64,000 nucleotides of DNA, taken from positions 948,955 to 1,012,954 of the forward strand of contig NZ_PPFD01000003.1 of NCBI RefSeq assembly GCF_009653635.1, read 5' to 3'. Shown in pieces: positions 1-64,000 of the stretch. The position numbers and the translations under genes were made by a program. Numbering within the stretch: the first letter of the stretch is position 1; every line of letters starts with the position of its first letter. The stretch is from Endozoicomonas sp. OPT23 (GTDB taxonomy: Bacteria; Pseudomonadota; Gammaproteobacteria; Pseudomonadales; Endozoicomonadaceae). The notes below the pieces were generated by a model. That model saw only the letters and a list, made by a program, of their open reading frames with translations. It was not told the DNA's origin and did not search any database.

Positions 1-320
1 GTGGCGGAGGTGGCATTATGGGTGATACACCTGACGGCGAGCCTTTCATCGTTCCTCTTGCTATCCCAATGGTGGCGGGGCCTTCAATACTCGCAACCCT
101 GATACTGCTGGGTCACCAGCACCCACAGGAGCAATGGCAGCTGCTAACAGCTGTACTCCTGGCCTGGACTGTCAGTTCTGCTATTCTGCTGTGCTCTGGT
201 CGCTTTATGAAATTACTGGGTGAGCGAGGTGTATTTGCCATTGAACGTTTGATGGGAATGATTCTGGTTATGATTGCAGTACAAATGTTTATGGATGGTA
301 TAGCCAGTTATCTGAGTTAA
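1..320 (+). CDS. MarC family integral membrane protein, C-terminal part (5' end outside window)
   Basis: The frame is open from base 3 to the TAA at 318-320, so the gene begins before the window; the ATG at 18 is an internal Met. About 106 residues of a family that is usually near 200 are visible. A proline- and glycine-rich membrane stretch (VPLAIPMVAGPS) is followed by two more hydrophobic segments and the closing RLMGMILVMIAVQMFMDGI, which is characteristic of MarC/YhgN/YchE inner-membrane proteins. The family has no firmly established function; the old link to multiple antibiotic resistance was withdrawn. A second, broken copy of this same C-terminus lies at 51567-51719 on the minus strand. 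Confidence 0.8.
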   Translation, partial: GGGGIMGDTPDGEPFIVPLAIPMVAGPSILATLILLGHQHPQEQWQLLTAVLLAWTVSSAILLCSGRFMKLLGERGVFAIERLMGMILVMIAVQMFMDGIASYLS

Positions 321-346
321 TTTCTAGAAACTTAATTTCAAAACTT

Positions 347-381
347 CTCTGCCTTTCATCAAATAAGTATAAAAGGCAGAG
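347..381 (+). terminator. stem-loop downstream of the marC-like gene
   Basis: CTCTGCCTTT (347-356) pairs with AAAGGCAGAG (372-381), a perfect 10-bp stem with a 15-nt loop, 27 nt after the marC stop. No T-tract follows on the plus strand, so it could equally be a transcript-end stabiliser. Confidence 0.45.
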
Positions 382-647
382 GGATGAAATAAATACCTAT
401 CGCACTTTTACCTAGATAATTCTGCATAAAGTCAAAAAAAAGCAATATAGTTATTCTTACAAGATCGATGCTATAAAAACCAAAAAAAATACCAGCGACA
501 GTTACGCTTCCAATCATTTCTCCCATAAAAGTCATTAAAACAAAAAATTAACATGGAGCCTTATTAGTCTACTGCCCTATATCCATTAAAAAGTTTCTTG
601 ATTCGAAATCAAACTTTTAGTTATATTCGGGCTTCATTGATTTACGG

Positions 648-675
648 TTCGGTTATTGCTTAAGCAAAAACCGAA
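648..675. promoter_or_regulatory. 28-bp near-perfect palindrome upstream of opp
   Basis: Arms 648-661 and 662-675 are inverted copies with one mismatch (A655 against A668). The centre is the perfect 12-mer TTGCTTAAGCAA. With no loop it is better suited to a dimeric DNA-binding protein than to an RNA hairpin. It lies about 240 bp upstream of the oppA start. Confidence 0.5.
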
Positions 676-824
676 GCAAAGTTAAACAACGTATGCCGTT
701 TTAACAGGATTTGTGTAGCACCTGGCGGATATGTCGAAAGCCGTTCAAAGTATTGATTCTAATAGGTGGCACTCAGGATCGGGTGTTATTCGTCAAATCA
801 GTTATGCACTGTCAAAAACAGTAA

Positions 825-853
825 TTGACTGAATCTCGCTCAAAAATCATAAC
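825..853 (+). promoter_or_regulatory. candidate sigma70 promoter for oppABCDF
   Basis: TTGACT (825-830) and CATAAC (848-853) are separated by 17 bp, about 60 bp ahead of the oppA ATG. The -35 matches well and the -10 is weak. It is the best promoter-like pair I found near the gene; other start sites further upstream remain possible. Confidence 0.35.
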
Positions 854-913
854 TCCGACTAAAATTACGCGGTGACTGCATACCCGTAGCTACTGCAAAG
901 GGGGATTTATAAA

Positions 914-2551
914 ATGAAGAAGCCATCCAAGGCTCTGAAACTGGCTGGTATCCCAGCCCTGACACTGGCAGCCGCTATTGCTGCCACCACTGCTTCCGCT
1001 GCAATCGTGCCGGCTGGTACCCAGCTGTCTGACGTGCAGGAAATTACTCGAGGCAATGGTGCTGAGCCAGCTTCTCTTGACCCCCAGAAAGTAGAGGGTA
1101 CTCCTGGTTCCCGCGTAACCCGTGACATGTTTGAAGGTCTGGTCACTCAAGATCTGGAAGGCAACACTATTCCAGCACAGGCCGAAAGCTGGAATGTTTC
1201 TGCAGACAACAAGGTATTCACCTTTAAACTGCGTAAAGACGCTGTCTGGTCCAATGGTGAGCCTGTAACTGCTGGCGATTTCGTCTTCGCATTTCAGCGC
1301 GCTGTAGACCCTGTTACTGCGTCTAACTACGCGTGGTACATGAAAATCCCTACCATCATCAATGCTTCCAACATCATCGCAGGTAAAGCGCCTGTAGATA
1401 GTTTGGGTGTTAAAGCTGTTGATGACAAAACCTTCCAGGTAACTCTGGAAAAAGCCGTTCCTTACTTCATCAAGATGCTGGCTCACCAGACCACTTTCCC
1501 TGTACCCAAAAAGGTTGTAGAGAAGTTTGGTGCTGACTGGACCAAGGCTGAAAACATCGTTTCCAACGGTGCCTTTGTGATGGACAAGTGGGTTGTTAAC
1601 GAGCGTATCGTTCTAAAGCGCAACACCAAATACTGGAACGATAAGGAAACGGTTCTCGATCAGGTAACTTTCCTGCCAATCGCTTCCCAGACTGCTGAAC
1701 TGAACCGTTATAAGGCCGGTGAACTGGACCTGACTAACGAAATCTCTTCCAAGCACTTCGTGTCTCTGCAGAAAGAAATCCCGGGTGAAATAAAGATCAC
1801 TCCTCAGCTGGGTACTTACTACTACGAGTTCAACACTCAAGTAAAACCATTTGACGATGTTCGTGTACGTAAGGCGTTGTCCTACGCCATTAACCGTGAC
1901 GCGATCACCAAGAGCATCACCAAAAAAGGTGAGCTCCCTGCTTACGCCTTTACACCAGAAGCTGTTGCCGGCTTTACACCACCGGCTACCGATTACAGCC
2001 TGATGACTCAGAAAGAGCGTAACAAGAAGGCGAAAGAACTGCTTGAAGCAGCGGGTTACAACAAGAGCAACCCTCTGAAACTGAACCTGCTGTACAACAC
2101 CAGTGAATCTCATAAGGACGTTGCTGTAGCCGTTTCTTACATGTGGAAATCTCTGGGTGTTCAGACCACTCTGGAAAATCAGGAATGGAAAACATTCCTG
2201 GATACCAAGAACGAAGGCAAGTTCGAAGTTTCCCGTGCAGGCTGGATTGGTGACTACAATGAACCATCCACCATGCTGGACCTGAAAACTACTGGCCACG
2301 GTAATAACGATGGCAAGTGGTACAACAAGCGTTACGACCAGATTATGGCTGAGTCCAGACTGGTTTCTTCTGACGAGAAGCGTGTAGCTCTGTACGAAGA
2401 AGCTGAGAAGATTCTGGCGGAAGAGATGCCTATCGCACCAATCTACCAATACGTTACACACCGTATGGTTAAGCCTTGGGTCGGTGGTTACACCACCAAA
2501 AACGTTGAGGACAACATTTACTCTCGAGACCTCTACATCAAGAAGCACTAA
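914..2551 (+). CDS. oppA: oligopeptide ABC transporter, periplasmic peptide-binding protein OppA
   Basis: A 545-residue solute-binding protein of family 5 (SBP_bac_5). Residues 1 to about 29 form a Sec signal peptide: KK near the start, an Ala/Leu-rich core, and an ASA cleavage site. There is no lipobox Cys, so the mature protein is free in the periplasm. The mature start (ITRGNGAEPASLDPQ) and GLVTQDLEGNTIPAQAESW are typical of OppA. It captures short peptides and hands them to OppBC. GGGGG at about 900-904 supports the ATG at 914. It is first in an oppABCDF operon and is separated from oppB by 127 bp holding alternative hairpins, which commonly makes the binding protein more abundant than the membrane parts. 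Confidence 0.95.
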   Translation: MKKPSKALKLAGIPALTLAAAIAATTASAAIVPAGTQLSDVQEITRGNGAEPASLDPQKVEGTPGSRVTRDMFEGLVTQDLEGNTIPAQAESWNVSADNKVFTFKLRKDAVWSNGEPVTAGDFVFAFQRAVDPVTASNYAWYMKIPTIINASNIIAGKAPVDSLGVKAVDDKTFQVTLEKAVPYFIKMLAHQTTFPVPKKVVEKFGADWTKAENIVSNGAFVMDKWVVNERIVLKRNTKYWNDKETVLDQVTFLPIASQTAELNRYKAGELDLTNEISSKHFVSLQKEIPGEIKITPQLGTYYYEFNTQVKPFDDVRVRKALSYAINRDAITKSITKKGELPAYAFTPEAVAGFTPPATDYSLMTQKERNKKAKELLEAAGYNKSNPLKLNLLYNTSESHKDVAVAVSYMWKSLGVQTTLENQEWKTFLDTKNEGKFEVSRAGWIGDYNEPSTMLDLKTTGHGNNDGKWYNKRYDQIMAESRLVSSDEKRVALYEEAEKILAEEMPIAPIYQYVTHRMVKPWVGGYTTKNVEDNIYSRDLYIKKH

Positions 2552-2553
2552 CC

Positions 2554-2602
2554 GCCCTTTTGGGTAAGCAGAAAGGGCAGGTGAAGTATTTCCCTGCCTT
2601 TT
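2554..2602 (+). terminator. alternative hairpins between oppA and oppB (attenuator-like)
   Basis: GCCCTTT (2554-2560) can pair with AAAGGGC (2572-2578). The same AAAGGGCAGG segment (2572-2581) can instead pair with CCTGCCTTT (2593-2601), which runs into TTTTCAGCGTTTT. The two stems exclude each other, and the second resembles a leaky intrinsic terminator. Such an element would reduce read-through from oppA into oppBCDF or protect the oppA mRNA 3' end. Confidence 0.5.
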
Positions 2603-2678
2603 CAGCGTTTTAATACCAGCCAACGTTGATCACGACAGCTGGTATCGCACCCTGAAGGGAATCAATATCGGTACCTCT

Positions 2679-3605
2679 ATGTTTACATTTGCTATAAAAC
2701 GCTTTGCCGTTGCTATCCCGACGCTGTTCATTCTCATCACTTTATCTTTTTTCCTGATGCAGATGGCACCTGGCAGCCCGTTTACCGGTGATTTCAATAT
2801 GCCGCCGGAAATTCTTGCCAACCTCGAGGCCAAGTACCACCTTAACGAGCCTCTGTGGAAACAGTTTGCCTACTACCTGAGTGACCTTCTCCATGGTGAT
2901 TTGGGTCCGTCCTTCAAGTACAAGGACTACACCGTTAATGAACTGGTAGCTCAAAGCTTTCCGGTTTCCCTGACCATTGGCTCCATTGCTTTTGTTATCA
3001 CCGTTATCATGGGTGTTGGTCTGGGTACTCTGGCTGCTCTGAAACAGAACAGCTGGGTCGACTACACCGTTATGACCTTCTCCATGGTCGGCGTTGTTCT
3101 GCCATCTTTCGTAATTGCACCACTGATGGTTCTGGCATTTGCCGTTGTTCTGCCATGGCTACCGGCCGGTGGCTGGAACGATGGTAGCTGGCAGAATATG
3201 GTTCTTCCGGTAGCAGCCATGGCTATCCTCTATGTTGCTGCTGTAGCCCGTATCATGCGATCAAGCATGATTGAAACAATGAACAGTAACTTTATCCGTA
3301 CTGCTCGTGCCAAAGGTCTGCCAAACAGCCACATCATCTTCAAGCACGCTCTGAAACCATCCCTGCTGCCTGTTGTGTCTTATCTCGGCCCTGCATTTGT
3401 CGGCATTATCACCGGCTCCGTTGTTATCGAAACCGTATTTGGTCTGCCAGGAATCGGCCAGCACTTTGTTAATGGTGCTCTTAACCGTGACTACTCCCTG
3501 GTACTGGGCCTGACTGTAATCATTGGCGCTCTCACCATTCTGTTTACCGCGATCGTTGACATTCTTTACGGTCTGATCGATCCAAAAATCCGGGTGGGAC
3601 GTTAA
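2679..3605 (+). CDS. oppB: oligopeptide ABC transporter permease OppB
   Basis: A 308-residue inner-membrane permease of the DppB/OppB type. An N-terminal membrane helix (FAIKRFAVAIPTLFILITL) is followed by the hallmark MAPGSPF segment, a periplasmic domain (about residues 35-95) and five further helices. The cytoplasmic EAA loop that contacts the ATPases is seen near residues 208-230 (ARAKGLPNSHIIFKHALKPS). It forms the peptide channel with OppC. Length matches E. coli OppB (306). It lies 4 bp before oppC in the operon. Confidence 0.95.
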   Translation: MFTFAIKRFAVAIPTLFILITLSFFLMQMAPGSPFTGDFNMPPEILANLEAKYHLNEPLWKQFAYYLSDLLHGDLGPSFKYKDYTVNELVAQSFPVSLTIGSIAFVITVIMGVGLGTLAALKQNSWVDYTVMTFSMVGVVLPSFVIAPLMVLAFAVVLPWLPAGGWNDGSWQNMVLPVAAMAILYVAAVARIMRSSMIETMNSNFIRTARAKGLPNSHIIFKHALKPSLLPVVSYLGPAFVGIITGSVVIETVFGLPGIGQHFVNGALNRDYSLVLGLTVIIGALTILFTAIVDILYGLIDPKIRVGR

Positions 3606-3609
3606 TCGC

Positions 3610-4554
3610 ATGGCTGTAACATCAATGAATAAAACGATGAAAGAAGACAACCAGAAAGCGGTTGAAAACTTCTCGGAAGCACTCTCCTCAGGCGGACTGG
3701 AAATCGAAGGCCGCAGTCTCTGGGCTGACGCTCGCCGTCGTTTTCTTAATAACAAAGCGGCTGTAGCCAGTATGATCATTCTGGGTATCGTTACCCTGAT
3801 GGTTACTTTTGGACCATTAATCAGCGACTACGCTTACGACGAAATCGACTGGGGCTACATGGCTGAAGGTCCATCCGCTGAGAACGGCCACTTCTTTGGT
3901 ACCGATTCTCTGGGTCGAGACCTGTTTGTCCGTACTCTCGAAGGTGGTCGTATCTCCTTCATGGTTGGCGCACTTGGCGCACTGGTAGCGGTACTGATCG
4001 GTACGGTCTATGGCGCCACCGCAGGCTTCATGGGTGGTCGTGTTGATAATCTGATGATGCGTGCGCTGGAAATCCTCCAGTCTTTCCCATTCATGTTCCT
4101 GGTTATCCTGATGGTGACCTTCTTTGGCCGCTCAATCCTGTTGATATTTGTCGCGATCGGGGCAGTATCATGGCTCGATATGGCGCGAATAGTGAGAGGG
4201 CAGACTCTCTCCCTGAAAGGAAAGGAGTTTATTGAAGCCGCTATTGTTTGTGGTGCAACTTCCCGTCAGATCGTGTTCCGTCACCTGATTCCAAACCTGC
4301 TGGGTATCGTTGTGGTATACGCCTCCCTGCTGGTACCTGGCATGATTTTGTTTGAGTCTTTCCTCAGCTTCCTGGGCCTTGGTGTTCAAGAGCCAATGAC
4401 CAGCTGGGGCGCTCTGGTTAACGAAGGTGCACAAACTATGGATGTAGCCTTATGGCAGCTGGCTTTCCCAACAGCGTTCCTGGTTATCACCCTGTTCTGT
4501 TTTAACTTTATCGGCGACGGTCTGCGTGACGCGCTGGATCCTAAAGATCGCTAA
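3610..4554 (+). CDS. oppC: oligopeptide ABC transporter permease OppC
   Basis: A 314-residue DppC/OppC-type permease. The cytoplasmic N-terminus (about 45 residues, including SLWADARRRFLNNKAAVAS) precedes the first helix. HFFGTDSLGRDLFVR, near residues 95-110, is the diagnostic OppC periplasmic motif. The EAA loop (EAAIVCGATSRQIVFRHLIP) is near residue 210. It pairs with OppB in the inner membrane and follows it by 4 bp; oppD follows 12 bp later with a GGAGG ribosome-binding site at about 4557. Confidence 0.95.
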   Translation: MAVTSMNKTMKEDNQKAVENFSEALSSGGLEIEGRSLWADARRRFLNNKAAVASMIILGIVTLMVTFGPLISDYAYDEIDWGYMAEGPSAENGHFFGTDSLGRDLFVRTLEGGRISFMVGALGALVAVLIGTVYGATAGFMGGRVDNLMMRALEILQSFPFMFLVILMVTFFGRSILLIFVAIGAVSWLDMARIVRGQTLSLKGKEFIEAAIVCGATSRQIVFRHLIPNLLGIVVVYASLLVPGMILFESFLSFLGLGVQEPMTSWGALVNEGAQTMDVALWQLAFPTAFLVITLFCFNFIGDGLRDALDPKDR

Positions 4555-4566
4555 CCGGAGGTTTCA

Positions 4567-5568
4567 ATGAGTCTTCTAGATGTAGATAACCTGCGGGTTA
4601 GATTTACGACACCCGACGGCGATGTAACCGCCGTCAACAACATGACCTTCACACTCGAAGCCGGTCAAACTCTCGGCCTCGTAGGTGAATCCGGTTCCGG
4701 TAAAAGCCAGACGGCTTTCGCCCTGATGGGGCTGCTGGCCAAGAACGGCATCATCGAAGGTTCTGCCAAATTTGAAGGTAAGGAAGTACTGGGTCTGACC
4801 GAAGCCGAGCTGAACAAAGTTCGTGCTGAGCAGATTGCCATGATCTTCCAGGACCCGATGACCTCCCTGAATCCCTACATGAAAGTAGGTCCGCAGCTGA
4901 TGGAAGTACTTCAGCTGCATAAGGGCATGAGCAAGAAAGAAGCCTTTGAAGAATCCGTGAAAATGCTGGACGCGGTAAAAATGCCGGAAGCCCGCAAGCG
5001 GATGGATATGTACCCGTACGAATTCTCTGGCGGTATGCGTCAGCGTGTAATGATCGCTATGGCATTGCTCTGTCGTCCAAAACTGTTGATTGCTGACGAG
5101 CCAACCACTGCTCTGGACGTAACCGTTCAGGCTCAGATTATGGAACTGCTGAACGAACTGAAAAGTGAATTCAACACCGCCATCATCATGATCACCCACG
5201 ATCTGGGTGTGGTAGCGGGTATCTGCGACAAAGTGCTGGTGATGTACGCTGGTCGTACCATGGAGTACGGCACCACTAACGACGTATTCTACGATCCTCG
5301 TCATCCATACTCTGCCGGCCTACTGGAAGCTATTCCGCGTCTGGATACTGAAGGTGAGGTTCTGCCTACTATCCCGGGCAATCCACCAAACCTGCTGAGT
5401 CTGCCAACCGGCTGTCCATTCCAGGAGCGTTGCGCTCATGTGATGGACAAGTGTCGTAAAGAAGCACCACCACTGGAAACCTTTGACGATGGTCGTCAAA
5501 AAGCCTGCTTCTGGACTCCAGACACTATTGCAACCAGTAACGCACCTGCTGAAGGAGTCGTGGCATGA
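4567..5568 (+). CDS. oppD: oligopeptide ABC transporter ATP-binding protein OppD
   Basis: A 333-residue ABC ATPase. Walker A GESGSGKS is at residues 40-47, the Q-loop near FQDP (94-97), signature FSGGMRQR at 153-160, Walker B LLIADEP at 173-179, and an H-loop His in ITHD. The C-terminal oligopeptide-transporter domain carries spaced cysteines (CPFQERCAHVMDKC) like those reported to bind an iron-sulfur cluster in related transporters. It couples ATP hydrolysis to peptide import together with OppF. Its stop overlaps the oppF start by 4 bp (ATGA). Confidence 0.95.
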   Translation: MSLLDVDNLRVRFTTPDGDVTAVNNMTFTLEAGQTLGLVGESGSGKSQTAFALMGLLAKNGIIEGSAKFEGKEVLGLTEAELNKVRAEQIAMIFQDPMTSLNPYMKVGPQLMEVLQLHKGMSKKEAFEESVKMLDAVKMPEARKRMDMYPYEFSGGMRQRVMIAMALLCRPKLLIADEPTTALDVTVQAQIMELLNELKSEFNTAIIMITHDLGVVAGICDKVLVMYAGRTMEYGTTNDVFYDPRHPYSAGLLEAIPRLDTEGEVLPTIPGNPPNLLSLPTGCPFQERCAHVMDKCRKEAPPLETFDDGRQKACFWTPDTIATSNAPAEGVVA

Positions 5569-6551
5569 GTAATGAACCGATCCTGAAAGTACGTGACGTC
5601 AAGGTTCACTTTCCTATCCACAAGGCCAAGAAGTGGCCATGGGATAAGGCTCCGATGCTGAAGGCCGTTGATGGCGTCAACATCGACCTGTATGCCGGTG
5701 AAACTTTGGGTGTAGTAGGTGAGTCCGGTTGTGGTAAGTCTACTTTTGCCCGCGCCATTATCGGCCTGGTAAAAGCCACCGAAGGTCAAATCGAGTGGAA
5801 CGGTAAGAACATCGTTGGATTGTCTGAAAAAGACATGAACGAAGTCCGTAAAGACATTCAGATGATCTTCCAGGACCCGCTGGCGTCCCTGAACCCTCGT
5901 ATGACCATCGGCGATATCATTGCCGAGCCACTGCGTAACTATTACCCGGAAACACCCAAGGCAGAAGTTCTGCAGCGTGTCCGTGAAATGATGACGAAGG
6001 TAGGTTTGCTGCCTAACGTAATCAACCGTTACCCGCACGAATTCTCCGGCGGTCAGTGTCAGCGTATCGGTATTGCCCGGGCATTGATTCTGAAACCAAA
6101 GCTGATCATCTGTGATGAGCCGGTAAGTGCTCTGGACGTATCCATTCAGGCTCAGGTGGTTAACCTGCTGAAAGAGATTCAGAAGGAGATGGGCTTGTCC
6201 CTGATCTTTATCGCCCACGACCTGAGTGTTGTAAAACACATCAGTGACCGTGTACTGGTAATGTATCTCGGCAACGAAGTGGAAACGGCCAAGTCCGAAC
6301 CTATGTACGCTGACCCTCGTCATCCGTACACCAAGGCTTTGCTGTCTGCAGTTCCGATTCCTGATCCGAAGCTGGAAAGAGCTAAGGAGATTGAACTGCT
6401 GGAAGGTGACCTGCCTTCTCCTATCAGCCCGCCTTCAGGTTGCGTGTTCAGAACCCGCTGCCCGATTGCTGATGCCAGCTGTGCGAAAGATCGCCCGATC
6501 CTGAGTGATCTGGGACAAGAGCACTATGTAGCTTGTCCTAAAGCACTGTAA
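5565..6551 (+). CDS. oppF: oligopeptide ABC transporter ATP-binding protein OppF
   Basis: A 328-residue ABC ATPase, partner of OppD. Walker A GESGCGKS is at residues 52-59, signature SGGQCQR at 161-167, and Walker B LIICDEP just after residue 180. A C-terminal Cys-bearing peptide-transporter tail is present ([15 protein letters not shown]). Basic residues and tryptophan near the N-terminus (KAKKWPWDK) are typical of OppF rather than OppD. It is the last gene of the operon, closed by an intrinsic terminator at 6571-6605. Confidence 0.95.
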
Positions 6552-6570
6552 TAGCATGCTGCTTTAATAA

Positions 6571-6605
6571 AAAGGCTGCACCCTTAGAGGGGTGCGGCTT
6601 TTTTC
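6571..6605 (+). terminator. intrinsic terminator of the opp operon
   Basis: A nine-pair stem (GCTGCACCC with GGGTGCGGC, one G-T pair), short loop, then TTTTTT at 6599 onward; 20 bp after the oppF stop. Confidence 0.9.
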
Positions 6606-6675
6606 ATATTTGAAATAGCTGAATCACCAAAAGGAATCTACTTTTAAGCCTTTAATTATATAACTCTGAGTTGTT

Positions 6676-8187
6676 ATGAGACTGAGGCTAATAATAATTT
6701 CAGCACTAGCCATGAGTGCCTACTTTATTTCATATCCAGCCTCAGCCAAGCCATGGAAGCTGACGTTAATTGAGGTCGAACACGACGGATACTGTTTCTA
6801 TCACTCAATAGCTAACCTACTTAGAAGTGGAGATACTGCGGAACAGCTTTACCAAAGATTAAGGCGCCACCTGAATAATTTTAACCCATTAATGCCTTCG
6901 AATCTGGAAGATAACTTAGGGCATATTGTTGTTAATTCATCCATTTCAGACCTGAGTCACCACTTATTGCACACTCCATGCAAAGATGATTCATCAAGCT
7001 GGCAGGGAAGTGCGGAAGCAGTCGCTATGGCCGACATGCTGGGGCAATCCATCCTTGTTCTTCAGCTGAATTCCTCATTCCAAATAATCCCTGAAAGTAT
7101 TCTGATTAATTCATCCGGTGCTTTTTCTGTCTACAGCCCGCAGTTTGCATCCCAACCCATGCCTGAGCACCAACTGGTTCTTTTTGAAGGAATGTGGTTT
7201 GCACTTCAAGCAGAGCCTGAAACACCAGAGGATACTTGGACATCTGGAATTCAGAATTATCTTCAGCAACTTCAGCAACTACTTTCAGTTCATACTTCCG
7301 GATTGGGAGAAGAGCTCATTCAACTTCCGGACATACAACTTGAAATAAGTAATAACAGCAGCGTAATCCTCCACCAGCTTCAATTCTTAAGACAATCCTG
7401 CAAAAGGCTGGCAGATATTCAGATGGGTGTTTCAGAGCTAAGTCCAACTGCTGTTGACTGCTGTGTACTGGAACAATTACTTAATCTGGTTAGCCAGATT
7501 ACTGATCAGATTAATATTTTATTGAATCCGATCTGCTCGGCAACGCTAACTTCTGCTCTTGCGAATTACCTCGAGGCTCACTCTATAGAACAGCAAACAT
7601 TGTGTACTCAAATTATAAGTATGCAAAACTCTGCAGAAACAGTTATCAAAATCATTTTGCGCCTGTTACAAAACACAGAGAGTACAAACAGTCAGTGCCG
7701 TGAGATAGTCGCCTCCTCTCAGGATACAAAAACCAATAAACATCCTTCCAGTCAGATAATGATTCACACTGGCGGTATGACTTTCGAATTTGACCAGAAT
7801 AACTCCGTCCATCATATTCTTGGCTCTCTTCACTATGCTTCATTAGTATTCGAGCTTGTTACGAACCTTTTAAACAGCTGTGCCTTATCTCCTCTGGAAG
7901 ACGCTGAATTAAATAAAGCTATTCATTCAATTCAGAGCATTCGAGGCTTCAAAAGGCTGGCAATTAGTACTGAAGGTGCAGTGCCTGATCGATTGCAGCC
8001 ACTGAACCAAATAATCACCGAAGCTAGTGAAAGACTGCACGTGCTTATTCATGCCTTGGGAAGAAGGTACTTTCCAGATCAGTGGCAAAACACTTCATAC
8101 GTTCCAATCACGATTGCGCTGGGCCTTTTCATCATCTTTCACAGCGACAACTTTGTGCCGCGAGGAGGTTGGCGAGACTCTCAGTGA
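6676..8187 (+). CDS. secreted OTU-like cysteine protease domain protein (putative deubiquitinase fold)
   Basis: A 503-residue protein not recognised as a named family member. Residues 1-24 look like a Sec signal peptide ending PASA. The next 150 residues carry OTU-like signatures: HDGYCFYHSIANLL (36-49, cf. the D-G-x-C active-site block, here Asp37 and Cys40), a WQGSAEAVAMADMLGQSILVL block (109-129) matching the OTU W-G-x-x-E-x-x-A segment, and a closing strand LVLFEGMWFAL (167-177). In catalytic OTUs the last strand normally supplies a His; here the site reads M173-W174, so activity is doubtful. The remaining 320 residues are mostly helical without a recognised motif. OTU enzymes cleave ubiquitin chains, which bacteria lack, so action in a eukaryotic host is the natural inference. 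A lone gene between opp and an MFS gene, A/T-richer than its neighbours by eye. Confidence 0.6.
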   Translation: MRLRLIIISALAMSAYFISYPASAKPWKLTLIEVEHDGYCFYHSIANLLRSGDTAEQLYQRLRRHLNNFNPLMPSNLEDNLGHIVVNSSISDLSHHLLHTPCKDDSSSWQGSAEAVAMADMLGQSILVLQLNSSFQIIPESILINSSGAFSVYSPQFASQPMPEHQLVLFEGMWFALQAEPETPEDTWTSGIQNYLQQLQQLLSVHTSGLGEELIQLPDIQLEISNNSSVILHQLQFLRQSCKRLADIQMGVSELSPTAVDCCVLEQLLNLVSQITDQINILLNPICSATLTSALANYLEAHSIEQQTLCTQIISMQNSAETVIKIILRLLQNTESTNSQCREIVASSQDTKTNKHPSSQIMIHTGGMTFEFDQNNSVHHILGSLHYASLVFELVTNLLNSCALSPLEDAELNKAIHSIQSIRGFKRLAISTEGAVPDRLQPLNQIITEASERLHVLIHALGRRYFPDQWQNTSYVPITIALGLFIIFHSDNFVPRGGWRDSQ

Positions 8188-8212
8188 TTACTCCGAGTCA
8201 GGCTAGGTAAAA

Positions 8213-9556
8213 TCACTCTAAAATAAGCCCTGTTTTGTCCCTGATGCGACGCTGCAACAAAAACGCTAACAGACACACCAAAGACAGATAATAACCAGGA
8301 GCAGAAACCGTACCCGTCCACTCCATCAGACCTATAGCTATGAGTGGTGCCGTTCCGCCAAAAACGACAATGGCAATATTGTAAGGAACCATTGTTCCAG
8401 ACATTCTTATACGGGCAGGTAACAGCTCAGTATATAAAGCGCTGCTGACCCCCAGAGTGCAACCACCCAGCATTGCGAATACGCCCTGAACTATTGCACA
8501 GGCAACCCAGCCATAACCTTCATTAAGCAGAGAATAAGCAGGCACCGAAATCAGAGTGATGCATGTAAGGCAAAGGCTATAAACTTTTCGACGGCCAAAC
8601 CGGTCTCCCAACCAGCCCCCCAATGCAGAGAATGCAACAAGGCCAACAAGGTTAATGCTGTTAATCAGCATGGCTGTTTGTTTGGGGATAGCCAGAATCT
8701 CGATCATCTGCGTGCTGAAGAAAACAAAAAACAGATGAAAAATCAGAGTGTTTACACCAACCACCATAAGCATTCTCAATAATCCGACATACTCACTGGT
8801 ATAGAGCCTGGTGTTGATCGGTTCAGCATTGTTATCTGGCAACCTGGGGAGCTTTTTCCTGGCTCCCCACGCAGTAAAACAAACGATCCCCCCAAACCAG
8901 AAAGGCAGTCTCCAGCCCCAGCTGTATAACTGTTCGTCCGGAAGCAGATATATAAGAGCTACTACAAGAGAAGAAAGCAGCGTTCCCAGCATGCCACTGC
9001 TGTGGGCAAGACTGGTGATAAATCCTCGCCTGGAAGGCGGAGCCATTTCTCCGAGACAAACCAGTACCGAGCAGAACTCGCCCGCCATACCAAAACCCTG
9101 CAACAGCCGTAAAAGCACTAGTAAAACAGTCGCCATCACTCCGGCACTGGCAGCATCCGGCAAACAGCCAATACCAAATGTCCCAAGCCCAGTTGCGAAA
9201 CAGCTCAACAGCAGCACTCTGCGCCTTCCGTAACAGTCACCGAGATAACCAAGAATGACACCACTGACTGGGCGTATCAGCATGCCTGACGCAAAGAGTA
9301 CAAAGCTGTTTAGTAGAGAAGTGAGACGATCATCAGATGGAAAAAAGAGTGTGGCAATAACAGGCGTCATCAGGCCATAGAGAATGTAGTCGTAATACTC
9401 AATGATATTGCCCAGTAAAAGCCCTGCCAGCTGCTTTCTGGAAAGAGAGTACTCCTTATTCAATATTTGCACCTTCTTATCGTGAAGCGCTACGTCGTGA
9501 AGGGCTTCTTCACTTGAGGCTGATTTATTTGAATGGTTTCTATAAAACGAGAACAT
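8213..9556 (-). CDS. MFS transporter, metabolite:proton symporter (ProP/KgtP-like) type
   Basis: A 447-residue, twelve-helix major facilitator. The opening LLGNIIEYYDYILYGLMTPVIATLFFP is the hallmark of the metabolite/H+ symporter family (ProP, KgtP, ShiA). Loop motifs GYLGDCYGRRRVL (between helices 2 and 3) and GGWLGDRFGRRKVYS (between helices 8 and 9) are the two copies of the MFS G-x-x-D-R-x-G-R-R signature; the first has DCYGRR. The substrate cannot be told from sequence; osmolytes or organic acids are usual. The cytoplasmic N-terminus is about 45 residues. It is convergent with the OTU-like gene (25 bp apart) and divergent from the calpain-like gene, so the three form one accessory island. 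Confidence 0.8.
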   Translation of the reverse strand: MFSFYRNHSNKSASSEEALHDVALHDKKVQILNKEYSLSRKQLAGLLLGNIIEYYDYILYGLMTPVIATLFFPSDDRLTSLLNSFVLFASGMLIRPVSGVILGYLGDCYGRRRVLLLSCFATGLGTFGIGCLPDAASAGVMATVLLVLLRLLQGFGMAGEFCSVLVCLGEMAPPSRRGFITSLAHSSGMLGTLLSSLVVALIYLLPDEQLYSWGWRLPFWFGGIVCFTAWGARKKLPRLPDNNAEPINTRLYTSEYVGLLRMLMVVGVNTLIFHLFFVFFSTQMIEILAIPKQTAMLINSINLVGLVAFSALGGWLGDRFGRRKVYSLCLTCITLISVPAYSLLNEGYGWVACAIVQGVFAMLGGCTLGVSSALYTELLPARIRMSGTMVPYNIAIVVFGGTAPLIAIGLMEWTGTVSAPGYYLSLVCLLAFLLQRRIRDKTGLILE

Positions 9557-9653
9557 CAGGTTAGTTAATATTCAGCAAAATGCCTGCAGTCGATAAGCCG
9601 CACTGCAAAGAGAAGCTATTCTCTAATAAAGAACTTGGAACCGACTGACAGCT

Positions 9654-11075
9654 ATGGATGGCAGCAAAGATCTTTCTTCATCAGGGGAGTTTCTATTACT
9701 GGACGCTTCTCCAGCAGGTGCAGGCCTGCGAGACGAGATTAAAGGGAAGCTGATAGCAAAATTTAAGGAAATGAGTGTCAAGGCCCGCTCTAATGATGAA
9801 ATGCTTATTCCCAGAGCATCCAGGGAAGTAGCTATCAGCCAGCCGCTTACTAGAACTGTTCAGAGGGTTCTGCATTCATATAAGGACACACAAAAAGTGT
9901 GTGCTGAACCATTTATTATTCTTCCCAACCGGCTGCCAGAAGAGGTTCAATCAATGACCTCTGCTCAAGCAGTTTTCTGTTCTGACCAAGAGTTACTTGC
10001 TGATCTAAATATCGATAAAGCAAGCTACCTTCAGTATTCTGACGCGGTTATTAAAGTCACCCCGACTATCTCTGACATCAAACAAACCAGTAGCCGTTCA
10101 AGCTGTTTCCTTTTAGCCAGCCTGGCCAGTTATGCTGCTTCACCCACTGGTCAAAGAGTCATAGCCAGCTCTATAAACCACGAACGAGATCATTACTTCA
10201 GAGTTACCCTTTTTGACCCCATTCTTGAGCAGGACACGCCTGTGATTGTGTCCTCACACAGGCTGCTCAATAGCAATAATCAGGATATCTTCTCATTCAG
10301 AGACTCTCTTGCTTCCAGTTGGCCTGGCCTTTTTGAAAAGGCATACCTGGCGCTTATGCTCAATCGAAGAGAATGCCTTCAAAGCCTGATACAGGAAGAG
10401 GTCAGTGCACCTGTAATAAGAGAGCTAAATACGCAGCTTGAGCTACTGCCCGGAGCAGGAGGTAAAGGAAACCCTCTGGATTATTCAGATGCCAGAAACA
10501 GTCTTCGTTGCCTGCCAGAGATTCAATTTCTTGCAAAGCCACTTCTTAAAAGGTCTTCAAATTATATTGAAATTCCAGCTGCTCAGCTTGATACGAAAAC
10601 GACCAGAGAACTGATAAAGCAGAATCTGAGGTGTGCAGTACCTGTTGTGCTGGGAAAATCCGGCTCTGCCGGATCAGTATTAAGCAGCCTTACTGGAGGT
10701 ACTTCTGCCAACCATGTTGTTGCGGCCATCGCTTTGGGGGCTGGATTCGATTCAGATAAACGCTGGCAGGAAGGTATATTTACATTCGACCCTTACGGTG
10801 ATGATGATCCAGCTGTGCTCAGAAAAACATTAGCCAATATTTTCGATTCACAGGCCGCTATTCAGAAAAACGAAACAGAAACCTCGTTTATAAAAGGGCA
10901 GGATGAATACGAGATTTTGCTGGTTAGCAGTGATTACTCAAAGAGAAAGTTCGAGCTCCCATCTTCATGCCACTGCATTAATTTCATCCCATTCAGCGTA
11001 CTTAAATCACAATATTCTCAGGCGGTAATAGCTCGAGGAGGAATCAGCACCACTCGACCTGATTTATCTACCTAG
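9654..11075 (+). CDS. calpain-like (papain-fold, C2 family) cysteine protease domain protein
   Basis: A 473-residue protein with no signal peptide. It matches the calpain catalytic pattern in order: SDIKQTSSRSSCFLLASLASY (140-160; candidate nucleophile Cys151, cf. Q-G-x-x-G-D-C-W-x-L-A), WPGLFEKAYLALM (223-235; calpains have W-P-x-L-L-E-K-A-Y), NHVVAAIAL (353-361; candidate His354), and FDPYGDDDP (378-386; in place of N-P-W-G). Asp replaces the usual catalytic Asn. About 130 N-terminal residues are unassigned, with no calcium-binding or C2 region visible. Calpain-type proteases are mainly eukaryotic and sporadic in bacteria, so a host-directed effector is plausible but not shown. The start is GTG- or ATG-ambiguous only in name: the ATG at 9654 is the first in frame. 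Confidence 0.6.
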   Translation: MDGSKDLSSSGEFLLLDASPAGAGLRDEIKGKLIAKFKEMSVKARSNDEMLIPRASREVAISQPLTRTVQRVLHSYKDTQKVCAEPFIILPNRLPEEVQSMTSAQAVFCSDQELLADLNIDKASYLQYSDAVIKVTPTISDIKQTSSRSSCFLLASLASYAASPTGQRVIASSINHERDHYFRVTLFDPILEQDTPVIVSSHRLLNSNNQDIFSFRDSLASSWPGLFEKAYLALMLNRRECLQSLIQEEVSAPVIRELNTQLELLPGAGGKGNPLDYSDARNSLRCLPEIQFLAKPLLKRSSNYIEIPAAQLDTKTTRELIKQNLRCAVPVVLGKSGSAGSVLSSLTGGTSANHVVAAIALGAGFDSDKRWQEGIFTFDPYGDDDPAVLRKTLANIFDSQAAIQKNETETSFIKGQDEYEILLVSSDYSKRKFELPSSCHCINFIPFSVLKSQYSQAVIARGGISTTRPDLST

Positions 11076-11306
11076 AGGGGTTGCCTCCGATAGCTTTCAG
11101 GGGTTTAATTCGCCCATCAAAAATACCTGGTAAATGACGGATGTTAGCTTGCCCTGTTCTCAACGGTTAAGCCTGAACGTCGATACCAATTTCACTCGAA
11201 TAACTTTCCAGAAACCACTTAGCCGCTAAGTTAACTAATAAGTTGTCCCGATCCGCGCCTGCCTGTTCAGAGCCGCGGTACTGTCGGTTTTAAAAGGAAA
11301 AGCACC

Positions 11307-12185
11307 ATGCTGAAAGACAATACCTATTCCGAAACGCTTTACGATGGTTACGGCCAGAGCTTTTCCGTGGACGAACTGTTGTTTGAGCATCAGACCGAAC
11401 ACCAGCATCTGGTGATTTTCAACAACAAGGCATTTGGCCGCATGATGGCTCTGGACGGCGTAATCCAGACCACCGAACGTGATGAGTTTATCTACCACGA
11501 GATGATGACTCATGTGCCTATTCTGTCCCATGGCAATGCTAAGCGTGTGCTGATCATCGGCGGTGGCGACGGCGGCATCCTTCGTGAAGTGTTGCGTCAC
11601 AAAAGCATTGAGCACGTGACCATGGTTGAGATCGACAACGCCGTGGTAGAAATGTGCAAGAAGTGGCTGCCAAACCACTCGGCAGGCGCTTTCGACGAAC
11701 CAAGAACCAACCTGGTGATTGCTGACGGCGTAGACTTCGTTAACAACCCGGAACTGGCGGCTGATGGCAGCTTCGACGTTATCATTTCCGACTGCACCGA
11801 CCCGATTGGTCCGGGTGAAGTTCTGTTCTCCTCCGACTTCTACGCTGGTTGCAAGCGCCTGCTGACTGAAGGCGGCATCTTTGTTGCTCAAAACGGCGTC
11901 TGCTTCATGCAGCTGGAAGAGGTGGAAACCACCGTTCGCCGCTTGAGCCCTTACATGAGCGACACCAACTTCTACAACGCTGCCGTTCCTACTTACGTTG
12001 GCGGTGTAATGACCTTCGCATGGGGTTCCGACAACCATGAAGCACGCAAGCTGCCTCTGGATGTGATCACCCAACGCTTTGCAGCCAGCGGTATCGAAAC
12101 CCGCTACTACACTCCGGCTATCCATCAGGCCTGCTTTGCTCTTCCGGCCTACGTAGAACAGGCGATAAACAAGGTTAATGGCTAA
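11307..12185 (+). CDS. speE: spermidine synthase (polyamine aminopropyltransferase) SpeE
   Basis: A 292-residue enzyme that transfers the aminopropyl group of decarboxylated S-adenosylmethionine to putrescine, giving spermidine and methylthioadenosine. An N-terminal beta domain carries DGVIQ (50-54) and [10 protein letters not shown] (57-66). The nucleotide site GGGDGG is at 85-90, the acidic VEID at 107-110, and the catalytic loop SDCTDPIGP (161-169) has Asp162 and Asp165. Length is close to E. coli SpeE (288). AAAAGGAAAA precedes the ATG. It is first of four overlapping polyamine genes; its end overlaps speA by 8 bp. Confidence 0.96.
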
Positions 12186-14157
12186 AGATATTAATCAACC
12201 TCTGTTAAAAGAGCCGGACATGCTTCCGGAAGGCCCCGTAGAAAGCGGCTGGAGCGTTGAAGAATCACGCTCCACTTACAATGCCCGCTACTGGAGTCAG
12301 GGGTACTTCGACATCAACGACAATGGGGAAGTGGTTTACCTTCCTCAGGGTCGCCCTGCGGTCAGTCTGAACGATATTGCTGCTCAGCTGGTGCGCAAGG
12401 GTGCCTCTCTGCCGGTACTGGTTCGCTTCCCTGAAATACTTCATCACAGGGTGAACACGCTCTGCGATGCCTTTAATCAGGCCATCCATGAGTACGGCTA
12501 CCAGAATGAGTATCTTGCGGTTTACCCCATCAAGGTGAACCAGCAGCGCACGGTTGTGGAAGAGATTCTGGAAAGCCAGTCTGCCCGTCAGGATCGTCAG
12601 CTGGGTCTGGAAGCAGGCTCAAAGCCTGAGCTTCTGGCCGTGCTGGCAATGGCCAACCGTGCCAGCTCGGTAATCGTTTGCAACGGTTACAAGGATAAGG
12701 AATACATTCGTCTGGCGCTGATCGGTGAAAAGCTGGGGCATCAGGTTTATATCGTTCTGGAAAAAATGACCGAGCTGGAAATGGTCATGAAGGAAGCCAA
12801 AGAGCTGGGCGTTACGCCTCGCCTTGGCCTTCGGGTTCGCCTTGCGTCGCAGGGTAAAGGCAAGTGGCAGGCCAGCGGTGGTGAGAAATCCAAGTTCGGT
12901 CTTTCTGCCAGCCAGGTTCTGACCGTTATCGGCAAACTTAAAGCCGGTGGCAATCTCGACAGCATGCAATTGCTGCATTTCCATCTCGGTTCACAGATGT
13001 CCAACATTCGAGATATTCGTCACGGTATCAGTGAGTGTGCACGGGTTTATGCTGAGCTCTTTCGACTGGGTGCACCGATTCACTGCATCGACGTCGGTGG
13101 AGGTCTGGCTGTGGATTATGAAGGCACTCGCAGTCAGAGCAGTTGCTCCATGAACTACGGTCTGCAGGAATATGCGAACAATATCGTCTATACCATTGGA
13201 GATCTTTGTGCAGAGCAGGAAATTCCGGTTCCACGAATCATCTCCGAATCCGGTCGAAACCTGACGGCTCACCACGCTGTTCTGATCACCGACGTAGTCG
13301 GTGTCGAAAGCTACGAGCCTGAAGAACAGGAAGCACCTGCGGAAGAAGATCCGCAATTGCTCCACAATATGTGGCACTCCTGGCAGGAGCTGGAGAAAGG
13401 CGTTTCCCAGCGTGCTCTGGGGGAGATTTTCCATGATACCCAAAGCGACGTAACAGAGGTTCATACTCAGTTTGGCATGGGAATGCTGGACCTTCAGCAA
13501 CGCGCCTGGGCTGAGAACATAAACCTGCGTATCTGTTATGAGCTGTCAAAACGGCTTTCTCACAAAAACCGTTCACATCGCCCCATCATTGATGAACTCA
13601 GTGAGAAACTGGCTGACAAGTTCTATGTGAACTTTTCTCTGTTTCAGTCTCTACCCGATGCCTGGGGTATTGATCAGGTCTTCCCTGTACTTCCACTGTC
13701 TGGTCTGAATCGTCCACCAGAGAAGCGTGCGGTGATGCTGGATATCACCTGCGATTCCGACGGCACCATTGACCAGTATGTGGACGGGCAGGGCATAGAA
13801 ACTACGTTGCCGGTTCCTGAATGGCACCCGGATAAGCCTTATATGATCGGTATTTTTCTGGTCGGCGCTTATCAGGAAATTCTTGGTGATATGCATAACC
13901 TGTTTGGTGACACAGACACGGTTTCTGTTCGTGTTAGCGACATTGGTCTTATAGAACTGTCTGACTATCAGGCCGGTGATTCGGTCGAAGACGTGCTTCG
14001 CTACGTTAACCTGAAGCCGGAAAGCTTCCTGCACACCTATCAGAAACTGGTGGAAGACTACCTGCCTGAAGAAGAGCGGGAATCGGTTCTCGATGAACTG
14101 GAAGCAGGCCTGAAAGGCTATACCTACCTCGAACATCTTGGAGGAAACGAGCTGTGA
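12178..14157 (+). CDS. speA: biosynthetic arginine decarboxylase SpeA
   Basis: A 659-residue PLP enzyme (E. coli SpeA is 658) converting arginine to agmatine and CO2. YPIKVNQ places the PLP-binding lysine at residue 119. HFHLGSQ and [12 protein letters not shown] follow in the alanine-racemase-like barrel, [11 protein letters not shown] in the C-terminal half, and the SpeA-specific four-helix insertion and beta-sandwich domain come after. It supplies agmatine to SpeB encoded two genes downstream. It overlaps speE by 8 bp and speD by 1 to 4 bp, so translation is probably coupled. Confidence 0.97.
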
Positions 14158-15086
14158 TGTTCTTCGAAGGCTCTGAAAAAAAAGTAGAAGTCGTTACAGC
14201 TTCTGAAGCCGGTTCTCTGAGAGAACTGGGCCGTGAATACTGGGCAAAGGTGGTTGCCAAAGCTCAGGCTGAAATCCTGACCACCATCAGCAACGATGAC
14301 TGCGATGCTTATCTACTGTCTGAGTCCAGTCTGTTTGTCTGGAAAGACCGCTTCCTGATGCTGACTTGTGGCACCACCACACTGATTGATGCATTTTTGC
14401 ATTTTCTCGACAGTATCAACGAAGATCACCTGCTTTTTGCCAGCTATCAGCGCAAGAACGAGTATATGTCTCACCTGCAGGTGACATCGTGGGAGCAGGA
14501 TATCGAACGTCTGAAAGCGCGTATTCCAGGCAAAGCGTTCCGACTGGGCAATATGGACAGCCACCATAACTACATCTTTCATATGGACCGTCCTTACTCA
14601 CCGGATGACTGTGATCAAACCAGTGAACTGCTGATGTATCACATCAAGGGTGAGGGTGCTGAGTATTTGCGCAGTGAAGGCCAGACCATTGAAGGTATTC
14701 GCAAGCTGCTAAGACTGGATGAGATTCTGCCAGGCTTTGCACTGAGTGACTGGCTGTTCGAACCTTTCGGTTATTCCCTGAATGCCATCAAGGGTGATCG
14801 CTACGCCACTTTCCATATCACGCCTCAGGAAGACAGCTCTTACGTCAGCTTTGAAACCAATCTGGATGTTCAGGAAGATACACAGATTCTGGAGAAGCTG
14901 CTGGAAGCCCTGAAGCCGGGCAGCTGGGACCTGATTGGTTTTAACTCGCCAGCGCCTCTGCGTGAAAATGGCGAATTCAGTTGCATGACCGAGTGTCAGC
15001 TGCCACTGAAATGTGGGTATGATATGAGTTTCAATCATTACCAACACAAGGCTCACTGCAAGGTTGAGGCCGAGGAACTGGTATGA
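14154..15086 (+). CDS. speD: S-adenosylmethionine decarboxylase proenzyme, eukaryotic type
   Basis: A 310-residue pyruvoyl enzyme that decarboxylates S-adenosylmethionine to feed SpeE. It matches the eukaryotic SAMDC family, not the shorter E. coli SpeD (264 residues). [11 protein letters not shown] (3-13) aligns with human FFEGTEKLLEV and keeps both glutamates (5, 8). The self-processing site LSESSLF gives Glu57/Ser58, equivalent to human Glu67/Ser68. [12 protein letters not shown] holds Cys72 (human Cys82). [17 protein letters not shown] and SYVSFETNL supply the processing Ser and His region. The annotated start is GTG 14154, but ATG 14157 is one codon inside and equally well placed after GGAGGA (about 14141-14146). 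The stop overlaps speB by 4 bp. Confidence 0.93.
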
Positions 15087-16006
15087 GTACTCTCGGAAAG
15101 CGGGAAGACTATTCCCTTTACTCCAATGCCTTCGGGTTTCTGAGGCAGCCACTGGATTTCGATCCGGTGAATGCTGATTCGGATGTGATTGTCACAGGCA
15201 TTCCCTTTGATATCGCTACCACTGGTCGCAGCGGCAGTCGTTTCGGGCCTGAGGCCATTCGTAAGGCATCGGTGAATCTGGCCTGGGAAGGCAAGCGTTA
15301 CCCATGGTTTTATAACTTCCAGAAGCATCTGTCAGTGGCTGACTGCGGCGATCTGGTGTTTGACTGCGGTGATGCTCAGGATATGTGCGACACCCTGTTC
15401 GCTCACTCTGATCAGATCATTGCTTCCGGCAAACGTATGCTCAGCTTTGGTGGCGATCACTTCGTGACTCTGCCTCTATTGAGAGCACACGCCAAACACT
15501 ATGGTCCGCTGGCTCTGGTGCATTTCGATGCTCACACCGATGACTATGATCAGGGCGGCAAGTTTGACCACGGCACCATGTTCCACCACGCTCAGACTGA
15601 AGGTTTGATCGATGCGTCTGCATCGGTTCAGATCGGTATTCGCACCACTTACGACCATGAAAACACACCGTTTAATGTGCTGGATGCCAGCTATGTGAAC
15701 AGTGCTCCTGTGGATGAAATTCTGCAGAAGATTCGTGAAACAGTGGGTGATCGTCGTATTTATCTGACGTTTGACGTTGATGGTCTTGATCCGGCTTATG
15801 CACCCGGCACAGGAACACCTGTCTGTGGTGGTTTAACGACAGATCGTGCTCTGCACTTGCTGCGTGGTTTGCAGGGATTGGATATTGTCGGTATGGATGT
15901 GGTGGAAGTGGCTCCGGCTTACGACCATGGTGATATTACCGCTCTGGCGGGTGCTACTGTGGCGCTGGAGATGCTTTATCTTCAGGCTGAATTAAAAAAA
16001 CAGTAA
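15083..16006 (+). CDS. speB: agmatinase SpeB
   Basis: A 307-residue ureohydrolase that splits agmatine into putrescine and urea. The binuclear manganese site is complete: GGDH (His126), FDAHTDD (Asp149, His151, Asp153) and FDVDGLDP (Asp231, Asp233). The substrate loop [12 protein letters not shown] follows. E. coli SpeB has 306 residues. Its putrescine is the acceptor for SpeE, which closes the arginine-to-spermidine route inside one operon. It is the last gene and is followed by a hairpin terminator at 16017-16038. Confidence 0.96.
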
Positions 16007-16016
16007 TTTTATTGGG

Positions 16017-16038
16017 AAGCCCAGATTATGGGCTTTTC
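16017..16038 (+). terminator. intrinsic terminator of speEADB
   Basis: AAGCCCA (16017-16023) pairs with TGGGCTT (16029-16035) around GATTA, followed by TTCTC; 11 bp after the speB stop. The T-tract is short. Confidence 0.7.
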
Positions 16039-16054
16039 TCTCGCAAGTCTTTAC

Positions 16055-17224
16055 TTATAGTTCCTCATCTTCTAATTCATCGTCGTCCACATCTCCATCT
16101 GAGGTAGGTGACCAGCCATGCCTGTCATAACCTTCTTTATCTACATCAGACACCAGTGGCAATTCAGGTTCGTTACTTGTGATCGCCGGTGATTGAAACT
16201 GGCAAGCCTGATTTGTCAGAGACGAAAATTCAGTGCTCAATGTTGATGGGGGAGTGAATGAGCCTGATGGAGAGCCTGAGTGACGGCTTGCTCTGTAAGG
16301 GGAGCTGGAGCTTCTCTCCCTCCTGTGAACCCAAACACCACTAACTCTTTCTCTTGAAACACTTCCAGTACTACCTGCTCTTGGTCTTTGGTTATCACTC
16401 AATTGTCTTAGGTACTCTTGTCTCCAGTACCATTGATTTAATTCCCCAGAGTCAATTCCATTGCTCGCTGCAAATACGTTCCGCAACGCCTGATCTCTCA
16501 AGTCTCCATTTTTGAAGGCCTGTTCAACCATTGCTTTTAATTCCAGGTCACTCAAAAATGCAAAGTCCATTTTTGGTAAAAAAGAAGGAAAAGGATTTTT
16601 TGGTCTTCTATTCGGATCATCATCGCCTCTTTCTTCTCCACCAGTTTGCCTTATTGTCAGCATATTCAACTCAAAAGACTGAGCACGAGGGTTAAAAAAC
16701 TCTTCACCCCATTCGTAAGTTTCAGAAAAACGAACCTTACTTTTCGAGTAACCGGATGCTTTTGAATAGCTTTCCGGATCATAAGCCATCAGATATGAAT
16801 GGCTATCAAACTGTATAAGCTGGTTTGCACAAAATGGCGCAGATGGCAGGTTTATCCTGATATAACTTTCTTCTACCTCTGTCTTACACCCCACAAAGCT
16901 ACCACTACTTGAGCAGTTATTTTCCTTCAGTTTCTTTATATCTTCAGGACCAGGAGGAGAGGGCAGTTGAGTCCAGATATAAACAGGTTGAGAGTTTTCA
17001 AATTCTTCTGAAGACAGTTCAATGGTGTAACTGATTGGATCTGGATACTGAATTTCTACCGGTGACGGGTCTCTTTCAAGGCTCTGAAGCACAGCCAACG
17101 AAACTAAAAATAAGTCTATATAAATATTAGCCTGCGGTGTTGGCGAAGCAGTCAGGCTAACGGCTTTGGCCTGGGGAGCAATAAGCTGAATAAACAGAAC
17201 TGAGAGCAACAACACGCGTTTCAT
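16055..17224 (-). CDS. secreted protein of unknown function
   Basis: A 389-residue protein I do not recognise. Residues 1-21 are a clear Sec signal peptide (KR, then a Leu-rich core, ending QAKA). The mature part has a beta-rich-looking first 200 residues with two pairs of Cys (NNCSSSGSFVGC and later single Cys), then a Pro/Arg/Ser-rich low-complexity region (about 285-335: SVSRERVSGVWVHRRER, SPSGSFTPP) and an acidic tail of Asp/Glu (DVDDDELEDEEL). The acidic C-terminus and disordered middle suggest an extracellular or host-contact protein, which is only inference. It lies 35 bp after the YiiX-like gene on the same strand and may be read through from that operon. Poor ribosome-binding site. 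Confidence 0.6.
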   Translation of the reverse strand: MKRVLLLSVLFIQLIAPQAKAVSLTASPTPQANIYIDLFLVSLAVLQSLERDPSPVEIQYPDPISYTIELSSEEFENSQPVYIWTQLPSPPGPEDIKKLKENNCSSSGSFVGCKTEVEESYIRINLPSAPFCANQLIQFDSHSYLMAYDPESYSKASGYSKSKVRFSETYEWGEEFFNPRAQSFELNMLTIRQTGGEERGDDDPNRRPKNPFPSFLPKMDFAFLSDLELKAMVEQAFKNGDLRDQALRNVFAASNGIDSGELNQWYWRQEYLRQLSDNQRPRAGSTGSVSRERVSGVWVHRRERSSSSPYRASRHSGSPSGSFTPPSTLSTEFSSLTNQACQFQSPAITSNEPELPLVSDVDKEGYDRHGWSPTSDGDVDDDELEDEEL

Positions 17225-17259
17225 GAGTAACGACCAAAGATCTCATTTTTCAGTTGATA

Positions 17260-17895
17260 TCAGGCCAACTGCATTCCCTTATCAAGATTGGTCCAGGAGT
17301 TCTGCCTGACAGGAAGCTGGCCCAAAAGGCCGACTACTTCGAGTTTGTCAGAGCAAGATAGCAGAGCAGGGTGAGAGCCGGGCTCTCCTTCAGGAATGGA
17401 CTGACCAATGGTTTTATAGAGCTCAACCCAGTAGGGAAAAAGCTCTCCGGTTTCCAGATCCCTGAACCCCATTGGAGTTTCGGGAAAGACAGGGATATTG
17501 CCGTTGGCATAACGAAAAGCTTCCAGAATTAAGGCACTGCAATACCAGCTTCTGGATTTTGCGGAGTAATCAATATTGTAGGGAAGCTGCAATTGCTGAT
17601 CGGCAAAAGCAACAGCACCTTCTGCCAAAGCTGAGTACCGGGGTTTAACCCTTGCATGAAGGATACACGGGCGATCCAGACCATCAACAACAGAGCGGGA
17701 AATAAAGTAGTCCAGAGTCGTTTTTTGAACTCTGGGCATAATGGCTTCTATCACTTCATTTTCGCCGGAATAGATGGCCACATGATTAATGGCCATTCCG
17801 TTATAGCCTGCAAAGAGTCGGCTGATAATCCATTCCAGCTCACCGCCAGTGCGGAATTGAAACAGTAGATCACCCTTTTGCAGGCCAGTCAGCAT
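17260..17895 (-). CDS. YiiX/YebB-like permuted papain-fold (NlpC/P60 superfamily) protein
   Basis: A 211-residue protein. In permuted papain-fold enzymes the His strand precedes the Cys helix, as here: KGDLLFQF (7-14), INHVAIYSGENEVIEA (36-51; His38, Glu50), LPYNIDY (104-110) and WYCSALILEAF (117-127; Cys119). This is the usual order of the YiiX/DUF830 group, whose members act on amide or lipid-linked bonds. All three candidate catalytic residues are present. No signal peptide is seen, so it is cytosolic or exported by another route. It begins 2 bp after the aroE stop, hence the same transcript. Substrate unknown. Confidence 0.75.
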   Translation of the reverse strand: MLTGLQKGDLLFQFRTGGELEWIISRLFAGYNGMAINHVAIYSGENEVIEAIMPRVQKTTLDYFISRSVVDGLDRPCILHARVKPRYSALAEGAVAFADQQLQLPYNIDYSAKSRSWYCSALILEAFRYANGNIPVFPETPMGFRDLETGELFPYWVELYKTIGQSIPEGEPGSHPALLSCSDKLEVVGLLGQLPVRQNSWTNLDKGMQLA

Positions 17896-17896
17896 A

Positions 17897-18727
17897 TCAG
17901 CTCATCTCTTGTCGGAGTTTTGTGAAGACTGCTTCCGTGTCGGGCCGAACTCCTCGCCAGATAGCGAACTGTTCAGCGGCCTGTTCTACCAGCATACCCA
18001 GACCATCAATGACTTTTCCAGCCCCCTGGTCCAGAGCCCACTGATTAAAGACTGTGGTTCCGGCTGAATACATCATGTCGTAGCAGGTAGTTGTCCTGGT
18101 AATCACTGAGGCAGGAACCGGTGGTAAATCCCCGTGTAAGCTGGCTGATGTACCATTAATGATAACGTCAAAGCTGCCAGTGACTTCTGCAAAACCACAG
18201 GCGGAAACAGGTTTACCTGAGAACAGCTCGGCCAGAGTTTCTGCCTTACTGACAGTCCGGTTGGCAATCACCACGTCCTTTGGCTGCTCAGCCAGAATTG
18301 GCTCAAGAACACCTCTGACAGCACCACCAGCACCAAGCACCAGAACACGGGCATCTTTCAGAGACACACCATTGTTCATCTTCAAATCTCTAACCAGTCC
18401 AAGGCCATCGGTGTTATCACCCTTCAGCTTGCCTTCACTGTCTAGCCAGAGCGTGTTCAAGGCACCAGCCTTTTCGGCTCGCTCTGTACGAATCTCTGCC
18501 AGCTGCCATGCCTGTTCCTTGAAAGGCACAGTGATGCTGAGCCCAAGGTGTCCACCCTGATCAAAAAAGGTTGCCAGTGCTTTTTCAAAGCCATTCGCCT
18601 CCACCAGCTGAGCCGCATAGTGCAGCTTCTGGTCAGTAGCATCAGCGAACATCGCATGAATGAAAGGAGACTTACTGTGAGCAATGGGATTGCCCATTAC
18701 CGCATAATGATCAACCGCTGTGGCCAT
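17897..18727 (-). CDS. aroE: shikimate dehydrogenase (NADP+) AroE
   Basis: A 276-residue enzyme reducing 3-dehydroshikimate to shikimate in aromatic amino-acid synthesis. The N-terminal substrate domain has NPIAHSKSP (13-21), SITVPFKE with catalytic Lys70, and GDNTDG with Asp107. The nucleotide motif GAGGAVRG is near residue 130, with NRT for NADP(H) preference a little later. Length fits E. coli AroE (272). It sits downstream of hemF (15 bp), as in Pseudomonas. Confidence 0.96.
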   Translation of the reverse strand: MATAVDHYAVMGNPIAHSKSPFIHAMFADATDQKLHYAAQLVEANGFEKALATFFDQGGHLGLSITVPFKEQAWQLAEIRTERAEKAGALNTLWLDSEGKLKGDNTDGLGLVRDLKMNNGVSLKDARVLVLGAGGAVRGVLEPILAEQPKDVVIANRTVSKAETLAELFSGKPVSACGFAEVTGSFDVIINGTSASLHGDLPPVPASVITRTTTCYDMMYSAGTTVFNQWALDQGAGKVIDGLGMLVEQAAEQFAIWRGVRPDTEAVFTKLRQEMS

Positions 18728-18741
18728 GGTGTCGTCTCCGT

Positions 18742-19740
<999 letters not shown>

Positions 19741-19749
19741 TCAGAGCTG

Positions 19750-20364
19750 TCAGCCAGCCCTGATCAGCTGCCCACTCTGAAGATCGCGTATTTCCGAAGG
19801 TTCGTTACGTGCGCCAGTATCACCGGCAACAATAAGATCCAGCTGATTGCCCAGCTGTTTTGAAACGGCTTCCTGAGTCATCAGTGGAGCTTCTCCAGCC
19901 AGGTTGGCTGAAGTAGAAACCAGAGGTTTTCCCGCTTTTTCACAGAGCCCTTTAACTACAGGATGGTTACTGACACGAACCGCTACTGTGCTGAACTGGC
20001 CACGAATCCAATCCGGCGTCCACTGGTTGGGGTCGGGCAGCAACCAGGTGTAAGGGCCGGGCCAGCTGGCTGAAAGCTTTGCTCTCTGCTCTTGTGAAAG
20101 GTTTTCCAGCAGAGGCAGAACCTGCTCTTCACTGGCGGCAATAAGAATGACGCCTTTTTCTACAGGTCGTTTTTTTATATTGAGCAGCTTCATTACTGCT
20201 TTTTCATTCCATGGGTCACAACCCAGCCCCCAGACTGCTTCTGTCGGGTAAGCTATAACACCATTGTCTTTTAAAACATCAGGAATAGTTTGCAGACTTT
20301 CTATGGTCGAGCTGTTTAATGTCGAGCTATCTAAAGAGCTATTAAGCGAAGGGTTCAGGGCCAT
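19750..20364 (-). CDS. tsaC: threonylcarbamoyl-AMP synthase TsaC (YrdC family)
   Basis: A 204-residue Sua5/YciO/YrdC-fold enzyme making threonylcarbamoyl-AMP for the t6A37 modification of ANN-decoding tRNAs. The nucleotide-binding core has YPTEAVWGLGCDP, the basic IKKRPVEKGVILIA block, TWLLP, VAVRVSNHP and STSANLAGE. The first 20 residues are a low-complexity extension of short N-S-S/L-D-S-S-type repeats not found in standard TsaC (about 190 residues). No better internal Met exists before the core, so the extension seems to be translated. It follows purE by 3 bp. Confidence 0.93.
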   Translation of the reverse strand: MALNPSLNSSLDSSTLNSSTIESLQTIPDVLKDNGVIAYPTEAVWGLGCDPWNEKAVMKLLNIKKRPVEKGVILIAASEEQVLPLLENLSQEQRAKLSASWPGPYTWLLPDPNQWTPDWIRGQFSTVAVRVSNHPVVKGLCEKAGKPLVSTSANLAGEAPLMTQEAVSKQLGNQLDLIVAGDTGARNEPSEIRDLQSGQLIRAG

Positions 20365-20367
20365 TCA

Positions 20368-20874
20368 TTAACCTGCCAGTTGCTGCTGCAATGCAGCGTC
20401 TTTTGCTAATACTTCTTCTGCGCTGGCCTGACGTTCCATTCTTAAACGGTTGGCCAGCTCTTTGTCGCCAAGAGCTATGATCTGGGCAGCCAGATAGCCT
20501 GCATTTCTGGCGCCAGTTTCTCCAATCGCAACCGTTGCTACTGGAGTCCCTCCTGGCATCTGTACCGTAGAGAGCAGGGCATCCATTCCATCCAGAGAAC
20601 TATTACTGACAGGCACCCCGATAACAGGCTTAACCGTCAGAGAAGCAACCACGCCAGCCAGGTGAGCCGACATACCTGCACAGGCTATATAAGCGGCGAC
20701 TCCACGCTTGTCAGCATCTGCTACGTAAGTACGAATAATATCCGGCGTTCGAAGAGCGGAGTGTACCTTCACTTCAATCTGAATACCCAAATTCTTCAAC
20801 ACCTCAAGCGCAGCCTTGGCAACAGGCAGGTCTGAGTCAGAATCCATAAGAATGGCAACAAATGGTTTAATCAT
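20368..20874 (-). CDS. purE: PurE-family protein (N5-CAIR mutase-like) with altered active site
   Basis: A 168-residue member of the AIR carboxylase/PurE family, about the same length as E. coli PurE (169). The fold signature is present: SDSDLPVAKAALEVLK, SALRTPD, YIACAGMSAHLAGVVAS, VIGVPV, LLSTVQMPGGTPVATVAIG and NAGYLAAQI. E. coli PurE has SAHRTPD with the catalytic His45; here the triplet is CTT, giving Leu41. MGSKSD is also changed to MDSDSD, and GAGGAAHLPG to CAGMSAHLAG. No purK is adjacent. Either this is a paralogue with another role and the true purE lies elsewhere, or the chemistry is shifted. The symbol denotes family only. Confidence 0.8.
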   Translation of the reverse strand: MIKPFVAILMDSDSDLPVAKAALEVLKNLGIQIEVKVHSALRTPDIIRTYVADADKRGVAAYIACAGMSAHLAGVVASLTVKPVIGVPVSNSSLDGMDALLSTVQMPGGTPVATVAIGETGARNAGYLAAQIIALGDKELANRLRMERQASAEEVLAKDAALQQQLAG

Positions 20875-20985
20875 TTTAGGCTTTCACCCAGGCTGATCAG
20901 GAAAAGTCGAATTCTAGCAGGGTGTTTGTCAGTCGTCTTGCTCCAGGGCTTTTCTCCTGAAAGCGCCTGAAAAGTAACAGCGAGG

Positions 20986-22134
20986 TTATTTTCTGGTTCT
21001 CACATAACCACCAGGCACTGAAGCAATGATTCCATCCAGCTCCATCTCAGTCAGAACAACAGACAGTTCTTCCCAGCTGAGACCGGTAAGTTCACTGAGT
21101 GAATCAGTACTGACAGGATCAAAGCCCATTGATTCAAGAACAACTCTTTGCGCTCCGCTGAGTTCAGAAGACGGCTCGAATTTTTCCTCTTCCGCCAACA
21201 ATGGCTGGAGTAACGGCTGTAATTCCAGAAGAACATCCTCAGCCGTTTCCACCAACACAGCCCCCTCCCGTATCAACTTGTGACAGCCTTTACTCATAGG
21301 GTTCAGCACAGAACCTGGCACGGCAAACACTTCTCGTCCTTGTTCTGCAGCCAGTCGCGCTGAGATAAGAGAACCACTTTTTACCGATGCTTCCACAACC
21401 AGCACGCCAAGAGAGAGGCCACTGATAATTCTGTTTCGTTTGGGAAAGTTGTTGGGTGTTGGAGCAGTGCCCAGAGGAAACTCGCTGACCAATGCGCCTT
21501 GCTGAGCAATAGCGGCATAGAGTGCAGTATTGCTTTGGGGATAAACGACATTCACACCCGTTCCCAGCACGGCAATAGTTGAACAATAACCCCCAAGGGT
21601 TCCCTGGTGGGCTGCTGTATCCACCCCTAATGCCATACCACTGGTAATTACCAAACCTGCTTTTGAGAGCTCCGAAGCAAGTTCTTGAGCCAATCTTCTT
21701 GCTGCTGGTGTTGGACGTCGGCTACCAACCATTGCCAGCTGAGGTTCATTAAGCAGTTGTGGATTACCAATCACATAGAGCAGAGGAGGAGCATCATTAA
21801 GCTCACGAAGGCGGGCTGGGTATAAAGGTGAGTTAAAGGAAATTATATGATGGGCTGTGCTGGCTTCCAGCCAATTTCTGGCATTTTCTAACCAGGCGTT
21901 AATATCTGGAGTTTCCGGATTACCGGCAATTTTGTCTGCCAACTTTTCCGGAAGCCCCTGTTTCAACTCTGTGTAGGATGCAGAAAAGACAGCATCTACA
22001 GAACCGAACTCTTGCAATAAACTGTTGAAGCGAACAGGACCTAAACCGGGCTGAAACGAAAGCAGCAGCCATTTTCGTAGCTGCTGCCAATCGGAATATT
22101 TTTGTTGATGCTCTGGTTGATGAGAGTCGGTCAT
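20986..22134 (-). CDS. dprA: DNA processing protein DprA (Smf)
   Basis: A 382-residue protein that loads RecA on incoming single-stranded DNA in natural transformation. The Rossmann-like DprA core contains GSRRPTPAARRLAQELA, LVITSGMALGVDTAAHQGTL and TIAVLGTGVNVVYPQSN, with SEFPLG and FPKRNRIISGLS. An N-terminal SAM-like region (about 1-100) precedes it and a small winged-helix domain (about 315-380) follows. Length fits E. coli Smf (374). It begins 6 bp after the lysM stop. Presence implies DNA uptake capacity or its remnant; competence genes elsewhere would decide. Confidence 0.95.
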   Translation of the reverse strand: MTDSHQPEHQQKYSDWQQLRKWLLLSFQPGLGPVRFNSLLQEFGSVDAVFSASYTELKQGLPEKLADKIAGNPETPDINAWLENARNWLEASTAHHIISFNSPLYPARLRELNDAPPLLYVIGNPQLLNEPQLAMVGSRRPTPAARRLAQELASELSKAGLVITSGMALGVDTAAHQGTLGGYCSTIAVLGTGVNVVYPQSNTALYAAIAQQGALVSEFPLGTAPTPNNFPKRNRIISGLSLGVLVVEASVKSGSLISARLAAEQGREVFAVPGSVLNPMSKGCHKLIREGAVLVETAEDVLLELQPLLQPLLAEEEKFEPSSELSGAQRVVLESMGFDPVSTDSLSELTGLSWEELSVVLTEMELDGIIASVPGGYVRTRK

Positions 22135-22140
22135 TTCACC

Positions 22141-23169
22141 TCAGGGGCTTTTGATCACATCCCCAACACTAATTTCTTCGAAAGCGGTCAGGACAATACC
22201 ATAGCTCACTTTCTCAAAAGGGCGATAAACCATCACGATACCTGCACGCTCAAGCGGTAGCTGAATCATCTCGCCGGTCATCTGGTCTTTTACTTTTACA
22301 TTCTTGTAAACCACCAGAATGTCGCCCTGTTTCAAGCCTTCACGCTCACCCACGTTCAGAATAACAGTGTTGTACTGGCCTACTTTTTTGATGCTTTCCA
22401 GGGCACTGGCAATCTTTCCGGTAATTGGCGCATCAGGAGCTCTTGGGAAGAAAGTTGTAACCTGACTGAAAGCATCGGAAGCAATCAATCTATCTCCGGG
22501 ACGCACTTCAGAGTTGCTCTTCTTAACTCTCAGGCTGGCAATACCATCTTCAACCTTCATTAGGTCTGCACTGGCGATGTTATGACCGATAACACCCAGC
22601 AATTCCCCCGTATCCGGGTCCAGCACAGCGTCACCAGAACGATAGATAGTGAGATCTTTACTCAGACTGTCTACACGGCCACGAGCATAAATCTTGTCGC
22701 CTGCACCGGTAATGATACGTTCCTGCCGGGAAGCAAAGACATAAGGAGCTCTTTCAATATCCTGCTTGGAAGTGAACATTCTGCTGTCGTTCAGGAAAGA
22801 GTTGATCATCCCCAGAGGAATAGCCGGAATGGCTGACTCTGAAGGCAGCCTGCGAACCTTGGGGCTGAGTTTGATCGTACGGCCACTCTCACCACGACGT
22901 ATCACGGTCAATCTTGGCTTACCATCGATGTAAACCATGCTTATCATGTCACCGGGGAAGATCAGGTGAGGGTTGTGAATCTGCTGGTTAGCGTGCCAGA
23001 TTTCCGGCCAGAGCCAGGGGCTTTTCAGAAAACGGTTAGATATCTCCCAAAGGGTATCGCCTTTCTGGACCACATAGTCCTGAGGCGAGTCGGCCTTGAT
23101 CGGACTCTCATAGGCCATGCCTGTCATCGACAGACAGAGCAGAAGAACTCCCATTATGATGCGTCTCAT
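22141..23169 (-). CDS. LysM-domain periplasmic protein
   Basis: The open frame reaches 23226, but the Met at 23169 gives a proper signal peptide (RR, hydrophobic core, cleavage near MAYE) and has GGGGAT just upstream, so I choose it (342 residues). A LysM domain, YVVQKGDTLWEISNRF to GDM, occupies about residues 32-76 and binds peptidoglycan glycans. The remaining 260 residues (beta-rich, ending ERAGIVMVYRPFEKVSYGIVLTAFEEISVGD) are typical of the LysM protein encoded next to dprA in Pseudomonas and related bacteria (PA0020-like), function unknown. It probably leads a lysM-dprA transcript. Confidence 0.85.
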   Translation of the reverse strand: MRRIIMGVLLLCLSMTGMAYESPIKADSPQDYVVQKGDTLWEISNRFLKSPWLWPEIWHANQQIHNPHLIFPGDMISMVYIDGKPRLTVIRRGESGRTIKLSPKVRRLPSESAIPAIPLGMINSFLNDSRMFTSKQDIERAPYVFASRQERIITGAGDKIYARGRVDSLSKDLTIYRSGDAVLDPDTGELLGVIGHNIASADLMKVEDGIASLRVKKSNSEVRPGDRLIASDAFSQVTTFFPRAPDAPITGKIASALESIKKVGQYNTVILNVGEREGLKQGDILVVYKNVKVKDQMTGEMIQLPLERAGIVMVYRPFEKVSYGIVLTAFEEISVGDVIKSP

Positions 23170-23566
23170 AGATCCCCGATCCCTTGCAGCCTTTTCATTT
23201 CGCTCTGGTCCAATGCCTGAATTCAACCCTGATTCGGCTGTATTCTTTTATTGCCAGCCTTATGCCGGTTTTCCCGCAGTTTACCAACTGGTTACTTGTC
23301 CCGGCAATGGACGCTCATTCCACAAGCTCTGAAATGTGATCTATCAGAGAATGTCTATCTCTTGTTCTCGACCAAAGGGAATGATTCTATATTGCCCTGT
23401 TTTTGCTCACAGGCTACCAATTACGGGCGTTCTGGGATAAATTTACCGGCAAATATAAGGCCGTCTGATCAGCCGCTAAATAAACGACCTGAAAAGAAAA
23501 AGAAATTGTCACTCCAGGGATGTAGGAGCTGGCAGGTATGAAAAGCCACATTTAAACGGATTAGCA
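23170..23566. other. non-coding stretch between lysM and the 140-residue unknown gene
   Basis: About 400 bases between divergent genes. I see no convincing gene, RNA or repeat here; it must hold the promoters of lysM-dprA (minus) and the unknown gene (plus). Confidence 0.5.
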
Positions 23567-23989
23567 ATGGAAGTCCTCGCCACCCGGCGTCAGCGAAACA
23601 GCTTCAGTTCAGTTGTAGCCCTTCACCTCTATCAATGGGCTCTCAGGGAGCTTATTGCCAAAGGTTACTCAGCCAGAGCCTCTGATAAGGCGATTTCAAA
23701 AGCTCTGTATCAGCTTCAGGGACGTAAGATTGAATTTGTTAAGTGGGTTAACGACAAACCTTCTTATGAATCTCTGGAACAGAAAGCACTCCTCAGGGAA
23801 AAAGCCTTTGTTAAATGCCAGCTGACCAGAACGGTCTATCGCATTCTGACAAGAAAGGGTTATTCCCATTCTGCAGCCAAAGATCTGACTAAGCGATTAA
23901 TTCAGCACAGCGGGGGCCCCGAGCATTGTGATATTAACGCTGTCCTGGCTGCTGCAAGGCATTGGCCCAGCAGTCAGTATGCAGCCTGA
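23567..23989 (+). CDS. small protein of unknown function with an internal helical duplication
   Basis: A 140-residue basic, helix-rich protein I do not recognise. Two segments resemble each other: ALRELIAKGYSARASDKAI (25-43) and VYRILTRKGYSHSAAKDLT (90-108), sharing the pattern L-x-x-K-G-Y-S-x-x-A-x-K-x-x-(S/T)-K-x-L. The second half ends in a His/Cys-containing tail (QHSGGPEHCDINA). It has no signal peptide or membrane segment. Basic character and size suit a nucleic-acid or regulatory partner, but that is a guess. It lies between lysM and def, where Pseudomonas has nothing, and its stop codon is inside a long hairpin. Confidence 0.6.
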   Translation: MEVLATRRQRNSFSSVVALHLYQWALRELIAKGYSARASDKAISKALYQLQGRKIEFVKWVNDKPSYESLEQKALLREKAFVKCQLTRTVYRILTRKGYSHSAAKDLTKRLIQHSGGPEHCDINAVLAAARHWPSSQYAA

Positions 23990-24020
23990 GTGGCTAAATA
24001 GTACCTTTAGCTACTCAGGC
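23984..24020 (+). terminator. 15-bp hairpin overlapping the end of the 140-residue gene
   Basis: Arms 23984-23998 and 24006-24020 pair completely as RNA with one G-U pair around a 7-nt loop; the TGA stop at 23987-23989 lies in the left arm. No T-tract follows, so factor-independent termination is uncertain. Confidence 0.5.
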
Positions 24021-24220
24021 TCTGCCTCTCTCATACCTGCACGACATAAATAAACAGTTTCTTTCAGCTGACTGCGCCAATGCGTCAGCTGCTGTCAGTA
24101 CTCACAAGCAATGCAGCCATTGGTCTTGATTTAAGAACAAACGTACTTAAAACTACCTATATCTCTAAAAGAAATTTAGAATTAATTTTTATTCAAATTT
24201 ATTAAAAATCAGAGAGACCC

Positions 24221-24730
24221 ATGGCGCTTCTGCAAATCCTGCAATATCCCGACGAAAGACTTCGCACCATCGCCGAGCCAGTGGCCGAGGTAAACGACGA
24301 AATTCGTAAGATCGTCGATGACATGCTGGAAACCATGTACGAATCCAAAGGTGTTGGCCTTGCTGCCACACAGGTGGACATTCATAAGCGCATCGTAGTG
24401 ATGGACTTCTCTGAAGAAGGCAATGAACCTCTGGTACTGATTAATCCAGCTTTTGAAGCCATTGGAGAAGAACTGACCGACCTGTCAGAAGGTTGCCTGT
24501 CAGTTCCCGGTTATTTTGAACTGCTCGATCGCTTTGCTGAAGTTCGTCTGACAGCTCTGGACCGTGACGGTAAAGAGTACTCCATGGAGCTGGACGCTCT
24601 GCCAGCAGTCTGCGTTCAGCATGAACTGGACCACTTGAACGGCAAGCTTTTTGTAGATTATCTGTCCAAGCTCAAGCAGGAACGTATCCGTAAGAAACTG
24701 ATCAAAAACAAGCGCCTTGAAATGGCCTGA
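24221..24730 (+). CDS. def: peptide deformylase Def
   Basis: A 169-residue metalloenzyme removing the formyl group from the N-terminal Met of nascent proteins; E. coli Def also has 169. The three signature motifs are complete: GVGLAATQ (around 45-52), EGCLSVPG with metal-ligand Cys near residue 90, and HELDH with two metal-ligand His and catalytic Glu near 135. GAGAGACCC precedes the ATG. In Pseudomonas def and fmt are adjacent and co-transcribed; here an inserted minus-strand gene separates them. Confidence 0.97.
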
Positions 24731-24837
24731 TAATTTTTCCAAAGCCGCTTATGTTTATCAAATGTGAGCGGTTGTATTTTTCAAGAAATGAGCGGAGATT
24801 GATGAATTACAGTTTCTAGCTATTCAGATTTTCTACA

Positions 24838-26601
24838 TTAAAAGTCCTCATCAGAGGATTCCCCATCCAGATTCGCCCACATAAATAGAGCTTTATACAT
24901 ATCCTCTTCATTTACGGTTTCATTAGTACCGGCTTTTGTGTCACTGACTCCTGACGTCTCATGACGAAACAAGCCATCAGAAAGATCTTCAGAAACAGGA
25001 ATAGGTAATGCTGAATAGGCTTCTGAGTCACTAACTCTCTCGATATCTTCTGAATACAATCGCTTATTTAAGGGATAAAGTATCACGTTCCCGTCTTCGT
25101 CATATTCATCATATTCATTTGCATCTTCTTGAGCATCTTTGACGAGCTGATCGGAAAGTTTATCTGAAGCCTGTAATCTGTACGGTTCAGGAACACGGAC
25201 ATAAGATCCATCTGAAAAAGCATGAGCAATACCTTCTCTGACTAAAAAGACAGGCGTTTCTGCTGCATCTCCAATAGCAATGGTTCTACCAAAAACCGTA
25301 TGTGCTTCAGGATTAATAAGTTTCTTTTTATCCAACTTGAAAATAGCCTGACTTAATTTTGATTTTTTGCTTGCTCTCTCATCTTTTTTTGCCGGTTCGA
25401 CAAAATTGACACAATCCACCCCACGAACAGAGCCAGATGATGTTTGCCCAAAAGCAAGATCACACAGTAGTTTATTCCACTCAGGCTGTTTTTCTTTTGT
25501 AAGGCTAGATGGACACTCACTAGCTACCCATACTTTTTCGGAGCCTTCATGACTCTTCAGTAGATAGGCAAGTGGCAGCTTCTCTGTATTTTTCCAGCCT
25601 AATTCTTTCAGCTTTTCTCTGAGCGGAAGGCTTGTAGTGTGTAGCTTATTAGAATCAAGAACCGTAGAACGGAGTTCGAGCAATTCAGGTGCATGAATAT
25701 ATGCACATTGTGAGAAAGGAGCATAAGACAAAGGAACTGTTTCATACCTTGTTGAAATACCTAAAACATCAGCAAAGTTTTTTCTGGTTTGTCCCTTAAC
25801 GCCATCAGCGTGGATAATACTGTCAAAAGCTACTTGTTCATTATTATTTGAATATTTGACTGTCTGTAGCCAGGGATCGAAACCATCTATGTCTACATTT
25901 CTCATAAACTGTATTTTTTCAGGGTACTTATGCTCAATTGCTTTGTGAAGAATTCTTTGGAGCACATCAGTCTGTATCACTCCTTCACTGACTCTTTTTC
26001 TAAGCTGCTTGATAGACTTATGGTGCAGCGGATCATATTTTTTCGAATGAGAGAAAACATAACCTTCCCCCAAAACTTCCTGTAATTCAGCCAAAATATC
26101 TTCAATCGATTTGGAATCAGTAGTCCCAATAAGCATCACGCTTGAACGAATATCCCAGGTTTCATCCCCCCTTTTCTCCAATACACAAACGCTCTTACCT
26201 TCGCGGGCTTGCTCTATTGCCGCATTCAAGCCTGCAGGACCTTCCCCCACTACCACTACGTTGTAATGGGGGATTCCAGCACTCTCAAAATGATCAGCCC
26301 GAGCCTGGTCAAGGTTTGCACGCTCACGGACCGTCATTTTTTCTGATTGATAGAGGTTCTGAATACAACACCTTAACTCCTCTCCGCTTTGTTCTGTAGC
26401 AGAAGAAATAGAGACTTTTCTATCCAGCAGTTGTTGTTCAATCTGATTGGAGGCGGGATTTTGCAAGCTTTCAGTGTAGGAACGATCGATCTGTGGAGTT
26501 GTCTTCCTACCATTCGAAACACCCGCCGGTATTGTTTCTCTTGTCTTTGTATGGCCTGACGCTTCCTGAGTGCTTCCGCCAGATATCGGTCGTATAGGCA
26601 T
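24838..26601 (-). CDS. FAD-dependent monooxygenase-like protein with effector-like flanks
   Basis: A 587-residue protein not assignable to a named enzyme. Residues 1-110 are polar, Ser/Thr/Gln-rich and without a signal peptide. A flavin-binding core follows: VVVVGEGPAGLNAAIE (115-130, G-x-G-x-x-G with a closing ELEKR-like LEKR), HADGVKGQTR (264-273, the A-D-G-x-x-S/R block of the PHBH class) and TIAIGDAAETPVFLVREGIAHAFSDG (440-465, second FAD motif). The text between, KRGDETWDIRSSVMLIG and GVIQTDVLQRILHKA, looks more like MICAL-type monooxygenases than like small aromatic hydroxylases. The last 120 residues are acidic and disordered-looking (YDEYDEDGN). It is A/T-rich and splits the usual def-fmt pair, a sign of acquisition. 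Confidence 0.6.
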   Translation of the reverse strand: MPIRPISGGSTQEASGHTKTRETIPAGVSNGRKTTPQIDRSYTESLQNPASNQIEQQLLDRKVSISSATEQSGEELRCCIQNLYQSEKMTVRERANLDQARADHFESAGIPHYNVVVVGEGPAGLNAAIEQAREGKSVCVLEKRGDETWDIRSSVMLIGTTDSKSIEDILAELQEVLGEGYVFSHSKKYDPLHHKSIKQLRKRVSEGVIQTDVLQRILHKAIEHKYPEKIQFMRNVDIDGFDPWLQTVKYSNNNEQVAFDSIIHADGVKGQTRKNFADVLGISTRYETVPLSYAPFSQCAYIHAPELLELRSTVLDSNKLHTTSLPLREKLKELGWKNTEKLPLAYLLKSHEGSEKVWVASECPSSLTKEKQPEWNKLLCDLAFGQTSSGSVRGVDCVNFVEPAKKDERASKKSKLSQAIFKLDKKKLINPEAHTVFGRTIAIGDAAETPVFLVREGIAHAFSDGSYVRVPEPYRLQASDKLSDQLVKDAQEDANEYDEYDEDGNVILYPLNKRLYSEDIERVSDSEAYSALPIPVSEDLSDGLFRHETSGVSDTKAGTNETVNEEDMYKALFMWANLDGESSDEDF

Positions 26602-26788
26602 AATCTCGAGTTCCTTGAAAGATTGACAACTCCATTAACAAAAGTATAGAAAAGCAGAGATTTCACTTGCTTAGTGCTGAGAGTCTGAGTGTTGGCGTAC
26701 ATCTGATAGATGTAGTATCAACTATTGCTGTCTATCATCACCGCGGTATTATTTTTTCTTTTTCAGCCAAAAGGCCTGAACACCCCTG

Positions 26789-27748
26789 ATGAAAAGCCTT
26801 CGAATTGTTTTTGCCGGAACTCCGGAATTTGCCAGTGCACACCTGCAGGCAGTACTGGACAGCCAGCACGAAGTTATCGCTGTTTACACCCAGCCGGACC
26901 GACCGGCAGGACGAGGGCGCAAACTCAAGCCCAGCCCGGTTAAAGAGCTGGCTCTGCAACATGAGATTCCTGTTTTTCAGCCTTTGTCACTGAAGAAAGA
27001 CGAAGAAGCCCGTCAGCAACTGGCTGATCTGAAACCGGACCTGATGATTGTTGTCGCTTACGGCCTGATTCTGCCTCAGAGCGTTCTAGATATTCCAAAG
27101 CACGGCTGCATCAACGTTCACGGCTCCATCCTGCCTCGCTGGCGTGGTGCAGCACCTATTCAACGTGCTGTTGAAGCAGGTGACAAAGAGTCCGGTGTCA
27201 CCATCATGCAGATGGATGTTGGTCTGGATACCGGCGACATGCTGCTGAAAGCGATCTGCCCGATCAATGACACAGATACCTCTGCCAACCTTCACGACCG
27301 TTTAATTGAAGTAGGTCAGCCTGCCTTGATTGAAACCGTGAATGCCTTTGCTGAAGGTACGGTTAAAGCTGAAAAGCAGGACGATAGCCTTGCCAATTAC
27401 GCCCACAAAATGAGCAAGGAAGAAGCGGTTCTGGACTGGAATAAGCCAGCAGCGGAGCTGGATTGCCGTGTTCGTGCATTCAATCCATGGCCTGTCACTA
27501 CCACTCAAATGGATGATGTTTCCATTCGAGTTTGGGACGCCACCAGAGTGGAAGAAGATTATGACATCTCTCCAGAAGCAGCTCCGGGAACCATCGTTAA
27601 GGCTGACAAGGAAGGCATTGATGTTGCCTGTGCAGAAGGTCTGCTGAGACTGAAAAACGTTCAGCTGTCCGGCAGTCGTGCCATGGCCGTTCAAGATATT
27701 TTGAACAGCCGCAAAGAAATGTTTGCTACCGGAAAAGTATTCAACTGA
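26789..27748 (+). CDS. fmt: methionyl-tRNA formyltransferase Fmt
   Basis: A 319-residue enzyme that formylates initiator Met-tRNA with 10-formyl-tetrahydrofolate (E. coli Fmt 315). The N-terminal Rossmann domain starts [16 protein letters not shown]. The catalytic block [39 protein letters not shown] contains the Asn/His/Asp triad region, and the C-terminal OB fold runs from about residue 210. Its ATG is followed by tight coupling to rsmB (stop and start abut at 27748). Confidence 0.97.
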
Positions 27749-29046
27749 TGGCCAAACAATCTTCCGTACGACTGGCGGCAGCTAAAGTCGTTAGTCGTGT
27801 CGTTGCCGGTGACTCCCTGAATCAGGCTCTGCCTGTGTATCAGGATACTCTTGGCAAAAAGGATCAGCCATTGTTAGCAGAGCTTTGCTACGGCACGCTG
27901 CGCTATTATTTCCGACTGGATGCCTGGCTTGGTAAATTGATGGATAAACCATTGAAAACCAAGGAAAAGGATATTCACAGTCTGATGCTGGTTGGCCTCT
28001 ATCAACTGTTCTATACCCGTATTCCTGCCCACGCTGCTATCGGTGAAACCGTTCAGGTTACCCGCACTCTCGGCAAGGCATGGGCTCGTGGCTTGGTAAA
28101 TGGTGTACTGAGAAATGCACAACGTCAGGAACAGGAACTGAAAGAGTTCACCGAGACTGACGACATCAGCCTTACAGCACACCCACAATGGTTGCTGGGC
28201 AAAATCAAAAAGGCATGGCCGGATTACTGGCAAAACATTGCTGCTGCCAATAACAGTTCACCACCGATGACCATTCGAGTGAATGAACAACATGTCAGCC
28301 GTAACCGTTACCTGAAGAAACTGCTTGAGGCAGGCATTTCTGCCAACCCTTCTGTAATTGCACCTCAGGGCATCACTCTCACCAAAGCTCAGGCTGTGGA
28401 TAATCTGCCAGGCTTTTTCGATGGTGTTTCCAGCGTTCAGGATGAATCTGCTCAGCTGTCAGGAAACCTGCTGAAAGTAAAAGCAGGAGACAGAGTTCTG
28501 GACGCCTGTTGCGCTCCCGGTGGTAAAACCTGCCAGCTACTGGAAATCAATCCGGAGATTGAACTCCAGGCTCTGGATGTGGATGAAAAGCGACTTACAC
28601 GAGTTCAGGAAAACCTTGAACGTATTGGCTTGAGAGCCAAACTGATGGCCGGTGATGGTTGCGAACCTGACGTTTGGTGGGACGGTGAACAGTACGATCA
28701 TATTCTGCTGGATGCACCTTGTTCCGCCACTGGTGTGATTCGTCGTCATCCGGATATCAAGCTGCTGCGCAAACCGGAAGACATTGATGCCCTTGCAGAA
28801 CTGCAAGGCAGAATTCTGGAAACCATGTGGTCTTTGCTGAAGCCCGGTGGCACACTGCTGTATGCAACCTGTTCAATCATGCCTGCAGAAAACAGCAAAC
28901 AGATCGAACGCTTTCTTGCCAAAGAAGAGTGCGCTGAACTGCAAGCATTTGAAGGTGACTGGGGATTGGATACCGGCTTTGGCCGTCAGATTCTGCCCGG
29001 TTCAGGCGACGGTTTTTTCTATGCTCTTCTGAGAAAAGGCTGCTGA
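27748..29046 (+). CDS. rsmB: 16S rRNA m5C967 methyltransferase RsmB
   Basis: A 432-residue enzyme (E. coli RsmB 429). An N-terminal NusB-like RNA-binding region (about 1-140: AAAKVVSRVVAGDSLNQALP, LCYGTLRYYFRLD) precedes the methyltransferase domain: DACCAPGGKTCQLLE for SAM binding, then DAPCSATGVIRRHPDIK with the active-site Cys of motif IV and ATCSIMPAEN with the motif VI Cys. It shares a transcript with fmt (ATGATGG overlap), the conserved fmt-rsmB-trkA order. Confidence 0.97.
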   Translation: MAKQSSVRLAAAKVVSRVVAGDSLNQALPVYQDTLGKKDQPLLAELCYGTLRYYFRLDAWLGKLMDKPLKTKEKDIHSLMLVGLYQLFYTRIPAHAAIGETVQVTRTLGKAWARGLVNGVLRNAQRQEQELKEFTETDDISLTAHPQWLLGKIKKAWPDYWQNIAAANNSSPPMTIRVNEQHVSRNRYLKKLLEAGISANPSVIAPQGITLTKAQAVDNLPGFFDGVSSVQDESAQLSGNLLKVKAGDRVLDACCAPGGKTCQLLEINPEIELQALDVDEKRLTRVQENLERIGLRAKLMAGDGCEPDVWWDGEQYDHILLDAPCSATGVIRRHPDIKLLRKPEDIDALAELQGRILETMWSLLKPGGTLLYATCSIMPAENSKQIERFLAKEECAELQAFEGDWGLDTGFGRQILPGSGDGFFYALLRKGC

Positions 29047-29142
29047 GAAAAGCAGTCTGGAAAAGACCTCTGACTTGTAGAGAGCAGCTGAATAAAAATA
29101 GAAGCTGCTTGTGGCTGTTGGTAAAACAGGAATAAGCCATTC

Positions 29143-30516
29143 ATGAAAATTATCATTCTCGGAGCCGGCCAGGTAGGCGGAACTCTGGCTGAAAATCTGG
29201 CCAGCGAGGAAAACGACATCACCGTGGTCGACACCAACGGTGAACGGCTTCGTGAACTTCAGGATCGGATTGATATTCGAACCATTCAGGGTATGGCTTC
29301 TTTCCCATCGGTATTGAAGCAGGCCGGTGCCGACGATGCCGATATGCTGGTTGCAGTGACTAACAGTGACGAAGTGAACATGGTGGCCTGCCAGATTGCC
29401 TACACCATGTTTCATACGCCTTCGAAAATTGCCCGTATTCGTCAGGCAGCCTACCTGAACAAGGAAGGTCTGTTTGCCGACGATGCACTGCCTATCGACG
29501 TTTTGATCAGTCCTGAGCAAGTCGTAACCAACTACGTCCGTCGCCTGCTGGAACGTCCGGGCGCTCTTCAGGTTCTCGATTTTGCTGATGGTCGAGCCCA
29601 GCTGGTTGCTATGAAAGCCTATTACGGTGGGCCATTGGTAGGACAGGAGCTTCGTTACTTACGCGAACATATGCCAGACGTGGATACCCGTGTTGCAGCT
29701 ATTTTCCGTCGTGGTAAAGCGATTGTTCCGAAAGGCACAACCGTTATTGAAGCAGATGACGAGGTTTTCTTCGTCGCTGATCGTCGTCATATTCGCGCAG
29801 TGATGAGTGAGCTTCAGCGACTGGACGATGATTATAAACGCATCATTATTGCCGGTGGCGGTAACATTGGTCTGCGTCTGGCTCAGTCTGCCGAGGATGA
29901 TTTCAAGGTGAAGGTAATCGAACAGAATATGGCTCGTTGTCAGTTTCTGTCTGAAACTTTGACTCGAGCTATGGTGTTCAACGGCAATGCTTCCGACAAG
30001 GAACTGCTGATCTCCGAGAACATCGAAGAGACCGATATCTTCTGTGCTCTCACCAACGATGACGAAGCCAACGTGATGGCCGCCATGCTGGCCAAACGTC
30101 TGGGCGCACGCAAGGTTATGGCTCTGATCAACAACCCTGCCTACGTAGATCTGGTGCAGGGTGGTGAAATCGATATCGCTATATCCCCGCAACAGGCCAC
30201 TATTGGTAGTCTGCTTAAGCACGTTCGCCGCGGTGACGTCGTAAACGTTCACTCACTTCGACGTGGCGCAGCAGAAGCCATTGAGGCGATTGCTCATGGT
30301 GATGAGAAATCTTCCAAGGTAGTAGGGAAGACGGTTCAGCAGATTGATTTGCCGCAGGGTGCCAGCATAGGTGCCATTGTTCGTAACGAAGAAGTGCTGA
30401 TTGCTCACGACACCACAAGAATTGAATCCGGTGATCATGTTATTCTCTTTTTGAGCGACAAACGTCGTATTCATGAAGTGGAACAGCTCTTCCAGGTCGG
30501 CCTTGGCTTCTTCTGA
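29143..30516 (+). CDS. trkA: Trk potassium uptake regulatory NAD-binding protein TrkA
   Basis: A 457-residue peripheral membrane protein (E. coli TrkA 458) that gates TrkH/TrkG channels. It has two RCK_N domains with Rossmann motifs [15 protein letters not shown] (residues 4-18) and [13 protein letters not shown] (near 236-248), each followed by an RCK_C domain. Binds NAD(H)/ATP. It sits directly upstream of trkH, so the window encodes a full potassium uptake system. Confidence 0.97.
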
Positions 30517-30546
30517 CTGATCAAATATCGCTCACAGCCATTCAGG

Positions 30547-30586
30547 AAAAGCCTCTTGATACCACCAATATCAAAGAGGCTTTTTT
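30547..30586 (+). terminator. intrinsic terminator after trkA
   Basis: GCCTCTTGATA pairs with TATCAAAGAGGC (one bulged A) around a 7-nt loop, followed by TTTTTT at 30581; 31 bp after the trkA stop. trkH therefore probably has its own promoter. Confidence 0.9.
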
Positions 30587-30624
30587 CTAACAACAGCTAT
30601 CTTTTCCAAACAATATTTTGCGAC

Positions 30625-30719
30625 AATGCGGTACACTAGTACGCATTCAGTATTAACCATTACCCGCTTGTTGAATAACCGAACACACGACATATTCAGT
30701 CACGTGTGTCCGCACACGT
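30625..30719 (+). promoter_or_regulatory. two inverted repeats in the trkH leader
   Basis: AATGC(G)GTAC and GTACGCATT (30625-30647) form one near-perfect inverted repeat with a 4-bp centre. ACGTGTG (30702-30708) and CACACGT (30713-30719) form a second, with loop TCCG, ending 57 bp before the trkH ATG. They may be an operator and an mRNA hairpin, respectively. Confidence 0.35.
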
Positions 30720-30776
30720 TCTAATCACAAGCGATGCCAGCAGGCTCAGCCTGTATATATAGAAAATCAGGGTTCT

Positions 30777-32225
30777 ATGCAGTTTTCTGTCATTCTGCCT
30801 GTCCTGGGCATCCTATTGATGCTGTTCAGCTTTTCCAGCCTTCCGCCTCTTGCCGTGGCTTTGATCTATGGCGAACAGGAAGTCTCCCTGTTTCTCTACA
30901 GTTTCTTTCTGACCTTTCTGATCGGAGCCTTGCTCTGGTTTCCGTTTCGGCGAATCAAGGCAGACCTGAGGAATCGCGACGGTTTTATTATTACCGTGCT
31001 GTTCTGGGTGGTGTTGGGCGGTATGGGTGCTCTGCCACTGGCTTTGATGCCTGAGCCTGATCTAAGCCTTACTGACGCTATTTTTGAGTCCATGTCCGGG
31101 CTTACCACCACCGGCGCAACCATTCTGACGGGCATTGATGAACTGCCTAAATCAATACTGTTCTATCGCCAGCAGCTGCAGTGGCTCGGCGGTATGGGAA
31201 TCATTGTGCTGGCCGTGGCCATAATGCCAATGCTGGGTATTGGTGGTATGCAGCTCTATCGCACCGAAACTCCAGGCCCTATCAAGGACCAGAAGCTTAC
31301 GCCTCGTATCAAGGAGACTGCCAAAGCACTCTGGATGCTCTATTTGGGCCTGACAGCGGTCTGCACTCTGGGTTACTGGGGAGCAGGGATGAGCCTGTTT
31401 GACGCCATCAGTCACAGTTTCTCAACCATTGCTATTGGGGGCTTTTCAACACACGACGCCAGCATGGGATATTTTGACTCGCCACTGATTAATGCCATGG
31501 CAACCTTCTTTATGCTGGTTGCAGGTATCAACTTCGCACTGCATTTCTTTGCCTGGCGTTATAAGTCAGTGGAACACTACTGGCAGGATCCGGAAGTAAA
31601 AGCCTACCTGTTTATTCTTATAGCTGTCTCTTTTATCACTGTTTTTGGACTCTATTTCTCTGGTACTTACGACCTTGATGAGTCCATGAGCTACGGCGTT
31701 TTCGAAGTAGTTTCTGTAGCAACAACAACAGGTTACGCTTCCAGCGGTTTCTCCGCCTGGCCGACATTCCTGCCAATGCTGCTGTTTATGACCAGCTTTG
31801 CTGGCGGCTGTGCCGGTTCAACAGCCGGTGGCATGAAAGTAATTCGAGTACTGTTGATTTTTAAACAGGGAATGAGAGAACTTCGCCGTCTTGTTCATCC
31901 CAATGCAATCTTCAGTATCAAGCTGGGTGGTAAGGCGGTAAACAACAGAGTAGGTGAGGCTGTCTGGGGATTCTTTGCAACTTATGTCTTCCTGTTCGCT
32001 GTTATGTTTCTGGCGTTAATGGCAACAGGGCTGAATCTTGAAACGGCTTTTTCAACTGTTGCATCTTGCCTTAATAACCTGGGTCCGGCACTGGGTGAAG
32101 CGGCTGAAAATTATGAATCTCTGCCCGATGCAGCCAAATGGATTCTTTGCTTTGCGATGTTATTGGGACGTCTGGAAATCTTCACATTATTGGTTTTGTT
32201 TACCCCGACTTTCTGGCGTTATTGA
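30777..32225 (+). CDS. trkH: Trk potassium channel subunit TrkH
   Basis: A 482-residue multi-helix membrane protein (E. coli TrkH 483) of the superfamily of K+ transporters. Four M-P-M repeats carry filter motifs with central Gly, such as SGLTTTGATI, IAIGGFSTH, SVATTTGYAS and ASCLNNLGPALG. GGCAGSTAGGMKV is a cytosolic-gate region. The C-terminus LVLFTPTFWR is family-typical, so the 7-bp tail-to-tail overlap with the gene at 32219 has not truncated it. It works with TrkA encoded upstream. Confidence 0.96.
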   Translation: MQFSVILPVLGILLMLFSFSSLPPLAVALIYGEQEVSLFLYSFFLTFLIGALLWFPFRRIKADLRNRDGFIITVLFWVVLGGMGALPLALMPEPDLSLTDAIFESMSGLTTTGATILTGIDELPKSILFYRQQLQWLGGMGIIVLAVAIMPMLGIGGMQLYRTETPGPIKDQKLTPRIKETAKALWMLYLGLTAVCTLGYWGAGMSLFDAISHSFSTIAIGGFSTHDASMGYFDSPLINAMATFFMLVAGINFALHFFAWRYKSVEHYWQDPEVKAYLFILIAVSFITVFGLYFSGTYDLDESMSYGVFEVVSVATTTGYASSGFSAWPTFLPMLLFMTSFAGGCAGSTAGGMKVIRVLLIFKQGMRELRRLVHPNAIFSIKLGGKAVNNRVGEAVWGFFATYVFLFAVMFLALMATGLNLETAFSTVASCLNNLGPALGEAAENYESLPDAAKWILCFAMLLGRLEIFTLLVLFTPTFWRY

Positions 32226-33730
32226 AGAAACCCGGTTAAACCTAGATCCAGTGGCGTACTGAAACCATCCAAGGCTGACTGAAGCTCAGCCTGTAACTTC
32301 TGTAAACGAGCATATATTTGGTCTCGATTTTCATCATCAGTTTCACAATTTTCTTGAATGAATTCATCTTTTAGAGCTTTTTCTATATCATTCAGCTGCT
32401 TCTCTATCTCTTCAAATACCCCAAACTTCACTTCTGTATCAGGTGCTTGCTTCAGTAACTCACTTAGCTTTTCATGGGTATCTGCAAGTGAGATATAAGA
32501 CCGTTCGTCTGCAATGAAACTACTGAGCTTATTTACTGCAACTCTGGCCTTAACCAGAATGTGATACCGCTCAGATTTTTTTGTTTCTAGCCATTTTTTC
32601 TCTTTTAAGCTCTTAATAGTCTCTTTTATCTGATCTAAAATCTCTTCACTTCGTTTTAACTTATCAAGAGCAATTTGTCTTTTCTGGCACTCAGCCAGTA
32701 ATTCAGATGCTTTCTTTTCTTCTGACTCAATTACTTCAAGTGCAATGTCAGGCAACCATTTTTGATCACTAAAATTGCTGTTATAAATTGCAAGTGCAAT
32801 CATTTTTATGCCTTCTGCATAATGACCACCTTTAAACATTACCAATGGTTCCAAGTATGTTGAGCAGCTTTCCTTTTTCCAGTCTGAATCAAAATAGTCA
32901 GCTAAATACCCCGGAAATCCTGCCTGCCATAAGGCATCCTGGCAGAACTGAATGCAATTATTAGAGATATAAGAAAACTCACCGGTACTTTTTTTATTGG
33001 CTTCCAACCACCTCCTCAGGTGAGCAGTTTGTTTATCGGTTAAGCAAAACTCAATACCAGGCAATTCTTGTATTTCACAGCCATTAGCTGTGAGAAAACC
33101 GTCTTCTTCTTCAATAAACCCCTTCCACTTATAGGGGCGGATAGCTCCTCCAACCTCGGGAAAAACAAATAGAAAACTACAACCTGCAACTCCCAAATAA
33201 GCTGGTAATCCACCACGCATTAGCACCTCAGAAGCTGACCCAGCCGTATTGATACCTGCCAGTGCTGCAACAACATTTGATCCACAATAAATAACGCAGT
33301 CTTCAGTAGTTTCTGCCTCCATTTTGTTGGCGCATTGTGCTTCTATTTTTTTACAGAGATAGTGTAACGGTGGAGCGCTTCTATCAAAGTTTCCCTCTGT
33401 AGCACCTTCATTTTTTCTGTCATAACCACCGTATTTTCCCAATATAAGATCATTCTCCACGTCAGGAGACCGAAGGCTCAGAAAGAAGTGCTTCTCATGC
33501 ATATATATTTTTAAACAACTGTGTTGTTCAACACCTCTTTGCCTGATGGAGCGATTAAACCCTGCAATAGTTCCTTCTTGAATAATATTTTCTTTGTTTA
33601 TTCGAAGAGGCTGTTCAGCGTGTTGTATTCCAGACAACGATGGTTGTGTATCTCTATCGGCTCCCAAAAGGTATGAGCTATAGCTTGAAATCATTCCTGA
33701 TATATCCACCATTTCATGAAACCTATTCAT
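32219..33730 (-). CDS. papain-fold-like (permuted) protein with C-terminal coiled coil, candidate effector
   Basis: A 503-residue protein with no close named relative known to me and no signal peptide. The first half holds a His strand, KIYMHEKHFFLSLRSPD (74-90; His78 or His81), then a Gly/Ala-rich membrane-like hydrophobic stretch (VVAALAGINTAGSASEVLMRGG, 153-174), and FCLTDKQTAHLRRWLEA (228-244) before YISNNCIQFCQDALWQAGFP (254-273; Cys259). The His-strand then N-N-C-helix order is that of permuted papain-like amidases (PPPDE/LRAT/DUF4105-type). Residues 330-490 are strongly heptad-like with Lys/Glu/Leu, consistent with a coiled coil. The gene is A/T-rich by eye and overlaps trkH tail-to-tail. 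Confidence 0.55.
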   Translation of the reverse strand: MNRFHEMVDISGMISSYSSYLLGADRDTQPSLSGIQHAEQPLRINKENIIQEGTIAGFNRSIRQRGVEQHSCLKIYMHEKHFFLSLRSPDVENDLILGKYGGYDRKNEGATEGNFDRSAPPLHYLCKKIEAQCANKMEAETTEDCVIYCGSNVVAALAGINTAGSASEVLMRGGLPAYLGVAGCSFLFVFPEVGGAIRPYKWKGFIEEEDGFLTANGCEIQELPGIEFCLTDKQTAHLRRWLEANKKSTGEFSYISNNCIQFCQDALWQAGFPGYLADYFDSDWKKESCSTYLEPLVMFKGGHYAEGIKMIALAIYNSNFSDQKWLPDIALEVIESEEKKASELLAECQKRQIALDKLKRSEEILDQIKETIKSLKEKKWLETKKSERYHILVKARVAVNKLSSFIADERSYISLADTHEKLSELLKQAPDTEVKFGVFEEIEKQLNDIEKALKDEFIQENCETDDENRDQIYARLQKLQAELQSALDGFSTPLDLGLTGFLQ

Positions 33731-33892
33731 ATGTATTTATATGTCTTGGAGTTCCTTCCGGCTGATTTTATCCATCCTGATAACACACCTGTCAGTGTCA
33801 CTAACTACTGCTCATTAAATGCCAGTGACTTTAAGAAGACTCTAAACGCCGTCATTTCCCCCTCAGCTGTATGCGCTTTCCGGCCAACCCGT
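33731..33892. other. non-coding stretch upstream of the glyQ promoter
   Basis: No convincing gene. A 78-codon frame here has no homology signal visible to me and is probably chance. Confidence 0.4.
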
Positions 33893-33898
33893 TATAAT
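33893..33898 (+). promoter_or_regulatory. -10 element candidate for glyQS
   Basis: A perfect TATAAT at 33893-33898, with no good -35 at 17 bp. It would start transcription near 33905, just ahead of a hairpin with T-tract. Confidence 0.4.
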
Positions 33899-33914
33899 CC
33901 GCAGCTAATTTGTC

Positions 33915-34070
33915 ATGAAAAGTATTCTGCCTGTACCTTGCCTTGTCAGTGAGCAAGCAGAATATTTTTCTTTCGTTCTAGGCATTAAATACGGTTTTTC
34001 GTTGCCAGACAGAGGCTTATCACTCCTCTGGCATCATCCGGATTCAAGCCTCCATGAGGTAGTAAAGTGA
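33915..34070 (+). CDS. possible 51-residue upstream ORF overlapping the glyQ start
   Basis: ATG at 33915 opens an uninterrupted frame of 51 codons ending TGA at 34068-34070, which overlaps the glyQ GTG (34067-34069) as GTGA. The product is weakly hydrophobic with no recognised domain and contains a few Gly and Leu-Leu-Trp. There is no ribosome-binding site before the ATG, which is only about 10 nt from the inferred transcription start. It may be a coupling or leader peptide for glyQ, or chance. Confidence 0.3.
33923..33969 (+). terminator. terminator-like hairpin in the glyQ leader (possible attenuator)
   Basis: TATTCTGC (33923-33930) pairs with GCAGAATA (33957-33964), extended inside by TTGC/GCAA, and is followed at once by TTTTTC. 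No plus-strand gene ends upstream, so if transcription starts near 33905 this is a leader terminator about 100 bp before glyQ. Confidence 0.45.
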
Positions 34071-35023
34071 CTTCGCAAAGCTCGCCTGATATCAAAACCT
34101 TTCAGGGCCTGATTCTGGCCCTGCAGCAATTCTGGGCCCGCCAGGGCTGTGTACTGATGCAGCCACTGGATATGGAAGTGGGTGCGGGTACATTCCACCC
34201 AGCCACATTCCTGCGTGCTATTGGTCCGGAAAACTGGAACTCTGCTTACGTTCAGCCAAGCCGCCGTCCAACTGACGGCCGTTATGGTGAAAACCCGAAC
34301 CGCCTGCAGCACTACTATCAGTTCCAGGTGGTGATGAAGCCGTCTCCTGCCAATATTCAGGAGCTGTATCTGGACTCTCTGCGCGAGCTGGGTGTTGATC
34401 CGCTGGTTCACGATATCCGCTTTGTAGAAGACAACTGGGAATCCCCGACTCTGGGAGCCTGGGGTCTGGGCTGGGAAGTCTGGATGAACGGCATGGAAGT
34501 GACTCAGTTCACTTACTTCCAGCAGGTTGGCGGCATTGAATGCTTTCCGGTAACCGGCGAGATCACTTACGGTCTGGAACGCCTGGCCATGTACATTCAG
34601 GATGTAGATAACGTGTACGACCTGGTATGGACTGAAGGTCCACAGGGTACTGTTACTTATGGCGACGTTTATCATCAGCAGGAAGTGGAAATGTCCACTT
34701 TCAACTTCGAACACGCTGACACCAAAGAGCTGTTCCACCAGTTCGACTTCTATGAAGGTGAGTCTGCACGCCTGGTTGAAGAAAGCCTGCCATTGCCTGC
34801 TTACGAATACGTTCTGAAAGCGTCTCACACCTTTAACCTGCTGGATGCACGTCACGCTATTTCCGTGACTGAGCGTCAGCGCTACATCCTGCGTGTCAGA
34901 ACTCTGGCTCGCGCCGTTGCCAAGGCTTACTTTGATGCCCGCCACCGTCTAGGCTTCCCGATGGCCAGCGACAATATCCGCACCGAAGTACTGGCCCAGC
35001 TGGCGCAGGAGGAATCCAAGTAA
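34067..35023 (+). CDS. glyQ: glycyl-tRNA synthetase alpha subunit GlyQ
   Basis: A 318-residue catalytic subunit of the bacterial alpha2beta2 glycyl-tRNA synthetase (E. coli GlyQ 303). Characteristic blocks include [22 protein letters not shown], the class II motif 2 region with [43 protein letters not shown], and the terminal [12 protein letters not shown]-like region. The start is GTG 34067, with GAGGTAG about 8 bp upstream. The stop overlaps the glyS ATG (TAATG). Together they charge tRNA-Gly. Confidence 0.97.
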
Positions 35024-37110
35024 TGAGCACTAACACACAGGATTTTCTGGTTGAACTGGGAACCGAAGAGCTACCTCCAAAAGCTCTGAAAACCCTTTCC
35101 AACGCTTTCACTCAGGGCATCATTCATGGCCTGAAGAATGCTCAACTGTCTTTTGACAGCTTCGAGTCTTTTGCGGCTCCTCGTCGTCTGGCGCTGCTGA
35201 TCAAGGGGCTGGAAACTGCACAGCCTGATCAAAACCTTGAACGTCGTGGCCCGGCTGTTAAAGCAGCTTTCGATGCTGAAGGTAAAGCGACCCGCGCTGC
35301 TGAAGGCTTTGCCCGCTCCAACGGCGTGACGGTTGATCAGCTGGAAACTCTGGAAACCGACAAAGGTGCATGGCTGGTTTACCGTGCGGTACAGCAGGGG
35401 TCTGAAACAACCAGCCTGCTGCCAGCTATCGTAACCAAGTCACTGAACGAACTGCCAATTCCAAAACGCATGCGTTGGGGTGCCAGCCGTACTGAATTTG
35501 TTCGTCCGGTTCACTGGCTGGTGATGATGATGGGGCAAGAAGTTGTGGATTGCGAAATCCTCGGCCTCAAGAGTGGCAACGCTACCCGTGGTCACCGTTT
35601 CCACGCTAACAAAACGATTACCCTGAGCGAGCCAGCTTCCTACGCTGACGTTCTGGAACAGCAGGGCCATGTTTACGCTCGCTTCAATGTTCGTCATGAC
35701 ATGATCCGCAGTCAGGTTACTGAAGTTGCAGCCAACCTGGGTGGTGAAGCCGTAATCGATGAAGATCTTCTGGACGAAGTAAGCGCTCTGAACGAATGGC
35801 CAGTGGCTCTGTCCGGTCGTTTTGACGATGAATTTCTGCAGGTTCCAGCGGAAGCTCTGATCTCTTCCATGAAGGGTCACCAGAAGTATTTCCACGTGGT
35901 TGACGCCTCCGGCAAGCTTCTTCCCCATTTTATAACCGTTTCTAATATTCAGAGTTCAGCACCTGAGCATGTAGTATCCGGTAATGAACGGGTAATCCGT
36001 CCACGTCTCGCAGATGCCAAATTCTTCTTCGATACGGACAAAAAGACCACACTTCAGGCACACCGTGAAAACCTGAAACCAGTGGTCTTTCAGGCTCAGC
36101 TGGGTTCTATCTTTGATAAGACCGAACGCATCGCCAAACTGGCCGGTTTCATCGCTGAGACAGAAGGCGGGCAGAAAGAGCTGGCAGCCCGTGCCGGTGA
36201 GTTGTGCAAGTCTGACCTGAACTCTGAAATGGTTCTGGAATTCCCTGAACTGCAGGGCATCATGGGTCAGTACTACGCCGCTAACGATGGTGAAGCAAAA
36301 GAAGTCTGTGTCGCTCTGAACGAGCAGTACATGCCTCGTTTCGCCGGTGATGCTCTGCCTTCCAACCTGACTGGTTGCGCTGTTGCCATCGCCGACAAGA
36401 TGGACACCATTACCGGTATCTTTGGCATCAACCAGCCACCTTCCGGTAACAAGGACCCGTTTGCTCTGCGTCGTGCCACTCTGGGTGTGCTGCGTATTAT
36501 CGTAGAGAAGAAGCTGGACCTGGACCTGCGTGACCTGATTGAACAGTCCATCGCCAGCTATAAAGCTCAAGGCGTTGAACTGCCAGCAGGGGACAAGCTG
36601 GTTGATACCGTTCTCGACTTCATGCTGGAGCGTTTCCGTGCCTGGTACCAGGACGCAAGCATTCCTGTGGAAATCTTCCTGGCGGTTAAGGCTCTGAAAC
36701 CATCCAGACCTTTCGATTTCGATCAGCGTGTTAAAGCGGTTCACGCTTTCAGCAAGCTGGCTGAAGCTGAAGCTTTGTCTGCAGCTAACAAGCGCGTTTC
36801 CAATATCATGGCCAAGGCCGGTGATCTGGCTATTCCGGATTCCGTAGATTCAAGCCTGATGACAGAAGACGCTGAAAAGGCGCTGGCAACAGCTCTGGCT
36901 AACGCTCAGGAAACTGTGAACCCGGTTCTGGCCAAGCGTCAGTATGCTGAAGCCATGGAACTGCTGGCTCCTCTGAAAGAAGCAGTAGACCGCTTCTTCG
37001 ACGAAGTTCTGGTTAACGCTGAAGACGAGCAGGTAAAGCTGAACCGTTACGCTCTGTTGAAGCAGCTACGCAGCCTGTTCCTGCATGTTGCTGATATCTC
37101 TGTTCTATAA
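35023..37110 (+). CDS. glyS: glycyl-tRNA synthetase beta subunit GlyS
   Basis: A 695-residue subunit (E. coli GlyS 689) needed for tRNA recognition. The N-terminus DFLVELGTEELPPKALKTL is family-defining. An HD-like domain and the anticodon-binding C-terminal helical domain (DRFFDEVLVNAEDEQVKLNRYALL) are evident. Translationally coupled to glyQ; closed by the terminator at 37194-37221. Confidence 0.97.
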   Translation: MSTNTQDFLVELGTEELPPKALKTLSNAFTQGIIHGLKNAQLSFDSFESFAAPRRLALLIKGLETAQPDQNLERRGPAVKAAFDAEGKATRAAEGFARSNGVTVDQLETLETDKGAWLVYRAVQQGSETTSLLPAIVTKSLNELPIPKRMRWGASRTEFVRPVHWLVMMMGQEVVDCEILGLKSGNATRGHRFHANKTITLSEPASYADVLEQQGHVYARFNVRHDMIRSQVTEVAANLGGEAVIDEDLLDEVSALNEWPVALSGRFDDEFLQVPAEALISSMKGHQKYFHVVDASGKLLPHFITVSNIQSSAPEHVVSGNERVIRPRLADAKFFFDTDKKTTLQAHRENLKPVVFQAQLGSIFDKTERIAKLAGFIAETEGGQKELAARAGELCKSDLNSEMVLEFPELQGIMGQYYAANDGEAKEVCVALNEQYMPRFAGDALPSNLTGCAVAIADKMDTITGIFGINQPPSGNKDPFALRRATLGVLRIIVEKKLDLDLRDLIEQSIASYKAQGVELPAGDKLVDTVLDFMLERFRAWYQDASIPVEIFLAVKALKPSRPFDFDQRVKAVHAFSKLAEAEALSAANKRVSNIMAKAGDLAIPDSVDSSLMTEDAEKALATALANAQETVNPVLAKRQYAEAMELLAPLKEAVDRFFDEVLVNAEDEQVKLNRYALLKQLRSLFLHVADISVL

Positions 37111-37115
37111 GAAAC

Positions 37116-37180
37116 GTTTGTAACAGCAAATGACTACAGCTTGTCCGGTAATGACTGTTTGTAACAGAACTTCCGGACAA
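37116..37180. repeat. short direct and inverted repeats after glyS
   Basis: GTTTGTAACAG occurs at 37116-37126 and again at 37157-37167. TTGTCCGG (37141-37148) and CCGGACAA (37173-37180) form an inverted repeat. All lie between the glyS stop and its terminator. Confidence 0.4.
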
Positions 37181-37193
37181 TGCCTGTTAGAGT

Positions 37194-37221
37194 AAATGCG
37201 GCCTATGGCCGCATTTTTTTT
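37194..37221 (+). terminator. intrinsic terminator of glyQS
   Basis: AAATGCGGCC (37194-37203) pairs perfectly with GGCCGCATTT (37207-37216) over a 3-nt loop, with a run of eight Ts. Confidence 0.93.
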
Positions 37222-37317
37222 AGCTGAATCTTCCAGTTGAGCTATCAACAGCCCTATAAATGTGTAGACACAGCTAATCGAATATTAGATAGCTTGTATT
37301 CATATGTCCGAGCACCT

Positions 37318-37857
37318 ATGACCAAACTGATAATCCTTGATCGTGACGGAGTGATCAACGAAGACTCCGACAACTATGTTCGCAGCACTGAAGAGTGGCT
37401 CCCGCTGCCTGGCAGTATCAAGGCTATGGCTCGACTGCATCAGGCTGGTTTTACAGTGACTGTTGCTACTAATCAGTCCGGTCTCGCCCGTGGTTATTTT
37501 GATATTGAAACTCTGAATGCCATGCACGCCAAAATGAATGCTCTGTTATCAGAAGAGCAGGGTGTTGTTGCTGCTATTAAATATTGCCCTCATGGTCCTG
37601 ACGATCAGTGCAAATGCCGCAAGCCTCTTCCCGGCATGGTGAATGAGCTGATAGAAGAATTTCAGATTTCTCCAGCAGAGAGCTGGATGGTTGGTGATTC
37701 TCTACGAGACCTTCAGGCGGGTCAGGCTGCCGGCTGCAATGTGGCACTGGTCAAAACAGGTAAGGGCATACGAACTCTTGCTAAAGGTGAAGGACTTGAA
37801 GATATCCCTGTATTTGAAGACCTCGCCGATTTTACTCACTTTATTCTTACTGACTGA
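37318..37857 (+). CDS. gmhB: D-glycero-beta-D-manno-heptose 1,7-bisphosphate 7-phosphatase GmhB
   Basis: A 179-residue HAD phosphatase in ADP-heptose synthesis for the LPS inner core. The longer frame from 37237 adds 27 unrelated residues; the ATG at 37318 gives MTKLIILDRDGVINEDS with nucleophile Asp8 and acid Asp10, matching family length. A zinc loop carries Cys90, His92, Cys98, Cys100 (CPHGPDDQCKC), then KP and GDSLRDLQAG. It lies upstream of plsC, the order in Pseudomonas; gmhA, for another heptose step, is nearby on the other strand. Confidence 0.95.
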   Translation: MTKLIILDRDGVINEDSDNYVRSTEEWLPLPGSIKAMARLHQAGFTVTVATNQSGLARGYFDIETLNAMHAKMNALLSEEQGVVAAIKYCPHGPDDQCKCRKPLPGMVNELIEEFQISPAESWMVGDSLRDLQAGQAAGCNVALVKTGKGIRTLAKGEGLEDIPVFEDLADFTHFILTD

Positions 37858-37878
37858 AGACTTATAAACAGGCTATAA

Positions 37879-38613
37879 ATGTTGTCCTTCATCCAACTAA
37901 TAAGAACAGTGCTGTTCTACAGCACTCTGGCCATCTTCACGATACTCTGGGTATCCGTGATGTTTTTCATTATTCCTTTTGTCAGTACCAATAAGCGCCA
38001 CCCGTTAATGGTGACCAACTGGGCAAAGGTTGTTATCTGGCTGCTGAAAGTAACCTGTAGTGTTCGCTATGAGATTCATGGCAAAGAGAATATCCCTGAA
38101 CAGCCCTGTGTGATTATCAGTAATCATCAAAGCACCTGGGAGACCTTTTTCCTGCAGATGGTATTCACTCCTCAGTCTCAGGTTTTAAAGAAAGAGATTC
38201 TGAAGATTCCATTTTTTGGCTGGGCTTTTTATCTGCTTCACCCAATTGCTATCAACCGTGACGACCCAAGGGCAGCTCTGAGAGATGTCGTTGAACTGGG
38301 GACTGTTGCTTTGAAAGAAGGGCGCTGGGTACTGATTTTCCCTGAAGGAACCCGGACTCTGGATGGAGGGCTCGGAAAGTTTTCACGAGGTGGCGTAAAC
38401 CTGGCAAAGAAAGCAGAGGTAAGCATTCTGCCAGTTGCCCATAATGCTGCTGATCATTGGCCTGCAAGCACCTGGTTGAAAACACCGGGGACTATTCATC
38501 TCCATATCGGAGAAGAAATCCGGACTGACGAAAACACAGCCAAAGAGCTGAATGATCAAACACGAGAATGGATAGAAGAAAGACTGAACTCAATCAGACA
38601 GCCTTCCTGCTGA
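37879..38613 (+). CDS. plsC: 1-acyl-sn-glycerol-3-phosphate acyltransferase-type enzyme (PlsC family)
   Basis: A 244-residue membrane-anchored acyltransferase. One or two N-terminal helices (about 1-36) precede NHQSTWETF, the catalytic His83 block. Here the acidic residue is Glu88 (H-x4-E) in place of the common H-x4-D. FPEGTRTLDG follows near residue 150 and binds glycerol-phosphate. It adds the second acyl chain to lysophosphatidate in phospholipid synthesis, though a family member of narrower role is possible. It follows gmhB by 21 bp. Confidence 0.85.
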   Translation: MLSFIQLIRTVLFYSTLAIFTILWVSVMFFIIPFVSTNKRHPLMVTNWAKVVIWLLKVTCSVRYEIHGKENIPEQPCVIISNHQSTWETFFLQMVFTPQSQVLKKEILKIPFFGWAFYLLHPIAINRDDPRAALRDVVELGTVALKEGRWVLIFPEGTRTLDGGLGKFSRGGVNLAKKAEVSILPVAHNAADHWPASTWLKTPGTIHLHIGEEIRTDENTAKELNDQTREWIEERLNSIRQPSC

Positions 38614-38647
38614 GCCTTCTTGAAGAAGTTTTTTCTAACTCAGTTGG

Positions 38648-39226
38648 TCAAACAGCCATATGCTTTTCGATCAACTGAATCATGATATGAATAATTTTAA
38701 TGTGGATTTCCTGAATACGGTCAGCATAACCAAAGTGCGGAACACGGATTTCCACATCAGCCATTCCATCCATCTTGCCGCCATCCTTGCCGGTTAACAG
38801 AATAACCTTCATGCCTTTCTGGCGAGCCATTTCCACAGCCTTGATGATATTGCCAGAGTTGCCACTGGTGCTCAGGCCAAACAGCACATCGCCTTTGAAA
38901 CCTACACCTTCGAGATAGCGTGAAAACACATGATCATAGCCATAGTCATTGGATACGCAGGATATATGGCTGACATCGGAAATAGCAATAGCAGGGTAGG
39001 CTGGACGGTCATCACGATAGCGGCCAGTCAGCTCTTCTGCAAAATGCATGGCATCACAGTGTGAGCCGCCATTACCGCAGGAAATAACCTTGCCACCCGA
39101 CTTGAAGGAACCAGCCAGCAACTCTGCTGCCGAGTTAATCGCCTCAATATTGGCGTCATCATTCAGAAAACGGTCAAGCACCTGTTGTGCTTCTTCAAGC
39201 TCTTTACGAATCAGTGACTGGTACAT
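38648..39226 (-). CDS. gmhA: sedoheptulose-7-phosphate isomerase GmhA
   Basis: A 192-residue SIS-domain isomerase (E. coli GmhA also 192) making D-glycero-D-manno-heptose 7-phosphate, the first committed step to LPS heptose. Motifs are [22 protein letters not shown] (phosphosugar loop and zinc-site residues), [12 protein letters not shown], and a C-terminal [17 protein letters not shown] helix with metal-ligand His. It is convergent with plsC, which makes a small LPS/lipid neighbourhood with gmhB. Confidence 0.96.
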
Positions 39227-39308
39227 ATTTCTAAATCATTGGATTAATTGAGAGGGAGTATAACCTTTCTGGCGCAGCTAACCGAGAGCAATTCGCATCT
39301 GAGAAGTA

Positions 39309-39337
39309 TGAAAAAGCCGGCACTAAGGCCGGCTTTG
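39309..39337 (-). terminator. intrinsic terminator of gyrB
   Basis: On the minus strand AAAGCCGGC pairs with GCCGGCTTT (plus coordinates 39313-39321 and 39328-39336) over a 6-nt loop, followed by TTTTTC. It lies about 22 bp after the gyrB stop. Confidence 0.9.
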
Positions 39338-39358
39338 GAGGATATCATGATAAGAAAA

Positions 39359-42927
<3,569 letters not shown>

Positions 42928-43010
42928 GCTTCAAAACAGCCCTCAGCTTTCAATAGCAGCAATTGCAATAATGAATAGCAGCGATGAAATTTCAGGCTGT
43001 TCAAGAATCA

Positions 43011-44114
43011 TCAGAGTCTCATTGGCATAACAACGTAGGTAGAATCAGAGTCTTCAGACTCTTCAAGAAGCGCACTGCTGTTAGGATCGGACAGAGTAAT
43101 CTTCACTGTCTCACCAGACACTACGGACAGTACATCCAGCAGATAGCTCACATTGAAGCCAATTTCCATGGATTCGCCATGGTAGTTCAGGTTCAGTTCT
43201 TCCTCAGCTTCTTCCTGCTCCGGGTTATTAGCCATAACCTTCAGCTGACCATCAGAGAGAATGAGGCGAATACCACGGTACTTCTCGTTAGAAAGAATGG
43301 AAGCACGCTGCAGAGCCTGACGCAGTTCCTGACGATCACTAATAATAATCTTGTCACCACCGCGTGGTACAACACGGTCGTAGTCAGGAAACTTGCCATC
43401 AACCAGCTTGGAGGTAAACATAAAGTCACCGGTCTTGGCACGCATATGGTTAGCGCCAAGAGTGATATGAACCATCTCATCACCTTCGGTGAGCAGACGA
43501 GCCATCTCCAGTATACCTTTACGAGGAACAATCACCTGGTGACGTTCACTCTGGTTGATATCTGCATCCAGTGCGCACATAGCCAGACGATGGCCATCGG
43601 TGGCTACGGAACGCAGTTTATTCTGGCTGACTTCCAACAGCATACCGTTCAGGTAGTAACGAACATCCTGCTGAGCCATGGCAAAGCCGGTACGATCGAT
43701 CAGTCGACGCAGACGGGATTGACCAATAGTGAAGGTCAGGGAACCGGCTTCTTCTTCGATACTTGGGAATTCATTGGCTGGCAGAGTCGACAGAGTAAAG
43801 CGGGAACGACCGGCTTTAACCTTGACCCTTTGCTCATCCTGAGAGAACTCAATCACTGCACTTTCAGGCAGGGATTTGCAGATATCCATCAACTTGCGGG
43901 CAGGAACAGTAATTTCGCCGCCTTCACTGACGTCGTCCAGAGTGACTCGTCCTACCAGTTCCACTTCCAGGTCAGTACCTGTAAGAGAGAGCTGATTGCC
44001 GTCCACCACCATCAGGACGTTGGACAATACAGGCAGGGTCTGTCTTCGTTCAACTACGCCCGCAACCAGTTGCAATGGCTTGAGCAATGCTTCCCGATTA
44101 ATGGTAAATTTCAT
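43011..44114 (-). CDS. dnaN: DNA polymerase III sliding clamp (beta subunit) DnaN
   Basis: A 367-residue clamp subunit (E. coli 366) of three similar domains. The opening MKFTINREALLKPLQLVAGVVERRQTLPVLSNVL, the hydrophobic-pocket regions and the C-terminal YVVMPMRL (cf. YVVMPMRL in E. coli) make it certain. It lies between dnaA and recF with 157 and 83 bp gaps. Confidence 0.98.
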   Translation of the reverse strand: MKFTINREALLKPLQLVAGVVERRQTLPVLSNVLMVVDGNQLSLTGTDLEVELVGRVTLDDVSEGGEITVPARKLMDICKSLPESAVIEFSQDEQRVKVKAGRSRFTLSTLPANEFPSIEEEAGSLTFTIGQSRLRRLIDRTGFAMAQQDVRYYLNGMLLEVSQNKLRSVATDGHRLAMCALDADINQSERHQVIVPRKGILEMARLLTEGDEMVHITLGANHMRAKTGDFMFTSKLVDGKFPDYDRVVPRGGDKIIISDRQELRQALQRASILSNEKYRGIRLILSDGQLKVMANNPEQEEAEEELNLNYHGESMEIGFNVSYLLDVLSVVSGETVKITLSDPNSSALLEESEDSDSTYVVMPMRL

Positions 44115-44271
44115 CGCTTTCCTTTCTCTTGCTGACTGAAAGAAAGTCTTTATGGCTCTCTTTCAAAATTTCACTTAATTTTTTATCCAGTGCCTATCTT
44201 GTAGCTATTGTTGTCTTAGCTACAATTCCAGCTTTATTCGACCAGATGATTTAATGAGACTGATAACAAAA

Positions 44272-45942
44272 TCAACTGGTCAAAGATCTCAACAGGTTTT
44301 TATAATCATCCCGTATCTCACCATCATCCTCCACCAATTGTTTCACCTTTCGGCAGGCATGGAGAACAGTCGTGTGGTCACGGCCACCGTAGGCATCACC
44401 TATTTCCGGTAGACTGTGATTGGTCAGCTCCTTGGACAAAGCCATAGCGATCTGTCTGGGACGGGCTACCGAACGACTGCGCCGTTTGGAAAGAATATCT
44501 GCAATCTTGATCTTGAAATATTCAGCCACTGTACGCTGAATATTATCAATACTGACCTGTTTATCCTGCAATGCAAGCAGATCTTTCAGAGATTCACGAA
44601 TAAGATCAATATCAATTCGACGCCCCATAAAGTGAGCACTTGCTATCACTCTTTTTAATGCGCCTTCGAGCTCTCGTACATTAGAACGTATACGCTGTGC
44701 AATAAAGAAAGCCGCTTCATGAGGAAGATCTACTTTCTGCTGCTCTGCTTTCTTCATCAGAATGGCAACACGAGTTTCCAGTTCGGGCGGTTCGACGGCA
44801 ACCGTCAGTCCCCAACCAAAACGGGACTTCAAACGCTCTTCAACACCATTAATTTCTTTCGGGTAACGGTCACAAGTCAGAATCATCTGCTGACCACCTT
44901 CAAGCAAAGCATTAAAGGTGTGAAAAAACTCTTCCTGGGAACGCTCTTTGCCAGCAAAGAACTGAATGTCGTCTATTAACAGGGCATCTACTGAGCGGTA
45001 GTAACGTTTAAAGTCATTAATTGCATTAAGTTGCAGTGCTTTAACCATATCTGCAACAAACCGCTCGGAATGCAGATAAACGACTTTAGCATTACGGTTT
45101 TGTTTGACCAGCGAGTTACCCACAGCGTGCATTAAGTGGGTTTTACCCAGACCGACACCACCGTATAAAAACAGCGGGTTATAGGCTGCCCCCGGGTTCT
45201 CCGCCACCTGTCGTGCAGCGGCCAGTGCTAGCTGGTTCGACTTACCTTCAACAAAGGTATCAAAGGTGAACTGGGTATTCAGGGAACTGTGATGCTTGAT
45301 AGAACCTTCAACTTCCACCTGCCGGTTGCTGCTGGTAACAATGGGCTTGGAAGGAGGCGTAATTATCAACTGTTCTTTAGGCTTTTCGGCTTTCTGCTCA
45401 ACTTCCGGTGCAGGCTCAACCGCTTCAAATTCGGGGAATTCTGGTTCTAGTGTGCTTTTAAGAGGGTTACTGAACTGTTTTCTCAACGGGTTTTGAGGAA
45501 TAGCTGGCTGGCTGTCAATCAGATCCTGTTGACGTTCCGGCTCTTTCGTTGGCTGCTGCTTTAAGCCAGAGACCAGACTTTCAGTAACGGTTCTTTCTTC
45601 TTTATATATAGGTTCCTCTGAAACCGGTTGAGGTTCCGGAGCTGGAGCAGGTCTGGTTACCTTTCTCGGCGCAGTACGACGAGTCAGGGATTTGGGTCTG
45701 CGGTTAGACACAGCCAGTGCAACAGCAGGCCCCTGACCATCCGTCAGCTCATCAAGAATTTCTTCAATTCTCGGCAGAAATTTTTCCCGAACCCAGTCAG
45801 CTACAAAACGGTTTGGAGCCAACAGGCAAAGATCGTATTCGTCTCCCATGACCTTAAGTGGACGAATCCAGGTATTGAACTGTTGGGATGACAGTTCATC
45901 TTGAATTAAATCCACACACTTTTGCCATAGCTCTAAAGGCAC
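44272..45942 (-). CDS. dnaA: chromosomal replication initiator DnaA
   Basis: The frame opens at GTG 45969, but GTG 45942 is preceded by AGGAGA at proper spacing and gives (M)[16 protein letters not shown], as in relatives, so I choose 45942 (556 residues). Domain I is about 1-80. Domain II is a long Pro/Glu/Arg-rich linker of about 140 residues, far longer than in E. coli (467 total). The AAA+ domain begins FTFDTFVEG with Walker A GVGLGKTH (262-269), and the C-terminal box-binding domain has [14 protein letters not shown]. It acts at the adjacent oriC. Confidence 0.97.
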
Positions 45943-46103
45943 TGGCGTTCTCCTGAAAACGAGTGACACGGAAGCCTGTCAGCCTGCCTGCTAACAACTT
46001 CTAAAAAGGCAGGAAACGAATGGGATACTGGACCAGGGCAGGGTCACCTAAATATAGAAACCAATTCATAAAACAGCTCTTATTGTATCTTTTTACGGAA
46101 AAG

Positions 46104-46558
46104 TTATCCACACCGTGCAGAAATAGCACTAAAGGCCAGTAATTAGTTTTTCTCTATGTTTATCAACAAGTTAAAAGTTGGCACTGAATTCTCTGTGAAT
46201 AAAAAAATTCACAATAGGGCTGTGGATAGATCAGTGAATTAACGGTTGAAAAGCAGGTGATTGAGCTGTGCATAACCAGTGGAGGAAATTACCTGTGCAT
46301 AACCCGCTTACTTACACACAACTAAATACCAAGAAAGTCACAAGTTAGTCGCTGCTTTTCTACAGGATAGTGCACAGGCTCCAGCCCTAGAAAACCCTAT
46401 AAAAACAGGCCTTATCCACAGAAAAAGGGTTCACTAATAACAATAACAAAAACAAAACAATCACCTCACAAGATATATATTTTTTTAATTTATATTTAAC
46501 TCACATGAAATTTGTTTGGGTTATTCAGTGAATGAGTTATTTCATGTTCAGTGGATAA
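46104..46558. other. oriC: chromosomal replication origin oriC (dnaA-rpmH intergenic)
   Basis: DnaA-box-like 9-mers by eye: TTATCCACA at 46104-46112 and 46412-46420 (both perfect); CTATCCACA reversed at 46221-46229; TTATGCACA reversed at 46267-46275 and 46294-46302; TTATCCACT reversed at 46550-46558. An A/T-rich stretch at 46436-46500 (AACAATAACAAA and then ATATATATTTTTTTAATTT) is the likely unwinding element. The setting between leftward dnaA-dnaN-recF-gyrB and rightward rpmH-rnpA is the origin setting in Pseudomonas. Confidence 0.88.
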
Positions 46559-46707
46559 CTTGAAAGGTTGGAACCAACCGAATTAAGCGGCTTACTTTCG
46601 CTAAAGGAAGTGGAACATTAGTAATGAATACTGATGTATATAGAGAAGAACTTATTGGATAGGAGTCCCACCACTAGACAAAAGGGGCAACTCTTGACAA
46701 CTCCAAA

Positions 46708-46736
46708 TTGACGCTAAACCCGCAATTACTTAGAAT
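46708..46736 (+). promoter_or_regulatory. promoter of rpmH-rnpA
   Basis: TTGACG (46708-46713) and TAGAAT (46731-46736) with a 17-bp spacer, 42 bp ahead of the rpmH ATG. Confidence 0.75.
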
Positions 46737-46778
46737 GCTCCGTCTTTTTGTAAATTCACCCTAATTACGAGTAGTGTC

Positions 46779-46913
46779 ATGAAAAGAACTTTTCAACCAA
46801 GCAACCTGAAGCGTAAGCGTTCCCACGGCTTCCGCGCACGTATGGCAACCAAGAACGGTCGTGCGGTTATCAACCGTCGTCGTGCCAAAGGTCGTAAGAG
46901 CCTGGCAGCCTGA
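46779..46913 (+). CDS. rpmH: 50S ribosomal protein L34
   Basis: A 44-residue, very basic ribosomal protein, too short for many gene lists but certain: it starts [19 protein letters not shown] and ends [12 protein letters not shown], with family-standard length (E. coli 46). It precedes rnpA by 14 bp, the universal bacterial order, next to oriC. The preceding 17-bp-spaced promoter gives high expression. Confidence 0.98.
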
Positions 46914-46927
46914 TTCAGGCCTGACAG

Positions 46928-47335
46928 GTGAGCTTCGCTTTTGGTCGCGAACTGCGACTTTGCTCAGCAGCTGATTTCAAGCAGGTTTTCGACCATACGG
47001 ATATCAAGGTCAGTAACAGACATCTGTTGATACTGGCTCGAGAGAATAATCTTGATCATCCCAGACTCGGTCTGGTGATCGCCAAGAAAAATATCCGTTT
47101 TGCTACCGGTCGTAATCGGGTGAAACGCCATATTCGAGAAACCTATCGTCTGAATCAGGACGATCTGGGGAATCTCGATATTGTCGTTCTGGCCCGAAGA
47201 GGTCTGGGAGAGCTCGAAAGCTGTGACATCAACAAACTGCTGACCCGGCAATGGTCAAAACTGCACCAGAAACTGGGTGACAGGCAGGCCAGAAGACAGG
47301 CCAGCCAGCAAAAACAGCAGCTTGAGGCAAGCTGA
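46928..47335 (+). CDS. rnpA: ribonuclease P protein component RnpA
   Basis: A 135-residue basic protein that helps the catalytic RNA cut tRNA 5' leaders. It starts at GTG 46928, as the upstream frame has no better start. FGRELRLCSAADFKQVFD and the invariant RNRVKRHIRETYRL helix identify it. The tail (DRQARRQASQQKQQ) is polar and slightly long versus E. coli (119). It is co-transcribed with rpmH. Confidence 0.95.
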   Translation: MSFAFGRELRLCSAADFKQVFDHTDIKVSNRHLLILARENNLDHPRLGLVIAKKNIRFATGRNRVKRHIRETYRLNQDDLGNLDIVVLARRGLGELESCDINKLLTRQWSKLHQKLGDRQARRQASQQKQQLEAS

Positions 47336-47458
47336 GTGACGGTGGAGGTAGCGAATACCTCCTGTCACTTTCTGTCCCAGACTTTTTCTGGCAGAACTGT
47401 GAATTGCTCACAAGTCAGCCCAGAGTTTCCGGCACAGCACCGACTGAGTGGAACCGAC

Positions 47459-47800
47459 ATGCCTGAACCTGTGATGCACTCCCTTACCCAGTTGCCAAAA
47501 CATCTGGCTATGGGCCTGATCAAGGTCTATCGCTACTGTCTGAGCCCGTTAATGGCCAGACATTGTCGTTTTTATCCCACCTGTTCTTGCTATGCCCAGG
47601 AAGCATTGGAAACTCATGGTTTTCTGAAAGGCAGTAAACTGACTGCATTACGACTTCTGCGTTGCCATCCATGGCATCCAGGAGGTTTTGATCCGGTGCC
47701 CGGCACTGAATGCCAGCATCAGCAGACAGAATCAGACAATCAACCCCATCACCAAGAATCTTTGGCTCGGACATCATGGATCTGCAAAGAACACTCTTGA
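47459..47800 (+). CDS. yidD: membrane protein insertion efficiency factor YidD
   Basis: The open frame begins at 47336, but the ATG at 47459 fits family starts better (113 residues). The core [31 protein letters not shown] then [16 protein letters not shown] is the YidD (DUF37) signature with its Cys residues; relatives are about 85-90 residues, so 35 extra C-terminal residues are unusual. It assists YidC in inserting membrane proteins. Its end overlaps the yidC start by 25 bp. Confidence 0.9.
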
Positions 47801-49458
47801 TAGGTGCTATAGCCGTTGTTGGTGTATTGACACTCCAGCAATGGAATGAAGATTACACACAGACCCGGCCGGCCAGTGAAGCCGTTGTGGCTAATGTCTC
47901 TACTGCGCAGAGCGGTTCAGATGTACCCACAATTACGTCGAGCTCTTCAGCACCTCAAATTCTGGACTCTAGTGTCCAACCCACTGCCCAGTTGATCAAC
48001 GTTCATACCGATACCCTGAACGTTCAGATCGATCCTGCCGGCGGTGATATTATCGGTCTCAGCCTGCCTGAGTACCCAGCCTTCCTGCCTGAGAAGGGGG
48101 AGAAATCCATCCCTTTCCAGATGATGGTTAACAAACCGGACTGTAATATTGCTGATCAGACCTGTGTATACACTGCACAAAGTGCTTTGGTTGCAACCGA
48201 TGGTCCGGATTCAAAAAACCAGCGTGGACTCTACAGCACTGCTCAGACCAGCTATAAGTTGAACGAAGGTCGTAACGAGCTGGTTGTGGATTTGACTCGC
48301 GTAGCAGGTGATATTCATCTGACCAAGCGTTACACCTTTGAACGTGGTGTCTACGACTTCCATGTTGAGTATCAGATTGAAAACCGTGGTCAGCAGGTAT
48401 GGAAAGATCAGTTCTATGCTCAGCTGAAGCGCGACGGTTCTGAAGATCCAAGCTCCAGAAGTTCTAATGCGCCAACCAGTACCTATCTGGGTGCTGCCGT
48501 TCGTTCAAAAGATGAACTGTACGAAAAACTTCCATTCGATGACTTCGCCAGCTCTCCTTTCAAGGAGTCTGTGACAGGTGGTTATGCAGCCATGCTGCAG
48601 CACTATTTTGTCAGCGCCTGGGTGCCAGACCAAAGTCGTCCACACACTTACTACAGCAATGTCAGTGGTGACAACAGTTCGTTCATCGTAGGTTTCTACG
48701 ACAATGCACTGGTTGTTCAGCCTGGTGAAACAGTAACTACCGGAGCAACTCTCTACGCAGGTCCTAAGAAACAGGAACAGCTGGAAGAGTTGGCTGATGG
48801 TCTGCAACTGACCATGGATTTCGGTATTCTCTGGTTTATCGCGCAACCACTGTTTGCTCTACTGAAGTTTATTCACTCTATTGTGGGTAACTGGGGCTGG
48901 GCGATCATCCTGCTGACTGTTTGTGTGAAAGCTGTCTTCTATCCGCTGAACCAGACCAGTTTCCGCTCAATGGCCAAGATGCGTAAGCTTGGGCCAAAGA
49001 TGCAGGAGATGAAGGAGAAGCACGGCGACGATCGTCAGAAGATGTCTCAGGCGATGATGGAGATGTACAAGAAAGAGAAAGTGAACCCTATGGGTGGCTG
49101 TCTTCCGATTCTTGTGCAGATGCCGGTATTCATTGCTCTGTATTGGACTCTTCAGGAAGCGGTTGATCTGCGTCAGGCTCCATGGCTTGGCTGGATTCAC
49201 GATCTTTCCCAGATGGATCCATACTTCATTCTGCCGCTGATCATGGGTGCTTCCATGTTCCTGCAGCAGATGCTGAACCCGACTCCGCCAGACCCAATGC
49301 AGGCAAAGGTAATGAAGATGATGCCGCTTATCTTCACCGTCTTCTTCCTGTGGTTCCCGGCTGGCCTGGTTCTGTACTGGGTAACCAACAACGTGTTGTC
49401 CATTATCCAGCAGTACATCATCACCAAGAAGATTGAGGCTGAAGACACGAAAGTCTGA
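47776..49458 (+). CDS. yidC: membrane protein insertase YidC
   Basis: Starts at ATG 47776 ([14 protein letters not shown], as in relatives), not at the frame opening 47710; 560 residues. An N-terminal signal-anchor helix, a large periplasmic beta-sandwich domain (about 70-330) and five C-terminal helices are seen. The insertase core includes [39 protein letters not shown] and the hydrophobic-groove helices, ending [16 protein letters not shown]. It inserts and folds inner-membrane proteins with or without SecYEG. Confidence 0.97.
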
Positions 49459-49472
49459 CGTTTCAATTGAGT

Positions 49473-49503
49473 AAAAAAACGGCCCATATCAGGGCCGTTT
49501 TTT
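49473..49503. terminator. bidirectional intrinsic terminator after yidC
   Basis: AAAACGGCCC (49476-49485) pairs with GGGCCGTTTT (49492-49501); T-run on the plus side and A-run on the other, so it can end yidC and the convergent small gene. Confidence 0.92.
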
Positions 49504-49520
49504 ATGCGCTAAAGAAAAGT

Positions 49521-49886
49521 CTACTGCAGTTTACTTTTGTCTTCTGGCAGAACAGCTTTTAAGAACAGTCTTGCAGGATGGTCTGCTAAGTACTGAGTGA
49601 AGTTTCTTTTCACTTCGCATCCCTCACGATCCTTAAGAAAGTAAACACGTCTCTTTGGAGTTTCGACGAATATGTCTCCCGTTTTTTTGTGCTTCCATTC
49701 GTATTCCACTCCAGCTTTGTGACAACCACTGGAGCCATTTCTGATCATGTAATTCTTTTCAGTGCTAAACAGTTTTTGGATAGTTCTGCCCAGGCCCTGA
49801 GCCTTGACTTGTTGATAGATTTCTTTAACCCGATTGAGTACAGAGCTGAAGTTGGGTAGGTGTGATTTGATTGCCGCTAATGCCAT
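49521..49886 (-). CDS. small protein of unknown function between yidC and mnmE
   Basis: The frame opens at 49907, but the internal ATG at 49886 follows GGGAG by 8 nt and gives MALAAIKSHLPNF, so I choose it (121 residues). An amphipathic helix region (FSSVLNRVKEIYQQVKAQGLGRTIQKLF) is followed by a short beta-like part (GVEYEWKHKKTGDIFVETPKRRVYFLKD) and a helical tail (FTQYLADHPARLFLKAVLP). Two Cys (SGCHKAG, REGCEV). I do not recognise it. It is a lone minus-strand gene inserted into the yidC-mnmE junction, which is uninterrupted in Pseudomonas. Confidence 0.6.
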   Translation of the reverse strand: MALAAIKSHLPNFSSVLNRVKEIYQQVKAQGLGRTIQKLFSTEKNYMIRNGSSGCHKAGVEYEWKHKKTGDIFVETPKRRVYFLKDREGCEVKRNFTQYLADHPARLFLKAVLPEDKSKLQ

Positions 49887-50150
49887 ATAGAGTACTCCCT
49901 GTGTCATAAAATTCGGTTTTGGAAATACAGCTCAGTAGGTCATGTTTGTTCTTTTCACGACACAGGCTTAGCTCTACTTCTTAACGCTGTTTTTTATTTC
50001 TCCTTTGCTTATAAAACTAGTTGCAATAAACAGATGGTTCCTTGTGACCTTGGTTTATTAGACTCAAGTCTTAGTATTGCTTTCATAGTGATCTTTAGCT
50101 GATCTGGCAGTAGACTAGCTCTCCATTTTTAAGGCCTCAGCAAGAATTTC

Positions 50151-51527
50151 ATGTCAGACCTCAGCTCTCTCCACAAAGACACCATTACAGCCCAGGCTAC
50201 CGCTCCCGGCAGGGGGGGCGTGGGCATTATTCGGGTTTCCGGTGAAGATGCCCTGAAAGTGGCCAGGGAAGTGCTGAGAATTGAGCCTAAACCTCGTTAC
50301 GCTCATTACGGCCCTTTTTACGATATTGATGGCAACACTCTGGACGAAGGTCTGGCACTCTATTTTCCAAACCCCAACTCGTTTACCGGCGAAGATGTGC
50401 TGGAACTTCAGGGACACGGTGGGCCGGTAATTCTCGATTTGCTGCTGAAACGTATTGTTGCTCTGGGTATCAGAATGGCGAATCCGGGGGAGTTTTCGGA
50501 AAGGGCCTTTCTTAACGACAAGATGGACCTGGCTCAGGCGGAAGCTATTGCGGATCTGATCGACAGTACTTCCGAGCAGGCAGCACGTTCAGCTCTGCGT
50601 TCCATGCAGGGGGCGTTCTCCAAGCGAGTGAATGAACTGGTTGAATCCCTGATTGCACTTAGAATTTACGTTGAGGCGGCCATAGACTTCCCTGAGGAGG
50701 AGATTGATTTTCTGGCGGATGGCAAGGTGGGTAGTGACCTTAAAGCCGTTACAGAGGATCTGAGCAAGGTTATACGGGAAGCCGGGCAGGGTGCCATTCA
50801 GCGTGAAGGGATGACTGTGGTTATTGCAGGTCGCCCTAATGCAGGCAAATCCAGCCTGCTGAATGCCTTGTCTGGCAAGGAGTCTGCCATTGTCACCGAC
50901 ATTGCCGGAACCACCAGAGATGTCTTGCGTGAGCATATTCATATTGATGGTATGCCGCTCCACATCATCGATACTGCTGGCCTCAGAGAAACGGATGACA
51001 AGGTTGAACAAATTGGTGTGGAACGAGCTTTCAAGGAAATCGAAGACGCGGACCGGGTTTTGCTGATGGTGGATGGATCTACGACTAGTTCCATCGATCC
51101 TCATGATATCTGGCCAGAATTTGTTGATCGACTGCCTTCACGAGACAAGCTGACGGTAATTCGTAACAAGATTGACCTGACCGGTGAACAGGCGGGTCTG
51201 GATGACTCTGGAGAGGTTCCCATGATTCGAGCCTGCGCTATGTCAGAGCATGGTCTCGACGCGCTCAGAGAGCACCTGAAGAGCTGTATGGGCTATGAAG
51301 GCGCTATGGAAGGAGGTTTCTCTGCTCGTCGCCGTCATCTGGATGCTCTGCGTAGAGCGGGCGAATTTCTTGATAACGGCCGCTTACAGTTGGAATACAT
51401 GGGAGCTGGAGAGCTTTTAGCAGAAGACTTAAGGCATGCACAAAAAGCGCTGGGAGAAATCACCGGAATCTTTAGTAGCGATGACCTCTTAGGCAGAATT
51501 TTCTCGTCTTTCTGTATTGGTAAGTAA
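50151..51527 (+). CDS. mnmE: tRNA uridine-34 modification GTPase MnmE
   Basis: A 458-residue protein (E. coli 454) working with MnmG on cmnm5U34. An N-terminal formyl-THF-binding domain ([21 protein letters not shown]), a helical domain, and an inserted GTPase domain ([31 protein letters not shown]) are in place. The C-terminal FCIGK supplies the catalytic Cys. In Pseudomonas mnmG follows directly; here 7 kb of accessory DNA intervenes. Confidence 0.97.
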
Positions 51528-51537
51528 TTTAATTATC

Positions 51538-51566
51538 CATGCACGTCTATATTCGATAGACGTGCA
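51538..51566. terminator. 12-bp hairpin after mnmE
   Basis: ATGCACGTCTAT (51538-51549) pairs perfectly with ATAGACGTGCAT (51555-51566), with a 5-nt loop. No T-tract; it sits between the mnmE stop and the stop of the marC remnant. Confidence 0.5.
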
Positions 51567-51719
51567 TCAAAACTGCAGTTTCATCGCTCCATGTATACCC
51601 TCAATAAATAATTGAACTCCATGAACTGCCAGTATCAATCCCATCATACGACTTATAACTTTTATTGCGCTTTCACGAATCAAGTAAAGAGCCTGCAGGC
51701 TTTTCTGGTAGCCTTCTTT
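51567..51719 (-). pseudogene. remnant of a MarC-family gene (C-terminal 50 codons)
   Basis: Read on the minus strand, the frame ending at TGA 51567-51569 gives LYLIRESAIKVISRMMGLIL (about 20 residues) then AVHGVQLFIEGIHGAMKLQF, which matches the MarC C-terminal pattern (R-x-M-G-x-I-L-x-x-x-x-V-Q-x-x-x-x-G-I). Directly upstream (51720-51722) is an in-frame TAA and I could not find the rest, so the gene is truncated. A MarC gene also lies at the left window edge. Confidence 0.65.
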
Positions 51720-51853
51720 TTAAGGCTGTACATAAAAAGTCTTCGTCGTTTAAATGTTGCATATTCAGTTTTGCAGTCAGTATTTTTTTTCAAAGAATGT
51801 ATTCAACTAGGGCTGGAATCCCCATGTGCTAAACAAGATAGAGTTTAACTTGA

Positions 51854-53632
51854 GTGCCTGTTATGACTTTCAAAGCGATAGCCAAGCCTCTTAGCCTTTT
51901 AAGCCTGATACTCACTGTATTAGTGCAGGCTGATCCTGAGATCAGTAGGCCCATTCCTATAGAACCAAAACACTTTCAACCATCAAATTTTCTCTTCTTT
52001 GGAGACAGTTTAAGCGACAGTAACGGCGATGATTTTCGGCGTCCCGAATACGCTCATTCAACTTACAACCTGTTGCGTACATTGAACGGAGAAGAAAATA
52101 CAACAGAGGATGGCGGTAAAGTACAACCAATGGATGTCAGTGAAATCATTGGTCGCAGAGGTACGCTTAAGAGCATTGAATTCACTATGGAATTGAATGC
52201 CAGAGAGATTGAGCGAGAAGCGGAAGAAAAAGGCCCTTTGGGTAAACTTTTAGCCAAAATTGAGGCAAATTCACTGGTCGCATTAGGAGGTTTGCTTAGC
52301 AAGGCAGTTACTATTTTTGAAAGCACGGAAGGTAAGATGGATAGTCTTGCGCTTAAGCTGCTGGAACCACTTGCGGAGCGACTTGCCAGGGAAGTTAAAG
52401 AACACAGGCCAGGCTCCGCCGTAGAATCAATACTTCAATCATTACACAGACAGGTTAACTACTTAATTACTGTGATTGATAACGATGCCGCTGACGAGAT
52501 AATAAATTTTGCAGAGGAGAGATTATTGAACATCACCGGTCATCTGGATGATCTTATTCCGGTAATTCCTGACCCTCATTACTATGTGAAAGGTAAGTGG
52601 ACTGCTGGCAGAGAACTGGACAAGGTCTGGGTAGAGTATCTGGTCAGGATGATGTCGACTGATGACCAGAAGGTAAGTCTTGATAACCGTGCAATGGCTG
52701 GTAGCTGGACTCTCTGTGCTCCTGCAAAGGTTGAGGCGTTGAAAACGCTTCTGGATAGTACCAGTGGTGTGAAAGACAGTATGACCAAGCTGTTTCAGGG
52801 CAGTATTGTTCCTCCCTGTCAGGGGTTGATCGTCAAATCTTATCTTAATCAGCGTCGGGAAGAGCTTAGAAATGACTCTGGCCGCAGACCAGAACTGGGT
52901 GAACAGATAATTCCTGAAGATACTCTGGTCGTGTTTTTTAACAGTGCCAATGATTTTCTGAATAAATGGCAGGAGCCTGATGATGTTGCCCGGGAAATGT
53001 ACAATGATGTGTGGAACGTGCTGGCTTCCGGTGCTCGTAAAGTCGCCGTAGTAACCATGCCTGATATTTCTGTGACACCAAGATTCAAAGGTACTCCGGA
53101 AGGAAAGGAAATAAAAAGCCTTATAGAGCAATACAATACATTTCTCACAATGAGACTAAACAATCTGCGTGAGGAATTTTTAGAGGAAGACCACCATCAG
53201 CTAGTCACTATCGATGGTACTGAAATGTTCATAGAACTGATGAAAATGGATGGCTGGGACTTTGATACTCCACTGCTGAATATCCCCATTCCCGGAGTTG
53301 ATAAGCCGGAAGAAAAACTATCCAGAGAAGCCGATAAGAAGGGCGATCATATAACGGCGGAACTTGCAGCCAATGCAGCGTTCAGAGACAACTGGCGTTT
53401 AAGCATGAGTGCTGATGGCAATGAGCGTATTGAATCGCCTTTTCAGACAACCAAAGGAACGGCTTTCTATGCTGATTCGGTTCACCCAAGTGCTGAAGCT
53501 CATTATGAAATAGCAAAATTTGCCTGCAAAAAATTACAGGCATTTAATATCCCATGTGATGTCAATAACTATCCCATTGAGCAGGCTAAACGAGAAAGTA
53601 CTCAACATCATAATGCTCATACTGAGCTCTAA
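51854..53632 (+). CDS. secreted SGNH/GDSL-family lipase or esterase with helical insertion
   Basis: A 592-residue protein. GTG 51854 opens the frame; ATG 51863 is an alternative start. Signal peptide spans about residues 5-26 (hydrophobic core, cleavage near VQA-D). SGNH blocks are in order: FFGDSLSD (48-55; Ser52), NRAMAGSW (278-285; Gly283), FFNSANDF (361-368; Asn366), DSVHP (541-545; Asp541, His544). The catalytic set is thus complete. Between block I and the KWTAGRELDKVW region (248-259) is a helical insert of about 180 residues not seen in ordinary 300-400-residue members. Substrate may be phospholipid or glycan ester. It is the rightward half of the island that splits mnmE from mnmG. 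Confidence 0.8.
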   Translation: MPVMTFKAIAKPLSLLSLILTVLVQADPEISRPIPIEPKHFQPSNFLFFGDSLSDSNGDDFRRPEYAHSTYNLLRTLNGEENTTEDGGKVQPMDVSEIIGRRGTLKSIEFTMELNAREIEREAEEKGPLGKLLAKIEANSLVALGGLLSKAVTIFESTEGKMDSLALKLLEPLAERLAREVKEHRPGSAVESILQSLHRQVNYLITVIDNDAADEIINFAEERLLNITGHLDDLIPVIPDPHYYVKGKWTAGRELDKVWVEYLVRMMSTDDQKVSLDNRAMAGSWTLCAPAKVEALKTLLDSTSGVKDSMTKLFQGSIVPPCQGLIVKSYLNQRREELRNDSGRRPELGEQIIPEDTLVVFFNSANDFLNKWQEPDDVAREMYNDVWNVLASGARKVAVVTMPDISVTPRFKGTPEGKEIKSLIEQYNTFLTMRLNNLREEFLEEDHHQLVTIDGTEMFIELMKMDGWDFDTPLLNIPIPGVDKPEEKLSREADKKGDHITAELAANAAFRDNWRLSMSADGNERIESPFQTTKGTAFYADSVHPSAEAHYEIAKFACKKLQAFNIPCDVNNYPIEQAKRESTQHHNAHTEL

Positions 53633-54696
53633 CCTGAAATTTTAATTGTGCATCCACTGTCGTCAAAAAGTACAAGGTCGTGAGGCAGAACTGAAATATC
53701 CACTGCCGTTTCAGACGGCAGTGGATAACTGTTTTCCACCACTAAAACCTGTTTATTGAACTGTACTTCCGTTTTTAAATTCTGCCCCATAAACTGCTGA
53801 TTTTTAATTACTATTCGCTTATCCACAGAATCAGCAGACTTCTTAATCTGCAGCATTTGCGGTCGAACAAACAACTGCGCCTTTTCTCCAGGCTGTGCAT
53901 AAAGCTCTGCAGAAGATTCTATGATGCCTATGGCTGTAGAGACCTGTCGTTTGTTGATAACTTGGCAGTCCAGCAGGTTACCCACACCCATCAATTCAGC
54001 AACGAATTTATTGACCGGATGGTTATACACATTAAACGAACGATCGTGCTGAAGTATCTGTCCTTTGTGCATAACTGCCACTGAGTCAGCAAAGGCAAAA
54101 CCCTCGTCTTTGTTGTGGGTAACAAACAGGGCCGCCACTTTCTGTTGTTTCAGAATATCCCTGATTTCCTGCACTAATCGTTGTCGTACCTGACTGTCGA
54201 TATTGGAGAAGGGCTCATCCAGCAATAGCACAGAAGGGTTATTGGCTAACGCTCTGGCAATAGCGACACGTTGTTGCTGGCCACCCGAAAGCTCATGAGG
54301 GTAACGTTTTCCTAAACCTTGCAAGTTGACCAGTTCCAGCATTTCATCCACACGACGCTCAACGTCTGATCGGGAAAGGTCTTTCAAGCCAAAGGCAATA
54401 TTCTTTGCCACGGTAAGGTGTGGGAAAAGGGCATAATCCTGAAAGATCATCCCGATACCACGTTGCTCTGGTGGCAGTGTTTTGGTTGAAGAACTAACTG
54501 TCTGACCGTGGAGTGAAATATCTCCACTTGCTGGCTGAAGCAGACCGGATATAGCTTTCAGCAGAGTTGTTTTGCCGCAACCACTGCGACCCAACAGACA
54601 GACGATCTCGCCGTCTTCTATTTTCAGATTCAAACCAGAGAGCACATCGGTGTCGCCGTAGCGACAGTTCAGCTCTGAAATATCCAGTGCAGTCAT
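53629..54696 (-). CDS. fbpC: Fe(3+) ABC transporter ATP-binding protein FbpC
   Basis: A 355-residue ABC ATPase of the Fbp/Sfu/Afu type. Walker A GRSGCGKTT (36-44), signature LSGGQQQR, Walker B LLLDEPFSNID, and a C-terminal TOBE-like regulatory domain (from about residue 240) are visible. It energises FbpB. The start overlaps the fbpB stop by 4 bp, and its stop overlaps the convergent SGNH gene by 4 bp. Confidence 0.92.
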   Translation of the reverse strand: MTALDISELNCRYGDTDVLSGLNLKIEDGEIVCLLGRSGCGKTTLLKAISGLLQPASGDISLHGQTVSSSTKTLPPEQRGIGMIFQDYALFPHLTVAKNIAFGLKDLSRSDVERRVDEMLELVNLQGLGKRYPHELSGGQQQRVAIARALANNPSVLLLDEPFSNIDSQVRQRLVQEIRDILKQQKVAALFVTHNKDEGFAFADSVAVMHKGQILQHDRSFNVYNHPVNKFVAELMGVGNLLDCQVINKRQVSTAIGIIESSAELYAQPGEKAQLFVRPQMLQIKKSADSVDKRIVIKNQQFMGQNLKTEVQFNKQVLVVENSYPLPSETAVDISVLPHDLVLFDDSGCTIKISG

Positions 54697-56327
54697 CGTT
54701 GGTCAGACTCCAGAGAACGGTTTAACAGAATAAGCGGTATCAAACCTGCCACTATCAATAACAGAGCTGCGATTGCAGCCTGCTCCATCTTTTCATCAGA
54801 AGCGTACTGGAATACCCAGGTTGCCAGTGATTCGAAACCAAAAGGGCGCAATAACAGAGCAGCTGGAAGCTCTTTCATAGACTCGACAAAGACCAGAAGA
54901 AAGCCGGTCAGAATACCTCTTCGAATCAACGGTAAATGAACCTTACTGACCATACTGGCTGGTGTGCAGCCGAGTGACCGACTGGCCATATCCAGTGATG
55001 GTGATATCCGACCCAGACTGGACTCAACACTACCTACTGCAACTGCAGAGAAACGCACAGCATAAGCAAAGATAATGGCAAAAACAGAACCGGAGAAGAT
55101 CAGTCCTATTGGATCGTAACCAAACGACATGATCAGGTTATTCACACCATGGTCGAGCTGAGTTAGAGGTATCAAAACGCCAATAGCCAGCACATTTCCG
55201 GGCAGTGCGTAGCCTGTGGATACAATGCGGGAGGGTACAGATGCCAGCCTGTTGGACTCCAGACGCTGGTATATCCCCAGCAGAATAGCTGTGATTACTG
55301 CGAATAGCGCTGCACCTGTAGCTACTTTCAGGCTGTTCAGTGCGTAATTTAAGAGCTGAGTGTTAAATGAAATAGCGAAGTTATCCACCGCATAATTCAT
55401 TAAAACCGCTGCAGGAAAGGCAAATCCTGCTATGACTAATAGCCAGCACCAGCTCTGAGCAAGTATGTTTGCCCAGCCTTTTAGCTTCAGCATTTCTTTT
55501 TGTTCATGACCGGCGGTTTTCTGAAACAGCTTTAAACGTCGGCGGCTATATTTCTCGGTGGATATGAGCAGTGTGACAACCAGCAGCATAATGGCTGATA
55601 GCTTTGCAGCAGCATTCAGGCTGCCATAACCCAGCCATGTGTCGTATACAGCGGTAGTCAGGGTTGGAATCGCAAAATAGCTGACCGTAGCAAAGTCAGC
55701 CAGCGCCTCAATTCCCATCAGCGAAAGGCCGGTAATAATCGCTGGCCTTGCCATGGGTAGTGATACTTTCAGAACACTTTGTAACGGCGAACAACCCAGT
55801 AAACGGCTGGCTAGCCTCTGGCTTTCTGATTGTTCTAATAGCGCTGTTCGAGCCAGCATATAGAGATAGGGATAAAGCACCAGAGCGAGAATAAAAACAG
55901 CGCCGCCCATGCTTCTGATATCCGGAAAGTAGTAATCGGCAGCGGTTTGCCAGCCCATCAGATCACGAAGGAATACTTGAACAGTGCCTGCGTATTCAAA
56001 CAGGTCAGTATAAATATAAGCGACAACGTACGAAGGCATCGCCAAAGGCAAGACCAGCAACCACTGAAGATAGCGTTTACCGGGAATATCGCAGTTGGCC
56101 ATAATCCAGGCTGGCGGTAGAGCAAAGAGCAGGCCCAGAACACCGACACCCGTGATCAAAATGATCGAGTTTATGATGTAGTCAACGAGGACTGTATTAA
56201 GAAGGTGAGAGAAGATTTCTCCGGTAGGTGACACAGCTTCATAGAAGAGTGAGAGCACCGGAGTAAAAAGCAGAAAAGCCAGCAACCAACTGCCAGCTTT
56301 CCAGCTCAGTGAAATACTATGTTTCAT
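54693..56327 (-). CDS. fbpB: Fe(3+) ABC transporter permease FbpB
   Basis: A 544-residue permease with two fused MetI-type membrane domains, about twelve helices, as usual for FbpB/SfuB. Each half has an EAA-type loop: the ASRLLGCSPLQSVLKVSLPMARPAI region near residue 175 and ASRSLGCTPASMVSKVHLPLIRRG near 450. It moves ferric ion released by FbpA across the inner membrane. Downstream of fbpA by 39 bp. Confidence 0.93.
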   Translation of the reverse strand: MKHSISLSWKAGSWLLAFLLFTPVLSLFYEAVSPTGEIFSHLLNTVLVDYIINSIILITGVGVLGLLFALPPAWIMANCDIPGKRYLQWLLVLPLAMPSYVVAYIYTDLFEYAGTVQVFLRDLMGWQTAADYYFPDIRSMGGAVFILALVLYPYLYMLARTALLEQSESQRLASRLLGCSPLQSVLKVSLPMARPAIITGLSLMGIEALADFATVSYFAIPTLTTAVYDTWLGYGSLNAAAKLSAIMLLVVTLLISTEKYSRRRLKLFQKTAGHEQKEMLKLKGWANILAQSWCWLLVIAGFAFPAAVLMNYAVDNFAISFNTQLLNYALNSLKVATGAALFAVITAILLGIYQRLESNRLASVPSRIVSTGYALPGNVLAIGVLIPLTQLDHGVNNLIMSFGYDPIGLIFSGSVFAIIFAYAVRFSAVAVGSVESSLGRISPSLDMASRSLGCTPASMVSKVHLPLIRRGILTGFLLVFVESMKELPAALLLRPFGFESLATWVFQYASDEKMEQAAIAALLLIVAGLIPLILLNRSLESDQR

Positions 56328-56366
56328 TGAGACTCTTGTTATGAAGAAAGTTATAAGACCTGATAA

Positions 56367-57383
56367 TTACAGGTCGAACTTTACTTCATCCAGAAGCTTC
56401 TGTGCAGAGGCATAGTTCTCGGCCAGCTTGTAAACAGGCAGGGAGTCAGCCTTGAACTCACCCCAAGAAGTAACCAGTTCAGATGGTTTAACAGCTGGGT
56501 TAACCGGGTATTCCATATTTACTTCAGCGTAGATGCCTTGAGCTTTGTCGTCTGCCAGGTATTCCATCAGTTTAACGGCGTTGTTCTTGTTTGGTGCATG
56601 CTTGGTCAGAACCATACCACTGACGTTTACGTGTGAGCCGCGACCGTTTTGATCAGGGAAGTTGATGTAGACAGAATCAGCCCATGCTTTCTGGTCAGCT
56701 TTCTTCAGCATCGCGCCGTAGTAGTAGCTATTACCGATGGCCAGGTCACAAACGCCTTCTTTAACAGCCTTAACCTGTGCACGGTCATTACCCTGTGGAC
56801 GACGGGCCAGGTTAGCTTTTACACCTTCCAGCCACTGTTTGGTTTCAGCTTCACCGTTGTTAGCGATGTAGGAAGCAACCAGACCTACGTTGTACTTGTT
56901 CTTACCACTGCGGGTACAGATCTTGCCCTTGTATTTAGGGTCAGCAAGGTCGGCATAGGAAATGCTTTGAGGCTTTCCATCACGCTTGGTGGTGTAGATG
57001 TTACGAACACGGGTAGTCAGTGCAAACCATTCACCTTTAGGATCACGGAACTGGGCAGGGATGTCTTCGCTGATGGACTTGCTATCAACAGGTTGGCTCA
57101 GATTCTTGTTGACTAATTTCATCAGGTTGCTGATGTCGGTTGTCAAAACAACGTCTGCAGGGCTCAGTTTGCCTTCACGTTCAACACGCTCAATCAGACC
57201 TTTCTTGGCAAAAACAACGTTTACCTTAACACCGGTTTCCTTGGTGAAGTCTGCGAACAGAGGCTCAACCAGGAAAGGCTGACGGTAGGAGTAAACGTTT
57301 ACTTCCTTGTCTGCTGCGTTAGCAGTTACAGAAGCGGCCAGAACACTGGCGGTAGAAAGGGTAAAAAGAGCCTTCTTGAGCAT
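56367..57383 (-). CDS. fbpA: periplasmic Fe(3+)-binding protein FbpA
   Basis: A 338-residue class of transferrin-like binding protein. The signal peptide runs to about residue 23 (ANAA). NVYSYRQP (29-36) and the tandem tyrosines NSYYYGAML (218-226) match FutA/FbpA-type iron ligands. LTTDISNLMKL and RPQGNDRAQVKAVKEGVCD are further family blocks. It delivers ferric ion to FbpBC. A Fur-box-like sequence lies 24-42 bp upstream. Confidence 0.93.
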   Translation of the reverse strand: MLKKALFTLSTASVLAASVTANAADKEVNVYSYRQPFLVEPLFADFTKETGVKVNVVFAKKGLIERVEREGKLSPADVVLTTDISNLMKLVNKNLSQPVDSKSISEDIPAQFRDPKGEWFALTTRVRNIYTTKRDGKPQSISYADLADPKYKGKICTRSGKNKYNVGLVASYIANNGEAETKQWLEGVKANLARRPQGNDRAQVKAVKEGVCDLAIGNSYYYGAMLKKADQKAWADSVYINFPDQNGRGSHVNVSGMVLTKHAPNKNNAVKLMEYLADDKAQGIYAEVNMEYPVNPAVKPSELVTSWGEFKADSLPVYKLAENYASAQKLLDEVKFDL

Positions 57384-57406
57384 GGTTGGTATCCGTAAAA
57401 CTAAAC

Positions 57407-57425
57407 AAGAAACATTATCATTCGC
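57407..57425 (-). promoter_or_regulatory. candidate Fur box upstream of fbpA
   Basis: On the minus strand the 19-mer GCGAATGATAATGTTTCTT shares the AATGATAAT core with the Fur consensus, with a weak right half (about 13 of 19). The role of fbpABC makes Fur control likely. Confidence 0.45.
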
Positions 57426-57529
57426 GAATTGTACGTATTTTTGTCTTGAACGCCAGTACTTTTGAAATAAAAAAAGAGGTATTGAGGAAGGAGTGACTTA
57501 GGTCAAAGGTTGGTATTAGAAAGAGTTAG

Positions 57530-57568
57530 AAAAAACCGCCAGTCATAACTAATAAGTGGCGGTTTTTT
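57530..57568. terminator. intrinsic terminator of the YtfJ-family gene
   Basis: AAAAACCGCCA (57531-57541) pairs with TGGCGGTTTTT (57557-57567) around a 15-nt loop. T-tract on both sides; it ends the minus-strand gene at 57588. Confidence 0.88.
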
Positions 57569-57587
57569 GAGGCAGTTAAGTGTGTGC

Positions 57588-58064
57588 TTACTTAACGCTT
57601 TCGATAGCTTCCAGAATAGCTGCTACTTCAGTATCACCGGTCTGACCTTCGAATGCGTACACGACTTCACCGGCAGCGTTCAGAACAGCAACGAAAGCAC
57701 TCAGTTTTTCCAGGCCCAGAGTGTCGCGAGCAACAGCTTCAGCATCCAACAGGTACAAGTTGGTCGGTGCTTTTTTGTAAGCTTTCTTGAATTCACCTTT
57801 AACAAAGATGCCAGCACCCATAGGAGATTCTTTGGTGTTGATCAAGCTGGCAACGCGGAATTCAGGGAACTTCTCACTTACAGCTTTGTTAACAGGTTCC
57901 ATTTTTGGTGGAACAGCCGGATGACCAGCCATAGCAATAAAGATAGTTGCCTCACCAGCCAGTTCAGAGGAACTGAATGGCTCGTACTTGCCCTTGCCAA
58001 TGTTTTTGCCTTCTTTTTGCAGGGTGAAAGCTGGCAGAGGAGCGCCTACGGTTACGTTAGCCAT
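57588..58064 (-). CDS. YtfJ-family thioredoxin-fold protein
   Basis: A 158-residue protein. SSSELAGEATIFIAMAG, INTKESPMGAGIFVKGEFKKA and the AFVAVLNAAGEVVYAFEGQT block match the YtfJ family pattern as I remember it, with a thioredoxin-like fold but no Cys, so it is not a conventional peroxiredoxin. E. coli YtfJ has a signal peptide; here the Met start leads straight into VTVGAPLPAFTLQKEG, so this one is apparently cytoplasmic unless a start lies upstream. It is on its own transcript, ending at a strong terminator, between fbpA and mnmG. Confidence 0.7.
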   Translation of the reverse strand: MANVTVGAPLPAFTLQKEGKNIGKGKYEPFSSSELAGEATIFIAMAGHPAVPPKMEPVNKAVSEKFPEFRVASLINTKESPMGAGIFVKGEFKKAYKKAPTNLYLLDAEAVARDTLGLEKLSAFVAVLNAAGEVVYAFEGQTGDTEVAAILEAIESVK

Positions 58065-58364
58065 ACTACTAATCCTTACTTCTTGAATTTGTTCTTACAA
58101 CTGGTAGCGGGTCTGTTGATGAGATCTAACCTGACCACGGGCAGTTGCACTGGAAATCTGGATATAGGTTTTAAAACGAATGCCTTATCAACACTTTGAT
58201 TTATATCAAATTTTTCATGTTTGTTTTTTGTGATTCGGTGTTTTGGTTTGTTTATCCATGAAGTTGGCAATTTCATCCATTAGGTGAGACGAGAAAAACA
58301 CAGCTCGGACTGAACTCTGGGCGTAGTAGATAAGAAGTAATTGAGTAGCTGGACACAAACAGGC

Positions 58365-58642
58365 TGTGAATAACTGTGAAAAACGTGATTTTCTTAATCC
58401 ACAGGTTTGTGCACAGAAACAAAAGTACGAATTTCAAGAGAGTATTTGTCTGTGTATAACTTGGTGAGTTATCCACCAGATAAGAACAGGTTAATCACTG
58501 TATCCTAACAGCTCATCGACAGGGTTATTCAACCTGCAATCTATTGGTAATAAAGGTGTTAAGTGAGTTATCCACAGAAACTATCAACATAATTATAACA
58601 ACAATAACAAACATCAATAGGCAAAATCGGTAGTTTTCCACA
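58365..58642. other. second cluster of DnaA-box-like sites upstream of mnmG
   Basis: TTATCCACA at 58568-58576 (perfect); TTATTCACA and TTATACACA reversed at 58365-58373 and 58451-58459 (both fit TTATNCACA); TTATCCACC at 58469-58477; near-misses TAATCCACA at 58395-58403 and TTTTCCACA at 58634-58642. About 20 bp after the perfect box comes A/T-rich DNA with AACAATAACAAA, the same 12-mer found near oriC. The 739-bp gap 58065-58803 is otherwise without a gene. In E. coli oriC lies beside mnmG (gidA). Confidence 0.6.
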
Positions 58643-58726
58643 ACAGCTACGGAGTGCAGTTTCGGGCAATACGACTGAAAGCACTACCGTGCTGTCGATA
58701 TGCTTGCCCGAACAAAATGATCAATG

Positions 58727-58753
58727 TTGCAGGTTGTCGGGCTGAGGTATAAT
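58727..58753 (+). promoter_or_regulatory. candidate promoter of mnmG
   Basis: A perfect TATAAT at 58748-58753 with TTGCAG at 58727-58732 (15-bp spacer, somewhat short), 45 bp ahead of the start. Confidence 0.55.
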
Positions 58754-58797
58754 CACTGGTTCGATAAAGGTTTTATTAATAAGCAGGTGACTTCCCC

Positions 58798-60678
58798 TTG
58801 GCTGTGGATTTTCCGACTCGGTTTGATGTGATTGTGATAGGTGGCGGCCATGCCGGTACCGAGGCTGCGCTGGCTTCAGCACGTATGGGCGTGAAAACGT
58901 TATTGCTGACCCACAACATTGATACGCTGGGCGCGATGTCCTGTAACCCGGCTATCGGTGGTATAGGCAAGAGTCATCTTGTTAAGGAAGTGGATGCATT
59001 GGGCGGTGCAATGGCGCTGGCCACTGATCTCGGTGGTATCCAGTTCCGTGTACTGAATGCTCGAAAAGGGCCTGCTGTACGAGCGACTCGTGCTCAGGCA
59101 GACCGTGCACTCTACAAAGCCGCTATTCGCAGTATTCTGGAAAATCAGGAAAATCTTTCGATATTCCAGCAGTCCGCTGACGACCTGATTATGGAGCAGG
59201 GTCGAGTAGCCGGTGTTGTCACCAATATGGGCGTTCGTTTCCTTGCGGGTCAGGTGGTGCTGACAGCAGGTACTTTCCTGGGAGGCCGTATTCACATTGG
59301 TCTGGAAAACCACAGTGGTGGCCGAGCCGGTGATCCACCGTCCATTAAACTGGCTGATCGACTCCGTGAGCTGGATTTGCGTGTTGACCGATTAAAAACA
59401 GGTACACCTGCACGCATTGATGCCCGTTCTGTTGATTTTTCGGTAATGGATGAGCAGCCGGGTGATACTCCTACACCGGTTATGTCGTATATGGGGTCTG
59501 TTGAACAGCATCCAGAGCAGGTGGCCTGTCACATTACCCATACCAATGAAAGAACCCACGACCTGATTCGTGGCGGTCTTGATCGATCACCTATGTTTAC
59601 CGGTGTGATAGAAGGTATTGGTCCACGTTACTGTCCTTCCATCGAAGACAAAATTACCCGCTTTGCGGATAAGAACTCTCACCAGATCTTCCTGGAGCCG
59701 GAAGGTTTATCCACACATGAACTCTATCCAAACGGGATATCCACAAGTCTGCCGTTTGATGTGCAGATTGAATTCATCCGTTCCATCCGTGGACTGGAAA
59801 ATGCCCACATCACTCGTCCAGGTTATGCCATTGAGTACGACTTCTTTGATCCACGCGATCTGAAATTCTCTCTGGAAACCAAAGCTATTCCAGGTTTGTA
59901 CTTTGCGGGTCAGATTAACGGCACAACCGGTTATGAAGAAGCTGCTGCGCAGGGCCTGCTGGCAGGTATGAACGCTGCTCTGGCGGCCAAAGAACAGGAA
60001 GTCTGGTGTCCACGTCGCGACGAGGCTTACATTGGAGTACTGGTTGACGACCTGATCAACAACGGCACCAGTGAGCCTTACCGTATGTTTACCAGCCGTG
60101 CGGAATACCGCCTGATTCTCCGTGAAGATAATGCTGACCTGCGTCTGACCGAGAAAGGTCGTGAACTGGGAATGGTCGATGACGCTCGCTGGGCAGCGTT
60201 CTGCGACAAAAAAGAGCGCATAGAGCAGGAAAATCAGCGTTTAAAGAGTGCCTTTATTCATCCGGGCACGGATCAGGCAGCAGAAGTGAACCTGAAGCTC
60301 AGTAATCCTATCAGCCGTGAATACAACCTGATGGAGCTGTTGCGCAGACCAGAGTTGTCGTACGACGATGTTTCAAGTCTGACCGGTGAAGCTGATTCCA
60401 ATGCTCAAGTTAGAGAGCAGGTAGAAATTGCGGCCAAGTACGAAGGCTATATCAATCGTCAGACGGAAGAAATTGCCAAGCTGAGACGGTATGAAAATAC
60501 TCGTATCCCTGAGGCATTTGAGTACGAGAAAATTGAAGGTCTGTCCAACGAGATTCGCCAGAAGTTGCTGGAAAACAAGCCTGAAACTCTTGGCAGAGCT
60601 TCCCGAATTCAGGGAATGACGCCTGCCGCTGTTTCTTTGCTGCTTATCCACATGAAGAAGTTTTCTAAAGCATCCTGA
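58798..60678 (+). CDS. mnmG: tRNA uridine-34 modification enzyme MnmG (GidA)
   Basis: A 626-residue FAD protein that makes cmnm5U34 with Mnm[24 protein letters not shown] is the FAD-binding start, and [37 protein letters not shown] follow. Start: TTG 58798 has AGGTGA upstream at 8-9 nt; GTG 58804 matches the usual MDFP start but is 14 nt away. The upstream box cluster overlaps its control region. Confidence 0.97.
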
Positions 60679-60688
60679 TTGATTAGAA

Positions 60689-60715
60689 TGCGGGTTATTC
60701 ACAGCCCGCACTTTT
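60689..60715 (+). terminator. weak hairpin after mnmG
   Basis: TGCGGG (60689-60694) pairs with CCCGCA (60705-60710), followed by CTTTTCC. Possible partial terminator before rsmG. Confidence 0.5.
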
Positions 60716-60875
60716 CCTTCCCGAGTGTGCACACACATCGTCAAATTTTAGATTGTCATTTCCCCCTGTATGCGGGGAAATGACTTCTAAGTATCCACTG
60801 CTTTGTCATTCGACTGAGTTTCAGAATTGCAATAAACTAGCCTACTACTCTTTATATCTCTGGGCTGAATTCCTG

Positions 60876-61520
60876 ATGTCATCTCTGTCGTTGCGTAATC
60901 GCATCTGCCAGGGCGCCGAAGCGCTTTCTGTTTCTTTATCCGATACTCAGGCTGACCTGCTGACCCGGTATGTTGAATTACTGGTCAAATGGAACAAGGC
61001 TTTCAACCTTACGGCTGTCCGCGACCCTGAAGAAATGGTGTCTCGCCATATTCTGGACAGCCTCAGCATCGCGCCGTTTATGGAAGGCGAGCACCTGATG
61101 GATGTTGGCTCTGGTCCCGGTTTGCCAGGTATACCCATGGCCATTCTGAATCCTGAAAAGCAGTTCACCTGTGTTGACAGCAATGGCAAAAAAACCCGAT
61201 TTATGACTCAGGCAGTGGCTGAATTGGGTTTGAAAAATGTATTTGTTACCAATGAGCGTTGTGAGTCGTTTAAAGCTGACCAACCTTTTGATGTCATTAT
61301 GTCTCGAGCGTTCAGCTCTTTGATTGATATGGTTGATGGTACTGAACATTTGCTGGCCAAAGGCGGAAAGTTTCTGGCAATGAAAGGTCTTTATCCTGAT
61401 CAGGAGTACAAAGACTTGCTGGAAAAACACCCTGAAATTGTCATGACAGAAAGTCATGCTCTGGAAGTTCCTGGCTGTGAAGCGCAGAGACATCTGGTCA
61501 TTTTGAGGTCAGGTCAGTAA
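60876..61520 (+). CDS. rsmG: 16S rRNA m7G527 methyltransferase RsmG (GidB)
   Basis: The frame opens at 60753, but ATG 60876 gives the family N-terminus and length (214 residues; E. coli 207). LMDVGSGPGLPGIPMAI is the SAM-binding motif, followed by CVDSNGKKTRFMTQAVAELGL and SRAFSSLIDM. Methylates 16S rRNA G527; loss gives low-level streptomycin resistance in other bacteria. Confidence 0.96.
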   Translation: MSSLSLRNRICQGAEALSVSLSDTQADLLTRYVELLVKWNKAFNLTAVRDPEEMVSRHILDSLSIAPFMEGEHLMDVGSGPGLPGIPMAILNPEKQFTCVDSNGKKTRFMTQAVAELGLKNVFVTNERCESFKADQPFDVIMSRAFSSLIDMVDGTEHLLAKGGKFLAMKGLYPDQEYKDLLEKHPEIVMTESHALEVPGCEAQRHLVILRSGQ

Positions 61521-61570
61521 GCTGTTTGAGTAAACAGATTTTTATCTGGTGGATGGGGCACTGCTAGCAG

Positions 61571-61599
61571 AGCCCCCCGGGGCTGACAGGAACGTCAGC
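61571..61599 (+). other. two small hairpins between rsmG and parA
   Basis: AGCCC/GGGCT (61571-61584) and GCTGAC/GTCAGC (61582-61599) overlap by 3 nt, so only one can form fully. No T-tract follows. Confidence 0.35.
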
Positions 61600-61638
61600 T
61601 ACTGAATAAAGAATATAGCTATAACAACGGTAGCAGCA

Positions 61639-62442
61639 GTGGGAAAAATTCTAGCGGTAACTAATCAGAAGGGCGGCGTAGGGAAAACCACTTCCTGTAT
61701 TAACCTTGCCGCCTCCCTGGCAGCGACCAAGCGCAGAGTGCTGCTGGTTGATATGGACCCTCAGGGCAATGCCACTACAGGAAGTGGCGTTGATAAGCAT
61801 GAGCTGGAGCGCTCTGTTTATCATGTTCTGACAGGGCAGGGCAGTATTCATGATGCCATTCAGAAGCCGGAAGAGTCCGGTTATGACGTTCTGCCGGGCA
61901 ACGCCGACACCACTGCTGCTGAAGTTGAACTGATGACTATGGAAGGCAAGGAAACTCGTTTACGAGACGCCCTTGCAGAAGTCGCTGATCGTTATGACTT
62001 TATTCTGATTGATTGTCCACCGTCGTTAAACATGTTGACCCTTAACGCTCTTGCTGCGGCCGAAGGCGTTATTATCCCTATGCAGTGCGAGTACTATGCC
62101 CTTGAAGGGCTGACCGCATTGATGGAAACCATCACCGGGATTCGTCAGACCATAAACCCCAGGCTTCATATAGAGGGGCTGCTGCGGACTATGTATGACC
62201 CGCGTATCGGTCTGACCAACGAAGTATCCCGACAGCTGATCAGTCATTTTGGCGAACAGGTTTATCGCACAGTAATACCTCGCAATGTTCGCCTAGCTGA
62301 AGCACCAAGCCATGGAGTACCTGTTCTGAACTACGACAAGAACTCCAGAGGTGCGATAGCCTATCTGGCACTGGCGGGAGAAGTGGTTCGCCGGCAAGAT
62401 AAGGTGAAAGGGCTCAACACAGAAAGGAAGACTGCGAGCTGA
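61639..62442 (+). CDS. parA: chromosome partitioning ATPase ParA (Soj)
   Basis: A 267-residue deviant-Walker ATPase. NQKGGVGKTTSCINLAASL has the signature KGGVGKT; DMDPQGNATTGSG is the A' motif, and DCPPSLNMLTLNAL Walker B. It starts at GTG 61639. It drives origin segregation on ParB-parS; the parS sites here lie in recF. Confidence 0.97.
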   Translation: MGKILAVTNQKGGVGKTTSCINLAASLAATKRRVLLVDMDPQGNATTGSGVDKHELERSVYHVLTGQGSIHDAIQKPEESGYDVLPGNADTTAAEVELMTMEGKETRLRDALAEVADRYDFILIDCPPSLNMLTLNALAAAEGVIIPMQCEYYALEGLTALMETITGIRQTINPRLHIEGLLRTMYDPRIGLTNEVSRQLISHFGEQVYRTVIPRNVRLAEAPSHGVPVLNYDKNSRGAIAYLALAGEVVRRQDKVKGLNTERKTAS

Positions 62443-63371
62443 TGGCTAAAAGACGTCTGGGAACTAACCTGAGTGCATTGATGGGAGGGGCCAAACTCGA
62501 TTCCTCCATTTCCAATGACCTTTCTGCACCGGAAGCAGTAGCAAACGAGCCTGCTGTCGTGAAAGACAATGTTAAAAGCACTGCGAAAGACAAAGAGTTA
62601 AGAGAGTTACCTGTCGAATTTATTTCTCGAGGCAAGTATCAGCCTCGACGAGATATGCACCCGGATGCTCTGGAAGAACTGGCTGAAAGCATTAAAGCCC
62701 AAGGCATTATGCAGCCTATTGTGGTTCGCCCGCTAAGCAACAACCGTTATGAAATCATTGCCGGTGAACGACGCTGGCGTGCAGCACAGATTGCTGGTCT
62801 TGCTGAAGTTCCTGCTTTGATTCGTGATGTTCCTGATGAAGCTGCCATTGCCATGGCGCTGATCGAGAACATTCAGCGTGAAGACCTGAACCCGATTGAA
62901 GAAGCCATTGCTCTCTCCCGCCTGCAAAAAGAGTTTGAGCTGACTCAGCAGGAGGTGGCTGAAGCTGTCGGTAAATCCAGAACTGCGGTCGCAAATATCC
63001 TGCGTCTTATGTCGCTCAGTGATGATGTGAAGAAGATGCTTGAGTATGGCGATCTGGAAATGGGTCACGCTCGTGCACTGTTGTCACTGTCTGATATGGA
63101 ACAGTTGGAAGCGGCCAGAACCATTGTTGCCAAAGGCCTCTCTGTGAGACAGACCGAAGCTATGGTTCGCCGTATGCTGCAGGAGAAAGAGCAGAGCAAG
63201 AAGAAGGTTCAGACTAAAATCGATCCTGATATCAAACGCCTCGAAGATGACCTGTCGGACAAGATTGGTGCAAGCGTAGCTATTCAGCACAGTGCCAAAG
63301 GTAAAGGGAAGCTGGTGATCTCTTACAGTTCTCTGGATGAGTTGGATGGAGTTCTGGCTCATATCAAATAA
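62442..63371 (+). CDS. parB: chromosome partitioning protein ParB (Spo0J)
   Basis: A 309-residue CTPase clamp. It starts 1 bp into the parA stop (TGATGG). Residues 1-10 resemble the ParA-stimulating N-terminus. PVEFISRGKYQPRRDM and the GERRWRAAQIAGL and ENIQREDLNPIEEA boxes form the ParB/Srx domain; the helix-turn-helix (TQQEVAEAVGKSRTAVANILRLM) binds parS; the C-terminus dimerises. Followed by a terminator at 63379-63406. Confidence 0.97.
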   Translation: MAKRRLGTNLSALMGGAKLDSSISNDLSAPEAVANEPAVVKDNVKSTAKDKELRELPVEFISRGKYQPRRDMHPDALEELAESIKAQGIMQPIVVRPLSNNRYEIIAGERRWRAAQIAGLAEVPALIRDVPDEAAIAMALIENIQREDLNPIEEAIALSRLQKEFELTQQEVAEAVGKSRTAVANILRLMSLSDDVKKMLEYGDLEMGHARALLSLSDMEQLEAARTIVAKGLSVRQTEAMVRRMLQEKEQSKKKVQTKIDPDIKRLEDDLSDKIGASVAIQHSAKGKGKLVISYSSLDELDGVLAHIK

Positions 63372-63378
63372 GCCATTC

Positions 63379-63406
63379 GGGTCAGCGTTCTGTTGACCCT
63401 GTTTTT
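63379..63406 (+). terminator. intrinsic terminator of parAB
   Basis: GGGTCA (63379-63384) pairs with TGACCC (63394-63399) over a 9-nt loop, followed by TGTTTTT. Confidence 0.75.
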
Positions 63407-63599
63407 CAAGCCTACATTTCTATTTCGTATTCCACCGCTTTGTCTCATGAATTACTGAATTATTTCGGGTAAGTTTCATATTTGTCGAATTTTAAAAGTT
63501 TATGCATTAATTTCCGGCTTCACTATTACCCAATTATTATCGGATAAACTTAAGTGCTTAAGCTATAGGTATTAGATCCACTCTCTTGAGTGCTCATTT

Positions 63600-64000
63600 T
63601 TAAGCTGTGGGGAAGTCTGGTTGTGCATCAAACCAAATATCTTCATCATCATCTGTAAAGTGAATTTCCCCAGTGCTATCAATTTCTCCAGAGGTGATAG
63701 AACTATTTTCAATCAGGGAAGCAACTATGTTTTCTACGTCAGTTGGTGTTGTCCACCCCCAGGCTTCAGGCACTTGACTCGCAGCTTCAGCAGGTAGGCC
63801 TGCTTTAATGATTTCAAGAACGCTTTTAGAGCAATTCATACTCAGCATCTCAAAATTACGGCTTTCTTTTATTTCTTTTGCTTTTGCCTTCATGGCTTCA
63901 ACATCTAAACCTTGTATAGGAATAGCAAACACGCCCTCATCGGGCCTGAGGTAGTTACTGCCAGGTTTGGTTGTTAAGGACATAACTTTATTTTCTGACG
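63600..64000 (-). CDS. papain-like fold C-terminal region, gene runs off the right edge (5' part missing)
   Basis: An uninterrupted frame from TAA 63600 to the window end; a Met at 63983 is present but the frame stays open above it, so the gene may begin beyond 64000. The part seen (127 residues from that Met) has FEMLSMNCSKSVLEIIKAGLP (44-64; Cys51) and WGWTTPTDVENIVASLIENS (75-94), a pattern common in permuted papain-like effectors (Asn-Cys-Ser helix then W-x-P-x-x-V). The expected upstream His strand would be off the edge. The acidic tail is disordered. A lone minus-strand gene after parAB. Confidence 0.5.
   Translation of the reverse strand, partial: SENKVMSLTTKPGSNYLRPDEGVFAIPIQGLDVEAMKAKAKEIKESRNFEMLSMNCSKSVLEIIKAGLPAEAASQVPEAWGWTTPTDVENIVASLIENSSITSGEIDSTGEIHFTDDDEDIWFDAQPDFPTA

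Follow-up and report, generated by a model that had tools for sequence, protein, structure and literature searches.

A eukaryotic-type S-adenosylmethionine decarboxylase in a spermidine operon of Endozoicomonas, very probably inherited from bacteria

The polyamine genes of Endozoicomonas sp. OPT23 raise the question of how an S-adenosylmethionine decarboxylase (AdoMetDC) of the eukaryotic type came to reside in a bacterial spermidine operon and whether it serves there as SpeD. Here, we analyse the window (the whole stretch of 64,000 nucleotides) together with related loci from other genomes. The reading we prefer, and consider very probable, is that the gene encodes a working class 2 AdoMetDC which acts as SpeD of this operon and was inherited from bacteria, within a gammaproteobacterial group. 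The occurrence of class 2 AdoMetDC in some bacteria has been published before; the accessible text of PMC10407285, citing Li et al. 2019, derives these genes by phylogeny from a eukaryotic source. The bacterial class 2 form is common to that work as cited and to ours, whereas the nearest relatives, the operon context and the Bdellovibrionota-type reservoir were worked out here, so that the new elements are a better resolved bacterial ancestry and the commonness of the enzyme in the phylum of a Bdellovibrionales record (L088). Literature on Bdellovibrio with a class 2 AdoMetDC was not found, and among titles on Endozoicomonas and Shewanella none reported such an enzyme; most subscription journals lay outside the scope of both searches.

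ORF analysis reveals a compact run at positions 11307–16006 with all four genes on the forward strand. It begins with speE (11307..12185), encoding a spermidine synthase of 292 aa (Pfam PF01564 and PF17284; NCBIfam PRK00811 with 395.5 bits and TIGR00417 with 349.9 bits, both above cut-off), which overlaps by 8 bp with speA (12178..14157) for a biosynthetic arginine decarboxylase of 659 aa (TIGR01273 859.4 bits, PRK05354 889.6 bits, above cut-off). The class 2 AdoMetDC gene follows (14157..15086; 309 aa if counted from ATG 14157) and shares 4 bp (ATGA) with speB (15083..16006), which encodes an agmatinase of 307 aa (PF00491 293.9 bits; TIGR01230 295.8 bits and PRK02190 454.6 bits, above the NCBIfam cut-offs). 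The order speE–speA–speD–speB and the short overlaps given in the initial annotation are confirmed, and so is its proposal of a complete route from arginine and S-adenosylmethionine to spermidine in one run, as the neighbours pass the NCBIfam cut-offs and speE, speA, the AdoMetDC gene and speB are contiguous on one strand, i.e. an arginine-route spermidine operon. The four genes are probably co-transcribed. Directly 3′ of speB a hairpin (16014..16038, forward strand) with a stem of 10 pairs (−15.1 kcal/mol, z −3.06 versus 200 shuffles) represents a possible transcript end; it was absent from the output of a consensus terminator scan.

Two start sites come into consideration for the decarboxylase. 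With ATG 14157 the overlap with speA is 1 bp (TGATG), with the alternative GTG 14154 (ORF 14154–15086) it is 4 bp. ATG, GTG or TTG occurs at the position of ATG 14157 in 107 of 120 alignable relatives versus 39 of 120 for the codon before, and therefore ATG 14157 is favoured as the better-supported start. Within Endozoicomonadaceae start codons are found at both candidate sites and the relative L043 has ATG at both, and the choice between them stays tentative.

The only Pfam family matched by the encoded protein is PF01536 (SAM_decarbox; 192 bits with a cut-off of 22.2, residues 3–268). The prokaryotic family PF02675, which comprises the class 1 SpeD proteins (1a in E. coli, 1b in Thermotoga), gave no match in the Pfam search. 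Class 1 SpeD catalyses the same reaction as class 2 AdoMetDC. With the NCBIfam equivalog model TIGR00535 the protein reaches 142.9 bits, which is below the cut-off of 233.15, and it is not filed under this model. By sequence, its best match among solved structures is human AdoMetDC (1e-37). A structure model built from 40 aligned sequences (mean pLDDT 91.4, pTM 0.91) predicts the two-domain single-chain fold of the human enzyme. Its top Foldseek matches are human proenzyme structures (AMD1; PDB 1jl0 and 1msv among them) with whole-chain TM of 0.84–0.87, rmsd of 2.6–2.8 and structural-alignment identity of only 30–31%; over 316 columns of 1jl0 the TM is 0.86, and the T. brucei and potato enzymes rank lower. 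Class 1b SpeD from Thermotoga and Aquifex is matched only in part of the fold (114–121 columns, TM 0.62–0.67 by target length) and weakly at the profile level (probability 26%, with GYS...HITPQ aligned on GIS...HTWPE).

The expected motifs are found in the protein and the catalytic sites appear invariant in an alignment of 125 distinct bacterial sequences, the window protein included. The LSES motif (residues 54–57, codons at 14316..14327) is present in 125/125, the predicted site of self-cleavage lying between Glu56 and Ser57, and identical residues occur in all 125 also at Cys71 (human Cys82; 14367..14369), Ser207 (human Ser229; 14775..14777) and His220 (human His243; 14814..14816), all codons being on the forward strand. 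Ser57 is presumably the pyruvoyl-forming residue, its role being taken from Ser68 of the human enzyme; from the same source we take the roles of the Cys, Ser and His sites and of the putrescine site, whose residues Asp174, Thr176, Glu178, Glu256 and Glu15 (human numbering) are kept. The eukaryotic-type assignment of the initial annotation, opposed to an E. coli-like SpeD, and its human-type motifs including the processing site are borne out by these results, and the choice it had left to Pfam falls on PF01536. The window protein differs from the human enzyme in having Leu for Lys80 and Gln224 (14826..14828) for Glu247, which we take to be a substrate contact (ribose), besides being encoded in a bacterial operon. 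Human, potato and T. brucei AdoMetDC have Glu at this position, and the bacterial sequences have Gln in 103, Glu in 18 and His in 4 of 125; on a tree of 78 rows the Glu/Gln trait changes at least six times. Since Glu247 is absent from 107 of 125 bacterial members, it was not counted as defining class 2. Judged from these residues and the modelled fold, the window decarboxylase is probably catalytically active.

When 84,980 species genomes were scanned, 370 pattern stretches were obtained, and 316 of them encode relatives. The best 80 of these 316 include Endozoicomonas, Shewanella, Ferrimonas, Marinomonas, Grimontia, Photobacterium, Enterovibrio, Celerinatantimonas and Pokkaliibacter, together with records titled as kin of Bdellovibrionota, as Myxococcales or as Deltaproteobacteria. 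Identity to the window protein within these best 80 is 94% for the Hp36 record, 47–62% for Shewanella, 53–58% for Ferrimonas, 55–57% for Marinomonas and 57% for Grimontia; human, potato and T. brucei AdoMetDC show 35%, 26% and 28%, respectively. Of the best 80 loci, 19 have the run speE–speA–speD–speB with unchanged order and strand (5 Endozoicomonadaceae, 12 Shewanella, 1 Enterovibrio, 1 Celerinatantimonas), which means that 14 of the 19 lie outside Endozoicomonadaceae; in the remaining loci the run is incomplete within the sequence examined.

In a sample of 398 genomes from the window's phylum, class 2 was found in 10, the window genome included; it also occurs in 2 of 5 of the phylum of L086's genome and in 67 of 290 of L088's phylum, a few of the latter matches being weak or fragmentary (e.g., G1048, G1082). 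The initial annotation had regarded many other bacteria with the same form as speaking against its view, and they do exist; even so, the class 2 form is uncommon within the window's class, where the window genome is the only carrier among 369 sampled. In L088's phylum PF02675 occurs in 129 of 290 genomes and both families together in only 7 versus 29.8 expected (Fisher p 2.3e-11), and thus the two classes tend to replace each other. Among 33 other class 2 carriers searched (34 chosen, L060 left out) four contain PF02675; in the two of these that were inspected, L133 and L134, the match lies within a membrane-protein-like ORF. Candidate intermediates between the classes were also considered, since 48 genomes of L088's phylum have ORFs of 258–301 aa with weak PF02675 matches. 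A double-SpeD fusion was ruled out: the 14 of these ORFs that were inspected look like the E. coli type, presumably class 1a, and the one scanned, L209, scores 265.8 bits on TIGR03331. The N- and C-terminal halves of the bacterial class 2 profile showed no internal match to each other (0.4%). Phages, plasmids and viral contigs contained no match to the window protein, and none of 49 pattern stretches from a scan of viral contigs with alignment was a relative; these collections thus gave no sign of a mobile carrier.

For phylogenetic reconstruction 77 of 124 distinct locus proteins, the window protein and three eukaryotic rows from solved structures (human, potato, T. brucei) gave a first tree of 81 rows. 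Three long rows (L131, L132, L161) were dropped for a careful tree of 78 rows, and an extra tree includes a yeast sequence as a fourth eukaryotic row. The trees are unrooted and their eukaryotic end branches are long. Class 1b was not used as root because its profile match is weak (26% for the whole bacterial class 2 profile, 5% for the N-half, 36% for the C-half and 10% for the eukaryotic trio) and the sets are of unequal depth. In the careful tree the window gene falls within Endozoicomonadaceae (100/100) and next groups with Shewanella and Vibrionaceae (98/97), a group also containing L086 (Myxococcales title) and L104 (Deltaproteobacteria title). The class 2 genes of Shewanella, Ferrimonas, Marinomonas, Grimontia and Celerinatantimonas (among L051–L123) belong to the same tree group. 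A wider, mostly gammaproteobacterial group has support of only 92/66 and joins the Bdellovibrionales row L093 (98/93) amid further Bdellovibrionota. A second set from the window's phylum (L126–L129) nests with a Bacteriovoracaceae row (100/92), so that at least two separate passages between the phyla took place. The nesting in or beside the eukaryotic clade that had been predicted for the window gene was not observed with the three eukaryotic sequences. Most likely the gammaproteobacterial group took its class 2 gene from Bdellovibrionota-like bacteria, the direction of this transfer between bacterial groups being our inference.

An older exchange with eukaryotes may have occurred in either direction, and in an unrooted tree both directions fit the data. 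According to the first of these readings, a single ancient transfer led from an early eukaryote to bacteria, probably Bdellovibrionota or their kin, and was followed by bacterial spread; we regard its chances as about evenly balanced. A eukaryotic source is stated in the accessible text of PMC10407285 with reference to Li 2019. Also the patchy distribution of class 2 in the Bdellovibrionota-type phylum and its far-reaching exclusion of PF02675 there are as expected of a displacing gene. On the other hand, no bacterial row was found between the eukaryotic rows in trees with either three or four eukaryotic sequences; these rows form one side of a branch supported by 99 in the quick tree, 99/98 in the careful tree and 95/97 with the yeast sequence added. 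The AU test only marginally rejected a union of the wider gammaproteobacterial group with the eukaryotes (p-AU 0.042) when L086 and L104 were included; without these nested rows the p-AU of 7.6e-5 is too harsh, and all groups tested were chosen after inspection of the tree.

The commonness of class 2 in L088's phylum reopens which domain had the enzyme first. A bacterial origin of class 2 AdoMetDC, with passage to eukaryotes before their last common ancestor, is conceivable but rather unlikely. The deep bacterial diversity in the tree is consistent with it, and every eukaryote tested on its own joins rows of the Bdellovibrionota type; for human and potato the neighbour is L158, with L141, L142, L143 and L146 close by, and for T. 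brucei the neighbours are L137, L144 and L145. Moreover, L141, L142, L143, L146, L150 and L158 retain the eukaryotic Glu at human position 247. However, the attachment points differ, their end branches measure 3.4 to 5.0, the rows beside T. brucei carry Gln at this position, and a clade of human with L141, L142, L143 and L146 was rejected (p-AU 0.034; 0.071 with potato added). Equally doubtful is the more specific suggestion of an old bacterial enzyme of Bdellovibrionota that passed at least twice to the window's phylum (into the main gammaproteobacterial group and into L126–L129) and also to the eukaryotic stem before the last eukaryotic common ancestor. If true, an origin in Bdellovibrionota would reverse the published direction from eukaryotes to bacteria. 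Some bacteria carry class 2 quite often, and natural bacterial sequences can therefore be used to test where the eukaryotic enzyme came from.

The role of the enzyme in the operon is best approached through its distribution relative to SpeE. In a profile search the window genome contained one PF01536 gene, the only AdoMetDC found, and no PF02675 gene; in 14 control genomes the same profiles matched in 0/14 and 8/14, respectively. Within Endozoicomonadaceae PF01536 is carried by 17 of 37 genomes (10/10 in the window's genus) and PF02675 by 10 of 37, and four genomes (G380, G393, G394, G395) have both. SpeE occurs in 23 of 37 genomes, which are exactly the 17 class 2 carriers and the six genomes with class 1 only, and was matched in none of the 14 family genomes without either class. 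By coordinates class 1 adjoins speE in 6/6 of the class 1-only genomes, and speE lies within the class 2 run in 14 of 17 carriers, 12 of the 17 having the complete run of four genes, counts that are limited by the contig of only 4154 bases in the carrier G382. Because the presence of SpeE exactly tracks that of AdoMetDC in the family, the window decarboxylase very likely feeds SpeE and spermidine synthesis. The proenzyme would cleave itself before Ser57, which would leave a pyruvoyl group on the large subunit, and this subunit would then decarboxylate S-adenosylmethionine. SpeA and SpeB would convert arginine via agmatine to putrescine, onto which SpeE would transfer the aminopropyl group of the decarboxylation product. 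The class 2 gene would act in this pathway as the operon's SpeD, in place of a class 1 SpeD.

Gln224 in place of the Glu taken as a substrate contact could hint at an AdoMetDC relative with a different job, like those SpeD homologues that turned into arginine or ornithine decarboxylases. Functional shifts are widespread among class 1 SpeD homologues according to the accessible text of PMC10407285, but SpeA and SpeB are already present in the operon, no second AdoMetDC was found in the genome to supply SpeE, and the co-occurrence with SpeE is exact across the family, which makes such a change of function very unlikely. The preferred reading of a working AdoMetDC of bacterial descent has to accommodate Gln at Glu247, the TIGR00535 score below cut-off, the 92/66 support of the wider group, the presence in that group of two records with Myxococcales or Deltaproteobacteria titles, the merely marginal rejection of its union with the eukaryotes (p-AU 0.042) and the four genomes with both classes.

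Under this preferred reading the operon appears as a mosaic. The SpeE proteins of nine Bdellovibrionota-type loci and those of gammaproteobacteria are widely separated, by two stems with 2.2 and 2.4 changes per column, and it therefore seems that speE did not accompany the decarboxylase gene when this passed between phyla; the acquired class 2 gene would have joined an existing gammaproteobacterial speE. Family SpeE rows adjoining class 2 form one clade (100/98), and the six rows adjoining class 1 fall outside of it in up to three places. Two alternative cassettes are found in Endozoicomonadaceae, namely class 1–speE and speE–speA–class 2 with or without speB, and with either class as neighbour of SpeE in one family this represents a clean case of gene displacement.

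Direct uptake of the gene from a eukaryote, for instance an animal host, by this bacterium or by its family, as the eukaryotic origin put forward in the initial annotation might suggest, is very improbable, as the eukaryotic type of the enzyme, its best solved match in human and the life of Endozoicomonadaceae with marine animals (accessible text of PMC13286007) are outweighed by nearest relatives that are bacterial (47–94% identity in the best 80 of 316, against 26–35% to three eukaryotes) and by rejection of a clade of the family with human (p-AU 0.0010) or with all three eukaryotic sequences (p-AU 0.0009). The attractive story of a host gene is corrected by these bacterial relatives and by an operon common to other marine gammaproteobacteria.

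Some further observations concern polyamine genes of related loci. In L042 (G384, about 5583–7477) speA matches in three pieces and different frames beside an open class 2 gene, which suggests that this speA is broken or misassembled. L018 and L020, from the genomes G394 and G395 of the window's genus, have long open frames of 551 aa (L018) and at least 612 aa (L020) that end in a C-terminal class 1b SpeD domain; the part before this domain in L018 has no NCBIfam match. The class 2 operon is also present in both genomes, and speE is located elsewhere. Among Bdellovibrionota-type loci (L133, L134, L221–L225) a SpeD-like domain opens ORFs of 357–373 aa, the rest of which is membrane-protein-like; in L133 this remainder aligns with the N-terminal region of the polyamine aminopropyltransferase model PRK03612.

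Three further genes of the window lie near the operon. Upstream, positions 6676–8187 encode a protein of 503 aa with a leader-like start and a weak match to OTU-like cysteine proteases (PF02338 18.3 bits, below the cut-off of 23.3). The gene next upstream of speE (9654–11075) encodes 473 aa with a weak match to calpain-type cysteine proteases (PF00648 17.7 bits, below the cut-off of 23.8). Downstream of the operon and on the opposite strand (17260–17895) a permuted papain-like amidase of the YaeF/YiiX family is found (PF05708 53.5 bits).
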